Shown here one piece after another: positions 1-59,611 of a DNA stretch of 59,611 nucleotides. The stretch covers positions 1 to 59,611 of the forward strand of contig CASDXP010000012.1 of NCBI GenBank assembly GCA_949285455.1. The letters are read 5' to 3'. The number at the start of each line of letters is the position of its first letter. The stretch's first letter is position 1. The notes beneath the pieces were generated by a model. That model saw only the letters and a list, made by a program, of their open reading frames with translations, was not told where the DNA came from and ran no database searches. The translations under genes and the position numbers were made by a program. Source of the stretch: an uncultured bacterium (lineage in GTDB: Bacteria > Bacillota_I > Bacilli_A > RFN20 > CAG-826).

Positions 1-15
1 TATCACCTTTCTCAT
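1..15 (-). CDS. 5' end of a gene cut by the window edge
   Basis: Only five codons (MRKVI) are inside the window, read leftward from an ATG at 15. A GGAGG ribosome binding site lies on the minus strand at 30-26, about ten bases upstream. The direct repeats just upstream (49-95) suggest it could be an insertion-sequence transposase gene, but five codons cannot show this. Confidence 0.35.
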
Positions 16-110
16 ATGTGTATAACCTCCGTTATTAGATTATACATTTAGGACATTTTCCCTCGTAACTACTTAAGACATTATCACTTGGAACTTATAA
101 TAACGGTATC
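16..110 (-). mobile_element. possible insertion-sequence terminal region
   Basis: Two imperfect 22-bp direct repeats lie at 49-70 and 74-95. They share TAxGACATTxTCxCT and ending AACT, and match at 17 of 22 positions with a 25-bp period. They sit directly upstream of the leftward start codon at 15. Multiple short direct repeats beside the first gene are typical of IS21-like ends, so a mobile element entering from the left is possible. The element body is outside the window and no terminal inverted repeat or target duplication can be checked. Confidence 0.3.
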
Positions 111-172
111 CGAGGATGAATAATTCTTGTAAAATCATTTATTTATATCTACAATATAATCATTCTTAAGCT

Positions 173-201
173 CTAGTGGATGAAAACCTTTTCATTACTA
201 G
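173..201 (+). other. long imperfect hairpin
   Basis: About 13 base pairs with a single bulged A can form between 173-186 and 189-201. The inner arms are TGAAAA and TTTTCA around a CC loop and the outer arms are CTAG and CTAG. It is followed eleven bases later by a terminator-like hairpin. No gene end is visible upstream, so this may be the remnant of a transcript end or of a mobile element. The rest of 111-351 shows no gene. Confidence 0.35.
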
Positions 202-211
202 CATGAGGTAA

Positions 212-236
212 GCGGTCGTTGGCCGCCCTTTTTGTT
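212..236 (+). terminator. rho-independent terminator-like hairpin
   Basis: GCGGTC and GGCCGC pair (with one G-T) around a three-base loop, followed by CC and five T. It is the only GC-rich stem in the first 350 bases. It could end a transcript entering from the left on the plus strand; no intact gene for it is in the window. Confidence 0.5.
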
Positions 237-287
237 TGTGTAAAGATTAATTGTATTTTCTAGCAATAGTGTTTGTTAATTTTAATA

Positions 288-329
288 TTTTTATGCAAAT
301 TTCGAGTTGAACTTGAAAAATACTAAATT
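288..329 (+). repeat. upstream element shared with the 4668-4710 copy
   Basis: This 42-bp block upstream of the first ATPase gene contains TTATGCAAATTTCGA and TTGAACTTGAAAAA. It recurs nearly unchanged at 4668-4710 in front of a broken copy of the same gene. Conservation of non-coding DNA next to a mostly deleted gene suggests the block belongs to the gene's control region or is part of the duplicated unit. Confidence 0.7.
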
Positions 330-351
330 TTAATGTAATTAAAGGAAACTT

Positions 352-1584
352 ATGATTGCAAGAACGATTAAAAAAGAAATTGTTAAAAGTGTCAAAAATC
401 GCCCCGTTACTCTCATCACTGGTGCAAGGCAAGTGGGGAAATCGACTATTTGCTATGAGTTAAAAAACGAATTAGGCTTCGCTTATGTTTCTTTAGATGA
501 CATTCGTCTTAGAGAAGAAGCTATTAACGATCCGGAACTATTTTTAGAAATACATCGTTGGCCTATTATTATCGATGAAATACAACACGCCCCTAAATTA
601 TTCTCAGTCATAGAAGCGATAGTGAATAAACAAAAGATGGAAACCGGTTCTAATTATGGCATGTTCATCTTAATAGGTTCTGAAACGTACGAATTATTAA
701 GTGGCGTTAGCGAATCTTTAGCGGGCCGCGTTTCAATTATTAGAATGTCACCTTTAAGTATGCGTGAGATAAAAGGACAAGAAGATAATATTTTTTCCTT
801 CGATCCTTTAGTTTTAGCGAAGAGAAGTGAACAATTTAGTCTAAGCACTGACGAATTATTTAAAACTATTGTCAGAGGAATGTATCCTGAGCTTTATGCA
901 AACGAAGAGTTAAATAGCGAAACATTTTATGCGGATTATGTCGCTACCTACATCGAACGAGATGTTTCTAAAATTATCAATTTAAAAGATAAATTAAAAT
1001 TTTATAATTTTATCGAAGTATTAGCTTCACTTACAGGTGAAGAATTAATTTACGATAAATTAGCGAAAGTCATCGGCGTTAGCATCGATACTATTAAGGC
1101 GTGGATTAGCGTCTTGGTCGCGGGCGATATCATCTATCTTCTCGAACCATATAATGAAATATCTTTAATTAAAAGAGTAGTGAAAAGACCAAAAATTTAT
1201 TTTAATGATACTGGTCTAGCTTGCTATCTAGCGCATCTTAACGATGAAAAAGTGCTCATGAAATCTATTTTCAAAGACCAATTTATTGAAACTCATATCG
1301 TCAATGAAATTAAAAAGACTTTTCGCAATAATGGGAGGAAAGAAAATTTTTATTATTATAGAGATAGCAATCAAAACGAGATTGACCTCGTCATCCTAGA
1401 GAATGGTACCTTACATTTCATCGAATGTAAATCTGGTATCAAATTTGATAAGAAAGATATCAAAGCGTTCAAGCAATTAGCAACTTCATCTTATCAAATT
1501 GGTTATTCCTTTGTAGTTTGTAATACACCTTCATTATATAAGATTGATGATTTAGTATACGCTATACCTATCTCTTCTATTTAG
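352..1584 (+). CDS. AAA_14/DUF4143 ATPase with PD-(D/E)xK-like C-terminus
   Basis: The 410-residue protein has a Walker A loop GARQVGKST at residues 24-32 and a Walker B motif IIIDEIQ ending near residue 78, giving the AAA_14 domain. A middle winged-helix-like part follows, then a DUF4143 region. The C-terminus contains EID at 343-345 and ECK at 358-360, which fits the D...ExK core of PD-(D/E)xK nucleases. Family members are very common, often multi-copy, in gut bacteria and archaea and their role is unsettled. The ATG at 352 follows AAAGGAAA. A 3' fragment of a close paralogue lies at 4736-4828. ATPase identity is clear; nuclease activity is inference from the motif. Confidence 0.88.
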   Translation: MIARTIKKEIVKSVKNRPVTLITGARQVGKSTICYELKNELGFAYVSLDDIRLREEAINDPELFLEIHRWPIIIDEIQHAPKLFSVIEAIVNKQKMETGSNYGMFILIGSETYELLSGVSESLAGRVSIIRMSPLSMREIKGQEDNIFSFDPLVLAKRSEQFSLSTDELFKTIVRGMYPELYANEELNSETFYADYVATYIERDVSKIINLKDKLKFYNFIEVLASLTGEELIYDKLAKVIGVSIDTIKAWISVLVAGDIIYLLEPYNEISLIKRVVKRPKIYFNDTGLACYLAHLNDEKVLMKSIFKDQFIETHIVNEIKKTFRNNGRKENFYYYRDSNQNEIDLVILENGTLHFIECKSGIKFDKKDIKAFKQLATSSYQIGYSFVVCNTPSLYKIDDLVYAIPISSI

Positions 1585-1733
1585 TGATGGAATATTTTTA
1601 TAGAAAAAAAGAAGATAAGCTATTTTAAATTTACATTTTTTAAGACGACGAATCCTTTTTTCTTAGTCACTTTTTACTATTTACTTTTTATATATGCACG
1701 TTCATTAATGATGGAAAAATATTTATTTTAAGT
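1585..1733. other. intergenic, no gene
   Basis: This AT-rich stretch shows no open frame with a ribosome binding site and no clear terminator. It leads into the 23-bp tandem repeats at 1734-1802. Confidence 0.6.
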
Positions 1734-1802
1734 ATTAATTTTGAAAAATTTTACGGAATGAAAATTGAAAATTTCACCGAATGAAAATCGAAAATTTCAC
1801 CG
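1734..1802 (+). repeat. three tandem 23-bp repeats upstream of an ATPase gene
   Basis: Two almost identical 23-bp units occupy 1757-1779 and 1780-1802, both starting AATGAAAAT and ending AAATTTCACCG. A degenerate first unit lies at 1734-1756, ending TTTTACGG. There are no spacers, so this is not a CRISPR array. The array ends 80 bp before the ATG of the second ATPase gene, a position expected for iteron-like protein binding sites. Confidence 0.75.
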
Positions 1803-1882
1803 ATTAGAGTTGATTTTATCATTTGATATATTAAAATATATATATAGAAAATTTATATTGTTTTGCTTCTATAGGGGAAAAT

Positions 1883-3157
1883 ATGAAATTAGACAATTAT
1901 AAAACTAGAATTATTGATCGACAGATAAAATTATATTTAGAAATATTTGGCGCTATTTTGATTGAAGGTCCTAAATGGTGTGGGAAAACCTGGACGGCTA
2001 AAAATGTATGTAATAGTGAATTTTTATTAGCTAATCCGAGCGGAAATTTTAACAATAAACATATTGCGCTTTTAAACCCTGAATTGGCGCTTCTTGGTGA
2101 AAAGCCGAGGCTTATTGATGAATGGCAAGAAGTTCCTGCTTTATGGGATGCCGTTAGGGGAAAGGTCGATGAAAATTCTTCCAAAGGTCAATTTATTCTA
2201 ACTGGTTCAGCATCAATTAACAAAAACCAATATATTCATTCTGGTACAGGGCGCATTGCGAGATTAAAAATGCGGACGATGTCTTTATTTGAAAGTGGTC
2301 GCTCCGATGGCAAAATTTCACTCGAAGATATTTGTTCAGGAAAAACAAAAGATGTCTATACTGGTGAAGTTAGCTTAAAGACACTTATCGATTATATTTT
2401 AAGTGGTGGGTGGCCAGGAGCGTTAAAATTTAGCAGTAAGCAATCTATCATCATCGCAAAAGAATATATTAATTCTGTCATCAATGAAGATATTTACAAA
2501 CTAGATAATATAAAAAGAGATAAGCACAAAGTGACACTTCTTTTAACATCTCTTGCTAGAAATGAAAGCACGACTGTCACTAACGCTACGCTCAAACGCG
2601 ATATTAAAGAAAAAGATTTAGATGACATTGATGTAGATACAATTGTGAATTATTTAAATTTGTTAAACGATTTGCATCTTATAGAAAATATTCCTCCTTT
2701 TGCTACAAAAGTTAGATCATCATTAAGAGTAAAGCAAAGCGAAAAAAGACATTTTGTCGATCCTTCTTTGCCATGCGCTATTTTGAATATGACAGAAGAC
2801 AAATTGCTAAATAATTTAGACTACTTGGGTTTTTTATTCGAATCGATGGTAGAACGAGATTTATTGACATATGTCGCTTCTTTTAATGCAAAACTATTTC
2901 ATTACCAAGATTATAAAAATAATGAAATCGATGCAGTGATAGAATTAGAAGATGGCGAATGGTGTGCTGTTGAAATAAAACTCGGCGCTCATCAAATTGA
3001 TGAAGCAGCAAAAAATCTTATCAAAATAAACAATGAAATAAAAAAAGAAGGCGGTAAGCCCGCTAAAACAATGCTCGTTATTTGTGGTCTAACAAACGCC
3101 GCATATAAAAGGGAAGATGGCGTTTACGTCGTTCCCATCACTTCCTTAAAAGATTAA
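1883..3157 (+). CDS. AAA_14/DUF4143 ATPase, second copy
   Basis: This 424-residue ATPase is only distantly similar to its neighbour at 352. The Walker A loop is GPKWCGKTW at residues 29-37 and the Walker B motif is LIDEWQ near residue 76. The C-terminal domain has EID at 348-350 and EIK at 364-366, again a PD-(D/E)xK-like pattern. Upstream are three 23-bp tandem repeats (1734-1802) and an AT-rich probable promoter near 1830-1860. TATAGGGGAAA before the ATG gives a short ribosome binding site. A defence, selfish or DNA-processing role is possible, but no function can be read directly. Confidence 0.87.
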   Translation: MKLDNYKTRIIDRQIKLYLEIFGAILIEGPKWCGKTWTAKNVCNSEFLLANPSGNFNNKHIALLNPELALLGEKPRLIDEWQEVPALWDAVRGKVDENSSKGQFILTGSASINKNQYIHSGTGRIARLKMRTMSLFESGRSDGKISLEDICSGKTKDVYTGEVSLKTLIDYILSGGWPGALKFSSKQSIIIAKEYINSVINEDIYKLDNIKRDKHKVTLLLTSLARNESTTVTNATLKRDIKEKDLDDIDVDTIVNYLNLLNDLHLIENIPPFATKVRSSLRVKQSEKRHFVDPSLPCAILNMTEDKLLNNLDYLGFLFESMVERDLLTYVASFNAKLFHYQDYKNNEIDAVIELEDGEWCAVEIKLGAHQIDEAAKNLIKINNEIKKEGGKPAKTMLVICGLTNAAYKREDGVYVVPITSLKD

Positions 3158-3191
3158 TTTTTAAATGATAAATAAATTTAATAATTCGTTC

Positions 3192-3242
3192 ATATATTAG
3201 CAAATAACTTGAAAAATATAGTAAAATTGCTAATATATTAGC
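3192..3242 (+). promoter_or_regulatory. hipBA promoter overlapping palindromic operators
   Basis: A -35 box TTGAAA (3209-3214) and a -10 box TAATAT (3231-3236) are 16 bp apart. The -10 box is inside a perfect 14-bp palindrome, GCTAATATATTAGC, at 3229-3242. A matching site ATATATTAGC lies upstream at 3192-3201, so 12-bp arms form an inverted pair (3192-3203 with 3227-3238). This fits autorepression by the HipB-like protein. The predicted transcript start is about 3243, two bases before the ATG, and there is no Shine-Dalgarno sequence, so the mRNA is probably leaderless. Confidence 0.75.
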
Positions 3243-3244
3243 GT

Positions 3245-3535
3245 ATGGAAGAAAAAGCATTAGAGTTCATTACTTATTATGAAGTACAATTAGAAATCGC
3301 CAAGCGATTCACTTCAATTAGAAAAAATAGAAAGATATCACAAGTTAGATTATCAGAATTATCTGGAGTAAGTTATGCTTCCATTAGAAGATTTGAAAAA
3401 ACCGGTGATATCTCTTTAGCGTCTTTAGTTAAACTCGCTATCGCGTTACGTTTATACGATGATTTAAATAATCTTTTTAAAGTTCGTAAAGAATATAAAT
3501 CGATTGAGGAAGTAATTAATGATCAAGAAGATTGA
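3245..3535 (+). CDS. hipB: HipB-like antitoxin, Xre-family repressor
   Basis: The 96-residue protein carries a helix-turn-helix of the Xre/Cro type at about residues 17-70, with QVRLSELSGVSYASIRRFEK as the recognition region. It overlaps the downstream hipA-like gene by 17 bases, the usual order of antitoxin before toxin. It is expected to neutralise the HipA-like kinase and repress the shared promoter through the palindromes at 3192-3242. The family link is by fold, gene order and operator architecture rather than by residue-level recognition of E. coli HipB. Confidence 0.85.
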   Translation: MEEKALEFITYYEVQLEIAKRFTSIRKNRKISQVRLSELSGVSYASIRRFEKTGDISLASLVKLAIALRLYDDLNNLFKVRKEYKSIEEVINDQED

Positions 3536-4607
3536 TGTTTTTGCTAATAAGATTAAAGTAGGCACTATCGCTTTAACTAAAGGAAAACAAGTTGCGTTTC
3601 AATATAGTGAAGAGTGGCTTAAAAAAGGTTTTTCAATTAATCCCATTAAACTTCCTTTAGCTAATCAAGTTTTCATTTCGACCTCCCCATATTTTAGAGG
3701 ACTATTTGGTGTATTCGCGGATTCTCTCCCTGATAGTTATGGCGAATTGTTATTAGATCGATATTTAAGAAAAAAAGGAATTGAAAGCAATTCCCTTTCA
3801 CCTTTAGATAGACTTGCTTACGTTGGTGCTTCTGGGATGGGAATGTTAGAGTATATTCCAGATTTTAGTGAAAAACAAAACGATGAAAAGATTGATTTCG
3901 ATTTAATTCAAAAAGAATGTAATGACCTTTTAGATGCAAAAGATGTTAAGCATATAGATACTTTATATTCTTTGGGTGGCTCTAGCGGTGGAGCTAGGCC
4001 TAAAGCACTTATCAAATATAAAGGTGAAGATTGGATAGTCAAATTCTCTTCAAAATTTGATCCTAAAAACATAGCTGAACTTGAATACATTTGTATGTCA
4101 CTAGCGAAAAAACTAGGAATTAATATTCCCCAGATCGAATTAATTACTTCCAAAGAAGGAAATAAATATTTTCTTATCAAAAGATTCGACCGCTTAAATA
4201 ATTGCAAGATTCATATGATAACCGCAGCAGCGTTATTAGAGTGTGACTTTATAGCCCCTTCTCTTGATTATAACGATTTAATCAAACTTACTAGAGTATT
4301 AACAAATAAAGATGAAGACGTTATTGAAATGTATAGAAGGATGGTTTTTAACGTCTTAATTGATAATCAAGATGATCATGCAAAAAACTTCTCATTTGTT
4401 TTTGATAATACAAAAAGAATGTATCGTTTAGCCCCAGCATACGATGTCACCCCGGGAAAAACCTATTTTGGTGAACACACAACCTCGATAAACGGTAAAG
4501 GAAAAGATGTTAGCGATGAAGATATGATTAAAGTTGCCATAAAAAATAAAATTGATGTTTCCATCGCTAAAGATATCATTGATAAATGCCATGCATTATT
4601 AAAATAA
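3519..4607 (+). CDS. hipA: HipA-like serine/threonine kinase toxin
   Basis: At 362 residues this is a single-gene HipA-type kinase, shorter than E. coli HipA (440). It has a Gly-rich loop GGSSGGARPK, the segment FLIKRFDR, the catalytic loop DNQDDHAKNF and the metal-binding APAYDVTP, so the kinase core looks complete. HipA toxins phosphorylate aminoacyl-tRNA synthetases (GltX in E. coli) and induce dormancy; the target here is unknown. Translation probably couples to hipB through the 17-base overlap. It lies among ATPase and Fic genes in a decaying accessory region but shows no damage itself. Confidence 0.9.
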   Translation: MIKKIDVFANKIKVGTIALTKGKQVAFQYSEEWLKKGFSINPIKLPLANQVFISTSPYFRGLFGVFADSLPDSYGELLLDRYLRKKGIESNSLSPLDRLAYVGASGMGMLEYIPDFSEKQNDEKIDFDLIQKECNDLLDAKDVKHIDTLYSLGGSSGGARPKALIKYKGEDWIVKFSSKFDPKNIAELEYICMSLAKKLGINIPQIELITSKEGNKYFLIKRFDRLNNCKIHMITAAALLECDFIAPSLDYNDLIKLTRVLTNKDEDVIEMYRRMVFNVLIDNQDDHAKNFSFVFDNTKRMYRLAPAYDVTPGKTYFGEHTTSINGKGKDVSDEDMIKVAIKNKIDVSIAKDIIDKCHALLK

Positions 4608-4667
4608 AACTGTTTCCCATTTATTTTTTTCATCTATCGACGCAAAAATAGCCAAATCCTTTGAATG

Positions 4668-4710
4668 TTTTTATGCAAATTTCGATTTGAACTTGAAAAA
4701 ATACTAAATT
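4668..4710 (+). repeat. second copy of the 42-bp upstream element
   Basis: This block matches 288-329 with a few substitutions and one extra A. In the first copy it precedes the start of the 410-residue ATPase; here it is followed after 25 bp by that gene's last 30 codons. The copy therefore keeps both ends of the unit and has lost the roughly 1.15 kb between them. Confidence 0.7.
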
Positions 4711-4735
4711 GTCATCATTCATTAAATGTTTATTA

Positions 4736-4828
4736 ACTTCATCTTATCAAATTGACCATTCCTTTATAGTTTGTGATACGCCTTTACTTTATAAAGTCGA
4801 TGATTTAGCCGTATTAAAAATAGTATGA
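4736..4828 (+). pseudogene. 3' stub of an AAA_14/DUF4143 ATPase gene
   Basis: The frame encodes TSSYQIDHSFIVCDTPLLYK followed by VDDL, closely matching the last residues of the 352-1584 protein (TSSYQIGYSFVVCNTPSLYK, IDDL). A TGA at 4826 ends it. Walker motifs and the nuclease-like motif are gone. With the upstream block at 4668-4710 it is an internal-deletion derivative of a paralogue. No other gene is visible between hipA and the next ATPase gene. Confidence 0.8.
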
Positions 4829-4936
4829 TTCTTACTTAGACTAATCATAAAAATGTTTTTGGTGAAAATAAAATGCTGATAGTAGAGTGAAGGCTCACAA
4901 TTAATATATTTAAAACGCTTGTTTTATTTTTAGATT

Positions 4937-6277
4937 TTACATGAATGGCACCATGTAAATTGGAATGTATTGGACACCATTTTCCGCTCTATAATCTTTT
5001 GTATGGATAATATATTTTTCTTTGATTCGCCTACTAAACTTAGAGCAAAATACATCCATCGATTTATGCGATCTATAATTTCCGGATTTGACCTCAATTG
5101 GACAGATTTTATTACCGGATGTAATCAAGAAATCAATTTCATAGAGATGATTTGAAGTCTCTCCATTCATCGTATAGTAAAACAAATTATTTCCCTTTGC
5201 CACTAACATTTGTGCTACCACGTTTTCATAAATATAGCCTAAATTTTTATCGAGCTTATTAGATAAAAGTTTGTTATATATGATATTATCTGTAAAATCT
5301 TTATCTCTGAATGCTAGCGTGATAAAAAGACCAATATCTGAAATAAATAATTTATAACGACTTATATCTTTTTCTAATGACATGCCGACATTTGGATCGC
5401 TCGCGTGATAAGCAACGTTTATAGTGAAAGAACTCAGCATATCGGGAATTAATTCGTAAACCCTATTTGCTTTTAATCCCTTTTTAGCGGTGGACAAAAC
5501 ATATCGTGAGGAGTTTTTGCTTAGACTGGCTGGTATTGAATCGTAGATAGATTCAGCAAGGCCAGTACGGTCAATTTTACTAAAATCCTCCTCATATAAA
5601 TCGATGATGTCTCTTTTTACTTTATCGACGACTTGCAAATTATTACTTTCTAAAAATCTTTCTACAGCTTGAGGCATTCCACCAATTAACATGTATAAAC
5701 GGAAGCTACGAAGAAGATTTCTATGTAAAGCGTTGCCGGCGGGCAACTTGTTCTTTATAAGAGATTTAATTGTATCGGCAGTTATATCGTTTCCTATGGC
5801 CCATAAAAATTCTTCAAAATCCATAGGATGCATAGAAATTTTATGTTCTTCACTGGGAATTAATATATCTTTTGTATTCTTTCTAATTGATAGTAATGAA
5901 CCAGTTTCAATATATTTATATCTTCCATCTGCGACAAGATATTTAATCGCTTGTCTAGCTTTAGGAAGTAGTTGAACCTCATCAAAGATGATGACAGATT
6001 CTTTTTCATACAAACGCACACCGCTAAATTGTTGCAGCTTCAAAAAGAAAAAATCAAGGTCGTACATATCATCAAATAATTCGATGATGCTTTTACTCGC
6101 ATGAGCAAAATCAATTAAAATGTATGATTTAAATTCATTTTTCGCAAATTCTTTGGCGATTGTACTTTTTCCCACTCGCCTGGCACCTTTGATCAATAAT
6201 GCACATTTATCACTTTGTTCATTTTTCCACTTTAGCATTTCATCGTATATTTTTCTTTTGAATATTGTATTGGCCAT
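4937..6277 (-). CDS. AAA_14/DUF4143 ATPase, third copy
   Basis: The 446-residue protein starts at an ATG preceded on the minus strand by GAGGTGAC. It has a Walker A loop GARRVGKST at residues 31-39, Walker B VIIFDEVQ near residue 95, and a C-terminal YEID...IEVKSG, the PD-(D/E)xK-like pair seen in the other two copies. Its upstream side faces a tandem 33-bp repeat array (6304-6385) and a divergent broken Fic gene. The sequence is intact. It belongs to a different subfamily from the copies at 352 and 1883, so independent acquisition is more likely than local duplication. Confidence 0.88.
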   Translation of the reverse strand: MANTIFKRKIYDEMLKWKNEQSDKCALLIKGARRVGKSTIAKEFAKNEFKSYILIDFAHASKSIIELFDDMYDLDFFFLKLQQFSGVRLYEKESVIIFDEVQLLPKARQAIKYLVADGRYKYIETGSLLSIRKNTKDILIPSEEHKISMHPMDFEEFLWAIGNDITADTIKSLIKNKLPAGNALHRNLLRSFRLYMLIGGMPQAVERFLESNNLQVVDKVKRDIIDLYEEDFSKIDRTGLAESIYDSIPASLSKNSSRYVLSTAKKGLKANRVYELIPDMLSSFTINVAYHASDPNVGMSLEKDISRYKLFISDIGLFITLAFRDKDFTDNIIYNKLLSNKLDKNLGYIYENVVAQMLVAKGNNLFYYTMNGETSNHLYEIDFLITSGNKICPIEVKSGNYRSHKSMDVFCSKFSRRIKEKYIIHTKDYRAENGVQYIPIYMVPFM

Positions 6278-6303
6278 AATTTGTCACCTCACATCATTAT
6301 TTT

Positions 6304-6385
6304 ACCCAAATCCCCATTCGATTTAAAGCAAATAATACCCAAATCCCCATTCGATTTAAAGCAAATAATACCCAAATCCCCATTC
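6304..6385 (+). repeat. tandem 33-bp repeats between divergent ATPase and Fic genes
   Basis: Two identical 33-bp units (6304-6336, 6337-6369) start ACCCAAATCCCCATTCGATT and are followed by a partial third unit (6370-6385). The related string ATCCCCATTTCCCCAT continues at 6401-6416. There are no spacers. The array lies 27 bp upstream of the leftward ATPase start and directly before the remains of a Fic gene, so it probably contains binding sites for one of the two products. Confidence 0.85.
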
Positions 6386-6392
6386 AAATTAT

Positions 6393-7001
6393 ATGAAATC
6401 ATCCCCATTTCCCCATATAATTGATATTTTTAATAATATTTGGAAGAGAAAAAAACAAGAAAAGAAATTTTCTTATAAAGGATTAACTATAGATGAAACT
6501 ATTGAACATCTAGCCATATTCATTTCCAATCTTTGGCAAATTCATGTTTTTGAAGAAGGAAACACTAGAACAATCGCGGTATTTTTTATTAAATATTTAA
6601 GAAGTTTAGGTTTCGATGTCACTAACGACGCCTTCGCTAAACATTCATGGTATTTTAAAAACTCTTTGGTGAGAGCTAATTACAACAATGTAAGAAAAGG
6701 AATCTTTGAAGATAGATCATATTTGATTAAATTTTTAAGAAACCTTCTTTTGGGCGACTCTAATGAATTAAGAAATAGATAACTTCATGTCTTAGAAATA
6801 AAAATAGATAAAGATAACGCTACAAGAGAATCAAAAATTCTTAGTGCAATTAAAGAAAACCCACATGTAACCTCTGAGCAACTTTCACATAAAATAGGTG
6901 TATCGATAAGAACAATTAAATCCGCGTTAAAAGGTCTAGAAACTTCTAATAAAATTAAAAGGATGAATGGTAAACGTTACGGTCATTGGAAAATTATATA
7001 A
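6393..7001 (+). pseudogene. broken Fic family gene with C-terminal winged helix
   Basis: The frame encodes a Fic core with the active-site motif HVFEEGNTRT (family consensus HPFxxGNGRT) and a following helical segment ending NELRNR. A TAA at 6780-6782 stops it. The same frame then continues without interruption to 6999-7001 as LHVLEIKIDKDN... followed by a winged-helix segment (SEQLSHKIGVSIRTIKSAL). Relatives read NELKNRYxHI across this point, so the TAA is probably a nonsense mutation of a Tyr codon. The N-terminal half of the Fic domain is missing: the open frame begins inside the upstream CCCCATT repeats. AMPylation by this product is unlikely. Confidence 0.75.
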
Positions 7002-7165
7002 ATCAAATGTAAATTGAAAATAACTTTTTAATACTATTAATGAAATTTTAGAAAAATTAAAAGCGACGAGATTAAATTTTCATTTTCTCATAGTTTTTCT
7101 TTGCCTAAATAAGAGTGTTTAATAGCGGCAAACACTAGTGCTACACTTTGCTTTCAAAATCTTTC

Positions 7166-7196
7166 TTGACTACGGGGGGGGGGTATTAGTTATTAT
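7166..7196 (+). promoter_or_regulatory. promoter with a G10 tract in the spacer (likely phase-variable)
   Basis: A -35 box TTGACT (7166-7171) and a -10 box TATTAT (7191-7196) are separated by 19 bp. Positions 7174-7183 of that spacer are ten consecutive G. Losing two G would give the optimal 17-bp spacing. In known cases such as Neisseria porA, slipped-strand changes in a G tract at this place switch or tune expression. The 5' leader would be about 35 bases and ends with AAAGGAGG before the ATG at 7239. Confidence 0.7.
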
Positions 7197-7238
7197 TCAA
7201 TATCATAAAATTACTTAACAGAAAAGGAGGAATTGTTA

Positions 7239-7868
7239 ATGTTAAGGAAATCAACATCCATTTTAGCACCTCTTGCGGGTCTAATCGCAATTGTAGGTGC
7301 TGGTTTCTCAGTTTGGTACTTTGATGTCGCGGACATTAATAAAGATGGACCAACTATCTCCACCGAAGTTACTGATAAAGTCACCTATGGTGAAATTACT
7401 GTCACGACCACTGACACTCTTACCTTAGTGTTAGATCAAGGCGGTATCGCCAATGCTAGTGATGTCACCAAAGGCATTTCTGTCGTCGGAGCGGATGATT
7501 CCCCAGTCGCAAGTATCGTTGCACAATATGATGCTGGAACGCATTATGAAACGATCGTCGATGGTGGCTTAAATCCAACTATTACGACCACTATTACCAT
7601 CAGCGAAGGCTTACGTGATTATGTGACCGTATCCGATGGCGATTTTCTTGCCGGAACAGCTGGTGTCTTTACAAGAACTTCAACCTTTGCCGCTCAAGTG
7701 ACCGATTTAACTATCGATTGTTCGACCACGGATGAAACGAACGCTTTATTTAGCTATGTTACTGGTATGAAGCCAACAACTTCTGAAGCTTATGATACGA
7801 TGGTAGATACAGTCACAGCTGGTACAGTTACTATCGCTTATAGCGTTTCTTTTGGCACCATTCTTTAA
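7239..7868 (+). CDS. TasA/camelysin-like exported surface protein
   Basis: I place the start at the ATG at 7239, eight bases after AAAGGAGG; an in-frame TTG at 7233 is too close to that site. The 209-residue product has a hydrophobic export segment (about residues 8-24) ending VGAGFSVWYF, which resembles signals handled by SipW-type peptidases. The mature part is Thr/Val/Asp-rich and probably beta-sandwich. The stretch VTDKVTYGEITVTTTDTLTL has a counterpart in the 8830 gene product, so the two are paralogues. TasA-type proteins form extracellular fibres; that role here is inference from the signal type and the adjacent dedicated peptidase. It is first in a four-gene operon. Confidence 0.75.
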   Translation: MLRKSTSILAPLAGLIAIVGAGFSVWYFDVADINKDGPTISTEVTDKVTYGEITVTTTDTLTLVLDQGGIANASDVTKGISVVGADDSPVASIVAQYDAGTHYETIVDGGLNPTITTTITISEGLRDYVTVSDGDFLAGTAGVFTRTSTFAAQVTDLTIDCSTTDETNALFSYVTGMKPTTSEAYDTMVDTVTAGTVTIAYSVSFGTIL

Positions 7869-7891
7869 TTTCAATCTTTTAATCTAAGACG

Positions 7892-8833
7892 ATGCCTAGT
7901 AACGAAGTAGCAAATATCGCCATAGGTGTTGCTATTGTCGTCGTCATATGCATTGCTATTACATTTACGATTTTATATTTTGCATACGCAACTTATAAAA
8001 GAGCCCACATTAACAATGGGCACGAAGATGAAAAGATAAAAGCAGCGATGACGGGGGAAGAATATGTTCCCCCGAAGTCGCAAAAGTGGGCGACGAGATG
8101 GCACAACTTTAAAAAGAAGTTTAAATCTTCTAAAACTAGTAAGAAAGTAAAAGAATCTGAGAAACCTATTTCTTACCTAGTGGAACTTAAAAAAGAAGAG
8201 AAGAAAGCTTCTATTTTTAGAGTGCTCCATATCGTAGCTTTTTCTTTAGTGTCCCTCATCTTAGTTATCGTCTTAATCTTTTCTAGTTTATATCGTGCGG
8301 GAGGGCAAGTGCTCTACATTAACGGGTCCGCATTATTAACCATTCAAACTGGTTCGATGGAAGAAATTCACCCTAATAACACTTACATCGAAGAAAATAA
8401 TCTCACGAATCAAATTGATCGTTTCGCTTTAATAGGTGTGGACAAAGTAAGAGAAGAAAGTGATTTAAAACTTTACGATGTCGCGGCGTTTAGTCATGAA
8501 AACGTCATTTACGTTCACCGTATCGTCGATATTAAAGTCGATGAAGAAGGCGTTACTTCTTATACCTTTAGAGGAGATGCGAATGCTTCTTCATTAAGTT
8601 TTGAATTAGATGTGAAGTTCGAACAAATTCTTGGTGTTTATAATGGCTTCCATAACGTGTTCTTAGGAGCGATGCTCACTTATTTACAATCTAATATTGG
8701 TATCATTTCTTTATGCGCTGGCATCTTATTTTTAATTAATTTAGAAGTACAAGAAGATTTAATTAACGCGACTTATAAGAAAAGGAAGAAATATATCGCT
8801 AGAAATTTAGATTTAGAAAGGAAAAGACAATGA
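7892..8833 (+). CDS. sipW: SipW-type (S26B) signal peptidase I
   Basis: The 313-residue protein has the ER/SipW-type Ser-His dyad: Ser155 in QTGSMEE and His209 in IYVHRIV, plus the GDAN box at 228-231. The usual bacterial Lys is replaced by His. Membrane segments are predicted at about residues 7-30, 109-131 and 255-275. The first of these and the following Lys-rich, probably cytoplasmic linker (about 30-108) make it longer than B. subtilis SipW (190 residues). It lies between two TasA-like genes, overlaps the next by four bases (ATGA), and should process their signal peptides. No Shine-Dalgarno sequence precedes its ATG. Confidence 0.88.
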   Translation: MPSNEVANIAIGVAIVVVICIAITFTILYFAYATYKRAHINNGHEDEKIKAAMTGEEYVPPKSQKWATRWHNFKKKFKSSKTSKKVKESEKPISYLVELKKEEKKASIFRVLHIVAFSLVSLILVIVLIFSSLYRAGGQVLYINGSALLTIQTGSMEEIHPNNTYIEENNLTNQIDRFALIGVDKVREESDLKLYDVAAFSHENVIYVHRIVDIKVDEEGVTSYTFRGDANASSLSFELDVKFEQILGVYNGFHNVFLGAMLTYLQSNIGIISLCAGILFLINLEVQEDLINATYKKRKKYIARNLDLERKRQ

Positions 8834-9480
8834 GAAAATTATTGTTTCCTTTCATCCTTTCTTTATGCGGTGTAACTTCGATCGTAGGAAGTGGTTTTTC
8901 AGGCTGGTTTTTTGAAGACGAATTAATGAACGCAAATTTATCGAAAACGCAAAATGTTTTTGTAAATGTCGAAGATAAAGCTAGTTTCGGCACATTCCAA
9001 ATAACCGCGCCTGATTATCTAATTTTAGAAGAAGGGGAAAGTATGTACGATTTAAAAGATGGCATTAGTTTTTATCGTACGTGGCCGAATGAAAATGTAG
9101 CGAATTATTTTGAACTAGAAAGAAATGATGAATTAATTATTACGTTTAATGAATCAACGAACGTCGATTTTAATTACGTTTTGAAATTAAAAATCGAAAT
9201 ATTTGGTTATAAAATTGGTGAACGAAGTATCTTAGTATTCGATGATTATTATCTTGGTTTGAAAGACGAACAAAATTATATTAATTTTGAACAATTTAAT
9301 GGTCGTTATGATAGTTCAACTAAAACGCTAAGTTTAAATATGAATGATTACATTCAATATGCTTCTTTAGATATTAAACCTATCACCTTAGAACAATTCA
9401 CCGCTTTAAAAAATGCTTTAGAAGCGAGCGAAGGACAAAATTATGTCGTCATAACCGCAAGTGCGGAAAGGGTTAATTGA
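8830..9480 (+). CDS. exported protein, paralogue of the 7239 product
   Basis: The 216-residue protein starts MRKLLFPFILSLCGV and ends its hydrophobic segment with VGSGFSGWFFEDE, the same type of signal as the 7239 protein. After it, VEDKASFGTFQITAPDYLIL aligns with VTDKVTYGEITVTTTDTLTL of that protein, so both share a fold. The gene is translationally coupled to sipW by an ATGA overlap. It may be a minor fibre subunit or anchor, as TapA is to TasA in Bacillus; this is by analogy of gene order only. Confidence 0.7.
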   Translation: MRKLLFPFILSLCGVTSIVGSGFSGWFFEDELMNANLSKTQNVFVNVEDKASFGTFQITAPDYLILEEGESMYDLKDGISFYRTWPNENVANYFELERNDELIITFNESTNVDFNYVLKLKIEIFGYKIGERSILVFDDYYLGLKDEQNYINFEQFNGRYDSSTKTLSLNMNDYIQYASLDIKPITLEQFTALKNALEASEGQNYVVITASAERVN

Positions 9481-9482
9481 AG

Positions 9483-11705
9483 ATGAAGCTAAGGTTATCA
9501 AAAATAATCATCGCTATTTTATCTTTATTCGTTCTTGTTCCCACGAGCGCATACGCTATTTTTTATTTTGAAAATTATAGTGAAGAACATCATGTCGATA
9601 CTGGCGTAAGAGTAGATGATATTAGAGAAAATTATACTTTCGCTAGCGAAAGAGAAGAACTCCCAACATATGATGTTTATTTCTTTCCAAGCGTCTTATA
9701 TTTAACAGATGATTATGGCTCTAATCCGGAAGAGGATGGCTACTTATTATTCGATCCTGAAAATCCCCATCAACTCGAAGTAGTGGGTGGTTCTAATACT
9801 GTCAATAATTACATCGATAAGATAAGTCAAAATAATCACTATATGCCTTCGGATGAGGCGGATCATAATTACGATCCAAATGTTATTTACAATCAAACTC
9901 TTAATGCTCTAGGAAGAGATTATGGAAGCCCGAATGACGGGGATGTATTTACTAGTGATGCAGGGGGAAGACTTCCTCGTAATTTATCACGTTACGACCG
10001 CTTTGGTTATTGGCCTTCATTAACGTTAGAAAAAGGAAGATATTTACCCATCAAGTTTGAAAACGTGCAGCAACTTTCTTCTTATTTATTTAATTATTTC
10101 ATCGAAAAACCATTTTCTGATATGAACGATCAAGAAAATTGGTACAACTATTATTTTGCCGCTTGGACGTATCGAAAAGTCGCAAGTGGGGAAAATATGG
10201 GTCAAGACCCAATTAACATTGATCATGATTCAAATGATCCTATCGAAATTCAATATTTTAGAAATAGAGACTTGCATTTAACCTTCGATGTGGCGAACAA
10301 CTTAGCGATGTATGCGGATGAAAATAATGTCGTAAGACTTTATCCTTATTTCTCTAATGGCGTTTCTTATCCTTATCGCGACGGCAACAATAACTTCCAT
10401 TATAGCGGGGATGGGTTTAGAGATTCAGTTAAGATTGTTGGAAAAACTTACGAAGATCAAGTCACTAATCACGACTGGGCTTTCGTCTTCGACCCTAATT
10501 CTTATGGAAGCCCAGGCACGACGAGTATTTTTGATTCTCCCGGTGCCCAGAATAACCGTGTAGCGATTTTACAAAACGTTTATCTAGATACGTCATATAA
10601 TTTTCAAATTCAATTTAGAACTTACATGCCTAATAATGGTGACGATTATTATCGTTCAGGCTGGATCAACTCATATACTTTTCATAATAATAATCAATTG
10701 ACTAATGTCATTAATACTTACGGACCTGGAATTTATAATTTATATCTTTTCGTCGGCAATTGTGGCGATAATTATGAAAGCGACTATTCATATTATGAAG
10801 ACGATTTAAATGATTATAATATTAATTCCACATACATTAGCAATACTTTCCTTGCTGGAAGGAATTTAATTTCGCTCGGTAGGGCTTGGGGTGATGATCC
10901 TGATGAAAATTCCTACGTCTATTGGGTAAGACCTACACAATTATTCATCGAAAAATCAGTGAACATTAAAATGATTGAAGGTATCGATCCAAATGGCGAT
11001 GTTCCCACTCAAACATTCGACGCTTATCCTTTAGCCTACAATTTCGTAAGAATTTCCGATAGTGGATTAGAATCAAATAATCGTTACGTCTATTTAATTA
11101 GAGATGTCAATTTAGGTGATAATCAGGGGCAAAGTTTTCAAATAAGACTTTCACAATATTATACGAACATTACTATTAATAACCCCTCTAGTAGCGTAAC
11201 TTATAATAATGTAAGTTTTGAGCCATACGGTGAATACTTTACTTCTTCTCTCATGGGAGGAGAGCTAATCTTTAATGTTATCGAACATTATCATATTTAT
11301 GATTTCATCTTAAAACAAACAGACAATACAACTTATGAACTTTACGCCTCGAGACATACGAACTTCTTCGTCAAACTTTTTAGTCAAGACGTCGATCACG
11401 ATAGCGACAAAATGGCGATTCATGAAGGAGTGGATCACTTGTGGATGAATACTTATGCTTCAAATCAAATAATTGATTTAGATGATACTTCCGATACGAA
11501 CATTAGCCTAAGACAAGCGATCATCGATGGCGTTAATAAAAAAGGCGGAAGTAGGCAAGATTACGTCGTTTTAGATCATGTGACAAGAAGCGTCGTCGCA
11601 CATTTCGATACGAACGGTAATTTGGTTTTTAATACGAGAAGCGTCGTCAAAAATTACATTTTCTTCATTTGCCACATCGACAATTTAGAAACGTATCTTC
11701 AATGA
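9483..11705 (+). CDS. large exported protein of unknown family
   Basis: An ATG at 9483 lies about ten bases after GGAAAGGG; an in-frame TTG at 9477 overlaps the previous stop and is the alternative. The roughly 740-residue product has an N-terminal signal (about residues 8-28) ending AYAIFYFENYSEE, again of the SipW-dependent style. The rest is rich in Asn, Asp, Tyr and Ser, with no repeats, sortase motif or membrane anchor that I can see. I do not recognise a domain. Position at the end of the signal-peptidase operon suggests a secreted matrix or adhesin component. A terminator follows at 11740-11780. Confidence 0.7.
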   Translation: MKLRLSKIIIAILSLFVLVPTSAYAIFYFENYSEEHHVDTGVRVDDIRENYTFASEREELPTYDVYFFPSVLYLTDDYGSNPEEDGYLLFDPENPHQLEVVGGSNTVNNYIDKISQNNHYMPSDEADHNYDPNVIYNQTLNALGRDYGSPNDGDVFTSDAGGRLPRNLSRYDRFGYWPSLTLEKGRYLPIKFENVQQLSSYLFNYFIEKPFSDMNDQENWYNYYFAAWTYRKVASGENMGQDPINIDHDSNDPIEIQYFRNRDLHLTFDVANNLAMYADENNVVRLYPYFSNGVSYPYRDGNNNFHYSGDGFRDSVKIVGKTYEDQVTNHDWAFVFDPNSYGSPGTTSIFDSPGAQNNRVAILQNVYLDTSYNFQIQFRTYMPNNGDDYYRSGWINSYTFHNNNQLTNVINTYGPGIYNLYLFVGNCGDNYESDYSYYEDDLNDYNINSTYISNTFLAGRNLISLGRAWGDDPDENSYVYWVRPTQLFIEKSVNIKMIEGIDPNGDVPTQTFDAYPLAYNFVRISDSGLESNNRYVYLIRDVNLGDNQGQSFQIRLSQYYTNITINNPSSSVTYNNVSFEPYGEYFTSSLMGGELIFNVIEHYHIYDFILKQTDNTTYELYASRHTNFFVKLFSQDVDHDSDKMAIHEGVDHLWMNTYASNQIIDLDDTSDTNISLRQAIIDGVNKKGGSRQDYVVLDHVTRSVVAHFDTNGNLVFNTRSVVKNYIFFICHIDNLETYLQ

Positions 11706-11739
11706 AGAAATAAGTTTATTTTTTATCGTTAGTAATAAT

Positions 11740-11780
11740 AAATCGCAAAAAAGTAGAATTTTCCGGTTTTTTGCGATTTT
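11740..11780 (+). terminator. terminator of the sipW surface operon
   Basis: Thirteen-base arms AAATCGCAAAAAA (11740-11752) and their complement (11767-11779) form a hairpin with a 14-base loop and T-rich tail. It lies 35 bp after the stop of the large exported protein and just before the ribosome binding site of the next, broken gene. Confidence 0.65.
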
Positions 11781-11790
11781 AGGAGGTAAA

Positions 11791-12119
11791 ATGATTAAAA
11801 GAGATTTTTGTTTAAATCAATTAATTGCTAAAAGACATTCTTCCAAAATTAAAATCATTATAGGATTAAGAAGAAGTGGAAAATCTTATCTTTTAACGAA
11901 CATTTATAAGCAACATTTGCTTTCTCTTGGGGTAGAAGAAAAGCAAATTATTATCATTTCACTAGATGACGAAGAAAATGATGCTTTAATTAAAGTTCCT
12001 AATTCATTTAAGAAAATTATGGTCCTTAATAAACCCTTCCTTTCTTATCATGATGAAAAAGTGTACTTTTAATTTCATTAGAGGAATTTATATTAAATAA
12101 AGATAGCTTAGATTTATAA
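11791..12119 (+). pseudogene. AAA_14/DUF4143 ATPase gene with internal deletion and frameshift
   Basis: The first about 70 residues carry a normal AAA start with Walker A GLRRSGKSY at about residues 26-34, after a good AGGAGG site. The frame then jumps directly to a C-terminal-type segment (NSFKKIMVLNKPFLSY), missing about 300 residues including Walker B and the nuclease-like motif. A TAA follows at 12070-12072. In a shifted frame the expected ending ISLEEFILNKDSLDL is still readable to a stop at 12117-12119. So the gene has lost its middle and then shifted near a run of four T. Confidence 0.75.
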
Positions 12120-12135
12120 GTCTTAATTTCAAAAT

Positions 12136-12169
12136 AAAAGGCCTTAGAAACACGTCTAGGGCCTTTTTT
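12136..12169. terminator. bidirectional terminator between convergent genes
   Basis: AAAAGGCC (12136-12143) pairs with GGCCTTTT (12160-12167), with TTAG/CTAG extending the stem partly. A-rich and T-rich flanks on the two sides let it serve both the broken ATPase gene on the plus strand and the Xre-family gene on the minus strand. Confidence 0.7.
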
Positions 12170-12185
12170 AAGCAAGGATGATAAA

Positions 12186-13220
12186 TTATGCGTTAGGAGG
12201 GGTTTCGCCTTGTGGAAGGAATTTTGCGATGATACCGAGAACGACAACGACAACGACAACTATCGCAATGATAATGATCCATTTTCTTCTCTTCTTCTTT
12301 TTAAGCGTAGCGGTCGCTTCTTCAATCTTAGAAATTCTTGCTTGTTTATCATTTTGTCCTCTTTTAACAGCTTCGTTTTTCGTCAAGACATCGATCGCGG
12401 GTAAATTAGAAAGAGTTTTGTTCGCTAAGTTGGCTTTTAATAAATTTAAGGAATTTTGAATTTCTGCAATGCTACTTAGAGTAGCCCTTCTAATTTGAGT
12501 GCAGTGAGCTTTAACATTTGGACTCTTATCTAAGATGTTATTGAAGATGTAAACTCTCACCGCGCTTTGCACTTGTATATCATAACTATTCGCTTTGCCA
12601 TCTTTGTCGTAATAAGAAATCATGATAGTGTGCAAATCAGTCTCACCACTCGTACCGCGCAAGCCTCCAGAAGCAGTATGCGTAACATTCATATCGATAA
12701 AATTTTCAAAAGGACAGACGAATTGTTCCGCGTCATCGAAGACGAACCCCAAGGTTTTATTATTATCATCGATGAAGAAATAACATAGTAAATCAGGTTG
12801 TAAATAGATAACTTTGCTATATTGTGAAGCGTTCGTCACATTTTCAAATCTTTTCAAATTATCTTTATAAACTTGATCGACGTCATATTTATCTTTTCTT
12901 GCCTTCCCGTTATTGATGTAATCGTGATCGATATCAGCTTGTTCTGGATCTAGAGTAACATCACTTACGTAGACGTCACGATACGTCTTTTTAACTTCAT
13001 TAGAGGTGTTATAAGTAATGTCTTTCTTATCATCTAATAAGACATCTAATGAGACGTTGAAATAAAGCGCCATTTTCTTGAGTTTTTCAATGTCGGGGAT
13101 AGCTTCACCACTTTCCCATTTAAAGACAGCCTGTCTAGATATATCGAAGACGTTCGCGAGTTCTTCTTGTGACATACCTTTTTGTTTTCTTAAATTCATA
13201 ATTTTGTCTGCAAGTTTCAT
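12186..13220 (-). CDS. tail-anchored Xre-family transcriptional regulator
   Basis: The 344-residue protein starts with a canonical Xre/Cro helix-turn-helix (residues about 7-62, MSQEELANVFDISRQAVFKW). A central domain of about 200 residues that I do not recognise follows. Near the C-terminus a KKKKRRK cluster precedes one hydrophobic helix (about 315-335), leaving only a short PQGETPPNA tail. The layout suggests a DNA-binding protein held at the membrane by its C-terminus with the DNA-binding domain in the cytoplasm. AAGGAG lies upstream of the ATG. A perfect GGTTAA-N7-TTAACC palindrome at 13291-13309 is a candidate operator. Whether it controls the nearby surface operon is unknown. Confidence 0.8.
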   Translation of the reverse strand: MKLADKIMNLRKQKGMSQEELANVFDISRQAVFKWESGEAIPDIEKLKKMALYFNVSLDVLLDDKKDITYNTSNEVKKTYRDVYVSDVTLDPEQADIDHDYINNGKARKDKYDVDQVYKDNLKRFENVTNASQYSKVIYLQPDLLCYFFIDDNNKTLGFVFDDAEQFVCPFENFIDMNVTHTASGGLRGTSGETDLHTIMISYYDKDGKANSYDIQVQSAVRVYIFNNILDKSPNVKAHCTQIRRATLSSIAEIQNSLNLLKANLANKTLSNLPAIDVLTKNEAVKRGQNDKQARISKIEEATATLKKKKRRKWIIIIAIVVVVVVVLGIIAKFLPQGETPPNA

Positions 13221-13501
13221 AAATTTCTAAACTCCTTGTTTTGTTAGCCTTATTGTAAAGGAAAAGTAGACACTAAAAAAAGTAACTGCTGGTTAAAAAG
13301 TTGTTAACCATCACTTTACATTTTGCCATTTTTTAAAGAATTTAGTAATTTTTTATCATAAAATGAGACAAAATTGTTAAAGAATGATGAAGGGTGATAA
13401 ATAGCTAGATTCACTCATTGAGTAAGTAAATAAATATTCATCTAAGAGTTAAAAAAGTGTAATTTAAATAAACTTTTTCATATAAAAAAATAACCTATAA
13501 T
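13221..13501. promoter_or_regulatory. upstream region of the Xre-family gene with a palindrome
   Basis: The stretch holds the control region of the leftward Xre gene. GGTTAA (13291-13296) and TTAACC (13304-13309) form an inverted repeat about 80 bp upstream of the start codon. A TACAAT-like -10 box on the minus strand lies near 13251-13256. A weak hairpin at 13488-13515 precedes the Fic relic. No gene is seen. Confidence 0.45.
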
Positions 13502-13708
13502 AAAACAGGCTATTTACGTGATTCTAGTGACCACCCTCTTATCAAAACGGCGACTTTACATTATCCACTAGTGAGCATTCATCCATTCGAAGATGGGAGT
13601 GGAGTGTTAAAATCTTATTTTTTCATCGTAACCATAGCGATTAGAAGATACTTTCTTTCCATAAAATCACCATATCTTGCACCTTTTTACACCTTTGCTA
13701 TTATCTAA
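13502..13708 (+). pseudogene. relic of a Fic family gene
   Basis: An open frame of 68 codons without a start reads ...DHPLIKTATLHYPLVSIHPF, then EDGSGVLKSYFF, and ends at TAA 13706-13708. This matches the catalytic helix region of class Fic proteins (HPLIKAAxxHxxFxxIHPFxDGNGR), with GNGR altered to GSGV. Neither the N-terminal half nor the C-terminal part is present. It is from a different Fic subfamily than the pseudogene at 6393. Confidence 0.65.
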
Positions 13709-13716
13709 TTTTCAAA

Positions 13717-13747
13717 ATGATAAGTTGTACTTATCATATGTTTTTTT
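13717..13747 (+). terminator. terminator-like hairpin after the Fic relic
   Basis: Perfect nine-base arms ATGATAAGT (13717-13725) and ACTTATCAT (13729-13737) enclose a TGT loop, followed by ATG and seven T. It sits just after the relic's stop codon and probably ended the ancestral Fic transcript. Confidence 0.55.
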
Positions 13748-13783
13748 ATTTTATTAAAATTTAAAAATTATTAATGGCATTAA

Positions 13784-13823
13784 AAAAGCTGCCCTTTAGA
13801 AATGAGTCTAACGAGCAGCTTTT
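13784..13823 (-). terminator. terminator of ppdK
   Basis: AAAAGCTGC (13784-13792) pairs with GCAGCTTTT (13815-13823), and TTAGA/TCTAA extend the stem inside. On the minus strand the stem is followed by a run of T. It begins 30 bp after the ppdK stop codon. Confidence 0.75.
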
Positions 13824-13852
13824 AAGTGTTAGTGTAAGACGATTAGAAACAA

Positions 13853-16486
13853 TTATTTCTTTTCGTGTTTAATGTGTGCTTGTGCCGCGGCAAGACGGGC
13901 GACAGGAACACGGAATGGCGAACAAGAAACGTAATCTAAACCAACTTCTTCAAAGAAGTCGATGGAGACTGGATCGCCACCTACTTCACCACAGACACCG
14001 AGGTGTAAGTGTGGGTTCGTAGATCTTCCTTTCTTAGAAGCCATATCGACTAATTGGCCAACACCTTTAACATCGATCGTTTGGAATGGATCTTGTTCGA
14101 AGATTTTAGTTTCATAATATTTTGGTAAGAACTTACCAGCATCATCACGGCTAAAGCCGAATGTCATCTGGGTTAAATCGTTCGTACCGAAGGAGAAGAA
14201 TTCAGCTTCAGTTGCAATTTCATCTGCGAGTAAGGCCGCGCGTGGGATTTCAATCATCGTACCGACGTGATAATGTAATTCAACTTTTGCATCAGCAATA
14301 ATCTTATCAGCGGTTTCGGTGATGATGTTTTTCACGAACTTAAATTCTTTAAGATCTAAGGTTAAAGGAATCATAATTTCTGGTTCGATCTTCTTACCTA
14401 AATCTTTTTGTGCCTTAATAGCCGCTTCGATAATAGCGGTGGCTTGCATTCTTGCAATTTCTGGATAAGAAACGTCAAGACGGCAACCACGGTGACCCAT
14501 CATTGGGTTGAATTCATGCAAGTAAGCGATACGGTCTTTGATGACAGCAACACTTGTATTAAGTGCTTTCGCTAATTCTTCAATCTTATCTTCTTCTTGT
14601 GGTAAGAATTCGTGTAGAGGTGGATCAAGTAAACGTACGTTAACGTTTAAACCGTCCATCGCCATATATAACTTATAGAAGTCATCACGTTGATAAGGAA
14701 GAAGTTCTGCTAAAGCAGCTTCTCTACCTTTAGTATCATCAGAAAGAATCATCTTTCTCATGTGGAAGATACGATCTTTATCGAAGAACATATGTTCTGT
14801 ACGGCATAAGCCAATACCTTGTGCACCAAATTTCTTTGCTTGGATAGCATCTCTTGGCGTATCAGCGTTCGCACGGACAAGTAATCTTCTATTGGCATCA
14901 GCCCAACCCATTAAGCGACCGAAATCACCGGTAAGTTCAGGTTCAACTTTCTTGACATCGACGTCATAGACGTAACCTGTCGAACCATCGATAGATAAAA
15001 CGTCTTGATCAGTAAATGTTCTATCGCCAAGTTTAACCGTACGCGCTTCTTCATCGACGACGATAGCGGAGCAGCCAGCGACGCAGCATTTACCCATACC
15101 ACGAGCGACGACAGCAGCGTGAGAAGTCATACCGCCTCTCATCGTTAAGATACCTTCTGCGGCAACCATACCTTCGATATCTTCAGGCGAAGTTTCCGCT
15201 CTTACTAAGACAACTTTTTCACCTTTTGCGTGTCTTTCCGCTGCTTCTTTAGCGTCGAAACAAATCTTACCAGTAGCCGCGCCTGGGGAGGCTGGTAAAC
15301 CAGTAGCGATAGGTTTGATAGCTTTTAAAGCCGCTTGATCAAAACTTGGGTGTAATAAAGCATCTAGAGATTTTGGTTCAACTCTTAAGACCGCTTCTTT
15401 TTCATCGATGATACCTTCATCCACTAAATCGCAAGCAATCTTTAAGGCTGCATTAGGAGTTCTCTTACCATTTCTTGTTTGTAAGAAATAGAGTTTACCG
15501 TCTTCGACGGTGAATTCCATATCTTGCATATCTTTATAATGGTTTTCCATCAATTTAATAGTTTTGACAAATTGGTCATAAACTTCTGGCATTCTCTTTT
15601 GTAATTCTTCGATGTGAAGAGGAGTGCGGATACCAGCGACGACGTCTTCACCTTGTGCGTTTGGTAAATATTCCGCGAACACTTTCTTTTCACCAGTAGC
15701 AGGGGAACGAGAGAACGCTACGCCTGTACCGGAAGTTTCGCCCTTGTTACCAAAGACCATCGATTGAACGTTGACAGCGGTGCCCCAGGAATAAGGAATG
15801 TTATTCATCTTACGATAGATGTTCGCGCGTTCATTATCCCAAGAACGGAAAACAGCGGTCACGGCTTCAATTAATTGAACTTTTGGATCTTGAGGGAATT
15901 CTTCGCCGAAGACTTTTTTATAATAAGCCTTATATTCTTTCACTAAGTCTTTAAGTTCTTCTGCGGTGACTTCAGTATCGAGTTTATAACCTTTTTTTTC
16001 TTTGAGTTCATCGAGCATCTTATCCATGTCAGTGCGTGGATGACCTTTAGCGATGTTTGTGAACATCAAGATGAAACGACGGTAGCAATCGTAAGCGAAA
16101 CGATCGTTACTTGTTTCTTTAGCTAAGACTTCAACAGTCTTATCATTAAGACCAAGGTTAAGGATGGTATCCATCATACCTGGCATACTGACTCTTGCGC
16201 CGGAACGAACACTTACGAGCAATGGTTTGTGATCGCCACCGAAAGCTTTGCCAGTTTCATTTTCGACTTCCTTGATAGCAGCGAAGATATCTTTCACTAA
16301 ATATTCTGGAAGTACTTTTTTGTTCTCGTAATAAAGAGTGCATGCTTCAGTTGAAATGGTGAAGCCTTGTGGGATAGGAACCCCAATGTGGGTCATTTCA
16401 GCTAGACCCGCACCTTTACCACCGAGGAGTTCTTTGCCTAAACCATAGGCATCTTTGAAACTATAGACATATTTCTTTTGTTCCAT
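13853..16486 (-). CDS. ppdK: pyruvate, phosphate dikinase
   Basis: The 877-residue protein has the full PPDK layout: an N-terminal ATP-grasp domain (GGKGAGLAEM near residue 20), the swivelling phosphohistidine domain with GGMTSHAAVVARGMG and His456, and the C-terminal PEP/pyruvate barrel with GICRTEHMFF-like and LGVCGEVGGDP motifs. Length is the same as the Clostridium symbiosum enzyme. It interconverts pyruvate, ATP and phosphate with PEP, AMP and pyrophosphate, and in anaerobic fermenters often runs towards ATP formation. GGAGG precedes the ATG. It is a single-gene transcript with a terminator at 13784-13823 and a palindrome at 16522-16539 upstream. Confidence 0.97.
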   Translation of the reverse strand: MEQKKYVYSFKDAYGLGKELLGGKGAGLAEMTHIGVPIPQGFTISTEACTLYYENKKVLPEYLVKDIFAAIKEVENETGKAFGGDHKPLLVSVRSGARVSMPGMMDTILNLGLNDKTVEVLAKETSNDRFAYDCYRRFILMFTNIAKGHPRTDMDKMLDELKEKKGYKLDTEVTAEELKDLVKEYKAYYKKVFGEEFPQDPKVQLIEAVTAVFRSWDNERANIYRKMNNIPYSWGTAVNVQSMVFGNKGETSGTGVAFSRSPATGEKKVFAEYLPNAQGEDVVAGIRTPLHIEELQKRMPEVYDQFVKTIKLMENHYKDMQDMEFTVEDGKLYFLQTRNGKRTPNAALKIACDLVDEGIIDEKEAVLRVEPKSLDALLHPSFDQAALKAIKPIATGLPASPGAATGKICFDAKEAAERHAKGEKVVLVRAETSPEDIEGMVAAEGILTMRGGMTSHAAVVARGMGKCCVAGCSAIVVDEEARTVKLGDRTFTDQDVLSIDGSTGYVYDVDVKKVEPELTGDFGRLMGWADANRRLLVRANADTPRDAIQAKKFGAQGIGLCRTEHMFFDKDRIFHMRKMILSDDTKGREAALAELLPYQRDDFYKLYMAMDGLNVNVRLLDPPLHEFLPQEEDKIEELAKALNTSVAVIKDRIAYLHEFNPMMGHRGCRLDVSYPEIARMQATAIIEAAIKAQKDLGKKIEPEIMIPLTLDLKEFKFVKNIITETADKIIADAKVELHYHVGTMIEIPRAALLADEIATEAEFFSFGTNDLTQMTFGFSRDDAGKFLPKYYETKIFEQDPFQTIDVKGVGQLVDMASKKGRSTNPHLHLGVCGEVGGDPVSIDFFEEVGLDYVSCSPFRVPVARLAAAQAHIKHEKK

Positions 16487-16521
16487 GTTTTTCCTCCATT
16501 CATGGTTTCATTTCGTTAAAG

Positions 16522-16539
16522 GTGATAATTTCTTATCAC
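16522..16539 (-). promoter_or_regulatory. palindrome upstream of ppdK, candidate operator
   Basis: GTGATAA and TTATCAC are perfect seven-base arms around a four-base centre, 36 bp upstream of the ppdK start. A weak -35-like TTGCTA lies further upstream on the minus strand, so the palindrome would overlap the -10 region. The regulator is not identified. The rest of 16487-16635 shows no gene. Confidence 0.45.
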
Positions 16540-16635
16540 ACCAAAAGAGATTTTAGCAAATTTCTTTGGCTTTTACTATATTTTTATGTGCGTGTGTGAT
16601 TAATTACACGTCGCTAAAAATTGAGTATATATTAA

Positions 16636-17523
16636 TTAATCGTGCATTTTCCCATTATTTTCTTGTTTACCAAGCAAAAAATGCATTGCATCAACAAAAT
16701 GTTTTGACCAGAAATCTTCATGATGAATTTCTTTGGTGTCCATCACTAAGGTGACCTCATTTTGTTTGTAACCGTGACGTAATAAATATTTGTAAGCAGT
16801 GTAAGTGGATTCGATGAAAAGGTGTTCAAAATCTTTTCCTCCGACGAGCATCGCAATGTTAACTTTGTAGTTTGGATTAAGTTTTATTACATCGTTTAAA
16901 AATGTTCTTAAGTTCGCTTTATTCATCAAAAATAAAGCTGGAGAAAAAGAAAGTGCGCCTTTGATATAAGAAGCTTTATAAAAAGCTGCATAGAAAGTGA
17001 TAAGGCCACCCATGGAAGAACCACCAAAGTAAGTATGATCCCTATCTTTTAGCGTTCTAAAATGTTCGTCGATAATTGGTTTTAAGGTAGTGAAGAAATA
17101 ATCGAGAAATAGTTCGCCACAATGCTCTAATTCATTCATCCCTTTGATTTGTCTTCTCACAACTTTGGCGATAGAGGGGGTCATTTCCGCAGCTCTTGCG
17201 CTACTACTTTTAGGGCAATCAAGACCGACGTAAATTAAACCATCGTAACCTTCTTTCATCAAAGTGTGATTATGCTCATCGATGTTCCATTCGCCATAAG
17301 CGCTTAAATATTTATCGACGAGATTTTGTCCGTCTGCCATATACATGACAGCGTATCTTTTATTTTCATTTTGAAAATAATCATCTGGCACGAATACCCT
17401 TACCATCCTTTTTGGTTCGATAGGTAAAGGAGTGTTCATTTCCGCTTCATAAAGATGACCATACTTGATGTTATTTGGTCTTTTAGTGTGTAGTTTAAAT
17501 GGTCCAATATTTTTTAAATTCAT
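16636..17523 (-). CDS. esterase D-like alpha/beta hydrolase
   Basis: The 295-residue protein has the nucleophile elbow GGSSMGG at about residues 168-174 and a likely C-terminal catalytic His in EIHHEDFW, the pattern of the putative esterase (Fes/EstD-like) family. There is no signal peptide, so it acts in the cytoplasm. Its ATG overlaps the stop of the upstream ABC transporter gene (ATGA), so it belongs to the TetR-controlled exporter operon. It may hydrolyse an ester compound that the exporter also handles; the substrate is unknown. Confidence 0.82.
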   Translation of the reverse strand: MNLKNIGPFKLHTKRPNNIKYGHLYEAEMNTPLPIEPKRMVRVFVPDDYFQNENKRYAVMYMADGQNLVDKYLSAYGEWNIDEHNHTLMKEGYDGLIYVGLDCPKSSSARAAEMTPSIAKVVRRQIKGMNELEHCGELFLDYFFTTLKPIIDEHFRTLKDRDHTYFGGSSMGGLITFYAAFYKASYIKGALSFSPALFLMNKANLRTFLNDVIKLNPNYKVNIAMLVGGKDFEHLFIESTYTAYKYLLRHGYKQNEVTLVMDTKEIHHEDFWSKHFVDAMHFLLGKQENNGKMHD

Positions 17524-19361
17524 GTGTCACTTACCTCTTCTTCTTCGTTCGTTCTACCTGAGAATTGAGCGTTATATAATTCCGCATAGAATCCATTTTG
17601 GGCTAATAAAGATTTATGATTGCCCTTTTCTATTATTTTACCTTTATTCATGACAAGAATCATCTTCGCACCTTTGATGGTCGATAGACGGTGAGCGATA
17701 ATGAAGGAAGTTCTACCTTCCATCATCTTATTCATCACTTCTTGAATTTCGACTTCCGTACGTGTATCGACACTGGAAGTGGCTTCATCTAGAATGAGCA
17801 TTTTAGGTTTAGATACCATCGCTCTTGCAATAGTTAGCAATTGTCTTTGGCCTTGCGAAATATTCGTGCCATCTTCATTGAGCATGAAATCGTAACCACC
17901 CGGTAAAGTTTTAATGAAGTGGTGGGCTCTTGCTTTTTTTGCGGCTTCGATAACTTCTTCATCGCTTGCATCTTGTCTACCATAACGAATGTTATCTCGA
18001 ATTGTTCCTTCGAATAGCCACGTATCTTGTAAAACCATACCAACCGCGCCTCTTAAGGCTTTTCTTGTGTAATGTTTAGTATCGATACCATCTAAGATAA
18101 TTTCACCTTTATCAATTTCATAGAAACGCATTAATAAATTGACAATTGTTGTTTTACCTGCGCCTGTTGGTCCGACAATCGCGACACTATCGCCAGGATG
18201 AACTGTAAGATTTAAATCTTCAATTAATGGTTTATCTTTGTTATAAGAGAATGCCACATCTTTTAAAATCATTTCACCTTTGATATTTTCTTCGCTATCA
18301 ATTGCGTCTTCTAAATCAGGTTTTTCTTCCTCTTGATCTAAAAGATCATATATTCTTTCACCCGCAGCGACGGTAGATTGAATTGTGGAAGAAATTTGCC
18401 CAATATTTTGGAAAGGTTGTTGAAATAGATTTAAGAACAAGAAGAAGGCGACCATATTAGCGATATCATCAAGTAAACCTCCGACGACACAGACGAAGAC
18501 GAAACCTAAATTAGAAATAAAGCGCATGCTAGGGAAGATTAAAGAAGATAAGAATTGTGACCATCTATCAGCTTTAGTCAATTCTTTATTAACAATTTCA
18601 AAATCTTCTTTCGTCTCTTCTTCCATGTTGAAAAGTTTAATAACTTTATAACCGGAGAAGTTTTCTTCGGCAACGCCTTCGAGTTGCGAAAGTTTCAAAC
18701 GATATTTGGCGAATTGTTTTTGGGCTTTAATCGCAATCATGACAGTCACTAAAATTGTCACTGGTAAAATTGCAAAAGAAATGAGCGCAAGTTGCCAAGA
18801 TGACACAAGCATCGCAATGACGACAGCAATAAATAAAGAGATAGAATAAATTAATTGATTAATAATTTGTCTTAAAGATTGGGAAATAGTATCTACATCC
18901 GCTGTTCCTCTCGTTAGTATCGTTCCATACGTATGAGCGTCAAAGTAAGAAAGCGGTAATCTATCTAATTTATCTCTTACTTTAGCTCTTAGATTGTAAG
19001 CGTATTTAGCAGCGATGCTAACGATGATAAAATCTGCAACCCAGTTGAATAATGCACTAGCGACATATAGACCTAACATCGTACCAAAAGCAAGGAAAGT
19101 ATTGCCCCAGTTAATGCCTAATATACCTGTTTGAGCATCGACGATTAAGATTTGACCAATTAAATAGTCTTCAGAAATGGTGTTACGTAACACTATTGGA
19201 GTGATGACTGTAAATATGGCAGATGCAATAAGGAAGATAGCCACAATAATGAAGAGGGGGTATTGTGGTTTAAAATCACCTAGTAATCTTTTTAAAGATT
19301 TTCTAAAGTGTTGAGGCTTAATAGCATGTCCCATTTTTCCACGTGGCGGCATCTTATTCAC
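17520..19361 (-). CDS. ABC exporter half-transporter, catalytic partner
   Basis: The 613-residue protein has six membrane helices (about residues 30-320) followed by an ATP-binding domain with Walker A GPTGAGKTT, signature NISQGQRQ and Walker B LILDEATSS with the catalytic Glu. It overlaps the upstream half-transporter gene by eight bases and follows a strong AAGGAGGTGA site. The two form a heterodimeric type IV exporter of the multidrug class (BmrCD/TM287-288 type). Control by the TetR regulator upstream makes drug, bile compound or lipid export likely; the substrate is not known. Confidence 0.93.
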   Translation of the reverse strand: MNKMPPRGKMGHAIKPQHFRKSLKRLLGDFKPQYPLFIIVAIFLIASAIFTVITPIVLRNTISEDYLIGQILIVDAQTGILGINWGNTFLAFGTMLGLYVASALFNWVADFIIVSIAAKYAYNLRAKVRDKLDRLPLSYFDAHTYGTILTRGTADVDTISQSLRQIINQLIYSISLFIAVVIAMLVSSWQLALISFAILPVTILVTVMIAIKAQKQFAKYRLKLSQLEGVAEENFSGYKVIKLFNMEEETKEDFEIVNKELTKADRWSQFLSSLIFPSMRFISNLGFVFVCVVGGLLDDIANMVAFFLFLNLFQQPFQNIGQISSTIQSTVAAGERIYDLLDQEEEKPDLEDAIDSEENIKGEMILKDVAFSYNKDKPLIEDLNLTVHPGDSVAIVGPTGAGKTTIVNLLMRFYEIDKGEIILDGIDTKHYTRKALRGAVGMVLQDTWLFEGTIRDNIRYGRQDASDEEVIEAAKKARAHHFIKTLPGGYDFMLNEDGTNISQGQRQLLTIARAMVSKPKMLILDEATSSVDTRTEVEIQEVMNKMMEGRTSFIIAHRLSTIKGAKMILVMNKGKIIEKGNHKSLLAQNGFYAELYNAQFSGRTNEEEEVSDT

Positions 19362-21162
19362 CTCCTTCTAAGACGGCTTGACCCATCTTCATCGTCTTTT
19401 CAATTTCATCAGGATCAAGTTGCGATAACACGATATCTAAATAAGCAGGGCAAGTTTTTAACAATTCGTTATGTTTGCCTTGTCCGACAATTTCACCATC
19501 GTGTAAGACGATAATGTTATCAGCGTCTAATATCGAAGAAACGCGTTGGGCGACGACGATCATCGAAGCATCACCAACATAATTTTTTAAAGCTTTTCTC
19601 AATTTAATATCAGTTTTAAAATCGAGAGCGGAAAAAGAATCATCAAAGATGTAAAGTTCAGGTTTCTTCACTAGAGCACGCGCGATAGCGAGTCTTTGTT
19701 TTTGTCCCCCAGAGAAGTTTTTACCACCCTGTGAGACTTTCGCACTCATGCCCTCTTCTTTTTTAGAAACAAAGTGGGTCGCTTGGGCGACATCTAAAGC
19801 CTCTTTAATTTCTTCATCACTAGCGTTTTGATTACCAAAAAGCATGTTATCTTTGATCGTTCCAGAAAATAATAAAGCTTGTTGAGGGACGAAACCAATC
19901 ATATTTCTTAAATCTTTCTGTAAGTAATTTTTAACGTTAATGCCATCGAAAGTAATCTCACCTTCAGTGACATCATAAAACCTTGGAATTAAGTTAATAA
20001 TCGATGATTTGCCTGAACCTGTCGAACCAATTATTGCCGTCATTTCCCCAGGTTTTGTCTTAAATGAGATGTGATGTAATGTAGGATCTGTCGCATCTGG
20101 AAAAGTGAAAGAAACATCTTTAAATTCCACTTCACCAAATCCTTTTTTCTTGTTGATAGCTTCAGGATCCGCTAGTTCATCTGTCACAGTGTTTTCAGTT
20201 TCAAGAATAGCGTTTATTCTTCTAGCGGACACTTGTCCTCTTGGAATCATGATAAGGATCATTGCAAACATCATGAACGACATCATAATTTGCATAGTGT
20301 ATTGTGCGACGACCATGATAGTGGATAAATCCGCTAGAACGCCTTGTGGATCTAAGACTAGCACGCCATCAAGTCTTGCAAATCCAACGAAGAAAATTCC
20401 AATATAGGTCATATTGAATATGACAGTAATGATTGGCTGCGCTACTGTCATAATTCGTTCAACTTTAATGGTAATGCTTTTAACTTGATTATTAGCTTTA
20501 GCAAATCTTTCCTTTTCATAATCTTGTTGATTAAATGCTCTTACGACACGAACACCTGTCAGTTGTTCACGCATGACGATAGTTACTTTATCGATAGATT
20601 CTTGAATTTTCTTAAATTTAGGAATAGCGATGATGCAAAGTAAAATAACAGTGAGAATAATTAATGGAATAGAGATAGCTAAGACGACCGCTAAGAAAGC
20701 GTCCGTGGTCAAAGTCATGATGACCGCCACAATTAAAGTTACAGGCGACATGACTAAGGTACGAAGAGCCATCGTGGTCGTATCTTTGACAGTTTGAACG
20801 TCACTTGTAAGTCTAGTAAGTAACGTAGAAGTTCCAAAATTATCGTATTCAGCAAGAGAAAATTCACTTACTTTTTCATAGATGCTACTACGAATATTCT
20901 TAGCTTGTCTTGAAGTCGCATGGCCGATGAGTAAGCCAGAACAAACTGCTAAAGAAAGAACCCCAATCGATATAGCGATCATGATGCCACCTTCAAACCA
21001 AATTCTATTTACAGCATCAGGAGCGCCGCTTTGAACAATTTGAGTAATTTCTCCCATCTTGTCAGTGAGAAGAAGTTGACAATATGCTTGACCTGCGACC
21101 ATCGCTAAAGCGATAAGTACTTCCCACCAAGTATTTTTAAAATATTTGAATAGTTTTAACAT
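19354..21162 (-). CDS. ABC exporter half-transporter, degenerate-site partner
   Basis: The 602-residue protein has an N-terminal six-helix domain and an ATP-binding domain with Walker A GSTGSGKSS, signature NFSGGQKQR and Walker B YIFDDSFSALD. The catalytic Glu after the Walker B Asp is Asp here, as in the non-hydrolysing half of heterodimeric exporters, while the 17520 partner keeps Glu. It starts 13 bp after the TetR gene and is cotranscribed with it. Confidence 0.93.
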   Translation of the reverse strand: MLKLFKYFKNTWWEVLIALAMVAGQAYCQLLLTDKMGEITQIVQSGAPDAVNRIWFEGGIMIAISIGVLSLAVCSGLLIGHATSRQAKNIRSSIYEKVSEFSLAEYDNFGTSTLLTRLTSDVQTVKDTTTMALRTLVMSPVTLIVAVIMTLTTDAFLAVVLAISIPLIILTVILLCIIAIPKFKKIQESIDKVTIVMREQLTGVRVVRAFNQQDYEKERFAKANNQVKSITIKVERIMTVAQPIITVIFNMTYIGIFFVGFARLDGVLVLDPQGVLADLSTIMVVAQYTMQIMMSFMMFAMILIMIPRGQVSARRINAILETENTVTDELADPEAINKKKGFGEVEFKDVSFTFPDATDPTLHHISFKTKPGEMTAIIGSTGSGKSSIINLIPRFYDVTEGEITFDGINVKNYLQKDLRNMIGFVPQQALLFSGTIKDNMLFGNQNASDEEIKEALDVAQATHFVSKKEEGMSAKVSQGGKNFSGGQKQRLAIARALVKKPELYIFDDSFSALDFKTDIKLRKALKNYVGDASMIVVAQRVSSILDADNIIVLHDGEIVGQGKHNELLKTCPAYLDIVLSQLDPDEIEKTMKMGQAVLEGGE

Positions 21163-21175
21163 AACGATACATCAC

Positions 21176-21763
21176 CTACTTTGTTAAAAATAAGTTCAAG
21201 ATTGTATTGACGCTTGGAAGCATAATTTTTTTATCTTGATTTTTAATTGAAGAATAAGCTAGCCCGCTTAGCATCGAAGCGAAAGCCATAATTAATTCTT
21301 TTGGGTCGCACGCAATAATTGTTCCTTCTTTTTGGCCTTCTTCGATATAACGATATAAAGCTCCAAAAATTGTTTCAGAATGCTTTGGCTTTTTTAAATT
21401 TAATGTTTTTTGAAAATGAATATTCAAAAATAAATAAAGATAATAAGTGGATTTATCACGCGCGGCAATAACAGTTAAAACATCGATTATTAATTCTTGA
21501 ATTTTCGTTTTAGGACTTAGACTCTCATCAACTTTAAAGGGATGTTTTGTATCTTTGGCGAGTTCTAATAATTCCTTAAAAATTTCTTCTTTACTTTTAA
21601 AGTAATGATAAAAAAGAGAATGAGTCATTTTCGATGCTTTCGCAATATCATCAATTGTTACAGCATCGTAGCCATTAATAGCGAAAAGCTTCAAAGATTC
21701 ATCTAAAATTGTCGCTTTTCTTTTCGCTTTGATAGCTTGAACTTGTTCACGTGTATAAGGCAT
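21176..21763 (-). CDS. TetR-family repressor of the ABC exporter operon
   Basis: The 195-residue protein has a TetR helix-turn-helix at about residues 14-60 (TIDDIAKASKMTHSLFYHYF) and a helical ligand-binding C-terminal domain. It is first in the operon tetR, ABC, ABC, esterase. Two palindromes upstream (21777-21794, 21814-21825) bracket its promoter, so it should repress its own operon until an exporter substrate binds. Confidence 0.92.
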   Translation of the reverse strand: MPYTREQVQAIKAKRKATILDESLKLFAINGYDAVTIDDIAKASKMTHSLFYHYFKSKEEIFKELLELAKDTKHPFKVDESLSPKTKIQELIIDVLTVIAARDKSTYYLYLFLNIHFQKTLNLKKPKHSETIFGALYRYIEEGQKEGTIIACDPKELIMAFASMLSGLAYSSIKNQDKKIMLPSVNTILNLFLTK

Positions 21764-21776
21764 GTCTTCTCCTTTC

Positions 21777-21827
21777 GTTGACTAAACAGTCAACAAAGAT
21801 ATTACCCAATATAGACTAATTAGTCAA
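21777..21827 (-). promoter_or_regulatory. TetR-controlled promoter with two operators
   Basis: On the minus strand a -35 box TTGACT (21827-21822) and a -10 box TAATAT (21804-21799) are exactly 17 bp apart. Operator 1 is GTTGACT-N4-AGTCAAC (21777-21794), covering the likely start site near 21792. Operator 2 is the perfect 12-bp palindrome GACTAATTAGTC (21814-21825), overlapping the -35 box. Both share GACT/AGTC half-sites with centres 34 bp apart. Confidence 0.8.
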
Positions 21828-21919
21828 TAAAAAAATGAAGATTAAAATATTTATTAACAAACTTCGATAATTTGCTTATTTTTTCTAAATGAAAGTAGGG
21901 TAAAAAAATGTGAACGTAA

Positions 21920-22519
21920 TTAATTATTTAATGTAGTTTTGTTTTTACGTTTAAGATAGAGCTTAATGATTAATTTAATTAAGTAATGTAAGCCAATTGT
22001 TAAAACGATACCTATGATGAGACCTGCGATAACGTCGGTTGGATAATGTACTTGGAAATATAGACGCGAGAAGGCAATTAAGATCGCTACTACAAAAGAA
22101 GCGATACCTAATTTGCGTGAATAGATAAAAATTGCAGTCGCAGCTGCAAAACTAGCGCAGGTGTGGCCAGAGGCAAATGAATTTTTACCTGGAAGTTCAC
22201 CAAAACCTAATAAGGAAGTGCCATCTGGTAAAAAGAAATTTAAAGGAAATGTTAAAGTTGGATCAACCGCGTAAGGGCGTGGTCTTGCTACGAGAGGTTT
22301 CAAAATTAAATCGTTAAATAAGCCTGAGACTAAAAGAACACTTAAGATACAAAGTATGCCCGCTTTGCGGTATTTTTTGGAAATTGCTAAGACGACACCA
22401 ACGATAATCCATATCGCTCCCATGTCACCTAGGATGGTGAAAATACCAAAGAATCCGCTTAAGAAATCATTGACTAAAAAATCGTTTAAAAAATGTAAGA
22501 AATCTAATTCCCATGGCAT
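21920..22519 (-). CDS. PAP2-family membrane phosphatase
   Basis: The 199-residue protein has the three phosphatase motifs KPLVARPRP, SFASGHT and SRLYFQVHYPTD with catalytic His residues, between about five to six membrane helices. Bacterial relatives of this size dephosphorylate undecaprenyl pyrophosphate or phosphatidylglycerol phosphate at the outer membrane face. It overlaps the end of the DUF368 gene by 16 bases. That neighbour belongs to the undecaprenyl-phosphate translocase family, so lipid-carrier recycling is the best reading. The 140 bp up to the TetR gene hold no gene. Confidence 0.88.
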   Translation of the reverse strand: MPWELDFLHFLNDFLVNDFLSGFFGIFTILGDMGAIWIIVGVVLAISKKYRKAGILCILSVLLVSGLFNDLILKPLVARPRPYAVDPTLTFPLNFFLPDGTSLLGFGELPGKNSFASGHTCASFAAATAIFIYSRKLGIASFVVAILIAFSRLYFQVHYPTDVIAGLIIGIVLTIGLHYLIKLIIKLYLKRKNKTTLNN

Positions 22520-23442
22520 GAAGAATTTTCCTCATCGACTTTTTCTTGTTCTTTTTTTCTGCCTAATCTTACGAGCATATAAGAACCTACAATGGCAAGA
22601 ATGAAAACAAGAATTCCTACATAAATTTCCCACTGTCTATTTAAAAGGCTAGGATAATATGCCCAAACATCATTATTGATGAATAACGCTACGATGGAAC
22701 CGGCGACGAAACCTATGATGCCATACATCGTTCCAATCGCATATTTTTTAAGCAAATAAGACATGACCTTAGCGACGCTAAAAACACCGATGATGAAGCC
22801 GATACCGGCACAAGCAACGATACCAATCGTCGGGCCAATATGAGTAAAATCTAGATGCATGATTTCATCTAGCAAGCCTAAAATTGGATTATAAAATCCA
22901 ATAGTGATTAAAAAAGCTGAACCACTGACGCCTGGGATGACGACAGTCAAAGATAAAATAAAACCGATAGGAATCATGACAAAATATAGCCAGACGGGGA
23001 ATTCAATAAAGGGTTCATTAAAATCGAATTTGCAAACGACTGATAAGATGCCTAACCCGACTGAAACGATAAAAGGAATAATAAAAATTAAGATGTAAAT
23101 TGGTTTAAATTTTGAAGATTTAACACTGTCGAATAAACCAGGCATGCTACCGACGATAAAGCCAGCAAATAAGCAAATGATAACAAATAAAATATATTCC
23201 ATCGCTAAGTTCAATGGGATGATGAGAGCGGCGACGCAAATGATGACGCCTAAAGCGATAGGAAGAAGATAAAGAAACGATTCTTTAAACTTTTTAAAAA
23301 TGTTAGAAATAGCGTTGATGATTTTATCATAAAATTTGAAGATGACAGCGAGGGCGCCACCAGAGATGCCAGGGACGATGAAGGCTAAGCCCATCGCAGC
23401 ACCGCACAAAACATTAATTAAAAATTCTTTAAATTTTTTCAT
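22504..23442 (-). CDS. DUF368 membrane protein, probable undecaprenyl-phosphate translocase
   Basis: The 312-residue protein is almost entirely membrane helices (eight to nine). It carries the two family signatures VPGISGGALAVIFKFY (about residues 23-38) and IPGVSGSAFLITIGFY (about 168-183), an internal repeat. DUF368 proteins (PopT) have been shown in other bacteria to return undecaprenyl phosphate to the inner membrane face. Its overlap with a PAP2 phosphatase gene would couple dephosphorylation and flipping. It is first in this two-gene unit, divergent from pth. Confidence 0.9.
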   Translation of the reverse strand: MKKFKEFLINVLCGAAMGLAFIVPGISGGALAVIFKFYDKIINAISNIFKKFKESFLYLLPIALGVIICVAALIIPLNLAMEYILFVIICLFAGFIVGSMPGLFDSVKSSKFKPIYILIFIIPFIVSVGLGILSVVCKFDFNEPFIEFPVWLYFVMIPIGFILSLTVVIPGVSGSAFLITIGFYNPILGLLDEIMHLDFTHIGPTIGIVACAGIGFIIGVFSVAKVMSYLLKKYAIGTMYGIIGFVAGSIVALFINNDVWAYYPSLLNRQWEIYVGILVFILAIVGSYMLVRLGRKKEQEKVDEENSSCHGN

Positions 23443-23567
23443 GTGATATATCTTACATTATGTTCAAACATTATTTCAAATTATTTAAGATGTTTTAATT
23501 CGATTTTATAAATTTAATTTTGTTGAACACTAGTTTGCTTAGCAATTTTAAAAATTATAAACAATGT

Positions 23568-23573
23568 TATAAT
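23568..23573 (+). promoter_or_regulatory. -10 box of pth, leaderless start
   Basis: A perfect TATAAT ends six bases before the pth ATG at 23580, which would be the transcription start. There is no Shine-Dalgarno sequence and no obvious -35 box. Confidence 0.6.
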
Positions 23574-23579
23574 TAAGTC

Positions 23580-24134
23580 ATGCTTTTAATCGTTGGCTTA
23601 GGAAATCCTGGGAAAAAATATGAAAAGACGAGACATAATGTCGGCTTTATGGCTTTAGATTTATTCGCTGAAATAGCAAAAATCGATGTCGATAGAAATG
23701 ATTTTAAAGGCCTTTATGGTAAAGGAATTGTTTTTGATAAAGAAGTTATTTTACTTAAGCCACAAACGTTTATGAATTTATCTGGGGAAGCTGTTTTAGC
23801 TGTTGCTAATTTTTATAAAATTAACGTAGAAGATATTATCGTAATTTACGATGATATGGCAATTGAGCCAGGTCATATTAGACTTAGAGAAAAAGGTACT
23901 TCTGGTGGTCATAAAGGTATACAAAATATTATTGATTTATTAGGCACGAATGAAATTAAAAGAATTCGTATTGGTATTGGTGAACCGCCCTTTGATGCAA
24001 TCGATTTCGTTCTTTCTAAGCCGGAAGGGGATGACGCTATTGCGATTGATCAAGCGATAGTAAAAGCAAAAGATGCCCTCGTGGAATGTTTAAAAAATGA
24101 TTTTCATCATGCGATGTCAAAATTTAATGGTTAG
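23580..24134 (+). CDS. pth: peptidyl-tRNA hydrolase
   Basis: The 184-residue enzyme has the conserved VGLGNPGKKYEKTRHNVGF start with the catalytic His, LKPQTFMNLSGEAV, and GTSGGHKGIQNII. It frees tRNA from prematurely released peptidyl-tRNA in the cytoplasm. It heads the pth-mfd-tilS-ftsH group, a classic Firmicutes order. Its mRNA appears leaderless. Confidence 0.97.
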   Translation: MLLIVGLGNPGKKYEKTRHNVGFMALDLFAEIAKIDVDRNDFKGLYGKGIVFDKEVILLKPQTFMNLSGEAVLAVANFYKINVEDIIVIYDDMAIEPGHIRLREKGTSGGHKGIQNIIDLLGTNEIKRIRIGIGEPPFDAIDFVLSKPEGDDAIAIDQAIVKAKDALVECLKNDFHHAMSKFNG

Positions 24135-24164
24135 AGGTGAAGTTTTATAAGTTCAATTATCGAT

Positions 24165-27100
24165 TTGATTGAAAAATATGTAGATATCACCCCCTCTAAA
24201 AATTCTAGAGGGCGTTTTGTCGTGGATGATGGCATTGTTTCCACTCTCACTTTAACCTCGCTTTATTTAAAAAATAAGGATAAATATGTCGTCTTAACTT
24301 CTTCTTTATTTGAAGCTCAGAAAATTTATGAATCTTTATCTCGTATCATCGATGAAAAAGAAGTGCTATTTTTTCCAGCGGATGAATTGGTGAGACTCGA
24401 CGCCTTAGCGATGTCTAAAGAAATGGAAGCGGAAAGGCTTTACACCTTAGCAAAATTATCAAACCTAAACCATTTCATTCTCATCACTAATCTCGCTGCG
24501 TTTAAAAGATTTTTACCTAGCCAAGAATTGTTCGATGAACAAATTATTCGTCTTTCGCTTCACAAATCTTATGATTTAAATGAACTTAAAGCTAGGTTAG
24601 TGAAAGCTGGTTATAGCCGCGTCAACAAAGTTGAACAATCTTTAGAATTTGCCTCTAGAGGCGATATTTTAGATATTTTTCCTATCGATCAAGATAAGCC
24701 TATTCGTTTAGATTTCTTCGATGATGAATTAGATGATATTCGTCATTTTGATGTCGCAAGCCAAACTTCTTCTGGACATTTAGATGAAATTGATATTTTA
24801 CCTGCTTCATCTTTTTTATTAACGGAAGAAGAAAATGCTTCAATTGAAGAAAAAATTAAAATTATTCTAGATAAAGATTTAACGATTATTAATCCTGCTT
24901 ATAAAGATAGTTTAACTGAAAAAGTACATGAAGATATCGAAAAATTAAAAGGAGAGATTAAACCTTTAAATTTATATCGATACATGTCATTTTTACAAAA
25001 CGAGCACTATACCTTAGCGAGTTGGTTAAAAGATGGTTCACTCATCTTACTTAAGCCTAATCAAATTGCCTTATCAAATGAAGAATTAGAAAAAGAAAGT
25101 CAAAGATATTTAGATGAATTAAAAGATGAAGGAAGATGCATTTCTCATTTATCTTTATTTCAACATTATGATAAGGCGTTAGGCAAATTAAAAATAAAAA
25201 ATAGCCTTTATACATTTAAGGAAAATGAAGAAGACCGCGTTAGCCCTCTTATGTCACTTCATGGTTTAGTCTATCATGGCGATGATCATATCGCGATTAT
25301 CTCATATTACTTAAATCAAGGTTATAAGATTGCTTTGTGTTTAGATAATGAGACGCAAGCTGCATTAATTAAGAATGATTTAGAAGAAAATAATCTTACA
25401 TATCATGAAAGTGATATAGCAATTGAAGAAGGAATAAACATTAATCACTATTCTATCGACGAAGGGTTCATCATCGAATCCAAGAAAATCATTTTCTTAT
25501 CACCAGAAGAATTATTTCACATACGTTCACGTAACAAACGTTTTACTTCGAAATTTAAAGAAGGCAAAATCTTACAAAGTTTTGAGGATTTAAAACCTGG
25601 CGATTACGTCGTCCACGAACTTTATGGTATCGGTCAATTTTTAGATATTACGACACTTAAAACACCGCGCGGTCATAAAGATTTCATCCACATCCAATAT
25701 CGCGGAGATGATGTTTTATATGTCCCTCTTGAAAAATTTAAATTAGTAAGAAAATATGTTGGTAAAGAAGGTTATGTGCCTAAGCTCAATTCTTTAAATA
25801 TGAAGGATTGGGAAAAGACGAAAAATCGTATTAAAAATCGCATTACTGACATTGCTGAAAAGTTGATGGTCATATATGAAACTAGAGCAAAAATTCCTGG
25901 CTATGCTTTTAAGCCCGATGATGAATTTATGGAGCAATTTGCCGCGAAATTCCCGTTTAATTTAACTATCGATCAAGAAAAATCCCTAGAAGAAATTAAA
26001 GAAGATATGGAAAAACCTAGCCCAATGGATCGTTTACTTTGTGGCGACGTCGGCTTTGGTAAAACCGAAGTTGCGTTCAGAGCAGCATTCAAAGCTATTT
26101 TAGATCATAAACAAGTCATCTTTATGTGTCCGACGACGCTATTAGCAAGACAACATTTTGAAGTAGCGAAATTAAGGTTTTTAAATTTCGGTGTGAGAAT
26201 GTGTTGTATTTCTCGTCTTACTTCCAAAAAAGAAATGACACAATATTTAAAAGATATAGAAGAAGGGAAGATGCACTTAATTATTGGCACGCATCGCTTA
26301 CTATCTAAAGAAATTAAATATCATGATTTGGGTTTACTTATCGTCGATGAAGAACAACGTTTTGGCGTCGCTCAAAAAGAGCAAATTAAGGCCTTGCACG
26401 CAAATGTTGACGTTTTGACTTTAAGCGCAACGCCAATTCCAAGAACCTTACAAATGTCATTAGTGAAATTAAGATCATTATCACAGATCACAAGCGCACC
26501 ACAAGAAAGAAGTCCAATTCAAACATACGTCATCCCGCACGACGTCAAAACAATTAAAGAAATTATTGATAGGGAACTTTCTCGCGGCGGCCAAGTTTAT
26601 TACATTCATAATGATATCGCTTCGATTTATGGTATTGCCCAAAGGCTAGATAATTTACTTAAAAATAAGAAAGTAGCGGTCATCCACGCCAAGATGGATA
26701 AAAATGAAATCGAAAATGTCATGAATGATTTTTACAATGGCCAAATTGATGTTTTAGTAGCAACTTCTATCGTCGAAAACGGAATCGACGTTAGCAATGC
26801 GAATACAATTATTATCGATGATGCCGATCATTTCGGCCTAGCGGACTTATATCAACTAAAAGGTCGAGTGGGTAGGGGTGCGCGTATTGCTTACGCCTAT
26901 TTACTTTATAAACCACATAAAAATATGACTGAGTCCGCTGGTAAAAGACTTAAGGCGATACAAGAATTTACTGAACTCGGCTCCGGTTATAAAATTGCTG
27001 AAAGAGATTTGCTCATCCGTGGGGCGGGCGATATCTTAGGAGCAGAACAAGCTGGTTTCATCGATTCTGTCGGCATTGATTTATTCGTGAAACTATTAGA

Positions 27101-27629
27101 AGAAGTAGTGCAGGAAAAACAAAATAATATCTTAGAAACTACAAAAGAAAATATCGATGAAGTAGAAGTTGATGATGCTTACGTACCTGAAAGTTATGCA
27201 ATCAAGCCAGACAAGTTAGAAATTTATCAATTTATCGATGATGCGAGCAGCGAATTAGAGTTAAAAGAAACGAAGAAAAAAATTATTGATATTTATGGTC
27301 GTATTCCTGATGAAGTTGAATTGCTTATTAAAAAAAGAGAAGTATCCATCTTAGCGAAGGATGAAGCGATTAAACGTATGAAAGATTTATCTAAGTATGT
27401 GGATGTCTATTTGAATCCGAACTTTTATAAAATTGAGAGTGCGGGTTACCTTATCTTTAAAAAGATAACAGAATTTGATAAGATGAAAATAGTAACACCT
27501 ACGTTTGTCAACCGTGAAGTGATGCTAAGAATTGATAAAAGTTTCGAAAGTTGGCTCGATATTTTAATCAAATCACTGAAAACTGTCATTAATATTTATA
27601 AAGAACATAAAGGAGAATTTGAAGCATGA
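24165..27629 (+). CDS. mfd: transcription-repair coupling factor Mfd
   Basis: The roughly 1,154-residue protein has the UvrB-homology N-terminus, the CarD-like RNA polymerase-interaction domain (KPGDYVVHELYGIGQFLD near residues 480-497), helicase motifs with Walker A GDVGFGKTE and DEEQRFG, and the C-terminal TRCF domain. It removes stalled RNA polymerase and recruits UvrA. The start is uncertain: TTG at 24165 is the first standard start codon, but the good ribosome site AGAGGTGA (24133-24140) is 24 bases upstream of it. In-frame ATA at 24147 or ATT at 24156 would fit that site better. It overlaps tilS by four bases. Confidence 0.96.
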   Translation: MIEKYVDITPSKNSRGRFVVDDGIVSTLTLTSLYLKNKDKYVVLTSSLFEAQKIYESLSRIIDEKEVLFFPADELVRLDALAMSKEMEAERLYTLAKLSNLNHFILITNLAAFKRFLPSQELFDEQIIRLSLHKSYDLNELKARLVKAGYSRVNKVEQSLEFASRGDILDIFPIDQDKPIRLDFFDDELDDIRHFDVASQTSSGHLDEIDILPASSFLLTEEENASIEEKIKIILDKDLTIINPAYKDSLTEKVHEDIEKLKGEIKPLNLYRYMSFLQNEHYTLASWLKDGSLILLKPNQIALSNEELEKESQRYLDELKDEGRCISHLSLFQHYDKALGKLKIKNSLYTFKENEEDRVSPLMSLHGLVYHGDDHIAIISYYLNQGYKIALCLDNETQAALIKNDLEENNLTYHESDIAIEEGININHYSIDEGFIIESKKIIFLSPEELFHIRSRNKRFTSKFKEGKILQSFEDLKPGDYVVHELYGIGQFLDITTLKTPRGHKDFIHIQYRGDDVLYVPLEKFKLVRKYVGKEGYVPKLNSLNMKDWEKTKNRIKNRITDIAEKLMVIYETRAKIPGYAFKPDDEFMEQFAAKFPFNLTIDQEKSLEEIKEDMEKPSPMDRLLCGDVGFGKTEVAFRAAFKAILDHKQVIFMCPTTLLARQHFEVAKLRFLNFGVRMCCISRLTSKKEMTQYLKDIEEGKMHLIIGTHRLLSKEIKYHDLGLLIVDEEQRFGVAQKEQIKALHANVDVLTLSATPIPRTLQMSLVKLRSLSQITSAPQERSPIQTYVIPHDVKTIKEIIDRELSRGGQVYYIHNDIASIYGIAQRLDNLLKNKKVAVIHAKMDKNEIENVMNDFYNGQIDVLVATSIVENGIDVSNANTIIIDDADHFGLADLYQLKGRVGRGARIAYAYLLYKPHKNMTESAGKRLKAIQEFTELGSGYKIAERDLLIRGAGDILGAEQAGFIDSVGIDLFVKLLEEVVQEKQNNILETTKENIDEVEVDDAYVPESYAIKPDKLEIYQFIDDASSELELKETKKKIIDIYGRIPDEVELLIKKREVSILAKDEAIKRMKDLSKYVDVYLNPNFYKIESAGYLIFKKITEFDKMKIVTPTFVNREVMLRIDKSFESWLDILIKSLKTVINIYKEHKGEFEA

Positions 27630-28867
27630 AAATTGATTTATCACTACTTAATAGTTTAGATAAGAGCAAAACCTATCTTCTCGCTTGTTCTTTTGGCCCA
27701 GACTCGATGACGTTATTTGATATTTTATTAAAAAATAAATTCAATTTTGTCGTCTGCCACGTCAATTATCATCACCGAGAAGAAGCAGAAAGTGAAGAAC
27801 TTCGTTTAAGAGCGTATTGCGATCAAAAAAACATTAAATTTTATTTGTTTAATGCTTTTTACCAAGTTGATAAAGATGACAATTTTCAAGCGTGGGCTAG
27901 AAAAGAAAGATATGAATTTTTTGCTTCAATTTATAACCAAGTTGGGGCAAATGGTATCTTTGTTGCCCATCAGCAAGACGATTGTATCGAAACGTATTTA
28001 ATGCAGAAATATAAACATAAAATGGTGGCGTTTTACGGCATTTCACCCTCTACAACTATATTAGGAATGAATGTTTATCGTCCTTTGTTAAATGTTTCAA
28101 AACAAGAAACTTACGATTATTGTGAAGTTAATGATATTCCTCACACTATCGATTCTTCGAACCTTTCGGATGAATATGAGAGGAATCGTATTAGACATCA
28201 CGAAGTTGGACCGATGTCAAAAAAAGAAAGAGAAGAAGTTTTAAAAGAAGTCGCCCTTTTAAATAAGAAAGCGGACGAATTAAAAAAGAAATGTGACGAG
28301 ATGTTTTTTGATTACGAAGTTTTAGAGGTTGCGAAATTAAAAACCTTAACGCTAGAGGAATTAAAATATGTCGTCTATCGTTTTTATTCTCGCAAATTGA
28401 CGCCTGCCTTTTTTAAAGGGCAATACGTCAAAGAAGTAGAAAAAATGATAAATTCCTCCAAGCCTAATATTCGTATTAAGTTAGGCAATGAGATTTATAT
28501 TCAAAAAGAATATGACGAGGTGCGCATTTTCGAACAAAAAGACGTCATGCCTTACACCTATTTTATTACTGAACCTTGTATTCTTGACGTTTCTCATTTT
28601 AAAGTAAATCTTCTATGTCAAAAAGCTAAAGATCTTATTAAGCTTAGTGATTATCCTTTAGAAATTAGAACTTCTAAGATGGGCGATCAATATCAAATTA
28701 AAGATTATTTTGTCAAAGTAAGAAGACTATTTATTGATTGGAAGATGCCTACTTACTTACGTAAAAGATGGCCTTTAATTGTTGGAGCAGATGGAAGAAT
28801 TATCTACATCCCACGATATAGAAAAGACTATAAAAAAGTCGAAGAAGAGATTTTTAGTATCAAATAA
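27626..28867 (+). CDS. tilS: tRNA(Ile)-lysidine synthase
   Basis: The 413-residue enzyme has the PP-loop and the downstream ERNRIRHHEVGPM segment of TilS, plus the C-terminal domain ending in a KVRRLFID-like region. It converts C34 of tRNA-Ile(CAU) to lysidine so that AUA is read as Ile. The PP-loop is SFGPDS instead of SGGxDS: the first Gly is Phe. It starts by ATGA overlap with mfd and precedes ftsH, its usual neighbour. Confidence 0.93.
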   Translation: MKIDLSLLNSLDKSKTYLLACSFGPDSMTLFDILLKNKFNFVVCHVNYHHREEAESEELRLRAYCDQKNIKFYLFNAFYQVDKDDNFQAWARKERYEFFASIYNQVGANGIFVAHQQDDCIETYLMQKYKHKMVAFYGISPSTTILGMNVYRPLLNVSKQETYDYCEVNDIPHTIDSSNLSDEYERNRIRHHEVGPMSKKEREEVLKEVALLNKKADELKKKCDEMFFDYEVLEVAKLKTLTLEELKYVVYRFYSRKLTPAFFKGQYVKEVEKMINSSKPNIRIKLGNEIYIQKEYDEVRIFEQKDVMPYTYFITEPCILDVSHFKVNLLCQKAKDLIKLSDYPLEIRTSKMGDQYQIKDYFVKVRRLFIDWKMPTYLRKRWPLIVGADGRIIYIPRYRKDYKKVEEEIFSIK

Positions 28868-28970
28868 AAAGTAAAATTCTTTAAAAATGAAACGGCTTAA
28901 TATATCATATACGCATTACGCGAGCATATTATGTCCATGCATAAATTGTCTTAGTTAAGGAGGAAAATCT

Positions 28971-31001
28971 ATGAATCCAACACCGAAACCTAGAAGAACA
29001 GCAAGTATCATATCAGGGATAGTTATCGCTATTTTATTTGTCGTCTTAATCTACTTTATGGTCAATGGTTTAAACCAACCACTTAGAGTTGCCAAATCGC
29101 AATTCAAACGTTTTGTTGACGAATATAATATCACTGAAGTTTACGTTACAGATTACGAACAAACAGTTACTTATATATCTGGTTACTATGATGATCCAAA
29201 CACTCCAGAACCAGAAAGACGACCATTTGAAACTACTTTACCATATCATGAATTTTATGGTTCGTTCGCTTGGAAAAACGATGAAACTGGTGCGGTTGAA
29301 ACGTTAGAGATGAACCAATATCTTTACGACGAAGTTATCGCTAATAAAGATATCTACACTGGCGCAGGTATTTATAATAGCAACAACCCTTACGTCACTA
29401 GTTGGTGGGATCAATGGGGTCCAACTATCCTTATGCTAGGCATTTCTATTCTCATCGTTTTCTTCTTGTTCTCAAGATTATCTTCTTCTGTCAATAACTC
29501 AAATAAGACAGCATTAGATTTCAATCGTTCAAGAGCAAAAAGAGAAGATTCTTCAAAATATCGCTTTAGCGATGTCGCTGGATGCGATGAAGAAAAAGCC
29601 GAGATGCAAGAAATTGTACAATATTTAAAAGAACCGAAAAAATTCTCTAAATTTGGCGCGAAATTACCTAAAGGTATTTTATTAGTGGGTCCTCCTGGAA
29701 CAGGTAAAACGTTACTTGCTAAAGCTGTCGCTGGTGAAGCAGGCGTCCCATTTTATTCCATCTCTGGTTCCGACTTTGTCGAAATGTTCGTCGGCGTCGG
29801 TGCGGGACGAGTGAGAGATATGTTTAGAAAAGCTAAACAAACTGCACCTTGCTTAGTGTTCATCGATGAAATCGATGCAGTTGGTAGACAAAGAGGCGCT
29901 GGTCTCGGTGGCGGAAACGACGAAAGAGAACAAACCCTCAACCAACTGGACGTCTTAGATCCAGCCTTATTACGTGCTGGTCGTTTCGATCGACAAATTA
30001 CTGTCAATCTTCCTGATAGACAAGGAAGAGCTGATATCTTTAGAGTACATTCAAGAAATAAGAAACTCGCAAGCGATGTCGATTTCGATGCAATTGCTAA
30101 AAGAACTGTTGGTTTCTCTGGCGCTGATATTGAAAATATCATGAACGAAGCCGCTATTCTTGCTGTACGTAATAACGAAGAAGAAATTACTGTCGCAGAC
30201 ATCGATGAAGCTATCGATCGTCGTATTGCCGGCCCCGCTAAAACTTCACGTTCATTAAATGAACATGAAAGAAAGACGATCGCTTTCCACGAAGCTGGCC
30301 ACGCTATTATTGGTATCAATTTACCGTATAGTGACAAAGTGCAAAAGATTACTATTATTCCACGCGGTCGTACAGGTGGGCACGTCTTAATGACGCCTGA
30401 AGAAGATCGTTTCTTGATGACTAAAAATGAACTACTTGCTCGTATTGTTGGCTACCTCGGTGGTCGTACTTCTGAAGAAATTTTCTTCCAAGATGTTTCT
30501 ACAGGCGCTCAAAACGACATTGAAGTAGCGACACGTATTGCACGTATGATGGTTACCGAATTTGGTATGTCTTCCTTAGGACCTATCCAATATGAAAAAG
30601 ATACTTCTAGCGTCTTCTTAGGAAGAGATTATACTTCTTCGCAAAAGAACTTCTCGACACAAATTGCTTATGAAATTGATAAAGAAGTAAGAAAAATTAT
30701 CGATGAATCGCATGAAAAAGCACGTGAAATTATTACGAAAAATAAAGATGATGTCATCTTACTTGCCGAGACTTTATTAGACCGTGAAACTATCACTGCA
30801 GAAGAGATTACTATTTTACTTCGTGACCGTAAGCTTCCACCTAAAGTTGTCATCAAACATACTCCAGCTCAACTAGATGGTGTTGAAGAAACAAACGCTC
30901 AAGAGGTCGTAGATCAAAAAGCAACGGAAGAAACGAAAAATCCTTCCTCTAATGTGACTAAGGAAGTAAGTCCAGAAGACGAAGAAGAAAATAAAGACTA
31001 A
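28971..31001 (+). CDS. ftsH: ATP-dependent zinc metalloprotease FtsH, AAA domain apparently shortened
   Basis: The 676-residue membrane protease has two N-terminal membrane helices (about residues 12-32 and 143-165), Walker A GPPGTGKT (240-247), Walker B FIDEIDAVG, and the zinc motif HEAGH (440-444). After GGGNDEREQTLNQL (ending residue 326) the sequence goes straight to DVLDPALLRAGRFDR. Normal FtsH has about 22 residues between these points, including LLVEMDGF and the sensor-1 AATNR. Loss of these would normally abolish ATP hydrolysis, and FtsH is usually important. The reading frame is kept. AAGGAGG precedes the ATG; a terminator follows at 31012-31040. Confidence 0.93.
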   Translation: MNPTPKPRRTASIISGIVIAILFVVLIYFMVNGLNQPLRVAKSQFKRFVDEYNITEVYVTDYEQTVTYISGYYDDPNTPEPERRPFETTLPYHEFYGSFAWKNDETGAVETLEMNQYLYDEVIANKDIYTGAGIYNSNNPYVTSWWDQWGPTILMLGISILIVFFLFSRLSSSVNNSNKTALDFNRSRAKREDSSKYRFSDVAGCDEEKAEMQEIVQYLKEPKKFSKFGAKLPKGILLVGPPGTGKTLLAKAVAGEAGVPFYSISGSDFVEMFVGVGAGRVRDMFRKAKQTAPCLVFIDEIDAVGRQRGAGLGGGNDEREQTLNQLDVLDPALLRAGRFDRQITVNLPDRQGRADIFRVHSRNKKLASDVDFDAIAKRTVGFSGADIENIMNEAAILAVRNNEEEITVADIDEAIDRRIAGPAKTSRSLNEHERKTIAFHEAGHAIIGINLPYSDKVQKITIIPRGRTGGHVLMTPEEDRFLMTKNELLARIVGYLGGRTSEEIFFQDVSTGAQNDIEVATRIARMMVTEFGMSSLGPIQYEKDTSSVFLGRDYTSSQKNFSTQIAYEIDKEVRKIIDESHEKAREIITKNKDDVILLAETLLDRETITAEEITILLRDRKLPPKVVIKHTPAQLDGVEETNAQEVVDQKATEETKNPSSNVTKEVSPEDEEENKD

Positions 31002-31011
31002 TTCGTGTTTG

Positions 31012-31040
31012 AAGGGGGAGCCATTTCCCCCTTTCTTTTA
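31012..31040 (+). terminator. terminator of ftsH
   Basis: AAGGGGGA (31012-31019) pairs perfectly with TCCCCCTT (31026-31033) around a six-base loop, followed by a T-rich tail. It ends only four bases before the dus start codon. Confidence 0.75.
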
Positions 31041-31044
31041 AATT

Positions 31045-32022
31045 ATGTGGAAGATTAAAAATTTAGAAATTAATTCGCATGTAGTTCTTGCCCCAATGGC
31101 AGGAATTACCTCTAGCGCATATCGTAAGTTTATGCGTCGTTTTGGTGTGGGTTTAGTCTACACTGAAATGATTTCTGATCACGGTATAGTGTATAAGAAT
31201 GAGGAAACCTTGTCTTATTTAAAAATCGAAGAAGAAGAAAGTCCTATCGCTATTCAAATTTTTGGCGGAGATAAGGAATATTTATTAAAAGCCGTTAAAT
31301 ATATTGATGAACATCATGTTCCGCACGATTTAATTGATATTAATTTAGCCTGTCCTGTTCCTAAAGTTACTAAATCTGGAGCGGGTTCAAAGATGCTATT
31401 AAATTTAGATTATTTAGAAGAATGTATGCGTGAAATTGTCGAAGTTTCTAAGACGCCAGTATCTGCCAAAATTAGATTAGGATTTGATAATGAACACATT
31501 AATGTGTTGGAAGTGTGCCGTATCTTAGAAAAAGTTGGAGTTAGTCTCATTGCGGTGCATGCAAGAACCGCAAAAGAATTATATAGTGGTGAACCTCATT
31601 TTGAATTGATTAAGGATTTAGGTAAGAACTTAAATATTCCTTTAGTGATAAGTGGAAATATTTTTAGTGTCGAAGAAGCAATAAAAGCGAAGGATATCAC
31701 TTGTGCAAGTGCGGTTATGGTCGCTCGTGGTGGAGTGGGTAATCCTGAGTTAATTTCATCATTAAATCATTATTTTGAAAGCGGGGAAATAAGTTATAGC
31801 CCTAACATAGTTAGGCAAAAGAAATATTGTCTAGAATTTGCTAGGCTATTAATCGAAGAAAAAGGTGAAAATAAAGCTATGCCTATTTTAAGAGGCTTAG
31901 CACCTAAATTTTTCTTTAAGATGCCAAATATTAAGTTGTTTAGAAGCGCTCTAGCGGAGCATTTATCAACATATGAAGATTTAAAGATAACTCTCGACAA
32001 ATATATTCCCGATGAAGATTGA
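31045..32022 (+). CDS. dusB: tRNA-dihydrouridine synthase
   Basis: The 325-residue flavoenzyme has the Dus signatures APMAGITSSAYRKFMRRFG, DINLACPVPKVTKSGAGSKM with the catalytic Cys, and a phosphate-binding GNIF...VMVARGG segment. It reduces uridines in tRNA to dihydrouridine. The DusB subclass is the usual one in Firmicutes. The ATG at 31045 comes right after the ftsH terminator and has no Shine-Dalgarno sequence of its own. Confidence 0.94.
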   Translation: MWKIKNLEINSHVVLAPMAGITSSAYRKFMRRFGVGLVYTEMISDHGIVYKNEETLSYLKIEEEESPIAIQIFGGDKEYLLKAVKYIDEHHVPHDLIDINLACPVPKVTKSGAGSKMLLNLDYLEECMREIVEVSKTPVSAKIRLGFDNEHINVLEVCRILEKVGVSLIAVHARTAKELYSGEPHFELIKDLGKNLNIPLVISGNIFSVEEAIKAKDITCASAVMVARGGVGNPELISSLNHYFESGEISYSPNIVRQKKYCLEFARLLIEEKGENKAMPILRGLAPKFFFKMPNIKLFRSALAEHLSTYEDLKITLDKYIPDED

Positions 32023-32078
32023 TTATTCTTTATAAAAGAAGCAAATTAACGTAAAATACTTGCGCGAGGTGAAAAAAT

Positions 32079-33560
32079 ATGGAAGAAAAACGTAACGATC
32101 AAGAATTAGCCCGTATTGAAAAAGTACAAAAACTTATCGATTTAGGAGTAGAACCATTTGGTTCAAAATATGAAAGAGACGCAACTGCTGCAGAAATTAG
32201 AGCGAAAGTTGCTGATAAGACTAACGAAGAATTAGATGCTTTAAATTACCGCGTGAAAGTAGCGGGACGAATTATGGCCATTCGTAGAATGGGTAAAGCT
32301 TCTTTCATCAATATCCAAGATAAGTCTGGGCGCATACAAGGTTACATTGGTCTAGATGTCGTAGGGGAAAAATCTTACGAAGTTTTTAAACTTGCTGACA
32401 TTGGTGATATCGTTGGCCTAGAAGGTCGAGTGATGAAAACTAGAACTGGCGAACTAACAATTAGAGTCGATCATTACACTCATTTGTCTAAAGCCTTGAA
32501 ACCTTTTCCTGAAAAATTTCATGGGCTCACTGACGTCGAAGAAAGATATCGTCGACGTTATCTTGATTTAATTATGAATGAAGACGCAAAAAGCGTTGCT
32601 ATTTTAAGGCCTCGTATTATCCGATCTATTCAAAAATATTTAGATGAACGTGGTTTTATGGAAGTTGAAACTTCCATTCTTACACCTTCTGCTTCTGGTG
32701 CGGCGGCAAGACCTTTTATTACGCATCATAATTCTTTAGATAAAGATTTCTATCTTCGTATTGCTTTAGAACTACCTCTTAAAAAACTCATCATCGGTGG
32801 TTTAGAAAAAGTTTATGAAATAGGTCGTAATTTTAGAAATGAAGGAATGGATACAAAACATAATCCTGAATTTACGATGATGGAAATTTATGAAGCATAT
32901 GGCGATTTATATTCGATGAAGGAATTGATCGAAAATATGATTCGCAACGTCAATAAAGAAGTTACTGGCTCTTACATCATGCATTGTGGTGAAAATGAAA
33001 TCGATCTTTCTAAACCGTTTAGATTTGTTTCAATGGCGGACTTGGTGAAAGAAAAAACCGGTGTTGATTTTACTAAAGAATTAAGCTTTGAAGAAGCTAA
33101 AAAAGTAGCAAAACAATGGAATATTACCTTAGAAAAGCATGAAAATAGTGTAGGACATGTCCTTTCTAAATTATTCGAAGAATTATGTGAGAAAGAACTC
33201 ATTAATCCAACTTTTGTTTATTCTTATCCAATTGAAATTTCACCGCTTACGAAGAAAGGCAAAGATCCTCGTTTCACTGAAAGATTTGAACTCTTTATCA
33301 ATGGAAGTGAACTCGCAAATGCGTATAGTGAATTAAATGATCCTTTCGATCAAAAAGATAGATTTATCAAACAGATGGAAGCTAAAAAACTTGGTGATGA
33401 AGAAGCCGAAAGTATCGACGATTCATTCATCGAAGCAATGGAATACGCTATGCCACCAACTGGCGGCGTTGGCATTGGTATCGATAGACTTGTCATGCTC
33501 ATTTTAAATAAAGCATCGATTAGAGAAGTTATTTTATTTCCAACGATGCGTGATAGATAA
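32079..33560 (+). CDS. lysS: lysyl-tRNA synthetase, class II
   Basis: The 493-residue enzyme has the OB-fold anticodon domain (about residues 55-150) and class II motifs: motif 2 FRNEGMDTKHNPEFTMMEIY and motif 3 GGVGIGIDRLVML. The start follows GAGGTGA. It is cytoplasmic and forms lysyl-tRNA. The order ftsH-dus-lysS is conserved in Bacilli. Confidence 0.97.
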   Translation: MEEKRNDQELARIEKVQKLIDLGVEPFGSKYERDATAAEIRAKVADKTNEELDALNYRVKVAGRIMAIRRMGKASFINIQDKSGRIQGYIGLDVVGEKSYEVFKLADIGDIVGLEGRVMKTRTGELTIRVDHYTHLSKALKPFPEKFHGLTDVEERYRRRYLDLIMNEDAKSVAILRPRIIRSIQKYLDERGFMEVETSILTPSASGAAARPFITHHNSLDKDFYLRIALELPLKKLIIGGLEKVYEIGRNFRNEGMDTKHNPEFTMMEIYEAYGDLYSMKELIENMIRNVNKEVTGSYIMHCGENEIDLSKPFRFVSMADLVKEKTGVDFTKELSFEEAKKVAKQWNITLEKHENSVGHVLSKLFEELCEKELINPTFVYSYPIEISPLTKKGKDPRFTERFELFINGSELANAYSELNDPFDQKDRFIKQMEAKKLGDEEAESIDDSFIEAMEYAMPPTGGVGIGIDRLVMLILNKASIREVILFPTMRDR

Positions 33561-33657
33561 ATAAAATTGGTCAAAAATACCTATTTTTTACGTATTAAGT
33601 AAGTGTGAACACGTTTCTTTTTTCGTTTGAGATTTGCTACATAGATGCAAGCGCGTG

Positions 33658-33686
33658 TTTACATAAGTAATTATATTTGCTAATAT
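33658..33686 (+). promoter_or_regulatory. promoter of the rpsF-ssb-rpsR operon
   Basis: A -35 box TTTACA (33658-33663) and a -10 box TAATAT (33681-33686) are 17 bp apart. The start would be near 33693, giving a 75-base leader that contains a short ATCGCTT/AAGCGAT hairpin (33719-33741) before the GGGAGGTG ribosome site. I could not make out the CCG-bulge structure of the known S6:S18 leader. Confidence 0.65.
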
Positions 33687-33767
33687 ATTTAACGTTAGGC
33701 AAAACTTTTTGTCTCTCTATCGCTTAAAAAAATAAAGCGATCAAATTGACCAAAGGGAGGTGTACAG

Positions 33768-34055
33768 ATGAAAAAATATGAGATTATGTACATTCTAAAG
33801 GCAAGCTTAAATGAAGAAGACCGTGCCGCCCAAATTAAACGTCTCGAACAACGTTTAACCGATAATGGTGCACAAGTAGTCAAGACGAATGAGTGGGGTT
33901 TGAGAACTCTCGCTTATGAAATCAATCACGAAACGAAAGGCTACTACGTCGTCCTCAAAATTAACGCTCCTAAAGAAGCACTTGACGAATTCTCTCGTCT
34001 TACTCGTATCGATCCAAACGTCATACGTTATCTCATCACTGTCGATCAAGACTAA
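33768..34055 (+). CDS. rpsF: 30S ribosomal protein S6
   Basis: The 95-residue protein has the S6 start KYEIMYILKASLNEEDRA and the WGLRTLAYEINHETKGYYV core. It binds S18 and 16S rRNA in the platform of the small subunit. It starts the rpsF-ssb-rpsR operon with a strong GGGAGGTG site. Confidence 0.97.
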   Translation: MKKYEIMYILKASLNEEDRAAQIKRLEQRLTDNGAQVVKTNEWGLRTLAYEINHETKGYYVVLKINAPKEALDEFSRLTRIDPNVIRYLITVDQD

Positions 34056-34073
34056 TATAGGAGGTATTAATCT

Positions 34074-34502
34074 ATGATTAATCGAATCATTCTCGTCGGG
34101 AGACTAACCCGCGACCCAGAACTTCGCCGTACGAATAACGGCTTATCAGTTGCGACATTCACAATCGCTAGCGACATGAGAGGTAGACAAGCGGATGGTC
34201 AAAAAACTACGCTATTTATTACTTGTACTTGTTGGAACACGACCGCTGATAACGTCGCTAAGTTCACTCATAAGGGTTCCTTAGTGGCCGTGGATGGACG
34301 TCTTACACAAAGGACGTTTGAACGTCGCGATGGTGGAAAGCAAACTGTCAACGAAATTATCTGTGATTCCGTCCAATTCTTAGAACCACGTTCTCAAGAA
34401 GAAGCTATTGCTTCTGGAATCGATGATGCACCAGGCTACGCTCCAGACCCAGAAACGAACGATGATCCTATTGATGTTACGAACGACGACTTACCATTTT
34501 AA
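34074..34502 (+). CDS. ssb: single-stranded DNA-binding protein
   Basis: The 142-residue protein has the OB fold (MINRIILVGRLTRDPELR at the start), an acidic Pro/Asp-rich linker and the C-terminal DDLPF tip that recruits replication and repair proteins. It lies between rpsF and rpsR as in most Firmicutes, preceded by AGGAGG. Confidence 0.97.
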   Translation: MINRIILVGRLTRDPELRRTNNGLSVATFTIASDMRGRQADGQKTTLFITCTCWNTTADNVAKFTHKGSLVAVDGRLTQRTFERRDGGKQTVNEIICDSVQFLEPRSQEEAIASGIDDAPGYAPDPETNDDPIDVTNDDLPF

Positions 34503-34531
34503 AAACAATCATTGATTAGAAAGGTAAAAAT

Positions 34532-34762
34532 ATGGCTTTTAAGAAAATTAGACCACGTCGTAAAGTTTGTCATTTTGACAAGAATAGAAAAGCACCTATC
34601 GACTATAAAGATGTCGAATTGCTTTCTAAATTTATCACTCCAAGCGGAAAGATTGCTTCCCGTCGTAGCACGGGTACATGCGCTCTTCACCAACGTGAAC
34701 TCGCAAGAGCAATCAAAAACGCTCGTTACATGGCCTTACTCCCATACGTTAGTAACGATTAA
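34532..34762 (+). CDS. rpsR: 30S ribosomal protein S18
   Basis: The 76-residue protein has the S18 core [20 protein letters not shown] and [15 protein letters not shown]. It forms a heterodimer with S6. It is last in the operon and followed by a terminator at 34790-34817. Confidence 0.97.
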
Positions 34763-34789
34763 TTAAGGCTTAATTTGGCATTTGAAAAT

Positions 34790-34817
34790 AAGTGGCTCCA
34801 TGCGAGTCACTTTTTTA
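34790..34817 (+). terminator. terminator of the rpsF-ssb-rpsR operon
   Basis: AGTGGCTC (34791-34798) pairs with GAGTCACT (34804-34811), with one G-T, around a five-base loop. A run of six T follows. Confidence 0.8.
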
Positions 34818-34902
34818 TTATTTTTTAAGCCTTCGATATAATACTTCATTCATTTTTATAAAAATGTGATGGTATATTATACCAATTGCTTCTTGTTTAA
34901 TA

Positions 34903-34908
34903 TATAAT
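34903..34908 (+). promoter_or_regulatory. -10 box of gdpP, probable leaderless start
   Basis: A perfect TATAAT ends nine bases before the gdpP ATG at 34918. No Shine-Dalgarno sequence is present. The matching -35 box is not clear. Confidence 0.5.
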
Positions 34909-34917
34909 ATAAACACT

Positions 34918-36954
34918 ATGTCAAAGAAATTACGTGAATTTAAAATATTTGCTTTCATCCTTAACGCATTAGAAATTGCTTTCTACATCCTTTTTATCAT
35001 CTTTTATCATTTCAATATTTTTAACACTCAATCGTCCATTCAATCACCAATCTATATTGCCATTATCGGAGCAGGGCTTGTTCTCATCGATTTAATTTAT
35101 CTTTGGTTCTGTTTAGTAAGTCTTACAAGATCGAAACAAAAATCGAATTTAAAGGCTGCTGAAATTATCGGCTCTGACGTTCAAGAAGCTTATAACTTTG
35201 GGATGATTGGTTTAGTGGTTATCGACGATAACAATATGGTTTTATGGTCGAACGAATTATTCAGACAAAGACAAATTAATATCATCGATTACAACATTTT
35301 CGATTGGCAGCCTGAATTAAGAAAACTTATCGACTCTAATGAAAATGAAACAGTGAAAATCGATATTAATGAACGTAATTATGAAGTGAAATATCTGTAT
35401 AATGCCGGTCTTTTCATCTTTAAAGATGTGACGGAATACGAAGAAGTTTTCAAATATTCAAAAGAGCAAGCACCTGTCATCGGCATCATTATGATCGATA
35501 ATTATAGTGAGACGAGCGATAATCAGGAAGATACAAATGATATTGTTTCTAAAGTTAAAAACGCTATTTTTGAATACGCAAAAGAATATGATGTTTTGCT
35601 TAGACGTTACCGTAGTGATGCTTACTTAATTCTATGCAATTTTAAATCGCTAGAGCAAATGCAAAATGATTCTTTCTCGCTTCTCGATAGAGTGCATGAA
35701 TTATGTGCGAAAGAAGATACACCTTTAACTCTTTCGATTGGTATCGCTCACGACTTCCCTGACGTCAATAAGCTTTACGATATGGCAACTTCAGCCTTAG
35801 ACATTGCGATGTCACGTGGCGGTGACCAAGTGGTCGTTTCTAAATACGGTAGTGACCTAGAATTCTACGGTGGCAAAACTGCTGCGCAAGAACAACGTAA
35901 CAAAGTTAAAGTGCGTGTCATGGCCGACTCTTTATTAAGTTTAATTAAAGCTAGCTCTAATGTCGTCATCATGGGTCATACGATGATGGATATGGATGCT
36001 TTAGGATCTTGTTTTGGCATTAAAGCCATTGCTGATTATTGTCACAAACCTTCCATTATTGTCTATGATCCTAAACTTACGGAAAAGAAGACGCGCAATG
36101 CTCTCATCGCTTCATTTACACGCGAAGAAGTGCAACGTTTAACTATTTCTCCTCACGATGCTTTATCTCGCATTAAATCTAATACGTTACTCGTCGTCTG
36201 CGACGTTCATAGACCAAATATGACGATGGCTCCTAAGCTTTTAGAAAAAGCGACAAAAATTGTCGTCATCGACCATCATAGGCGAGCGGAAGATTTTATT
36301 GAATCACCAGTTTTTAGTTACATTGAACCTAGTGCTTCTAGTGCTTCCGAATTAGTGGCAGATTTAATCTATTATTCATCCACTAATCCGCGCATCGAAC
36401 TACCGAGTGCTTATGCAACTTTGATGTTATCAGGTATCTTTTTAGATACGAATTATTACAAATCTAAATCTAGCGGTATTCGTACATTTGAAGCTTCGAT
36501 GATTTTAAAAGAATATGGGGCGGACAATTCTCTTGCGGACGATTTCTTAAAAGATGAATTCGAAGAATATTCTTTAATTACACGTATCATCGCGACGATG
36601 AAAACGCCATATTATGGTATCGTCTACTGCGTGAGCGATCCTAAAGATATCATCGAAATTGCTACTTTAGCAAAAGTGGCGAATAGATGCATGGCTTTAA
36701 AAGGTGTAAATGCATGTTTTGTCATCGGCAACACTGGCGAAAAAGAGACGAGAATTTCAGCGAGAAGCGACGGCACCATCAACGTACAATTGCTCATGGA
36801 AAAGATGGGCGGTGGAGGTCATTTCACTGGAGCGGCTGCCGCTTTTAGAAGTTCATCACCTGCAAAAGTAGAAGAATCATTATTGAATGTTTTAAGTGAA
36901 TACTTAAACGATGCACGTTTAGCAGAACAACCCAAGAGTGGTAGAAAGGATTGA
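34918..36954 (+). CDS. gdpP: cyclic di-AMP phosphodiesterase GdpP
   Basis: The 678-residue protein has two N-terminal membrane helices (about residues 10-70), a PAS-like domain, a degenerate GGDEF domain (about 180-320) and a DHH/DHHA1 phosphodiesterase. GHTMMDMDALGS, DHHRRAEDF and GGGGHFTGAAAA are the catalytic and binding motifs. It breaks c-di-AMP down to 5'-pApA and so affects osmolyte balance and cell-wall stress. Its place before rplI and dnaB is conserved. Confidence 0.97.
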   Translation: MSKKLREFKIFAFILNALEIAFYILFIIFYHFNIFNTQSSIQSPIYIAIIGAGLVLIDLIYLWFCLVSLTRSKQKSNLKAAEIIGSDVQEAYNFGMIGLVVIDDNNMVLWSNELFRQRQINIIDYNIFDWQPELRKLIDSNENETVKIDINERNYEVKYLYNAGLFIFKDVTEYEEVFKYSKEQAPVIGIIMIDNYSETSDNQEDTNDIVSKVKNAIFEYAKEYDVLLRRYRSDAYLILCNFKSLEQMQNDSFSLLDRVHELCAKEDTPLTLSIGIAHDFPDVNKLYDMATSALDIAMSRGGDQVVVSKYGSDLEFYGGKTAAQEQRNKVKVRVMADSLLSLIKASSNVVIMGHTMMDMDALGSCFGIKAIADYCHKPSIIVYDPKLTEKKTRNALIASFTREEVQRLTISPHDALSRIKSNTLLVVCDVHRPNMTMAPKLLEKATKIVVIDHHRRAEDFIESPVFSYIEPSASSASELVADLIYYSSTNPRIELPSAYATLMLSGIFLDTNYYKSKSSGIRTFEASMILKEYGADNSLADDFLKDEFEEYSLITRIIATMKTPYYGIVYCVSDPKDIIEIATLAKVANRCMALKGVNACFVIGNTGEKETRISARSDGTINVQLLMEKMGGGGHFTGAAAAFRSSSPAKVEESLLNVLSEYLNDARLAEQPKSGRKD

Positions 36955-36958
36955 GTAG

Positions 36959-37411
36959 ATGGAAGTCATTTTACTAAAAGATATTAAAAGCCTTGGTAAG
37001 AAAGGCGATATAAAGAAAGTGAGCGACGGCTACGCTCAAAACTTTTTAATCCCACAAAAATTAGCGGTCAAGAAGACTGATGAAACGCTTAACGCTAAGA
37101 AGCGTGAAGATGCAAAAATTGCCAAAGAATTAGAAGAGAAGAAATTAGCCGCTATCGAATTAAGAAGAGAATTAAATGATAAAGTCGTCGAATTTGACGC
37201 TAACGTTGGTCAAGATGGAAAGATGTTTGGCTCCATCTCTTTAAAACAAGTAGAAGAAGGCTTAAAAGAACAATTTGGAATAGTCGTTGATAGACGTAAA
37301 ATAATTGACACACCTGCTTTAAATTCGATTGGTTATCACAATGTCAAAATTGAATTGTGGAAAGGAGTAGTAGCGACTTTTAAAGTGAATATTAAGGGTC
37401 GTAATAAATAA
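36959..37411 (+). CDS. rplI: 50S ribosomal protein L9
   Basis: The 150-residue protein has the N-terminal L9 signature EVILLKDIKSLGKKGDIKKV with GYAQNFLIPQKLA, the long connecting helix, and the C-terminal rRNA-binding domain. It follows gdpP by four bases. Confidence 0.97.
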   Translation: MEVILLKDIKSLGKKGDIKKVSDGYAQNFLIPQKLAVKKTDETLNAKKREDAKIAKELEEKKLAAIELRRELNDKVVEFDANVGQDGKMFGSISLKQVEEGLKEQFGIVVDRRKIIDTPALNSIGYHNVKIELWKGVVATFKVNIKGRNK

Positions 37412-37416
37412 TATTT

Positions 37417-38913
37417 ATGCCTAGAAGAAAAGATATTACTCCCGTTCCATCATATAATACCGAAGCAGAACGCGCCGTGCTCGGCGCAATGCTACGCTTT
37501 AAAGATGCTTATATTGACGTTTTAGGTTCTTTATCTAGCGAAGATATCTATCCTCTTAATCGAGCGAATAAATTAGTGTTTGAAGCGATCGAAAAATTAG
37601 CGGAAAACCGTGAGCCAATCGACATTAAAACGACGACAGATCAACTTATTAAAAATAAGAGTATCGATGAAGTGGGTGGACCTGAATATTTATTTGAATT
37701 ATCTGATGCTTCTTTGGGCTTAGCGAACTTAGAAGCTCATATTAAAATTGTCAAAGATCACTCCTCTTTAAGAAAATTTATGCACGCCATTCAAGAAGTG
37801 GAAAAAGAATATTATGAAGAACCAATTGAAAATATTTCCGATTTTATCGGAGCGGGCGAGCAAAAAATAAAAGATGCTTCTAAAACACGTCGCGTCGAAG
37901 ATTTTATCGGCTCAAAAGAACTTGCGGAAAGAGTTTCAAAAAGTGTCGAAACAGTGCGTGCCGCGAACGAAGATAACGTTACAGGTATCACGACAGGTTA
38001 TACGCGTCTTAATTATTTGACGCATGGCTTCCAAAAAGGCGAATTAACAATTTTAGCCGCTAGGCCTAGCGTCGGTAAGACCGCACTATCTTTAAACATG
38101 GCTTTCTTGGCCTCTAGAAAGGCTAATGTACCAGTCGCTTTCTTCTCGCTTGAAATGAACGCTGATACAATTGGTCAACGTCTTGCTGCAGCAAGAAGTA
38201 CCGTGCCACTCGATGCCATCATCACAGGTAAATTGACTGATAAACAAAAAGCTCATCTTTCTAGTGGCTTAAAAGAATTAGCGGATACGAAACTTTACAT
38301 CGATGCGACTGCGAATGCTTCGCTTATGGATATCGTCGCTAAGTCGAGAAAATTATATGCTGAACATCCTGATTTAGGATTAATTGTCATCGACTATTTA
38401 GGTAAGATTACTAACACACAAAAATTTGAATCTAGACAAGTAGAAGTTCAATATACCGTAGGGGCTATTAAAAACCTAGCTAGAGAATTACAAGTCCCAG
38501 TCCTGCTCGTCACACAATTATCAAGAAAAGTTGATGATAGACCTAATAAAAGACCAATTATGTCAGATTTGCGTGAATCAGGTATGATTGAACAAGAAGC
38601 TGACGTCATCATGTTCATTTATCGTGATTCGTATTATGAAAATCAAGGTGTGACTTCTGAAAAGAAAAAATATCGTAATATGGATGAAGATGAAAAACGC
38701 ACTTTAGCGCAGGAAGTAAGTGAACGTGAAAAAGAAAAGCAGATGAATTTAGCAGAAGGGGTCGTACCTGTTGAAGTAAGCGTCGCTAAAAACCGTAACG
38801 GTCAAACTGGCATTGCACCTTTACTTTTCTACATGAAATATGGTCGCTTTGATAATCCTTCTAGAGAATATGAAGAACAAATGATTAGAAATATTAATAG
38901 CGAGGATGAATAA
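37417..38913 (+). CDS. dnaB: replicative DNA helicase
   Basis: The 498-residue helicase has an N-terminal helical domain (about residues 1-120) and a RecA-like C-terminal domain with Walker A ARPSVGKTAL and MSDLRESGMIEQEADVIMFI. About 50 extra polar residues with a long helix (about 420-455) precede the last strand. It unwinds the fork as a hexamer. There is no good Shine-Dalgarno sequence; it starts five bases after rplI, so translation is probably coupled. Confidence 0.96.
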   Translation: MPRRKDITPVPSYNTEAERAVLGAMLRFKDAYIDVLGSLSSEDIYPLNRANKLVFEAIEKLAENREPIDIKTTTDQLIKNKSIDEVGGPEYLFELSDASLGLANLEAHIKIVKDHSSLRKFMHAIQEVEKEYYEEPIENISDFIGAGEQKIKDASKTRRVEDFIGSKELAERVSKSVETVRAANEDNVTGITTGYTRLNYLTHGFQKGELTILAARPSVGKTALSLNMAFLASRKANVPVAFFSLEMNADTIGQRLAAARSTVPLDAIITGKLTDKQKAHLSSGLKELADTKLYIDATANASLMDIVAKSRKLYAEHPDLGLIVIDYLGKITNTQKFESRQVEVQYTVGAIKNLARELQVPVLLVTQLSRKVDDRPNKRPIMSDLRESGMIEQEADVIMFIYRDSYYENQGVTSEKKKYRNMDEDEKRTLAQEVSEREKEKQMNLAEGVVPVEVSVAKNRNGQTGIAPLLFYMKYGRFDNPSREYEEQMIRNINSEDE

Positions 38914-38915
38914 GT

Positions 38916-39674
38916 GTGGAAATTTATATTTTAGCCTCTGGCTCAAAAGGCAACGCAACACTTATAAGTGATGGTCGCATCACTTTTATTATCGATTGTG
39001 GTTTGAGCAAGCCTGACTTGCAAAGAAGATTAGATAAAACACCTTATACATTCGATGATATTTCTTTTGCTTTATTTACTCATGAACATAGCGATCACAT
39101 CAAAGGTGCGGGCGCATTTAAAGATATAGTTAGATACGCTCCAAGCGGAGTGATTGAAAAAGGCGAATTTGATCGCACCGTCGAACCTAATAAAACCTTT
39201 AAAGAAGGTAGATTTAAAATTACTCCAATTAAAACAAGCCATGATACACCCCATCTAAGCGTGGGCTATATTATCGAAAATAACGGCGAATCCCTGTTAT
39301 ATTTGACTGATACTGGGGCAATTTTTGAAGAAGATTGGCCTAAATTAAAAAATTTAAATTATTACATTATCGAATCTAATCATGACGTTAAAAAATTATT
39401 CATGACGAATAGACCGCCTGAATTAATCGCACGTATTTTATCTGATTATGGTCATCTTTCTAACGAAGATAGCGCACTTTATATGTCACATTTTGTTGGT
39501 ACGAGCACTAAGCTTATCGTCTTAGCGCATCTTTCAGAAGAAGCCAACACTCCTGAACTTGCTCTATCAGCTTATCAACGCATCTTTTTAAAAGAAAGAA
39601 TTCATTTCGATTTATCTAAAATCATCTGCGCGAAGCAATGGGATGTGACGATCGTTAAAGGCCATGAAAATTAA
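38916..39674 (+). CDS. walJ: metallo-beta-lactamase fold hydrolase, WalJ/YycJ-like
   Basis: The 252-residue protein starts at GTG after GAGGATGA and has the metal motif THEHSDH, with ASGSKGNAT at the N-terminus, typical of the YycJ/WalJ exonuclease-like family. In Firmicutes it lies near dnaB or walRK. Relatives act as DNA nucleases in repair. It overlaps rlmH by 11 bases. Confidence 0.9.
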   Translation: MEIYILASGSKGNATLISDGRITFIIDCGLSKPDLQRRLDKTPYTFDDISFALFTHEHSDHIKGAGAFKDIVRYAPSGVIEKGEFDRTVEPNKTFKEGRFKITPIKTSHDTPHLSVGYIIENNGESLLYLTDTGAIFEEDWPKLKNLNYYIIESNHDVKKLFMTNRPPELIARILSDYGHLSNEDSALYMSHFVGTSTKLIVLAHLSEEANTPELALSAYQRIFLKERIHFDLSKIICAKQWDVTIVKGHEN

Positions 39675-40137
39675 AATTCTTTGCGTCGGCAAAATCAAAG
39701 AAAATTCTTTAACTAATTTAATTGAAGAATATTTAAAAAGGCTTTCTAAATACACGAATGTAGAAGTAATCGAATTAAAGGAAGTTAATTTAAAATCCCT
39801 TAGTGAAAAAGATATTCTTAACGCTTTAGTTTTAGAAGGAAAAAACATTTTAAATTGCATTAAGAAAGAGGATTATGTTATTTCTTTATGTGTCGAAGGG
39901 AAAGCTATAGATTCCTTGACGTTCGCTAATAGGATTGGTGAATTAAGGGGAAGTGGAAAGGATATCATTTTTGTCATCGGCTCTTCTTATGGATTAAGTG
40001 AAGAAGTAAAATGTCGTAGCGATTTAAAATTATCTTTTTCAAAGATGACTTTTCCTCACCAATTAATGCGCTTAATTTTATTAGAACAAATATATCGTAG
40101 TTTTAAGATTATCAATCGAGAAACTTATCATAAATAA
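39664..40137 (+). CDS. rlmH: 23S rRNA (pseudouridine1915-N3) methyltransferase
   Basis: The 157-residue SPOUT methyltransferase has FVIGSSYGLSEEV, the SAM-binding knot, and the C-terminal SFSKMTFPHQLMRLILLEQI with a final YHK. It methylates helix 69 pseudouridine 1915. It closes the rpsF-to-rlmH block. Confidence 0.96.
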   Translation: MKIKILCVGKIKENSLTNLIEEYLKRLSKYTNVEVIELKEVNLKSLSEKDILNALVLEGKNILNCIKKEDYVISLCVEGKAIDSLTFANRIGELRGSGKDIIFVIGSSYGLSEEVKCRSDLKLSFSKMTFPHQLMRLILLEQIYRSFKIINRETYHK

Positions 40138-40142
40138 AAAAA

Positions 40143-40164
40143 TAAACATCTAATAAGATGTTTA
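40143..40164. terminator. terminator between convergent rlmH and HAD genes
   Basis: TAAACATC (40143-40150) pairs with GATGTTTA (40157-40164) around a six-base loop; A-rich and T-rich flanks let it serve either strand. Confidence 0.6.
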
Positions 40165-40194
40165 GAAACTTAATAACAAATATTTAAATTAATT

Positions 40195-40986
40195 TTAATC
40201 AATTAAATTAAAATGCTTCATGGCTTTGGCCCAGCCATCATTTTCGCAGTTATCAGTAACGTAATCAGCAATAGCTTTCACTTCGCTTTTAGCATTACCC
40301 ATTGCGACACTTGTGCCAGCAAATTGTAACATTTCGATATCGTTTAAAGCATCGCCAATGCAAAGGATATCATCTGTGTTCCAGCAAAAATAGTCTAAGA
40401 CTGCGAGAACGCCCTTAGCCTTATCGCTATCTTCAGGCATGATGTCGACAGCAAATTCATCCCATCTCGCCGATTTACAATTTCTTAGATGTGGTAAAAA
40501 TAATGATTCATCTAATTCATCGCAAAAAGCGATAGCTTGGTAGACGACTCTATCGTAATGATCTTTAAAAGTGCGCGGTTGAGGAAATCTTGTCCCATAT
40601 TTTTCATGAGCGGATATGACGCGATCATCAATATAATTGATGTGGCCAGCATTTTCTTCAATTAAAGTTAAGCCAAATTTCAAACGTTTAGAAAATTTAA
40701 TCAAAGCATCGACGACATCTTCTGGAATAGGGTAACGATAGATAATTTTTCCATCGATTATAGCGTTTGATCCATTCATAGTAATAAGACCATCAGGATG
40801 GATAATATCTAAAATTCCTGTCTTACGAATAAGGTAGAAATTTCTTCCAGAACAAAGAAAAACTTTAATGCCTTTAGCTTGCATTTCTTCGATAGCCTTA
40901 ATCGCGCTTTCGGGCACTTTTTTCAGCTTATGAGAAAATAAAGTCTCATCAATATCTGTTATTACGGCTTTAATTTGCTTATTCAT
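40195..40986 (-). CDS. Cof-type HAD phosphatase
   Basis: The 263-residue protein has the HAD nucleophile motif TDIDETLF (Asp11, Asp13), the SGR loop, and the C-terminal GDALNDIEML motif with a C2-type cap between. Relatives dephosphorylate sugar phosphates or cofactors such as FMN or PLP; the substrate is not predictable. AAAGGAG precedes the ATG. It is divergent from the 41023 gene with only 36 bp between the start codons. Confidence 0.9.
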   Translation of the reverse strand: MNKQIKAVITDIDETLFSHKLKKVPESAIKAIEEMQAKGIKVFLCSGRNFYLIRKTGILDIIHPDGLITMNGSNAIIDGKIIYRYPIPEDVVDALIKFSKRLKFGLTLIEENAGHINYIDDRVISAHEKYGTRFPQPRTFKDHYDRVVYQAIAFCDELDESLFLPHLRNCKSARWDEFAVDIMPEDSDKAKGVLAVLDYFCWNTDDILCIGDALNDIEMLQFAGTSVAMGNAKSEVKAIADYVTDNCENDGWAKAMKHFNLID

Positions 40987-41005
40987 CTTACTCCTTTCTA
41001 AATTT

Positions 41006-41014
41006 TATTATACA
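41006..41014 (+). promoter_or_regulatory. overlapping divergent -10 boxes
   Basis: Within TATTATACA the plus strand offers TATTAT or TATACA as a -10 box, 8-11 bases before the ATG at 41023. The minus strand offers TATAAT (41012-41007) for the HAD gene. The two promoters therefore share the same DNA, and the rightward mRNA would have almost no leader. Confidence 0.5.
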
Positions 41015-41022
41015 ATTATTTT

Positions 41023-41361
41023 ATGAACTATCCGGAATGGCAACATTTAACACTTCTGATGGATGAAGAGAATCCGCATTGTAATCTCTACCAGTTGGAT
41101 GAAGATTGCTTTTTCTACATTGAGCCGGCTTTTTATACGCAGTTAATGGGCATGAAGGACCGTCATCCGGAAAGCTTTCCGCTTATTATAAAAGAAATAG
41201 AAGAAGTAGTCAAAAAACATAAGAAAGTAATATTTACGAGTAACTATGAATATCCTCAAACAATTAAAGAAGGTTTCATCTATCGTGAAATAGAAGATAT
41301 ATGTGATCCTTTGCTCATCTTCGTCGAAGATAAGTCGCGCGGTTCAGATTATGGAGATTAA
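41023..41361 (+). CDS. small protein of unknown function
   Basis: I do not recognise this 112-residue acidic protein. It has no signal or membrane segment and contains aromatic-rich motifs (EDCFFYIEPAFY) and a Lys-rich helix near residue 65-75. It ends two bases before the ATP-grasp-like gene and is surely cotranscribed with it. The upstream -10 box suggests a leaderless mRNA. Confidence 0.7.
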   Translation: MNYPEWQHLTLLMDEENPHCNLYQLDEDCFFYIEPAFYTQLMGMKDRHPESFPLIIKEIEEVVKKHKKVIFTSNYEYPQTIKEGFIYREIEDICDPLLIFVEDKSRGSDYGD

Positions 41362-41363
41362 TT

Positions 41364-42251
41364 ATGCGTAGAGCGCTCATAGTTTATGATTCACGTAGCA
41401 AAAATCCCAAGGAAATGAAAACCCAAATCGGGGCTTTCATTAAAACTTTAAAATCTTTTCGTATTAAATCACGCACTGCAGAAGCACGCGCGGCGTTAAA
41501 ATATGTCGAGCAAGAGAAAAATAATTTAGATGTCGTCTTATTTTTAGCGAGTGATTATCTTTTAGAAAAAAGAATTGAACTTAATGGCGTCCCATGCGTG
41601 AATGCACCTATCATGAATCACATTTTGGAAGATAAATATGTCCTATTTGAATTATTGAAAAAATATCACATTGAAACACTTAATTACGTTAAACTTCCGC
41701 ATCTACTTTTTGGTTATCCAAGAAATTATTTGAAAGTTTTAGATATGATTAAAGCGCAAAAAATTTCTTTCCCTTTTTATCTTATTCCAAGATATCGTAG
41801 CGAAGAATTGAAAAACGGTTACTACGACATCCAAAATTTTTCTAAATTAGAAGAATTATTATCTATAAATAAAGAGGTTGATTTTCTCGCCTTATCTAAG
41901 TCACCTTCTCCTTTTATTAAATATACTTTCTATCTTGCTTACGATAAGCCTATCGCTACTTTCATCGAAGGGGTGGATAAACATATGCGTCCTTACATTC
42001 ACGGTGTGAAATTTAAAAAAGTACCAGAGAGTGTAGCCAGGGCAGCTTTAAAAATCGCGAGTGTCTTAAAATTAGATATTTCACGCATTCAAATAGGTTT
42101 AATGTATGATAAAACTTTTAGATTATTAAAAGTTGAAAGTGGTCTAGATACTTTAAGATATGAAAATGCTTCTCGTTTCGATTTAACTTATCGTATTTCA
42201 AAAGCTATTAAGAAAAATCTTCCAACCTTATTTAAGCGCATTGGCGGATAA
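41364..42251 (+). CDS. ATP-grasp-like protein, RimK-type
   Basis: The 295-residue protein has the plan of a RimK-like ATP-grasp ligase. There is an N-terminal alpha/beta segment, NAPIMNHILEDKYVLFELLK (resembling NxxxxxxxxxDKxxxxxxL before the ATP-binding domain), and a C-terminal MYDKTFRLLKVESGLD in place of the usual Asp/Asn metal-binding ending. The binding residues look partly degenerate. Ligases of this group join amino acids to peptides or cofactors; no substrate can be read. It forms a two-gene unit with the 41023 gene. Confidence 0.6.
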   Translation: MRRALIVYDSRSKNPKEMKTQIGAFIKTLKSFRIKSRTAEARAALKYVEQEKNNLDVVLFLASDYLLEKRIELNGVPCVNAPIMNHILEDKYVLFELLKKYHIETLNYVKLPHLLFGYPRNYLKVLDMIKAQKISFPFYLIPRYRSEELKNGYYDIQNFSKLEELLSINKEVDFLALSKSPSPFIKYTFYLAYDKPIATFIEGVDKHMRPYIHGVKFKKVPESVARAALKIASVLKLDISRIQIGLMYDKTFRLLKVESGLDTLRYENASRFDLTYRISKAIKKNLPTLFKRIGG

Positions 42252-42284
42252 AAAAACTGCGCCTTATAAAGACGCAGCTTTCTT
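42250..42284. terminator. terminator between convergent ATP-grasp and aconitase X genes
   Basis: CTGCG (42257-42261) pairs with CGCAG (42273-42277), extended by CTT/AAG inside and A/T flanks outside. It can act on both strands. Confidence 0.7.
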
Positions 42285-42304
42285 AAAAGATTAGTGTAAA
42301 TTTT

Positions 42305-42748
42305 TTATAGAATGGTTACTGTACCATCTTCTTTAACTTCGACTTGATCACCACTTTTAATAGTGTCTAAAAATTCTTTTCCTAAACCATCGATTGCGAT
42401 GACGCTAGAATCATTCCAAACTTTCGCTAAGACGATACCAGATGCGGCGAGGGAATCAATGCTTTCTGAAAATAAGAAGCAACTTGGATTGATGCCCATA
42501 GCACAGACTGTTTGGATGACTAAGCCACCGGTGGTGGAACCGATTGTAATAGGAAGGCATAAGGCTTTGCCTGTAATATTTTTTCCGTACAAATCCGGGT
42601 TATTTTGGTCACTAGCGATAACTTGTTTAGCATTTTTTAAAGCACTTTTTTGAAAAGTTGCTAAAGTGTTAACGCCTTGATGAGAAACGATAGCTTCGCC
42701 TTTAAAATATCCGCTTGCGAGGACGCGCCCTTTAAATGTTTTCATCAT
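42305..42748 (-). CDS. aconitase X small (swivel) subunit, DUF126
   Basis: The 147-residue protein has the swivel-domain motifs KGRVLASGYFKGEAIVSH and LPITIGSTTGGLVIQ. It overlaps the large-subunit gene by four bases. The two-subunit form corresponds to type IIb aconitase X. A second ATG three bases later fits the AAAGGAGG site slightly better. Confidence 0.9.
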   Translation of the reverse strand: MMKTFKGRVLASGYFKGEAIVSHQGVNTLATFQKSALKNAKQVIASDQNNPDLYGKNITGKALCLPITIGSTTGGLVIQTVCAMGINPSCFLFSESIDSLAASGIVLAKVWNDSSVIAIDGLGKEFLDTIKSGDQVEVKEDGTVTIL

Positions 42749-44067
42749 TTGCCTCCTTTCGTAATGGCTTCTAATAACTCATCATCTTTATAATATCTAG
42801 CCATCGAATAAGTTCTTAATTTGTTTGAATTTGTCATGATGCGTTTGCTATGTGTAATAGGGTTATTCGTATACATTAATGGACAAATAGATGATAACTT
42901 GACACCATATGAAATAAGTTTTGGATACTGTTCTGATTTCATAAATTTTTCTTTGACGTCTGGCGCGCAAGTCATGATGACCCGGCGATTAACTTTCTTA
43001 CGACCGTGCGAGGCTAAACTACGTCCAATCTTATTCGTCCAGTCGACTAATTGTGAATAAGTGAGGTGTGGGCAGCCAATGAAGACGAGATTGCCTTTCT
43101 TATTAGGCTTTTTCCACATGATAGGATAGTTTTGATAAATTCTTTCTAACTCGGCATCATCGATAACGTAAGTTTTAGCATCTTTAACGATCAATTTTTC
43201 TCCTAATTCTTTCGCTTCAGGCGTCAAATTGTCGATGTGATATAGACCGACCGCTCCATTGGATGCGCTGGCGGCGCCAAAATCTTTTAAATAAGCACAA
43301 GTTGTATCGTTTAATTCCTTGCCAAGAAATTTATCTAGGCCGATGACGTAAGGCACGTCTTCCATCACTTTCATCCCGATAGCGGAACCAAGCACTTGAG
43401 CTTCAGGAAGTTTAGTCGTTTTTATTTCAATTTTCCAAGTGGCTTTTCTTCCTTCATCGGTAAGTAAGCCAAAATAAGGCACCTTACCTAAGACTGAGCC
43501 AAATAAATCGAGCATTCCGCTATTACGATTACATCTTGCTCCCAAGACCGAATTCGCATAGACGACCGCACTAGATTCAGCCCAAGAAAGAATATCTCCT
43601 TTTTTAGGGGTATTACCAACTTCTTTTAGATAACAAGTGCAAGAGAAAGCATTTTCATCTTTAAGGCCAACTTTTTTCAACTGCTCCTCATACATTTTTT
43701 GTTTAGAATACATGATTTTAGAAAAGACGAGTTTTTCTAGTAAGTTACATTTGACGTTCTTATAATCTAGCGGTCTTGGATCTAGAGTAAATTTTCCAAC
43801 TGTGTGCAAATCGCTAGCGATAAGCTCATCCATCGTCTTAAATAATGGTTTAAGTAAGCCGATGCCAAATGATGTGACAAGGTGACCTTCATGATGGGTG
43901 ACTTCGACAAGCTTTGGTGCGCCAAAAATATCGCCGAAACGCACGACTGTTTCCATCACTTTCTGAAGTGTTTCGCCTTTATCACCTTTTAAAATTGATA
44001 ATTCTTCATCCGTTAAGGACATTTTAGGTGTGTACATATTAGCCTCCTTATCTTTATAGTATGCCAA
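42745..44067 (-). CDS. aconitase X catalytic subunit, DUF521
   Basis: The 440-residue protein has the AcnX motifs SFGIGLLKP, ANSVLGARCNRNSGMLDLF, GLLTDEGRKATW and the late MTCAPDVKEKF Cys segment. Known members of this superfamily are cis-3-hydroxyproline dehydratase in bacteria and mevalonate 5-phosphate dehydratase in archaea. Neither pathway has other genes nearby, so the substrate is open. A strong AAGGAGG precedes the ATG. It is divergent from the 44146 gene. Confidence 0.9.
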   Translation of the reverse strand: MAYYKDKEANMYTPKMSLTDEELSILKGDKGETLQKVMETVVRFGDIFGAPKLVEVTHHEGHLVTSFGIGLLKPLFKTMDELIASDLHTVGKFTLDPRPLDYKNVKCNLLEKLVFSKIMYSKQKMYEEQLKKVGLKDENAFSCTCYLKEVGNTPKKGDILSWAESSAVVYANSVLGARCNRNSGMLDLFGSVLGKVPYFGLLTDEGRKATWKIEIKTTKLPEAQVLGSAIGMKVMEDVPYVIGLDKFLGKELNDTTCAYLKDFGAASASNGAVGLYHIDNLTPEAKELGEKLIVKDAKTYVIDDAELERIYQNYPIMWKKPNKKGNLVFIGCPHLTYSQLVDWTNKIGRSLASHGRKKVNRRVIMTCAPDVKEKFMKSEQYPKLISYGVKLSSICPLMYTNNPITHSKRIMTNSNKLRTYSMARYYKDDELLEAITKGGK

Positions 44068-44145
44068 TTTTGTTTGATATCAAACAATATTATTTTAAAA
44101 ATTGCACCTTCGCTCATTTCATGTTTAAATAATAGAGATAAAATT

Positions 44146-45237
44146 ATGATTTCCTTAACGCTAAAAGAAAATGACATCAAAACGTTCGAACGTGGAGTGC
44201 ATCATCTTAGTAAAAAAGATGCTTCTTATTTTCAAATTTTAAATTTAAATTTACCAAGCGATGAAAAAACGCTAGATACATTAAAATTTTTCATCGAAGA
44301 AAAAGATGTTTTAAAAGATGATACTTTAAGACTTTTATCTTACAAGATAACAATCGAAGATATTATCAATTTTCACATCGTCGCTTTAGTGAACAAAGAA
44401 GAATTTAACGAATATCAAAAGAAATTAACGATCGATTTAGGATATTTTAGAAATCGCATCATCTTAAATAATAAACAGAAAGTGATGAAGATACTCGATG
44501 TATTATCTTATCTTTCTAACGACGAACATGTTCGTTATTTAACTTGCGATTTAAAAGAAGATATCAACTTAAAAAATCGAAGTGTCATCGAAACATTGTT
44601 CGAACGTTATCACTATAATTTTGATGTTTATTTACTTAATAGTTCGCATTTTGCTTCTGAAGAATTTGATACTGTAATAATTAAAGTTAGTGAAGATAAA
44701 CTAGAGGCCCCTGGCATCAATTCCAATAGAGTTATCAATAAAGTTCCAAGAGAAAAAGGTAAGACTTACATTTGGTCGCATTTAAAAAAAGAATATATTT
44801 GGTTATTATTCACCTTAATTTTTACAATCATTGCTTATTTTTCTTCCTTATGCGCTCAAACGATATTATCTAATCCAGATGGTGATATGATTGGGTGGAT
44901 TTTTATCATCGCTTACTTGTTTGGTAATGCTTGTTTACTTTATACGAGCTATGGTTTTTTAAATCATTATGAAAGAAAAAATAACTTGTTAGGTATCTTG
45001 TACTTATCTTTATTTATAGTCGGTGTTCATATCATTTCTTTTTTGACATCATTTGGTCTTTATTATCTTTTCATCGATATGAAAGTGTTCAACAACATCG
45101 AAACATTTGAAATGTCTTATTTAACATCTTCTCTTATTATCTTCGGCTTAAATATTTTGCTGCTAGCAATCTTAAAACCACTCGGTGAGGCATCAGGAAA
45201 ATTTATGCGTTATTTGATGGAAAGGATGTCTAAATGA
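44146..45237 (+). CDS. membrane protein of unknown function
   Basis: I place the start at the ATG at 44146; an in-frame TTG at 44074 overlaps the divergent promoter region and would add 24 residues. The roughly 363-residue product has a soluble N-terminal part (about 1-215) with no recognised domain and four membrane helices in the last 140 residues. The last four bases overlap the Smr-like gene. No family is recognised. Confidence 0.7.
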   Translation: MISLTLKENDIKTFERGVHHLSKKDASYFQILNLNLPSDEKTLDTLKFFIEEKDVLKDDTLRLLSYKITIEDIINFHIVALVNKEEFNEYQKKLTIDLGYFRNRIILNNKQKVMKILDVLSYLSNDEHVRYLTCDLKEDINLKNRSVIETLFERYHYNFDVYLLNSSHFASEEFDTVIIKVSEDKLEAPGINSNRVINKVPREKGKTYIWSHLKKEYIWLLFTLIFTIIAYFSSLCAQTILSNPDGDMIGWIFIIAYLFGNACLLYTSYGFLNHYERKNNLLGILYLSLFIVGVHIISFLTSFGLYYLFIDMKVFNNIETFEMSYLTSSLIIFGLNILLLAILKPLGEASGKFMRYLMERMSK

Positions 45238-45581
45238 ACTATTATATCTACGAAGTAGATATTCATGAAGGTCATCCTTTTGTAGATGAAGCGATGGATG
45301 TCTTTACAAGCGAATTAGAATATGCGAAAGAAAGAAACGCTCACGTCTTTAAGGTTGTGACAGGCTATGGTTCAAAAGGCGGAACACATCGTATTTTAGA
45401 TGAAGTATTAGAAAGACTTTACACCTTAAAATATTATGGTGAAATTGTCGATTACATTCGCGGAAGTGATCTTAGTTTTCATCATTCAAGATTATCCGCA
45501 AGATTATTGAAGATGATTCCTGATAGCGATAAAAGAATCGCTAATCCAGGTGTCGTCTATATTTTTCTAAGAAAAGAATAA
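45234..45581 (+). CDS. Smr-like domain protein
   Basis: The 115-residue protein has a stand-alone Smr-like layout: EVDIHEGHPFVDEAMDVFTS in place of the DLHG motif, and VVTGYGSKGGTHRILDEVLE in place of HGKGxGxLR. Smr domains bind or nick nucleic acids, including at stalled ribosomes (MutS2, SmrB). It is coupled by overlap to a membrane protein. Its stop is two bases from the stop of the convergent activase gene, with no room for a terminator. Confidence 0.7.
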   Translation: MNYYIYEVDIHEGHPFVDEAMDVFTSELEYAKERNAHVFKVVTGYGSKGGTHRILDEVLERLYTLKYYGEIVDYIRGSDLSFHHSRLSARLLKMIPDSDKRIANPGVVYIFLRKE

Positions 45582-45583
45582 AA

Positions 45584-46855
45584 TTATTTATCAATATTTT
45601 CTCTAGCGATAGCGAGCATCAATTTGATGCGATTTTCTTGATTGACTTTCGAGGCGCTTGAATCGTAATCAATAGCGACAATATTGGCATCGTGGTGTAA
45701 GCTTTTTATTTTTTTCATGACACCTTTACCACATATATGATTAGGCAAGCAACCGAAGGGCTGAGTTAAGACGATATTATAAAAACCACTATCGATAAGT
45801 TCGATCATCTCCGCTGTTAAAAGCCAACCTTCGCCCATCTTTGCACCATGTTTGATAATACCTTTTGAATAATCTTTCATTTCTTTAAAAGGAGTGAAGG
45901 AACCAAACTTAGAATTTTTTAAAGCGTTGATGATGAGCAATTCTCTTTTCGCAAGATAATTGATTAAAATATTGGAGATTCTTAATTTGATATGTTTACC
46001 GCCATAATAACCATAATCATAGATAGAATTTTGTAAGCAATATAAGACGAAGCCAAATAACCCAGGAACGTTAATCTCTGCTCCGCTAGAAACTAAAAAT
46101 TCTTCTAGATGGTTGTTGCCGATAGGGGAATATTTAACGTATATTTCTCCTACTATGCCAACCTTAGGAGCAGGTTTAATTTGAATAGGCAAATTATTAA
46201 AATCATCCACTATTTGTGGTAGATATTTTTTTAAATATTTCTTTTTTGTTCCCTTATTTTGCCTAATTAAATCGCCTAATTTATCAACCCATTTATTCAC
46301 TAATGCATAAGCGCTTCCAGGCTCAACCTCGTAAGTTCTTGTCTTATTGTATAAATACATCAAAGTATCGCCATAAGTAATAGCAGCGACGAGTTTAGAA
46401 AGAAATTTGAGATTTAATTTAATACCTCTCGATTCTTTTAAATTACCTAAATTTAATACGATGATAGGAATATTTTCAAAGCCAGCTTTTTTCAAAGCTT
46501 TTCTAAGTAAGGGAACGTAATTTGTAGCGCGACATCCTCCACCTGTTTGGGTGATGATAAGGGCAACTTTATCCAAATCATCTCTAACTTTTAAAGCCTC
46601 GATGAATTGGCCTATAACACATAAAGCAGGATAACAAGTGTCGTTATGAACGTAACGTAAGCCAGTCGTTACGACGTGCGTATCATTATTCGTTAATATT
46701 TCTGTTTTATAACCTAAGGAATTTAATGCTGCTTCGAGCAATTTAAAATGAAATTCGAGCATAGCGGGCACTAAGATGGTGTGGGTTTTTTTCATCTCAG
46801 GCGTGAAATCACAAATATCTAGAAGATAATCTTCACGCACATTTTCATCTTTCAT
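45584..46855 (-). CDS. acyl-CoA dehydratase-like Fe-S protein (HgdB/DUF2229-like)
   Basis: The 423-residue protein resembles the C-terminal part of the large fused 2-hydroxyacyl-CoA dehydratase activases. Cys residues in NDTCYP, GGGCRATNY and QPFGCLPNHI fit cluster ligands. It overlaps the activase gene upstream by four bases. In many Firmicutes both form one polypeptide of about 1,400 residues (973 + 423 here), so the two probably act as one ATP-dependent reductase complex. The low-potential reduction substrate is unknown. Confidence 0.8.
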   Translation of the reverse strand: MKDENVREDYLLDICDFTPEMKKTHTILVPAMLEFHFKLLEAALNSLGYKTEILTNNDTHVVTTGLRYVHNDTCYPALCVIGQFIEALKVRDDLDKVALIITQTGGGCRATNYVPLLRKALKKAGFENIPIIVLNLGNLKESRGIKLNLKFLSKLVAAITYGDTLMYLYNKTRTYEVEPGSAYALVNKWVDKLGDLIRQNKGTKKKYLKKYLPQIVDDFNNLPIQIKPAPKVGIVGEIYVKYSPIGNNHLEEFLVSSGAEINVPGLFGFVLYCLQNSIYDYGYYGGKHIKLRISNILINYLAKRELLIINALKNSKFGSFTPFKEMKDYSKGIIKHGAKMGEGWLLTAEMIELIDSGFYNIVLTQPFGCLPNHICGKGVMKKIKSLHHDANIVAIDYDSSASKVNQENRIKLMLAIARENIDK

Positions 46856-49773
46856 CTTTTTTCATTCCTTTCATTTAAAGCTTCTAGTAATGATCTAAGT
46901 CTAATTTTGACTGCCCCTAAATTCGTAATTTCATCAATCTTTATTTGCGTATATATCTTTCCTTCACTTTCGAGTAACAATCTCGTTTCATCGCTCGTAA
47001 TAGCGTCTAAGCCACAGCCAAATGAAACAAGTTGAATTAAATTCATATCTTCAAATCGGGCAATATATTTTGCTGCGGCATATAATCTTGCATGATAAGT
47101 CCATTGGTTCATGACGTTCGTTTTAAATTTAGCGACGAGATGAGAAATTGATTCTTCATTTAAGCAAGCAACATCCATGCCAACAATCAATTTATCGATG
47201 CCGTGGTTGATACCAGGGTCAACGTGGTAAGGGCGTCCCGCTAAAACGATGATAGGCTTATGATTTTTCCTTGCACGATCAATAATATCTTGTCCGCGTG
47301 TGCGAATCGATGAAAGGTGTTCTTTATAAGCAATGAATGCATTTTTCGTCGCCATCTTTACTTCTTTTTTTGAAACTTTAGTAATCTTTTTATTGATCAT
47401 ATTATACATTTTATCAATGAAGAATTTTTCATCGTTTAAAGATATATAATCTTTAATAAATGTGATATTTTGAATTTCATCAACGTTATTTTTAATCGTT
47501 TCAGGATAATAAGCGACAATAGGACAATTGTAATGATTATCACCTTTTTGTTCATCGATGTTATAAGACATGCAAGGGTAAAAAATAATTTTAAAACCTT
47601 GCTTCACTAGTTTGTGGATGTGGCCGTGGACGAGTTTAGCAGGGAAGCAGGCTGTATCACTCGGAATGGTCGTTTGACCTTCTAAATACAATTTAGCATT
47701 TGAAAAGCCGGAGTGGTGGACACGCATTCCTAAACTTGTAAAGAACATATACCAAAACGGATATAGTTCATACATATTTAAGACGAGAGGAATAGCGATA
47801 TCGATATCTCTTTTTCCTTCGATAGGCTTATAACTTGATAAAATATTTTGGACGTAGGAATAAATATTATATTCATCGCCAGTCACTTTCTTGGCAAGTG
47901 GTCTTTCGCATCTATTGCCGGAAATGAATGATTTATTGTTTTGAAAAGTATTAAGAGTTAAAGAACACTTATTATTACATAATCCACAAGTGTAAGTCTT
48001 AATTTGATGTTTAAAATTTCTTAAATCATCGAGTTTTAAAATATTTGAATTTGTAAGATGTAATTTTTTAGCGTGCATCGCCGCTCCAAAAGCCCCCATC
48101 ACCCCAGCGATGTTAGGGCAAACAACTTCTAAATCTAATTCTTTTTCAAATGCTCTTAAGACGGCTTCGTTTAAAAATGTTCCACCTTGTACGACAACTT
48201 TTTTGCCTAACAAATGTTTATCTGTCACACGAATTACTTTGTATAGCGCGTTTTTAACAACAGAGATAGAAAGACCAGCGGAAATGTTATCGATCGTCGC
48301 ACCATCTTTTTGTGCTTGCTTGACGCTAGAATTCATGAAGACAGTACACCTTGAACCTAAATCGACTGGCTTTTTGGCTAGTAAGCCAATTTTAGCAAAA
48401 TCTTCCATCTTATAACCTAAGGCACTTGCAAATGTTTGTAAGAATGAACCGCAGCCACTAGAACAAGCCTCATTTAAAAATATGTCAGAGATGACACCGT
48501 CATCAATCTTAAAACATTTGATGTCTTGGCCTCCGATGTCGATGACAAAACTGACATCAGGCATGAAATGTTTGGCAGCGATGAAATGCGCCATAGTTTC
48601 GACGAGACCACCATCTAAGCTAAAAGCATTGATCATTAATTCTTCGCCATAACCTGTAGAAGCTGCGCCTTTAATGTTGACGTAAGGATATTTTGTATAA
48701 AGTTCAATTAAGGCATCTTTCAATAAAGAAACAGGGTTACCTTCATTCGACATATATTTGGAATATCGCACATTATATTCATCGTCAATCAAGATAAATT
48801 TAAGAGTAGTGGAACCTGAATCTATACCTAGATAAACTGGTTTATCATAATTTGTGAGCGATTTGATTTCAACTTTATCTTTCGCATGTCTTTTTCTAAA
48901 ATCTTCTAATTCTTTTTCGTCTTTAAATAGGGGTGGGTAGTAACGATAATTTCCTTCCGTTTCATAACTAGATAAACGCTCGATAAAATAATCTAAAGGA
49001 TGCAAAGCATCGCTACACAAAGCCGCGCCAATGGCGACAAAATAAAGAGAATTTTCCGGTAAAACGCCTTTTAAATGTAATGATTCATCGAAACTTTTAC
49101 GTAGCTGATCTAAAAAGGTTAAAGGTCCGCCAAGATAGACGACATTACCTTTAATTTCCCTCCCTTGCGTTAATCCTCCGATAGTTTGATTGACGACAGC
49201 TTTTAAAATGGAAGCTGCGACATCACTTTTATTCGCTCCTTGATTTAATAATGGTTGGATATCAGTTTTAGCAAAGACCCCACAACGAGAAGCAATGTTA
49301 TAAATTTTCTCATGTTTAGAAGCTAGGTTATTTAATTCTTCGACAGAAATATTTAACAAGGTTGCCATTTGGTCGATGAAGGCTCCTGTACCACCTGCAC
49401 AGGTACCATTCATTCTCACTTCGAGACCATTTTCTAAAAATAAAATTTTTGCATCTTCACCACCGAGTTCAATAATACAAGATACCTCTTTTAAAAATTT
49501 TGCAGCACACACACGTGTAGCGTAGACTTCTTGGACGAAGGGAATTTCCGCTCCACTTGCAATGCCCATACCAGCTGAGCCTGACATAGCAAGATAAACA
49601 TCACCTTCAATAATATTTTGCGATTTAACTTTCTTTAATGCCTTGATGATATTTTCTTTAATATGAGCGTAATGACGTTCGTAAGTTTGATAGATGACGT
49701 TATAATTATCGTCTAAGACGACACATTTAATCGTAGTGGAACCGATATCTAGACCAATGCGCACGAACATCAC
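46852..49773 (-). CDS. acyl-CoA dehydratase activase with two ASKHA domains
   Basis: The 973-residue protein has two BadF/HgdC-type ATPase domains: GLDIGSTTIK (about residue 7) with Cys in NGTCAGGTGAFI, and GIDSGSTTLKF (about residue 316) with Cys in NEACSSGCGSF. A CGLCNNKCSL cluster motif (about residue 596) and a DUF2229 region (GRPYHVDPGINHG) follow. Archerase-type activases use ATP hydrolysis to push electrons from a [4Fe-4S] cluster to a dehydratase or double-cubane cluster partner. The 45584 protein is the likely partner. No acyl-CoA pathway genes are nearby. Confidence 0.9.
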   Translation of the reverse strand: MMFVRIGLDIGSTTIKCVVLDDNYNVIYQTYERHYAHIKENIIKALKKVKSQNIIEGDVYLAMSGSAGMGIASGAEIPFVQEVYATRVCAAKFLKEVSCIIELGGEDAKILFLENGLEVRMNGTCAGGTGAFIDQMATLLNISVEELNNLASKHEKIYNIASRCGVFAKTDIQPLLNQGANKSDVAASILKAVVNQTIGGLTQGREIKGNVVYLGGPLTFLDQLRKSFDESLHLKGVLPENSLYFVAIGAALCSDALHPLDYFIERLSSYETEGNYRYYPPLFKDEKELEDFRKRHAKDKVEIKSLTNYDKPVYLGIDSGSTTLKFILIDDEYNVRYSKYMSNEGNPVSLLKDALIELYTKYPYVNIKGAASTGYGEELMINAFSLDGGLVETMAHFIAAKHFMPDVSFVIDIGGQDIKCFKIDDGVISDIFLNEACSSGCGSFLQTFASALGYKMEDFAKIGLLAKKPVDLGSRCTVFMNSSVKQAQKDGATIDNISAGLSISVVKNALYKVIRVTDKHLLGKKVVVQGGTFLNEAVLRAFEKELDLEVVCPNIAGVMGAFGAAMHAKKLHLTNSNILKLDDLRNFKHQIKTYTCGLCNNKCSLTLNTFQNNKSFISGNRCERPLAKKVTGDEYNIYSYVQNILSSYKPIEGKRDIDIAIPLVLNMYELYPFWYMFFTSLGMRVHHSGFSNAKLYLEGQTTIPSDTACFPAKLVHGHIHKLVKQGFKIIFYPCMSYNIDEQKGDNHYNCPIVAYYPETIKNNVDEIQNITFIKDYISLNDEKFFIDKMYNMINKKITKVSKKEVKMATKNAFIAYKEHLSSIRTRGQDIIDRARKNHKPIIVLAGRPYHVDPGINHGIDKLIVGMDVACLNEESISHLVAKFKTNVMNQWTYHARLYAAAKYIARFEDMNLIQLVSFGCGLDAITSDETRLLLESEGKIYTQIKIDEITNLGAVKIRLRSLLEALNERNEKR

Positions 49774-49854
49774 CTTCTTTCGTTATGAAAAGTGTATTAC
49801 TTTTTGATTAAATTTCCAAATATTCTTTTAAAAAGAAAGATGTCTTTTCATAAA

Positions 49855-49860
49855 TATGCT
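49855..49860 (+). promoter_or_regulatory. possible -10 box of the RluA gene
   Basis: TATGCT ends 13 bases before the ATG at 49874. No Shine-Dalgarno sequence lies between, so the leader would be about seven bases. The -35 box is unclear. Confidence 0.35.
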
Positions 49861-49873
49861 AAACTTATAAAGC

Positions 49874-50797
49874 ATGAATAAAAATAAAGACCGTTTTAAT
49901 AAACATACGTTAGAATCAGGCGATTATAAATCTTATGTCGTCACACATAAGACACCACTTTTAGATTATTTGCGCGACAACGTCAAAGGTGTATCACGTA
50001 ATAATTTAAAATCCTATTTGAAATATGGACAAGTTTTAGTCAATGGGGTTTCCATTCACCAATTTGATTATTTGCTCAATGTTCACGATGAATTGATCAT
50101 CTTGAAAAAAAGACCAGTCAACAAAGAATTAGTGAAAGATAATATCGATAAGATTTATGAAGATGATGATATTATTGCTATCGAAAAGCCGCACGGCTTA
50201 TTAAGTGTTGCAAGCGATAAAGAAAAAATTGCGACAAGCTATGCGAAAGTATCGAAATATTTGATGCGAAAAGATAAGCACGCGAAGGCTTACATCATCC
50301 ACCGATTAGATAAGAATACAAGTGGGGTTTTAGTGTTCGCTAAGAAGTTAGACGTCGCTAAAGCTTTCCAAGATAATTGGAACGAGTTAGTGATTAAAAG
50401 AGGATATTACGCTATTGTCACTGGTAAGATGAAGAAGAAAGAAGATACGCTCGTAGATTACTTACATAAAAATAATCTTGATTTAATGTACGTTGATAAC
50501 GCAAGACTTAAAGGAGCTAAAAGAGCTACAACTCATTATAAGGTTATAAAAGAAAACGATGATTATTCATTATTAGATGTAGAAATTATGTCTGGTAGAA
50601 AAAATCAAATACGTGTGCAATTAGGCGCAAGAGGACATTATGTCATCGGTGATGATAAATACGGGAATCCTCCTAATCCTATAAAAAGACTAGGATTACA
50701 TGCCTACGAATTAAAAATAAAACACCCTTTAACAGGCAAAGTTTACGATTTTAAATCGAAGATGCCAGATGCTTTTTTAACTATGTTTAAAAAATAA
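49874..50797 (+). CDS. RluA-family pseudouridine synthase
   Basis: The 307-residue protein has an N-terminal S4-like RNA-binding domain (about residues 24-80) and the RluA catalytic motif HRLDKNTSGVLVFAK with the catalytic Asp. GRKNQIRVQLGARGHYVIGD follows. It makes pseudouridine in rRNA or tRNA; the site (RluC/RluD-like) cannot be told. It is divergent from the activase operon. Confidence 0.93.
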   Translation: MNKNKDRFNKHTLESGDYKSYVVTHKTPLLDYLRDNVKGVSRNNLKSYLKYGQVLVNGVSIHQFDYLLNVHDELIILKKRPVNKELVKDNIDKIYEDDDIIAIEKPHGLLSVASDKEKIATSYAKVSKYLMRKDKHAKAYIIHRLDKNTSGVLVFAKKLDVAKAFQDNWNELVIKRGYYAIVTGKMKKKEDTLVDYLHKNNLDLMYVDNARLKGAKRATTHYKVIKENDDYSLLDVEIMSGRKNQIRVQLGARGHYVIGDDKYGNPPNPIKRLGLHAYELKIKHPLTGKVYDFKSKMPDAFLTMFKK

Positions 50798-50804
50798 ATG
50801 GTCT

Positions 50805-50810
50805 TATAAT
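50805..50810 (+). promoter_or_regulatory. -10 box of the PII-like pair, probable leaderless start
   Basis: A perfect TATAAT ends nine bases before the ATG at 50820 and there is no Shine-Dalgarno sequence. This would let the PII-like pair be expressed apart from the RluA gene. Confidence 0.5.
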
Positions 50811-50819
50811 TAAATTAAT

Positions 50820-51230
50820 ATGTTAGAACGTAATAGCAATCAAAAAAGAAATACTGTCTTATACGATGATGACGATAAGAAATTAGCGTTATTTATCATC
50901 ATCGTCAATACTGGTCTAGCCTCAATTTATAAAAATAATTTTATCAATGAAAATTTATGTAATTATGTTCTTACGTTATCTGCGAAAGGTACAGCGACGA
51001 AAGAGATGTATCAAATGCTTGGTTTGAGCCAAGTAAAGAAAGATATCATTATCGCTATTGCGCCTAAAGCTAATCTCAACGATTTATTTTATTACGCAAG
51101 AGAGCAATTCATCGTTTCTAAGCGTACGAAAGGTGTAGCTTTTAGTGTCGACTTAAGTAGCATCATCAACCTTAAAGCCTACAAATATTTTATGTATGGA
51201 CTAGGAGAGGAAAAAGATTATGGAAAATAA
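50820..51230 (+). CDS. PII-like protein, first of a tandem pair
   Basis: The 136-residue protein has the PII-like ferredoxin fold signs: IIIVNTGLASIYKN at the start, a turn ATKEMYQMLGL in place of the T-loop base, and a C-terminal GVAFSVDLSSI. It lacks the GGGTxLxxxGT segment seen in the next gene. It overlaps that gene by 11 bases. PII-like proteins bind nucleotides and control a partner, often a transporter; none is adjacent. Confidence 0.7.
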   Translation: MLERNSNQKRNTVLYDDDDKKLALFIIIVNTGLASIYKNNFINENLCNYVLTLSAKGTATKEMYQMLGLSQVKKDIIIAIAPKANLNDLFYYAREQFIVSKRTKGVAFSVDLSSIINLKAYKYFMYGLGEEKDYGK

Positions 51231-51540
51231 AGAATTAATTATTTGTATCGTCAACCCTGGTTACTCTGATATTGTCATGAATGCCGCGAAGGAACAAGGG
51301 GCTGGTGGCGGAACGATTTTGAACGCTAAAGGAACAGGAAGAAAAGGCATTGAAAAAGTTTTAGATATGCCTGTGCAACAAGATAAAGAATTAGTCTTAA
51401 TTGTTACCGAAAGAAGCAAAAGAGATGCTATTTTAAAAGCCCTCAACGATAATTGTGGGCTCGATACAGCAGGGCACGGAATCGCTTTTAGCGTCCCTGT
51501 AAGCGATGCGATGGGTTTTCATATTAATCGAGAAAAATAA
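51220..51540 (+). CDS. PII-like nitrogen regulator family protein
   Basis: The 106-residue protein has the PII-like features ICIVNPGYSDIVMNAAKEQG, GAGGGTILNAKGTGRKG and GHGIAFSVPVSDAMG. The Tyr of the canonical T-loop is absent, so uridylylation is not expected. In other Firmicutes such PII-like pairs accompany DUF1538 membrane proteins; that gene is not seen here. Confidence 0.85.
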   Translation: MENKELIICIVNPGYSDIVMNAAKEQGAGGGTILNAKGTGRKGIEKVLDMPVQQDKELVLIVTERSKRDAILKALNDNCGLDTAGHGIAFSVPVSDAMGFHINREK

Positions 51541-51541
51541 C

Positions 51542-51564
51542 GGCTAAAATCTATTAAATTAGCC
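51542..51564. terminator. hairpin between convergent PII-like and rsmI genes
   Basis: GGCTAA (51542-51547) pairs with TTAGCC (51559-51564) around an 11-base loop. It overlaps the rsmI stop codon. The T tract is weak. Confidence 0.4.
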
Positions 51565-52416
51565 TTGATGATACAACTTATAAATATAATTTTTCTTTAT
51601 TTTTAAATATTCACTCGCCTTTTCGATGGCGTCTTTTGTCGACATTCCAACATCCACTAAAGAGTTGACGTAACGCAAGATATCTTCGTCGCTATGAATA
51701 GCGGAAGTTTCATCGTTTCTTCCTTCGACGACGATGACGAATTCACCTTTCAATTTTTCATTTTCTAACAAGATATGTAATTCTTCTAAATTCCCACGAA
51801 TGAATTCTTCATGAATTTTACTTAATTCTCTAGCGATGCAAGCTCTTCTACTTCCAAAGACATCTAACATTTCAGCGACGCTTTCTTTGAGGCGGTGTGG
51901 GGCTTCGTAAAATACGAGAGTTTCTTCTTTTTTCTTAAGTCTCAATAGTTCTTCTCTTCTCACTTTTGCTTTCGCACTTAAAAAGCCATGGAAATAAAAG
52001 TGCATTGTATCTAATCCCGAACCCACAAGCGCGTTAATTAAAGCGCATGGTCCTGAGATGGGAATGATATCAATTTCATGCTTTAACATTTCTTTTATTA
52101 AGATGTTCCCAGGATCAGAAATTCCTGGAAAACCTTGATCTGAAACGTAGGCTACTTTCTTTTTTTCATCTTTTATAAGATAAATTAGACGAATAGACAT
52201 CATTTTTTCATTATGTTCATGTAAAGAAAGTAAATCTTTTTGAACGTTAAAATGTTTTAATAAAACTCCGGTGACACGCGTATCTTCGCAAGCGATAATA
52301 TCGACTTCTTTTAGTATTTCTAATGCGCGTGGCGAAAGCTCATTTAAATTGCCAATCGGAGTAGCGACGATGTAAAGCCGCTCATTGTTTTTGCGATAAT
52401 TAAGACCTCGCCTCAT
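51559..52416 (-). CDS. rsmI: 16S rRNA (cytidine1402-2'-O)-methyltransferase
   Basis: The 285-residue protein has the tetrapyrrole-methylase fold with IVATPIGNLNELSPRALE, ACEDTRVTGVLL, SDQGFPGISDPG and FYEAPHR. It methylates C1402 of 16S rRNA. It is last in the dnaX-ybaB-recR-tmk-holB-ricT-rsmI operon and overlaps ricT by 17 bases. Confidence 0.96.
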   Translation of the reverse strand: MRRGLNYRKNNERLYIVATPIGNLNELSPRALEILKEVDIIACEDTRVTGVLLKHFNVQKDLLSLHEHNEKMMSIRLIYLIKDEKKKVAYVSDQGFPGISDPGNILIKEMLKHEIDIIPISGPCALINALVGSGLDTMHFYFHGFLSAKAKVRREELLRLKKKEETLVFYEAPHRLKESVAEMLDVFGSRRACIARELSKIHEEFIRGNLEELHILLENEKLKGEFVIVVEGRNDETSAIHSDEDILRYVNSLVDVGMSTKDAIEKASEYLKIKKNYIYKLYHQG

Positions 52417-53242
52417 CGTTTTTTACCTTACTTTTTAATGTTTTAAATTCATCTAAACTTAAGATTTTAACACCATCTTCGCTTTCTAATTTGACGCTAT
52501 AAGAAAGGATGTTAATACCAGTAACGCTAAAGAGGCTATCATCGATTTTTATTTTTTCACCGACACGTGGGAAAAGTTTTTTCATCTCACTATATTGATC
52601 ATCTTCATATTTTAAACAGCAGATAAGCTTGCCACATTGGCCACTAAGTTTTGGGATGTTTAAAGCGAGCATTTGATTTTTCGCACGATTGATGGAAATA
52701 CCATCAAATTCATTTAAAAACAAAGAACAACATAACCTTAAACCGCAGATACCTAATCCACCAATCATACGTGCTCTATCTCTTGGACCAATTTGTCTAA
52801 GTTCAATGCGCGTATGAAAAATGGAGGCTAAACGACGGGCTAATTCACGAAAATCTACTCTTTCATCCGCCGAGAAATCAAATTGAAGTTTACTACGGTC
52901 TAAAGTGTATTCCGCCCCAGTGACGCGCATAGGAAGATTAAGTTTATGTACTTCTTTTAATGAAATTTTATAAGCTTCTTCTGCATCCTTAAGATTTTCT
53001 TCGTAACGTTCAATGTCTAATTCGATAGCTTTTCTTAAAATGTATTTTAATTCAATATTATCATCCTCGTCTCTTACTAAAGAAGAAGAAATTTTGCCTA
53101 ACTCGATACCTCTTAACGTTTCGCAAATAACTGCGTCACCAATTTTTAAAGAAGTATCTTCGGTGAGAAAATAATAAGAACGATCGCTACGATCGAAATG
53201 CACGAGAACATGATATTTTTCTTTATTTAATTCATCGCTCAT
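52400..53242 (-). CDS. ricT: RicT/YaaT PSP1-domain protein
   Basis: The 280-residue protein has the PSP1 domain and the Cys-rich segments GICGLRLCCSLFL and SGQCGKLICCLKYE that bind [4Fe-4S] clusters in the RicAFT complex. In B. subtilis this complex stimulates mRNA maturation by RNase Y and affects sporulation and biofilm. It overlaps holB by four bases, in the usual holB-yaaT order. Confidence 0.94.
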   Translation of the reverse strand: MSDELNKEKYHVLVHFDRSDRSYYFLTEDTSLKIGDAVICETLRGIELGKISSSLVRDEDDNIELKYILRKAIELDIERYEENLKDAEEAYKISLKEVHKLNLPMRVTGAEYTLDRSKLQFDFSADERVDFRELARRLASIFHTRIELRQIGPRDRARMIGGLGICGLRLCCSLFLNEFDGISINRAKNQMLALNIPKLSGQCGKLICCLKYEDDQYSEMKKLFPRVGEKIKIDDSLFSVTGINILSYSVKLESEDGVKILSLDEFKTLKSKVKNDEARS

Positions 53243-54228
53243 ACTTTTTTCATACCTTTCGTTATCTGATAAGTCATCTTATCGAAAAGGAGGGGAACGT
53301 TCACGTTGAGTTCGACGTTTTTCCTTAGTTCAAATAAGAGTAATAAAGACTCACTTATGTGGTCTAATTTATTGTTTAATGCATCTATTATACTCTTAAA
53401 AGAAGAAAGAACGTAAGTATTAGAAAATTTAGCCTCATTTAAATTATGAAAAAATTCAATCATCAAATCTAAGAAAAATCTTACGTCTTCTTTGTTTCTA
53501 ATATTGTTCGTTAAACTTGTTTGGGCAAAGTAGACAGCTTCACCTCTTCCTCTCATCATTTCTCTTAAATATTGCTTAAATAACGATTTTAATAAATCGT
53601 AACGATCACTTTCTTTAAATTCTTTAATTTCACTTGCGTCGTTATAAAAATAAGAAAGTAATTCCGCATCTTCTTCGCTTACTCCTTCATTTAATGCATC
53701 TTCGATAACTTTCTTCCTTTCGATTAATTTAAAACGTAAAACTTGCGTTCTAGAAATGATCGTAGGTAAAACCCTTTCTTCATTTTCACTCGTGAGGATA
53801 GCGTAGACATTATCGACTGGTTCTTCTAAGAAACGTAATAGAGCGTTAATGGCTTCAACCGTCATATTTTCGACGAGATGAACGATGTAAATTAAAATGC
53901 CTTTACTTTCTTTTGCTGTGTAAGAAAAGGCACTGACGACACGACCAACATCGTCTTTTTTAACGCTTTTATTCGAACCATCTAAAACGATTAAATCTTG
54001 ATAATTACCCTCATCCACCCTAAGACAAGTCCAACATTTTTCGCAAGCGAAAGGGGAAGGTTCATCGCAAAGTATCGACTTAGCGAGAAATTTCGCTACC
54101 GCAAATAAAGGAATGCCTGCTTCGCCGCTTAATAAATAAGCATGACTTAAAGCATGACTTGTCAAAGCATGCGATAAAGTTTTATAGATGTAAGGTTGAT
54201 AATTTCTTAAATATAATTCTGTGTTCAC
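53239..54228 (-). CDS. holB: DNA polymerase III subunit delta'
   Basis: The 329-residue clamp-loader subunit has an AAA+ core with HAYLLSGEAG, the zinc-binding Cys group CDEPSPFACEKCWTC, and the sensor region SRTQVLRF. The P-loop is degenerate (SGEAGIPLF), as expected for delta'. It overlaps tmk by four bases. Confidence 0.92.
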   Translation of the reverse strand: MNTELYLRNYQPYIYKTLSHALTSHALSHAYLLSGEAGIPLFAVAKFLAKSILCDEPSPFACEKCWTCLRVDEGNYQDLIVLDGSNKSVKKDDVGRVVSAFSYTAKESKGILIYIVHLVENMTVEAINALLRFLEEPVDNVYAILTSENEERVLPTIISRTQVLRFKLIERKKVIEDALNEGVSEEDAELLSYFYNDASEIKEFKESDRYDLLKSLFKQYLREMMRGRGEAVYFAQTSLTNNIRNKEDVRFFLDLMIEFFHNLNEAKFSNTYVLSSFKSIIDALNNKLDHISESLLLLFELRKNVELNVNVPLLFDKMTYQITKGMKKV

Positions 54229-54872
54229 TTCTTCAAATCTAATCTTTCGATGACGATGCGATTTACTTCTTCTGAAACAGTATTCAAATCTTTCGAAGCA
54301 TCGACGATATAATATCTATCTGCATATTTTTTAGATAAATCTAAAAATGTTTTTCTAACTAAGTTATGAAAATCTAATTTTTCTAAATCCAAGCGATTAA
54401 CTTCACGATTTTTATTGCGAGCGATTCTTTCTAGTCCTAGTTTTGGGTCGATATCTAATAGAATTGTTAGATCAGGATAGAAGCCTTCCGTCGCAAATAA
54501 GTTGACATTTAAGACATTATCGATGCCTAAGTTCCTCGCTCCACCTTGATAAGCTAAAGAAGAATCTAAGAAACGATCACAGATGACAATTTTTCCTTCT
54601 TTTAAAGCTGGCCAAACTTTTTCGACTAAATGTTGTCTTCGACTAGCAGCGTAAAGTAAAGCTTCCGCGCGTGGGTCGAGATCAACATTCTTTTTATCTA
54701 AAATGACGTTGCGAATTTCTTCAGCAATAGGCGTACCGCCTGGTTCCCTTGTTAAAATGACATCGTAACCTAAATTTAATAGAGTTTCGTATAAGCGGTG
54801 GATGACACTAGTCTTGCCACTTCCTTCTGGTCCTTCAAAAGTGATGAACATATCCTTTCTCCTCTCATTCAA
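54225..54872 (-). CDS. tmk: thymidylate kinase
   Basis: The 215-residue enzyme has the P-loop EGPEGSGKTSV, TREPGGTPIAEEIR and CDRFLDSSLAYQGGAR. It makes dTDP from dTMP. ATG at 54872 would overlap the recR stop by eight bases; a later in-frame ATG (MFITFEGPEG) also has a ribosome site and may be the true start. Confidence 0.95.
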   Translation of the reverse strand: MNERRKDMFITFEGPEGSGKTSVIHRLYETLLNLGYDVILTREPGGTPIAEEIRNVILDKKNVDLDPRAEALLYAASRRQHLVEKVWPALKEGKIVICDRFLDSSLAYQGGARNLGIDNVLNVNLFATEGFYPDLTILLDIDPKLGLERIARNKNREVNRLDLEKLDFHNLVRKTFLDLSKKYADRYYIVDASKDLNTVSEEVNRIVIERLDLKK

Positions 54873-55467
54873 TTTTAGTACGACCTTTTAAGGCTCGTTC
54901 CAAGGTTAATGAATCTGCATAATCTAAAGACGCTCCCATAGGTAAACCATAAGCAAGACGACTAATTTTTACGTTTTCCTTACCTAAAGCGTTTGCAATG
55001 TAAAGGGCTGTAGTTTCACCTTCAACTGTCGGGTCAGTAGCGATGATAACTTCTTCAACACCTTCTTCATGAATCCTTTCGATCAATTTATCGAGATGTA
55101 AATCTTCGACACTTCGGCCGAGACTAGCAGAAAGTAAACCGTTCAAGACAAAATAGATACCATTGAATGTATGATTTTTTTCAAAAGATAAGGCATCTTT
55201 AGGATATGAGATGATAAGTAGTTGAGAATGATCACGATTTTCATCCTCACAAACATCACAAATTTCTTTATCAGTATAAAGACCACATCGCGGGCAAGCA
55301 TGAACTTTACTTTTTGTTTCCGCGATCGCTTTTGTAATATTTTCTACTTGTTCATCATCCATTTTTAAAACATCGTAAGCCATGCGTGTAGCTTGACGCG
55401 TTCCGATGCCAGGAAAAGATTTCAAAGCATTGATAAGATTAGCAATTGTGGAAAGATGTTCGTCCAT
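54865..55467 (-). CDS. recR: recombination mediator RecR
   Basis: The 200-residue protein has the HhH motif SFPGIGTRQATRMAY, the CPRCGLYTDKEICDVC zinc finger and the Toprim domain with ATDPTVEGETTALYI. It works with RecO and RecF to load RecA. It follows ybaB by three bases. Confidence 0.97.
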   Translation of the reverse strand: MDEHLSTIANLINALKSFPGIGTRQATRMAYDVLKMDDEQVENITKAIAETKSKVHACPRCGLYTDKEICDVCEDENRDHSQLLIISYPKDALSFEKNHTFNGIYFVLNGLLSASLGRSVEDLHLDKLIERIHEEGVEEVIIATDPTVEGETTALYIANALGKENVKISRLAYGLPMGASLDYADSLTLERALKGRTKIE

Positions 55468-55470
55468 ATT

Positions 55471-55770
55471 TTAAAACCCTAGACCTAATCCACCTGCAGC
55501 GGAGGAAGAAATTTTTGCCTCTTCTTCATCGATTTGACTCATCGCTTCATTGATGGCAAGCGCAATCATCTCTTCAATCATTTCTTTATTATCTTTATCA
55601 AATGCTTCTTCATCAATTTCAAGAGCAGTGATTTGGCGATTACCAAGCAAAGTTACTTTGATAGCCCCGCCTTTAGAAACACTGAATTCTTTTTCCATTA
55701 ACGCTTTGCGTTTCTTTTCTAATTCTTTTTGCATTTTTTGAGCTTGCATCATTAGTTGTTGCATGTTCAT
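55471..55770 (-). CDS. ybaB: YbaB/EbfC nucleoid-associated protein
   Basis: The 99-residue protein has the N-terminal coiled helix MQQLMMQAQKMQKELEK and the family core INEAMSQ...GLGLGF. It binds DNA as a dimer and always sits between dnaX and recR in Firmicutes. Confidence 0.95.
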   Translation of the reverse strand: MNMQQLMMQAQKMQKELEKKRKALMEKEFSVSKGGAIKVTLLGNRQITALEIDEEAFDKDNKEMIEEMIALAINEAMSQIDEEEAKISSSAAGGLGLGF

Positions 55771-55772
55771 AA

Positions 55773-57488
55773 TTATTTAATCTCCTTTAAATCTAAAGTG
55801 ACTTCATCAGCTTTTTTAAGTTTACCAAGTTGCGATAAGTCACGGAATTTTTTCACGTAGGCAATCGTCTCAGTGCGCGTTAAGGCGTAGACGAAGAACT
55901 GACGACCAGTGATTTTTTGAATAAGATTAGAAATAGTTTTTTGATTATTCTTCAAATTCACTCTATTAGCAATTAAATCTAAATCGTATTCTAAGAATAA
56001 TAATTCTTTGGTAGCGATGTAAGGTCTCGCATCTTTTAATAAAGAAGCATATTTACCTAGAGTTGGACTAGATAAATATTTATTTAATTCTTCCCATAGC
56101 GAAATAATTTTCTTCTTCAATTCTTTATCGCCTTTAATCATAGCGTTTATGATCATTTCTTCATCTATGTGATAACTTTCTTCAGGCTCAAAAGTATTTG
56201 TATCTTCAATAATTTCATCTTCATTGAATAAATGCATTGGTTCAAAAGTAATTTTTGTTTCCTCAACAACAGGCTTTATTTCTTCTATTTTTGGTTCAAC
56301 TTTTATCTCCTCAACAGTAGGCTTTATTTCTTCGATCGGTTTAGGTTCTTCTTTTTCTTTTTTGACGACGACAAATTCATCTTCTAATTCGGATGGTTTT
56401 TGCGGATATTTATGTTTTAAATTCGTAAGCTTTAGCAAAGAAATTTCTAATAAAGATCTTGCGTTTGCAACATTTTTCATCTCACTTTGTGCATCTAATA
56501 AAGTCGAAGACATAGTGAGTAGTTCTTCTTCGTTTGCTAAATTTTCAAATTTTAATGCTTCTTTTTCTGTCAATACTAAAAGTAAGCTAGGATCACCGAC
56601 GACGCGATATGTATAAATATCTTTGATGATGTCTAAAAGGTCCGAAAGAAGTTTTCTAATGTCGTTTCCGTGTTCGACAAATTCTCTAAACATCTTCAAA
56701 GTCTCACCGACGTCTCCACGCATGATAAAATCGACTAGTCGTAATTTTTCTTCCTTGCTCGTCAAAGCGAAAACGTCTAGAACATCTTGACTCGTTAAAC
56801 TATGGCTAGAGTAGGCGAGCAGTTGATCTAAGATGCTTAGAGCATCACGCATCCCGCCATCAGCAAGAGAAATAATCATGTCGATAGCGGCTTCTTCATA
56901 ATTTACTTCTTCTTGTTCTAAGACGTAAGTTAGACGTTTTTTAATATCTTTATCGCTCACCTTTGCGAAATCATATCTTTGACAACGCGATAAGATGGTC
57001 GGAAGAATTTTATGAGGTTCTGTCGTTGCGAGGATGAATATGACGTGCGCGGGTGGTTCTTCTAGCGTGCGAAGCAAAGCGTTGAAAGCACCGCTAGTCA
57101 TCATATGGACTTCGTCGATAATGTAAACTTTATACCTACCTTTGATAGGTAAATATCTTACGCGGTCAATCAAGTCTCTTACTTCGTCGACACCATTATT
57201 GCTAGCTGCGTCAATTTCGATGACGTCAGGGTGCGATACTTCATTGATTGCTTGACAATTAGAGCATCTATTACATTGCTGTCCGATACCTTCTTCGCAA
57301 TTTAAAGCTTTAGCAAGAAGTTTAGCCATCGTCGTCTTACCAGTTCCTCTTGGACCAGCAAAAAGATAGGCGTGAGCGATTTTGTTTTCTTTAAGAGCAT
57401 TTTTTAAAGTGCGGACGATATGTTCTTGTCCGACTACTTCATCAAAAGTTGTGGGTCGATAAGTTCGATATAATGCTTTGTATGCCAT
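55773..57488 (-). CDS. dnaX: DNA polymerase III subunits gamma/tau
   Basis: I place the start at the ATG at 57488 (MAYKALYRTYRP), the universal DnaX N-terminus. The frame extends six codons further, but those bases contain the TATAAT box. The product of about 571 residues has Walker A GPRGTGKTT, the four-Cys zinc site, DEVHMMTSGAFNALLRTLEE, and a Glu/Lys/Pro-rich linker (about 385-450) before the tau-like C-terminus. It is the clamp loader motor and starts a seven-gene operon. Confidence 0.96.
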   Translation of the reverse strand: MAYKALYRTYRPTTFDEVVGQEHIVRTLKNALKENKIAHAYLFAGPRGTGKTTMAKLLAKALNCEEGIGQQCNRCSNCQAINEVSHPDVIEIDAASNNGVDEVRDLIDRVRYLPIKGRYKVYIIDEVHMMTSGAFNALLRTLEEPPAHVIFILATTEPHKILPTILSRCQRYDFAKVSDKDIKKRLTYVLEQEEVNYEEAAIDMIISLADGGMRDALSILDQLLAYSSHSLTSQDVLDVFALTSKEEKLRLVDFIMRGDVGETLKMFREFVEHGNDIRKLLSDLLDIIKDIYTYRVVGDPSLLLVLTEKEALKFENLANEEELLTMSSTLLDAQSEMKNVANARSLLEISLLKLTNLKHKYPQKPSELEDEFVVVKKEKEEPKPIEEIKPTVEEIKVEPKIEEIKPVVEETKITFEPMHLFNEDEIIEDTNTFEPEESYHIDEEMIINAMIKGDKELKKKIISLWEELNKYLSSPTLGKYASLLKDARPYIATKELLFLEYDLDLIANRVNLKNNQKTISNLIQKITGRQFFVYALTRTETIAYVKKFRDLSQLGKLKKADEVTLDLKEIK

Positions 57489-57497
57489 ACGTATAAC

Positions 57498-57503
57498 ATT
57501 ATA
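57498..57503 (-). promoter_or_regulatory. -10 box of dnaX, probable leaderless start
   Basis: TATAAT on the minus strand ends nine bases before the conserved dnaX ATG at 57488, with no Shine-Dalgarno sequence between. This supports the inner start codon. No SRP RNA gene is visible upstream. Confidence 0.6.
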
Positions 57504-57622
57504 CATAAAATTTTGATTTATTAATATGAATATTAAAAAAATGAGACTCGATTTTACTTAAGCAATAAATCTATATGAGAAAAACGATAAAAATTTAACG
57601 TTGAGGCTTTCTATATTTCATT

Positions 57623-58324
57623 TCACTTTTTATATCGTTTTGAATAGAAGACGAATGAGTGGCAAACTTTGTAGTTATTTTTCGTTAAATAAATGCTCAA
57701 CAAGCGTTCGCTGATGAAGCCAATTAATCTAGCTAAATAAGGATCCTTAGGTATTTCAAAATGTTCTTCAACATAAGTTAGAACCTTGAAAATAAATTCG
57801 CAGTATTTATCGAAATGTTCTTTTGTCGTCACAAACATATTGCACCAGGCAATGTGATGACCATTCATCACTTTATTAAAAGCTTCGACATAGTCTGGAG
57901 CAACTTTTTCCATCGCTTCTTTAAAGATGTTATAAGCTTCGATCCCATGACCGTCGATAAATTGTTTCTTAATCGTAGGAATGAAAGGATATTCTCTCAT
58001 GACTATAAAGTCATATTTCTTCAATTTATTAATAAAATATTCTTTTCTACGCAATCTAAAAAAGTTATAAAAAAGACGTCGGTAATGTTCGATGCCAACG
58101 ATATCACATTGAACATTTTTCCAAATGTAATAAATAGCGGTGCATTCGCAATACGTATAATTCTTCGAAGCAATATTATCGCCTCTATCATCGCGCGTAT
58201 CTTCTGACGAACAAATCTTATCTTTGTTATTTCCAACGTAGATGATTTCTCTATCTGGATAGTATTTCTTGTCTAGTTTCTTATGAGAAACCACAAATAG
58301 TTTTACGTTTTTTTCGTCTACCAT
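57623..58324 (-). CDS. DUF4422 protein, probable surface polysaccharide glycosyltransferase
   Basis: The start at ATG 58324 (MVDEKNVKLFVVSHK) follows AAGGGTG by six bases; a GTG three codons earlier is the alternative. The 233-residue protein has the DUF4422 features CECTAIYYIWKN, DIVGIEHYRRLF, HGIEAYNIF and MFVTTKEHFDKYCEFIF. These proteins occur in capsule and exopolysaccharide clusters and resemble glycosyltransferases. It follows glf by 23 bases and is probably cotranscribed. Confidence 0.85.
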   Translation of the reverse strand: MVDEKNVKLFVVSHKKLDKKYYPDREIIYVGNNKDKICSSEDTRDDRGDNIASKNYTYCECTAIYYIWKNVQCDIVGIEHYRRLFYNFFRLRRKEYFINKLKKYDFIVMREYPFIPTIKKQFIDGHGIEAYNIFKEAMEKVAPDYVEAFNKVMNGHHIAWCNMFVTTKEHFDKYCEFIFKVLTYVEEHFEIPKDPYLARLIGFISERLLSIYLTKNNYKVCHSFVFYSKRYKK

Positions 58325-58347
58325 TTTGTTCACCCTTCTTAATTTTA

Positions 58348-59448
58348 CTACATTTTTAAAATCTCTTTTACATCATTTAAAGCTTCAGCAATAACATCGT
58401 CCATATCGAAATATTTATATTTGCCAAGACGACCGCCAAAGAAGACATTTTTTTCCAAATGCCCGAGTTCTGCATACTTTTTGTATAAATTATTATTTTT
58501 TTCATCGTTGATTGGATAAAACTTTTCCATACCTTTTTGATAATCAGCAGGGTATTCTTTTGTAATCCAAGTGACGTTAGAACGATCGTCTTCAAAATAT
58601 TTATGTTCGATGATACGTGTGTAAGGAACATTTGATTCCGTGTAATTTATGACGCAATTTTTTTGATAATATTCTTTTTCGATTCTTTCTAATTCAAAGC
58701 GTAAAGAACGGTATTCTAATTCTCCAAATTTATAATCGAAAAATTCATCGATAGCGCCTGTATAAATTATTACTTTAGCTTTTTCATTCCAATAATCTCT
58801 TCTCGCTAGATAATCTTCATTCAATTTAACCTCGATATCACCAATAATGTTTTTCACCAGGTTAGTGTAGCCTCCAATTGGTATACCTTGATAAGTATCG
58901 TTGAAGTAGTTGTTATTATATTCAAATCTTAAAGGAAGCCTTTTGATGATGAAGGAAGGGAGGTCTTTACATTCTCTACCCCATTGTTTTTCAGTGTAGC
59001 CTTTCACTAATCTTTCATAAATTGTGCGACCGACAAGAGATATAGCTTGTTCTTCTAAATTAGTTATTTCTTTAATGTTTTCTTTTCTCTTCTCTTCTTC
59101 AATTTTTTCTCTAGCTTCTTCAGGTGTTGAAACACCCCAAATTTCATGAAAAGTGTTCATGTTGAAAGGCATGTGATAATACTTGCCTTCATAATAGGCG
59201 AGCGGTGAATTGATGAAATTGTTGAATTTAGCGTATTTATTAACATAATTCCAAACTTCTTCATTAGAAGTATGAAAGATATGCGCACCGTAAACATGAA
59301 CGTGAATATTATCTCTTAAATCTGTATATACATTGCCAGAAATGTGATTTCTTTTTTCGATAATTAAAACTGATTTACCAGCTTTCTTAAGTTCATTTGC
59401 GACGACCGCACCATATAGGCCGCTTCCAACAATTAGATAATCGTACAT
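58348..59448 (-). CDS. glf: UDP-galactopyranose mutase
   Basis: The 366-residue flavoenzyme has the FAD-binding GSGLYGAVVANELKK, RNHISGNVYT and GAHIFHTSNEEVWNYV, and the late GGRLGKYKYFDMDDVI motif. It converts UDP-galactopyranose to UDP-galactofuranose for cell-surface glycans. With the DUF4422 gene it is probably the end of a polysaccharide locus lying to the right; 59449-59611 holds only its upstream region with AAGGTAA as ribosome site. Confidence 0.96.
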   Translation of the reverse strand: MYDYLIVGSGLYGAVVANELKKAGKSVLIIEKRNHISGNVYTDLRDNIHVHVYGAHIFHTSNEEVWNYVNKYAKFNNFINSPLAYYEGKYYHMPFNMNTFHEIWGVSTPEEAREKIEEEKRKENIKEITNLEEQAISLVGRTIYERLVKGYTEKQWGRECKDLPSFIIKRLPLRFEYNNNYFNDTYQGIPIGGYTNLVKNIIGDIEVKLNEDYLARRDYWNEKAKVIIYTGAIDEFFDYKFGELEYRSLRFELERIEKEYYQKNCVINYTESNVPYTRIIEHKYFEDDRSNVTWITKEYPADYQKGMEKFYPINDEKNNNLYKKYAELGHLEKNVFFGGRLGKYKYFDMDDVIAEALNDVKEILKM

Positions 59449-59611
59449 AATGTTACCTTATAAGAATTTTTTAATTTGATTACTTGATGTTTTTGAGATT
59501 AAATCAACGTAATTCATACCTACAATTATCAAGCATTTTTTTCTTAAAGTCCACGACGAAAAAACTATATCAAAGATAAAGTTTTAAAATACTCACTGAT
59601 TTAAGCACTAA

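Follow-up and report, generated by a model that had tools for sequence, protein, structure and literature searches.

Is a run of ten G residues inside the promoter of a SipW-type operon, in the genome of an uncultured bacterium, a phase-variable switch? A first-pass annotation had placed this G10 tract within a 19-bp TTGACT/TATTAT spacer directly 5' of four genes, and we find that this description holds letter for letter within the window, by which we mean the whole 59,611-nucleotide stretch of DNA analyzed. The promoter elements around the tract, together with the operon that they precede, are as follows.

7166 to 7171, plus strand: -35 hexamer TTGACT, 5 of 6 consensus positions; TTGACA or TTGACG occupies this place in the orthologous operons L290 and L291
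7172 to 7190, plus strand: promoter spacer ACGGGGGGGGGGTATTAGT, 19 nt, with the G tract inside, as read from the sequence
7174 to 7183, plus strand: G10 tract, the proposed slippage site, as read from the sequence; G8 and G10 in the orthologs L290 and L291
7191 to 7196, plus strand: -10 hexamer TATTAT, 5 of 6 consensus positions; TATTAT or TATAAT lies 6-7 nt past the tract in the orthologs
7224 to 7230, plus strand: Shine-Dalgarno element AAGGAGG, as read from the sequence
7239 to 7868, plus strand: gene 1, first gene of the operon, a 209-aa exported protein with a GAGFSVWYF segment
7892 to 8833, plus strand: gene 2, a SipW-like signal peptidase of 313 aa (NCBIfam SigPepSipWBacil, E 6e-11; TGSM and VHR motifs in the translation)
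8830 to 9480, plus strand: gene 3, a 216-aa protein with a GSGFSGWFF segment and weak similarity to gene 1
9477 to 11705, plus strand: gene 4, a 742-aa protein with a signal-like N-terminal segment and no family match

The tract begins 2 nt after the -35 hexamer and ends 7 nt before the -10 hexamer, and gene 1 opens with the ATG at 7239. Within the 260 nt 5' of that start codon, TTGACT/TATTAT is the top match to TTGACA/TATAAT (10/12, the next two scoring 8), although a standard scan of 16-18 bp misses the promoter because its spacer is 19 bp. A homopolymer of about eight or more residues between -35 and -10, which is one hallmark of porA-type promoters, is therefore present. The tract also stands out from its surroundings. 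No other G run of seven or more occurs on either strand of the 59.6-kb window, the G10 site alone yielding four overlapping G7 matches; shuffled windows average 0.20 such matches and no shuffle reached four. A first-order Markov model predicts roughly 0.001 G/C10 runs per window and, across the 1.1-Mb genome, 0.11 G/C runs of nine or more, of which five are found.

The four genes are tightly packed, with a 23-nt gap after gene 1 and 4-nt overlaps thereafter. A SipW-like signal peptidase gene adjoins genes with GxGFSxW signal segments, as is expected of a SipW-type operon. Gene 2 scores 42 bits against the SigPepSipWBacil model, whose curated cut-off is 190, and we therefore describe it as a SipW-like enzyme that falls outside the Bacillus SipW equivalog. 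Gene 1 has no credible match in Pfam or NCBIfam, TasA/CalY included, and gene 4 matches no family in either collection. The predicted structure of gene 1 is a beta-sandwich (pLDDT 80.6) with only middling structural matches, among which TasA is not listed, leaving no confident fold relative. The suggestion in the first-pass annotation that the operon builds a surface layer or fibre is plausible but not shown, and a surface role for its products remains an inference. Just 5' of the operon, at 6393-7000, a partial Fic-domain ORF that matches only the end of the Pfam model is followed by a helix-turn-helix-like stretch, apparently a broken Fic/HTH gene. The wider flanks carry AAA ATPase-like ORFs (for example 352-1584, 1883-3157 and 4937-6277) and a HipA-like gene pair at 3245-4607, all judged by eye from their translations, and a short AAA_14 fragment lies 3' of the operon at 11791-12072.

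SipW is absent from the other three genomes of the genus, so the operon cannot be compared within the genus. The two best SipW matches come from other genera of the family, and each of their operons opens with a homolog of gene 1 (47% and 34% identity). Their promoters read TTGACA-GA-G8-CTCTTA-TATTAT, with a 16-bp spacer (L290), and TTGACG-C-G10-TAATATT-TATAAT, with an 18-bp spacer (L291). The three closest operons thus share one layout, with spacers of 19, 16 and 18 bp. We extended this comparison to 60 SipW loci of the order, taking up to about 5.5 kb upstream of each; these represent about a dozen genera in four families, and related genomes among them are not independent. A sense-strand tract of G8 or longer lies upstream of SipW in 23 loci and an antisense tract in one, and neither strand carries such a tract downstream of the SipW start in any of the 60. 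Most tracts sit 5' of a first gene with a GxGFSxW segment. A clear TTGAC precedes about half of the tracts by no more than a dozen bases; in some loci the tract is 130-290 nt away from the gene and no obvious promoter surrounds it, and one tract (L337) is apparently in coding sequence. The six tract promoters with a clear hexamer pair have spacers of 19 (the window), 16, 18, 19, 18 and 18 bp, none of them 17.

The layout extends well beyond SipW operons. TTGACA followed 4-11 nt later by G8 or longer occurs 34 times in 196 genomes of the family and about 74 times in 155 genomes of the order, against a single occurrence of the reversed pattern in each set, and the full TTGACA-N-G≥8-TATWAT arrangement has 35 occurrences across 392 genomes of the class with no hit for the reversed control. 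In family and order alike, the layout with a tract in the spacer is tens of times as frequent as its reversed control. Among GTDB species representatives we identify at least 118 loci, mostly in Bacillota (Clostridia and Bacilli), with some in Mycoplasmatota, Spirochaetota, Saccharibacteria, Fusobacteriota and others. Supporting the switch reading, the genes downstream of poly-G promoters mostly encode exported or membrane proteins: by a hydropathy rule, a signal or membrane segment opens 76 of 104 next-downstream genes (73%), compared with 168 of the 891 other ORFs at the same loci (19%; Fisher p about 1e-28). Viral contigs gave only 2 hits, and the pattern is thus not mainly a phage feature. 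L343 (G113:C17) and L231 (Streptobacillus notomytis) belong to different phyla and share many identical 40-mers (63 sampled hits); a conserved RNA gene, transfer or contamination are all possible and are not distinguished. L038, in another family genome (G007:C1:32291), has a G17 tract in a coding or antisense context, not in a promoter.

The first-pass annotation had proposed looking at tract lengths in relatives. Lengths do differ, as in the G8 and G10 of the orthologous SipW promoters. Across 11 pairs of homologous tracts whose flanks are identical at 24/30 and 22/30 positions or better, the number of G residues is unequal in 7; the second hallmark of the porA type, length that varies between homologous loci with conserved flanks, is thereby met, the closest SipW promoters having G8, G10 and G10. 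Two promoters of one contig carry G9 and G10 (L169), orthologs in the window's genome (G000) and G014 carry G10 and G11 (L032/L030), and an orthologous promoter within the genus has G9 in G000 and G10 in G002. A conserved leader cassette has G10 in G000 and G13 in G036, with flanks identical at 67/70 and 53/60 positions. This cassette, of about 130 nt, runs GCTAGTTAATAATACCTTGCCTCTCTC ... G-tract ... TAATATT ... GGATCTAGGTGAAAGAAACTAGGTC, with a terminator-like hairpin before the Shine-Dalgarno element, and precedes unrelated genes in three families. Its loci are L357 (G000:C3:137675), L356 and L366 (G002), L350 (G026) and L352 (G036), and their tracts are G10, G10, an interrupted G5, G11 and G13.

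MutS1 and MutL were not detected in the window's genome (97% complete) or in its three genus mates (G001-G003), in searches where controls and many relatives score well and both genes turn up in several other genera of the family; slippage rates should consequently be higher in these genomes. We considered whether G tracts are mere debris of lost mismatch repair and reject this as their main cause, because the MutS1/MutL-positive genomes G008, G031 and G034 hold 3, 6 and 9 TTGACA-G8 sites whereas G000-G003, without detected repair genes, hold 0 or 1 each. Elsewhere in the window's genome, L031 (G000:C2:6235, minus strand) has a G9 tract 92 nt into an ORF for an 869-aa exported protein. Gain or loss of a single G would truncate the frame after 34-37 residues, so the genome appears to have a second switch, one that acts on translation.

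We propose that the G10 tract makes the promoter spacer phase-variable, a reading that we consider likely (about 0.8). In this model, slipped-strand mispairing at replication would insert or delete G residues, and the distance that separates TTGACT from TATTAT would change with them. As assembled, at 19 bp, the promoter is expected to be weak; loss of one G would give intermediate expression, and loss of two would give the optimal 17 bp and high expression. Cells would then differ heritably and reversibly in their amount of SipW-processed exported proteins, whether as a random, graded dimmer or as an on/off switch. The data show the promoter anatomy, a layout that orthologous operons keep while their tracts have other lengths, the length differences between homologous promoters, the strand-specific enrichment and the failure to detect MutS1 and MutL; length variation within a population and the expression levels are inferred. 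The porA-like phase variation put forward in the first-pass annotation was a guess from one sequence and is now supported by the orthologous SipW tracts, the enrichment over the reversed control, the length differences between homologs and the lack of detected mismatch-repair genes, with variation within populations still inferred. Its further claim that two G fewer would turn the operon on is plausible but not shown.

Spacer lengths across sites bear on the resting state of such promoters. Among 124 sites, the spacers are 14 bp at 3, 15 at 11, 16 at 19, 17 at 6, 18 at 30, 19 at 38, 20 at 11, 21 at 5 and 23 at 1, so that 19 bp, the spacing in the window, is the most frequent, whereas ordinary TTGACA/TATWAT promoters at the same loci peak at 17 bp (18/47). 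A second sample has 4 of 35 poly-G sites at 17 bp. Pooled, 17-bp spacers occur at 10 of 159 poly-G sites versus 18 of 47 ordinary promoters (Fisher p 4e-7), and permuting tract lengths among the 124 sites predicts 18 where 6 are seen (p 1.5e-4). We regard this deficit as no more than suggestive, since requiring G≥8 in the search cuts off some combinations, clade structure is present, the optimum for G-rich spacers may differ and the second sample has its 4 of 35. In a bolder reading, poly-G spacers would be widespread among uncultured gut Bacilli, Clostridia and others as a switch for exported proteins that has mostly gone undescribed, with the window operon at 19 bp as one example. Resting spacers of 15-16 or 18-20 bp, off the 17-bp optimum, would then give populations in which most cells express little and a minority, one or two slips away, expresses strongly. 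We would narrowly bet against this extension on present evidence.

Several observations weigh against the switch reading. Both hexamers of the window are one base off consensus, its -10 sits 7 nt past the tract, unlike that of most relatives, 37 of the 60 SipW loci have no such tract, and roughly half of the tracts near SipW operons lack a clear TTGAC. The tract could instead be a fixed element with a structural or regulatory role, for example an activator binding site or a stiff spacer, whose length is of little importance and which does not switch in practice. The similar placement of the tract in orthologous operons is what a binding site would produce; however, homologs with conserved flanks have tracts of unequal length, and tracts are found at very different genes and in very different taxa, and we regard this alternative as unlikely.

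Less likely still is a tract that is itself transcribed from a true promoter further upstream and acts in the 5' leader through reiterative transcription or effects on translation. A weak match further upstream (TTAATA-17-TACACT, 8/12) and the SipW loci whose tracts lie 130-290 nt from the gene, outside any obvious promoter, would fit such an arrangement, but the orthologs keep TTGAC directly before the tract and a -10-like hexamer after it, and TTGACA-N-G≥8-TATWAT is enriched in general. That the run arose by chance or as a sequencing or assembly artefact can be all but dismissed. Reads are known to show poly-G as an artefact, and short-read sequencing has difficulty with G-tracts (PMC9187656), yet only about 0.001 G10 runs are expected in the window, strand-specific placement recurs at related operons (23 versus 1) and the controls with the pattern reversed are close to zero. 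The count of G residues may nonetheless be off by one or so. A phase-variable spacer remains our preferred reading.

The mechanism that we propose has precedents. Phase variation through a promoter spacer was reported for porA of Neisseria meningitidis (van der Ende 1995, title cited in PMC5084427). The porA promoter has a homopolymeric G tract between -35 and -10, and the length of the tract sets that of the spacer. The window resembles porA in having a G tract that sets spacer length and, by inference, a surface protein downstream; it differs in belonging to another phylum, in controlling a Gram-positive-type SipW operon of four genes and in the position of the tract, 2 nt from -35 and 7 nt from -10. 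In Bifidobacterium breve, a gut commensal, a sortase-pilus switch works by G-tract slippage and yields mixed G11/G12 populations within one culture (PMC9187656). Slippage in a G tract, as proposed for the window, controls a surface structure there as well, but the B. breve tracts studied lie in coding sequence and act by frameshift, and tracts in promoter spacers receive only passing mention in that paper. Bacillus subtilis tapA-sipW-tasA encodes a SipW-like signal peptidase with exported proteins that bear SipW-type signals, and is controlled by dedicated repressors. The window likewise pairs a SipW-like signal peptidase with exported proteins bearing a SipW-type signal segment, but gene 1 lacks a Pfam TasA-family match or a confident fold match, and control of the operon appears, by inference, to rest on tract length and not on such repressors. 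In the open-licence literature searched we found no description of a poly-G promoter at SipW operons or in this lineage; what is already known is the porA-type mechanism, and the apparent novelty lies in the lineage, in SipW as the target and in how widely the architecture occurs. Reading the poly-G signature directly from genomes can yield candidate phase-variable surface genes for many uncultured species, and the switch claim can be tested at once on the tract lengths in metagenome reads that already exist. If the proposal is correct, uncultured bacteria with small genomes randomize a SipW-type exported-protein operon much as Neisseria randomizes porA.
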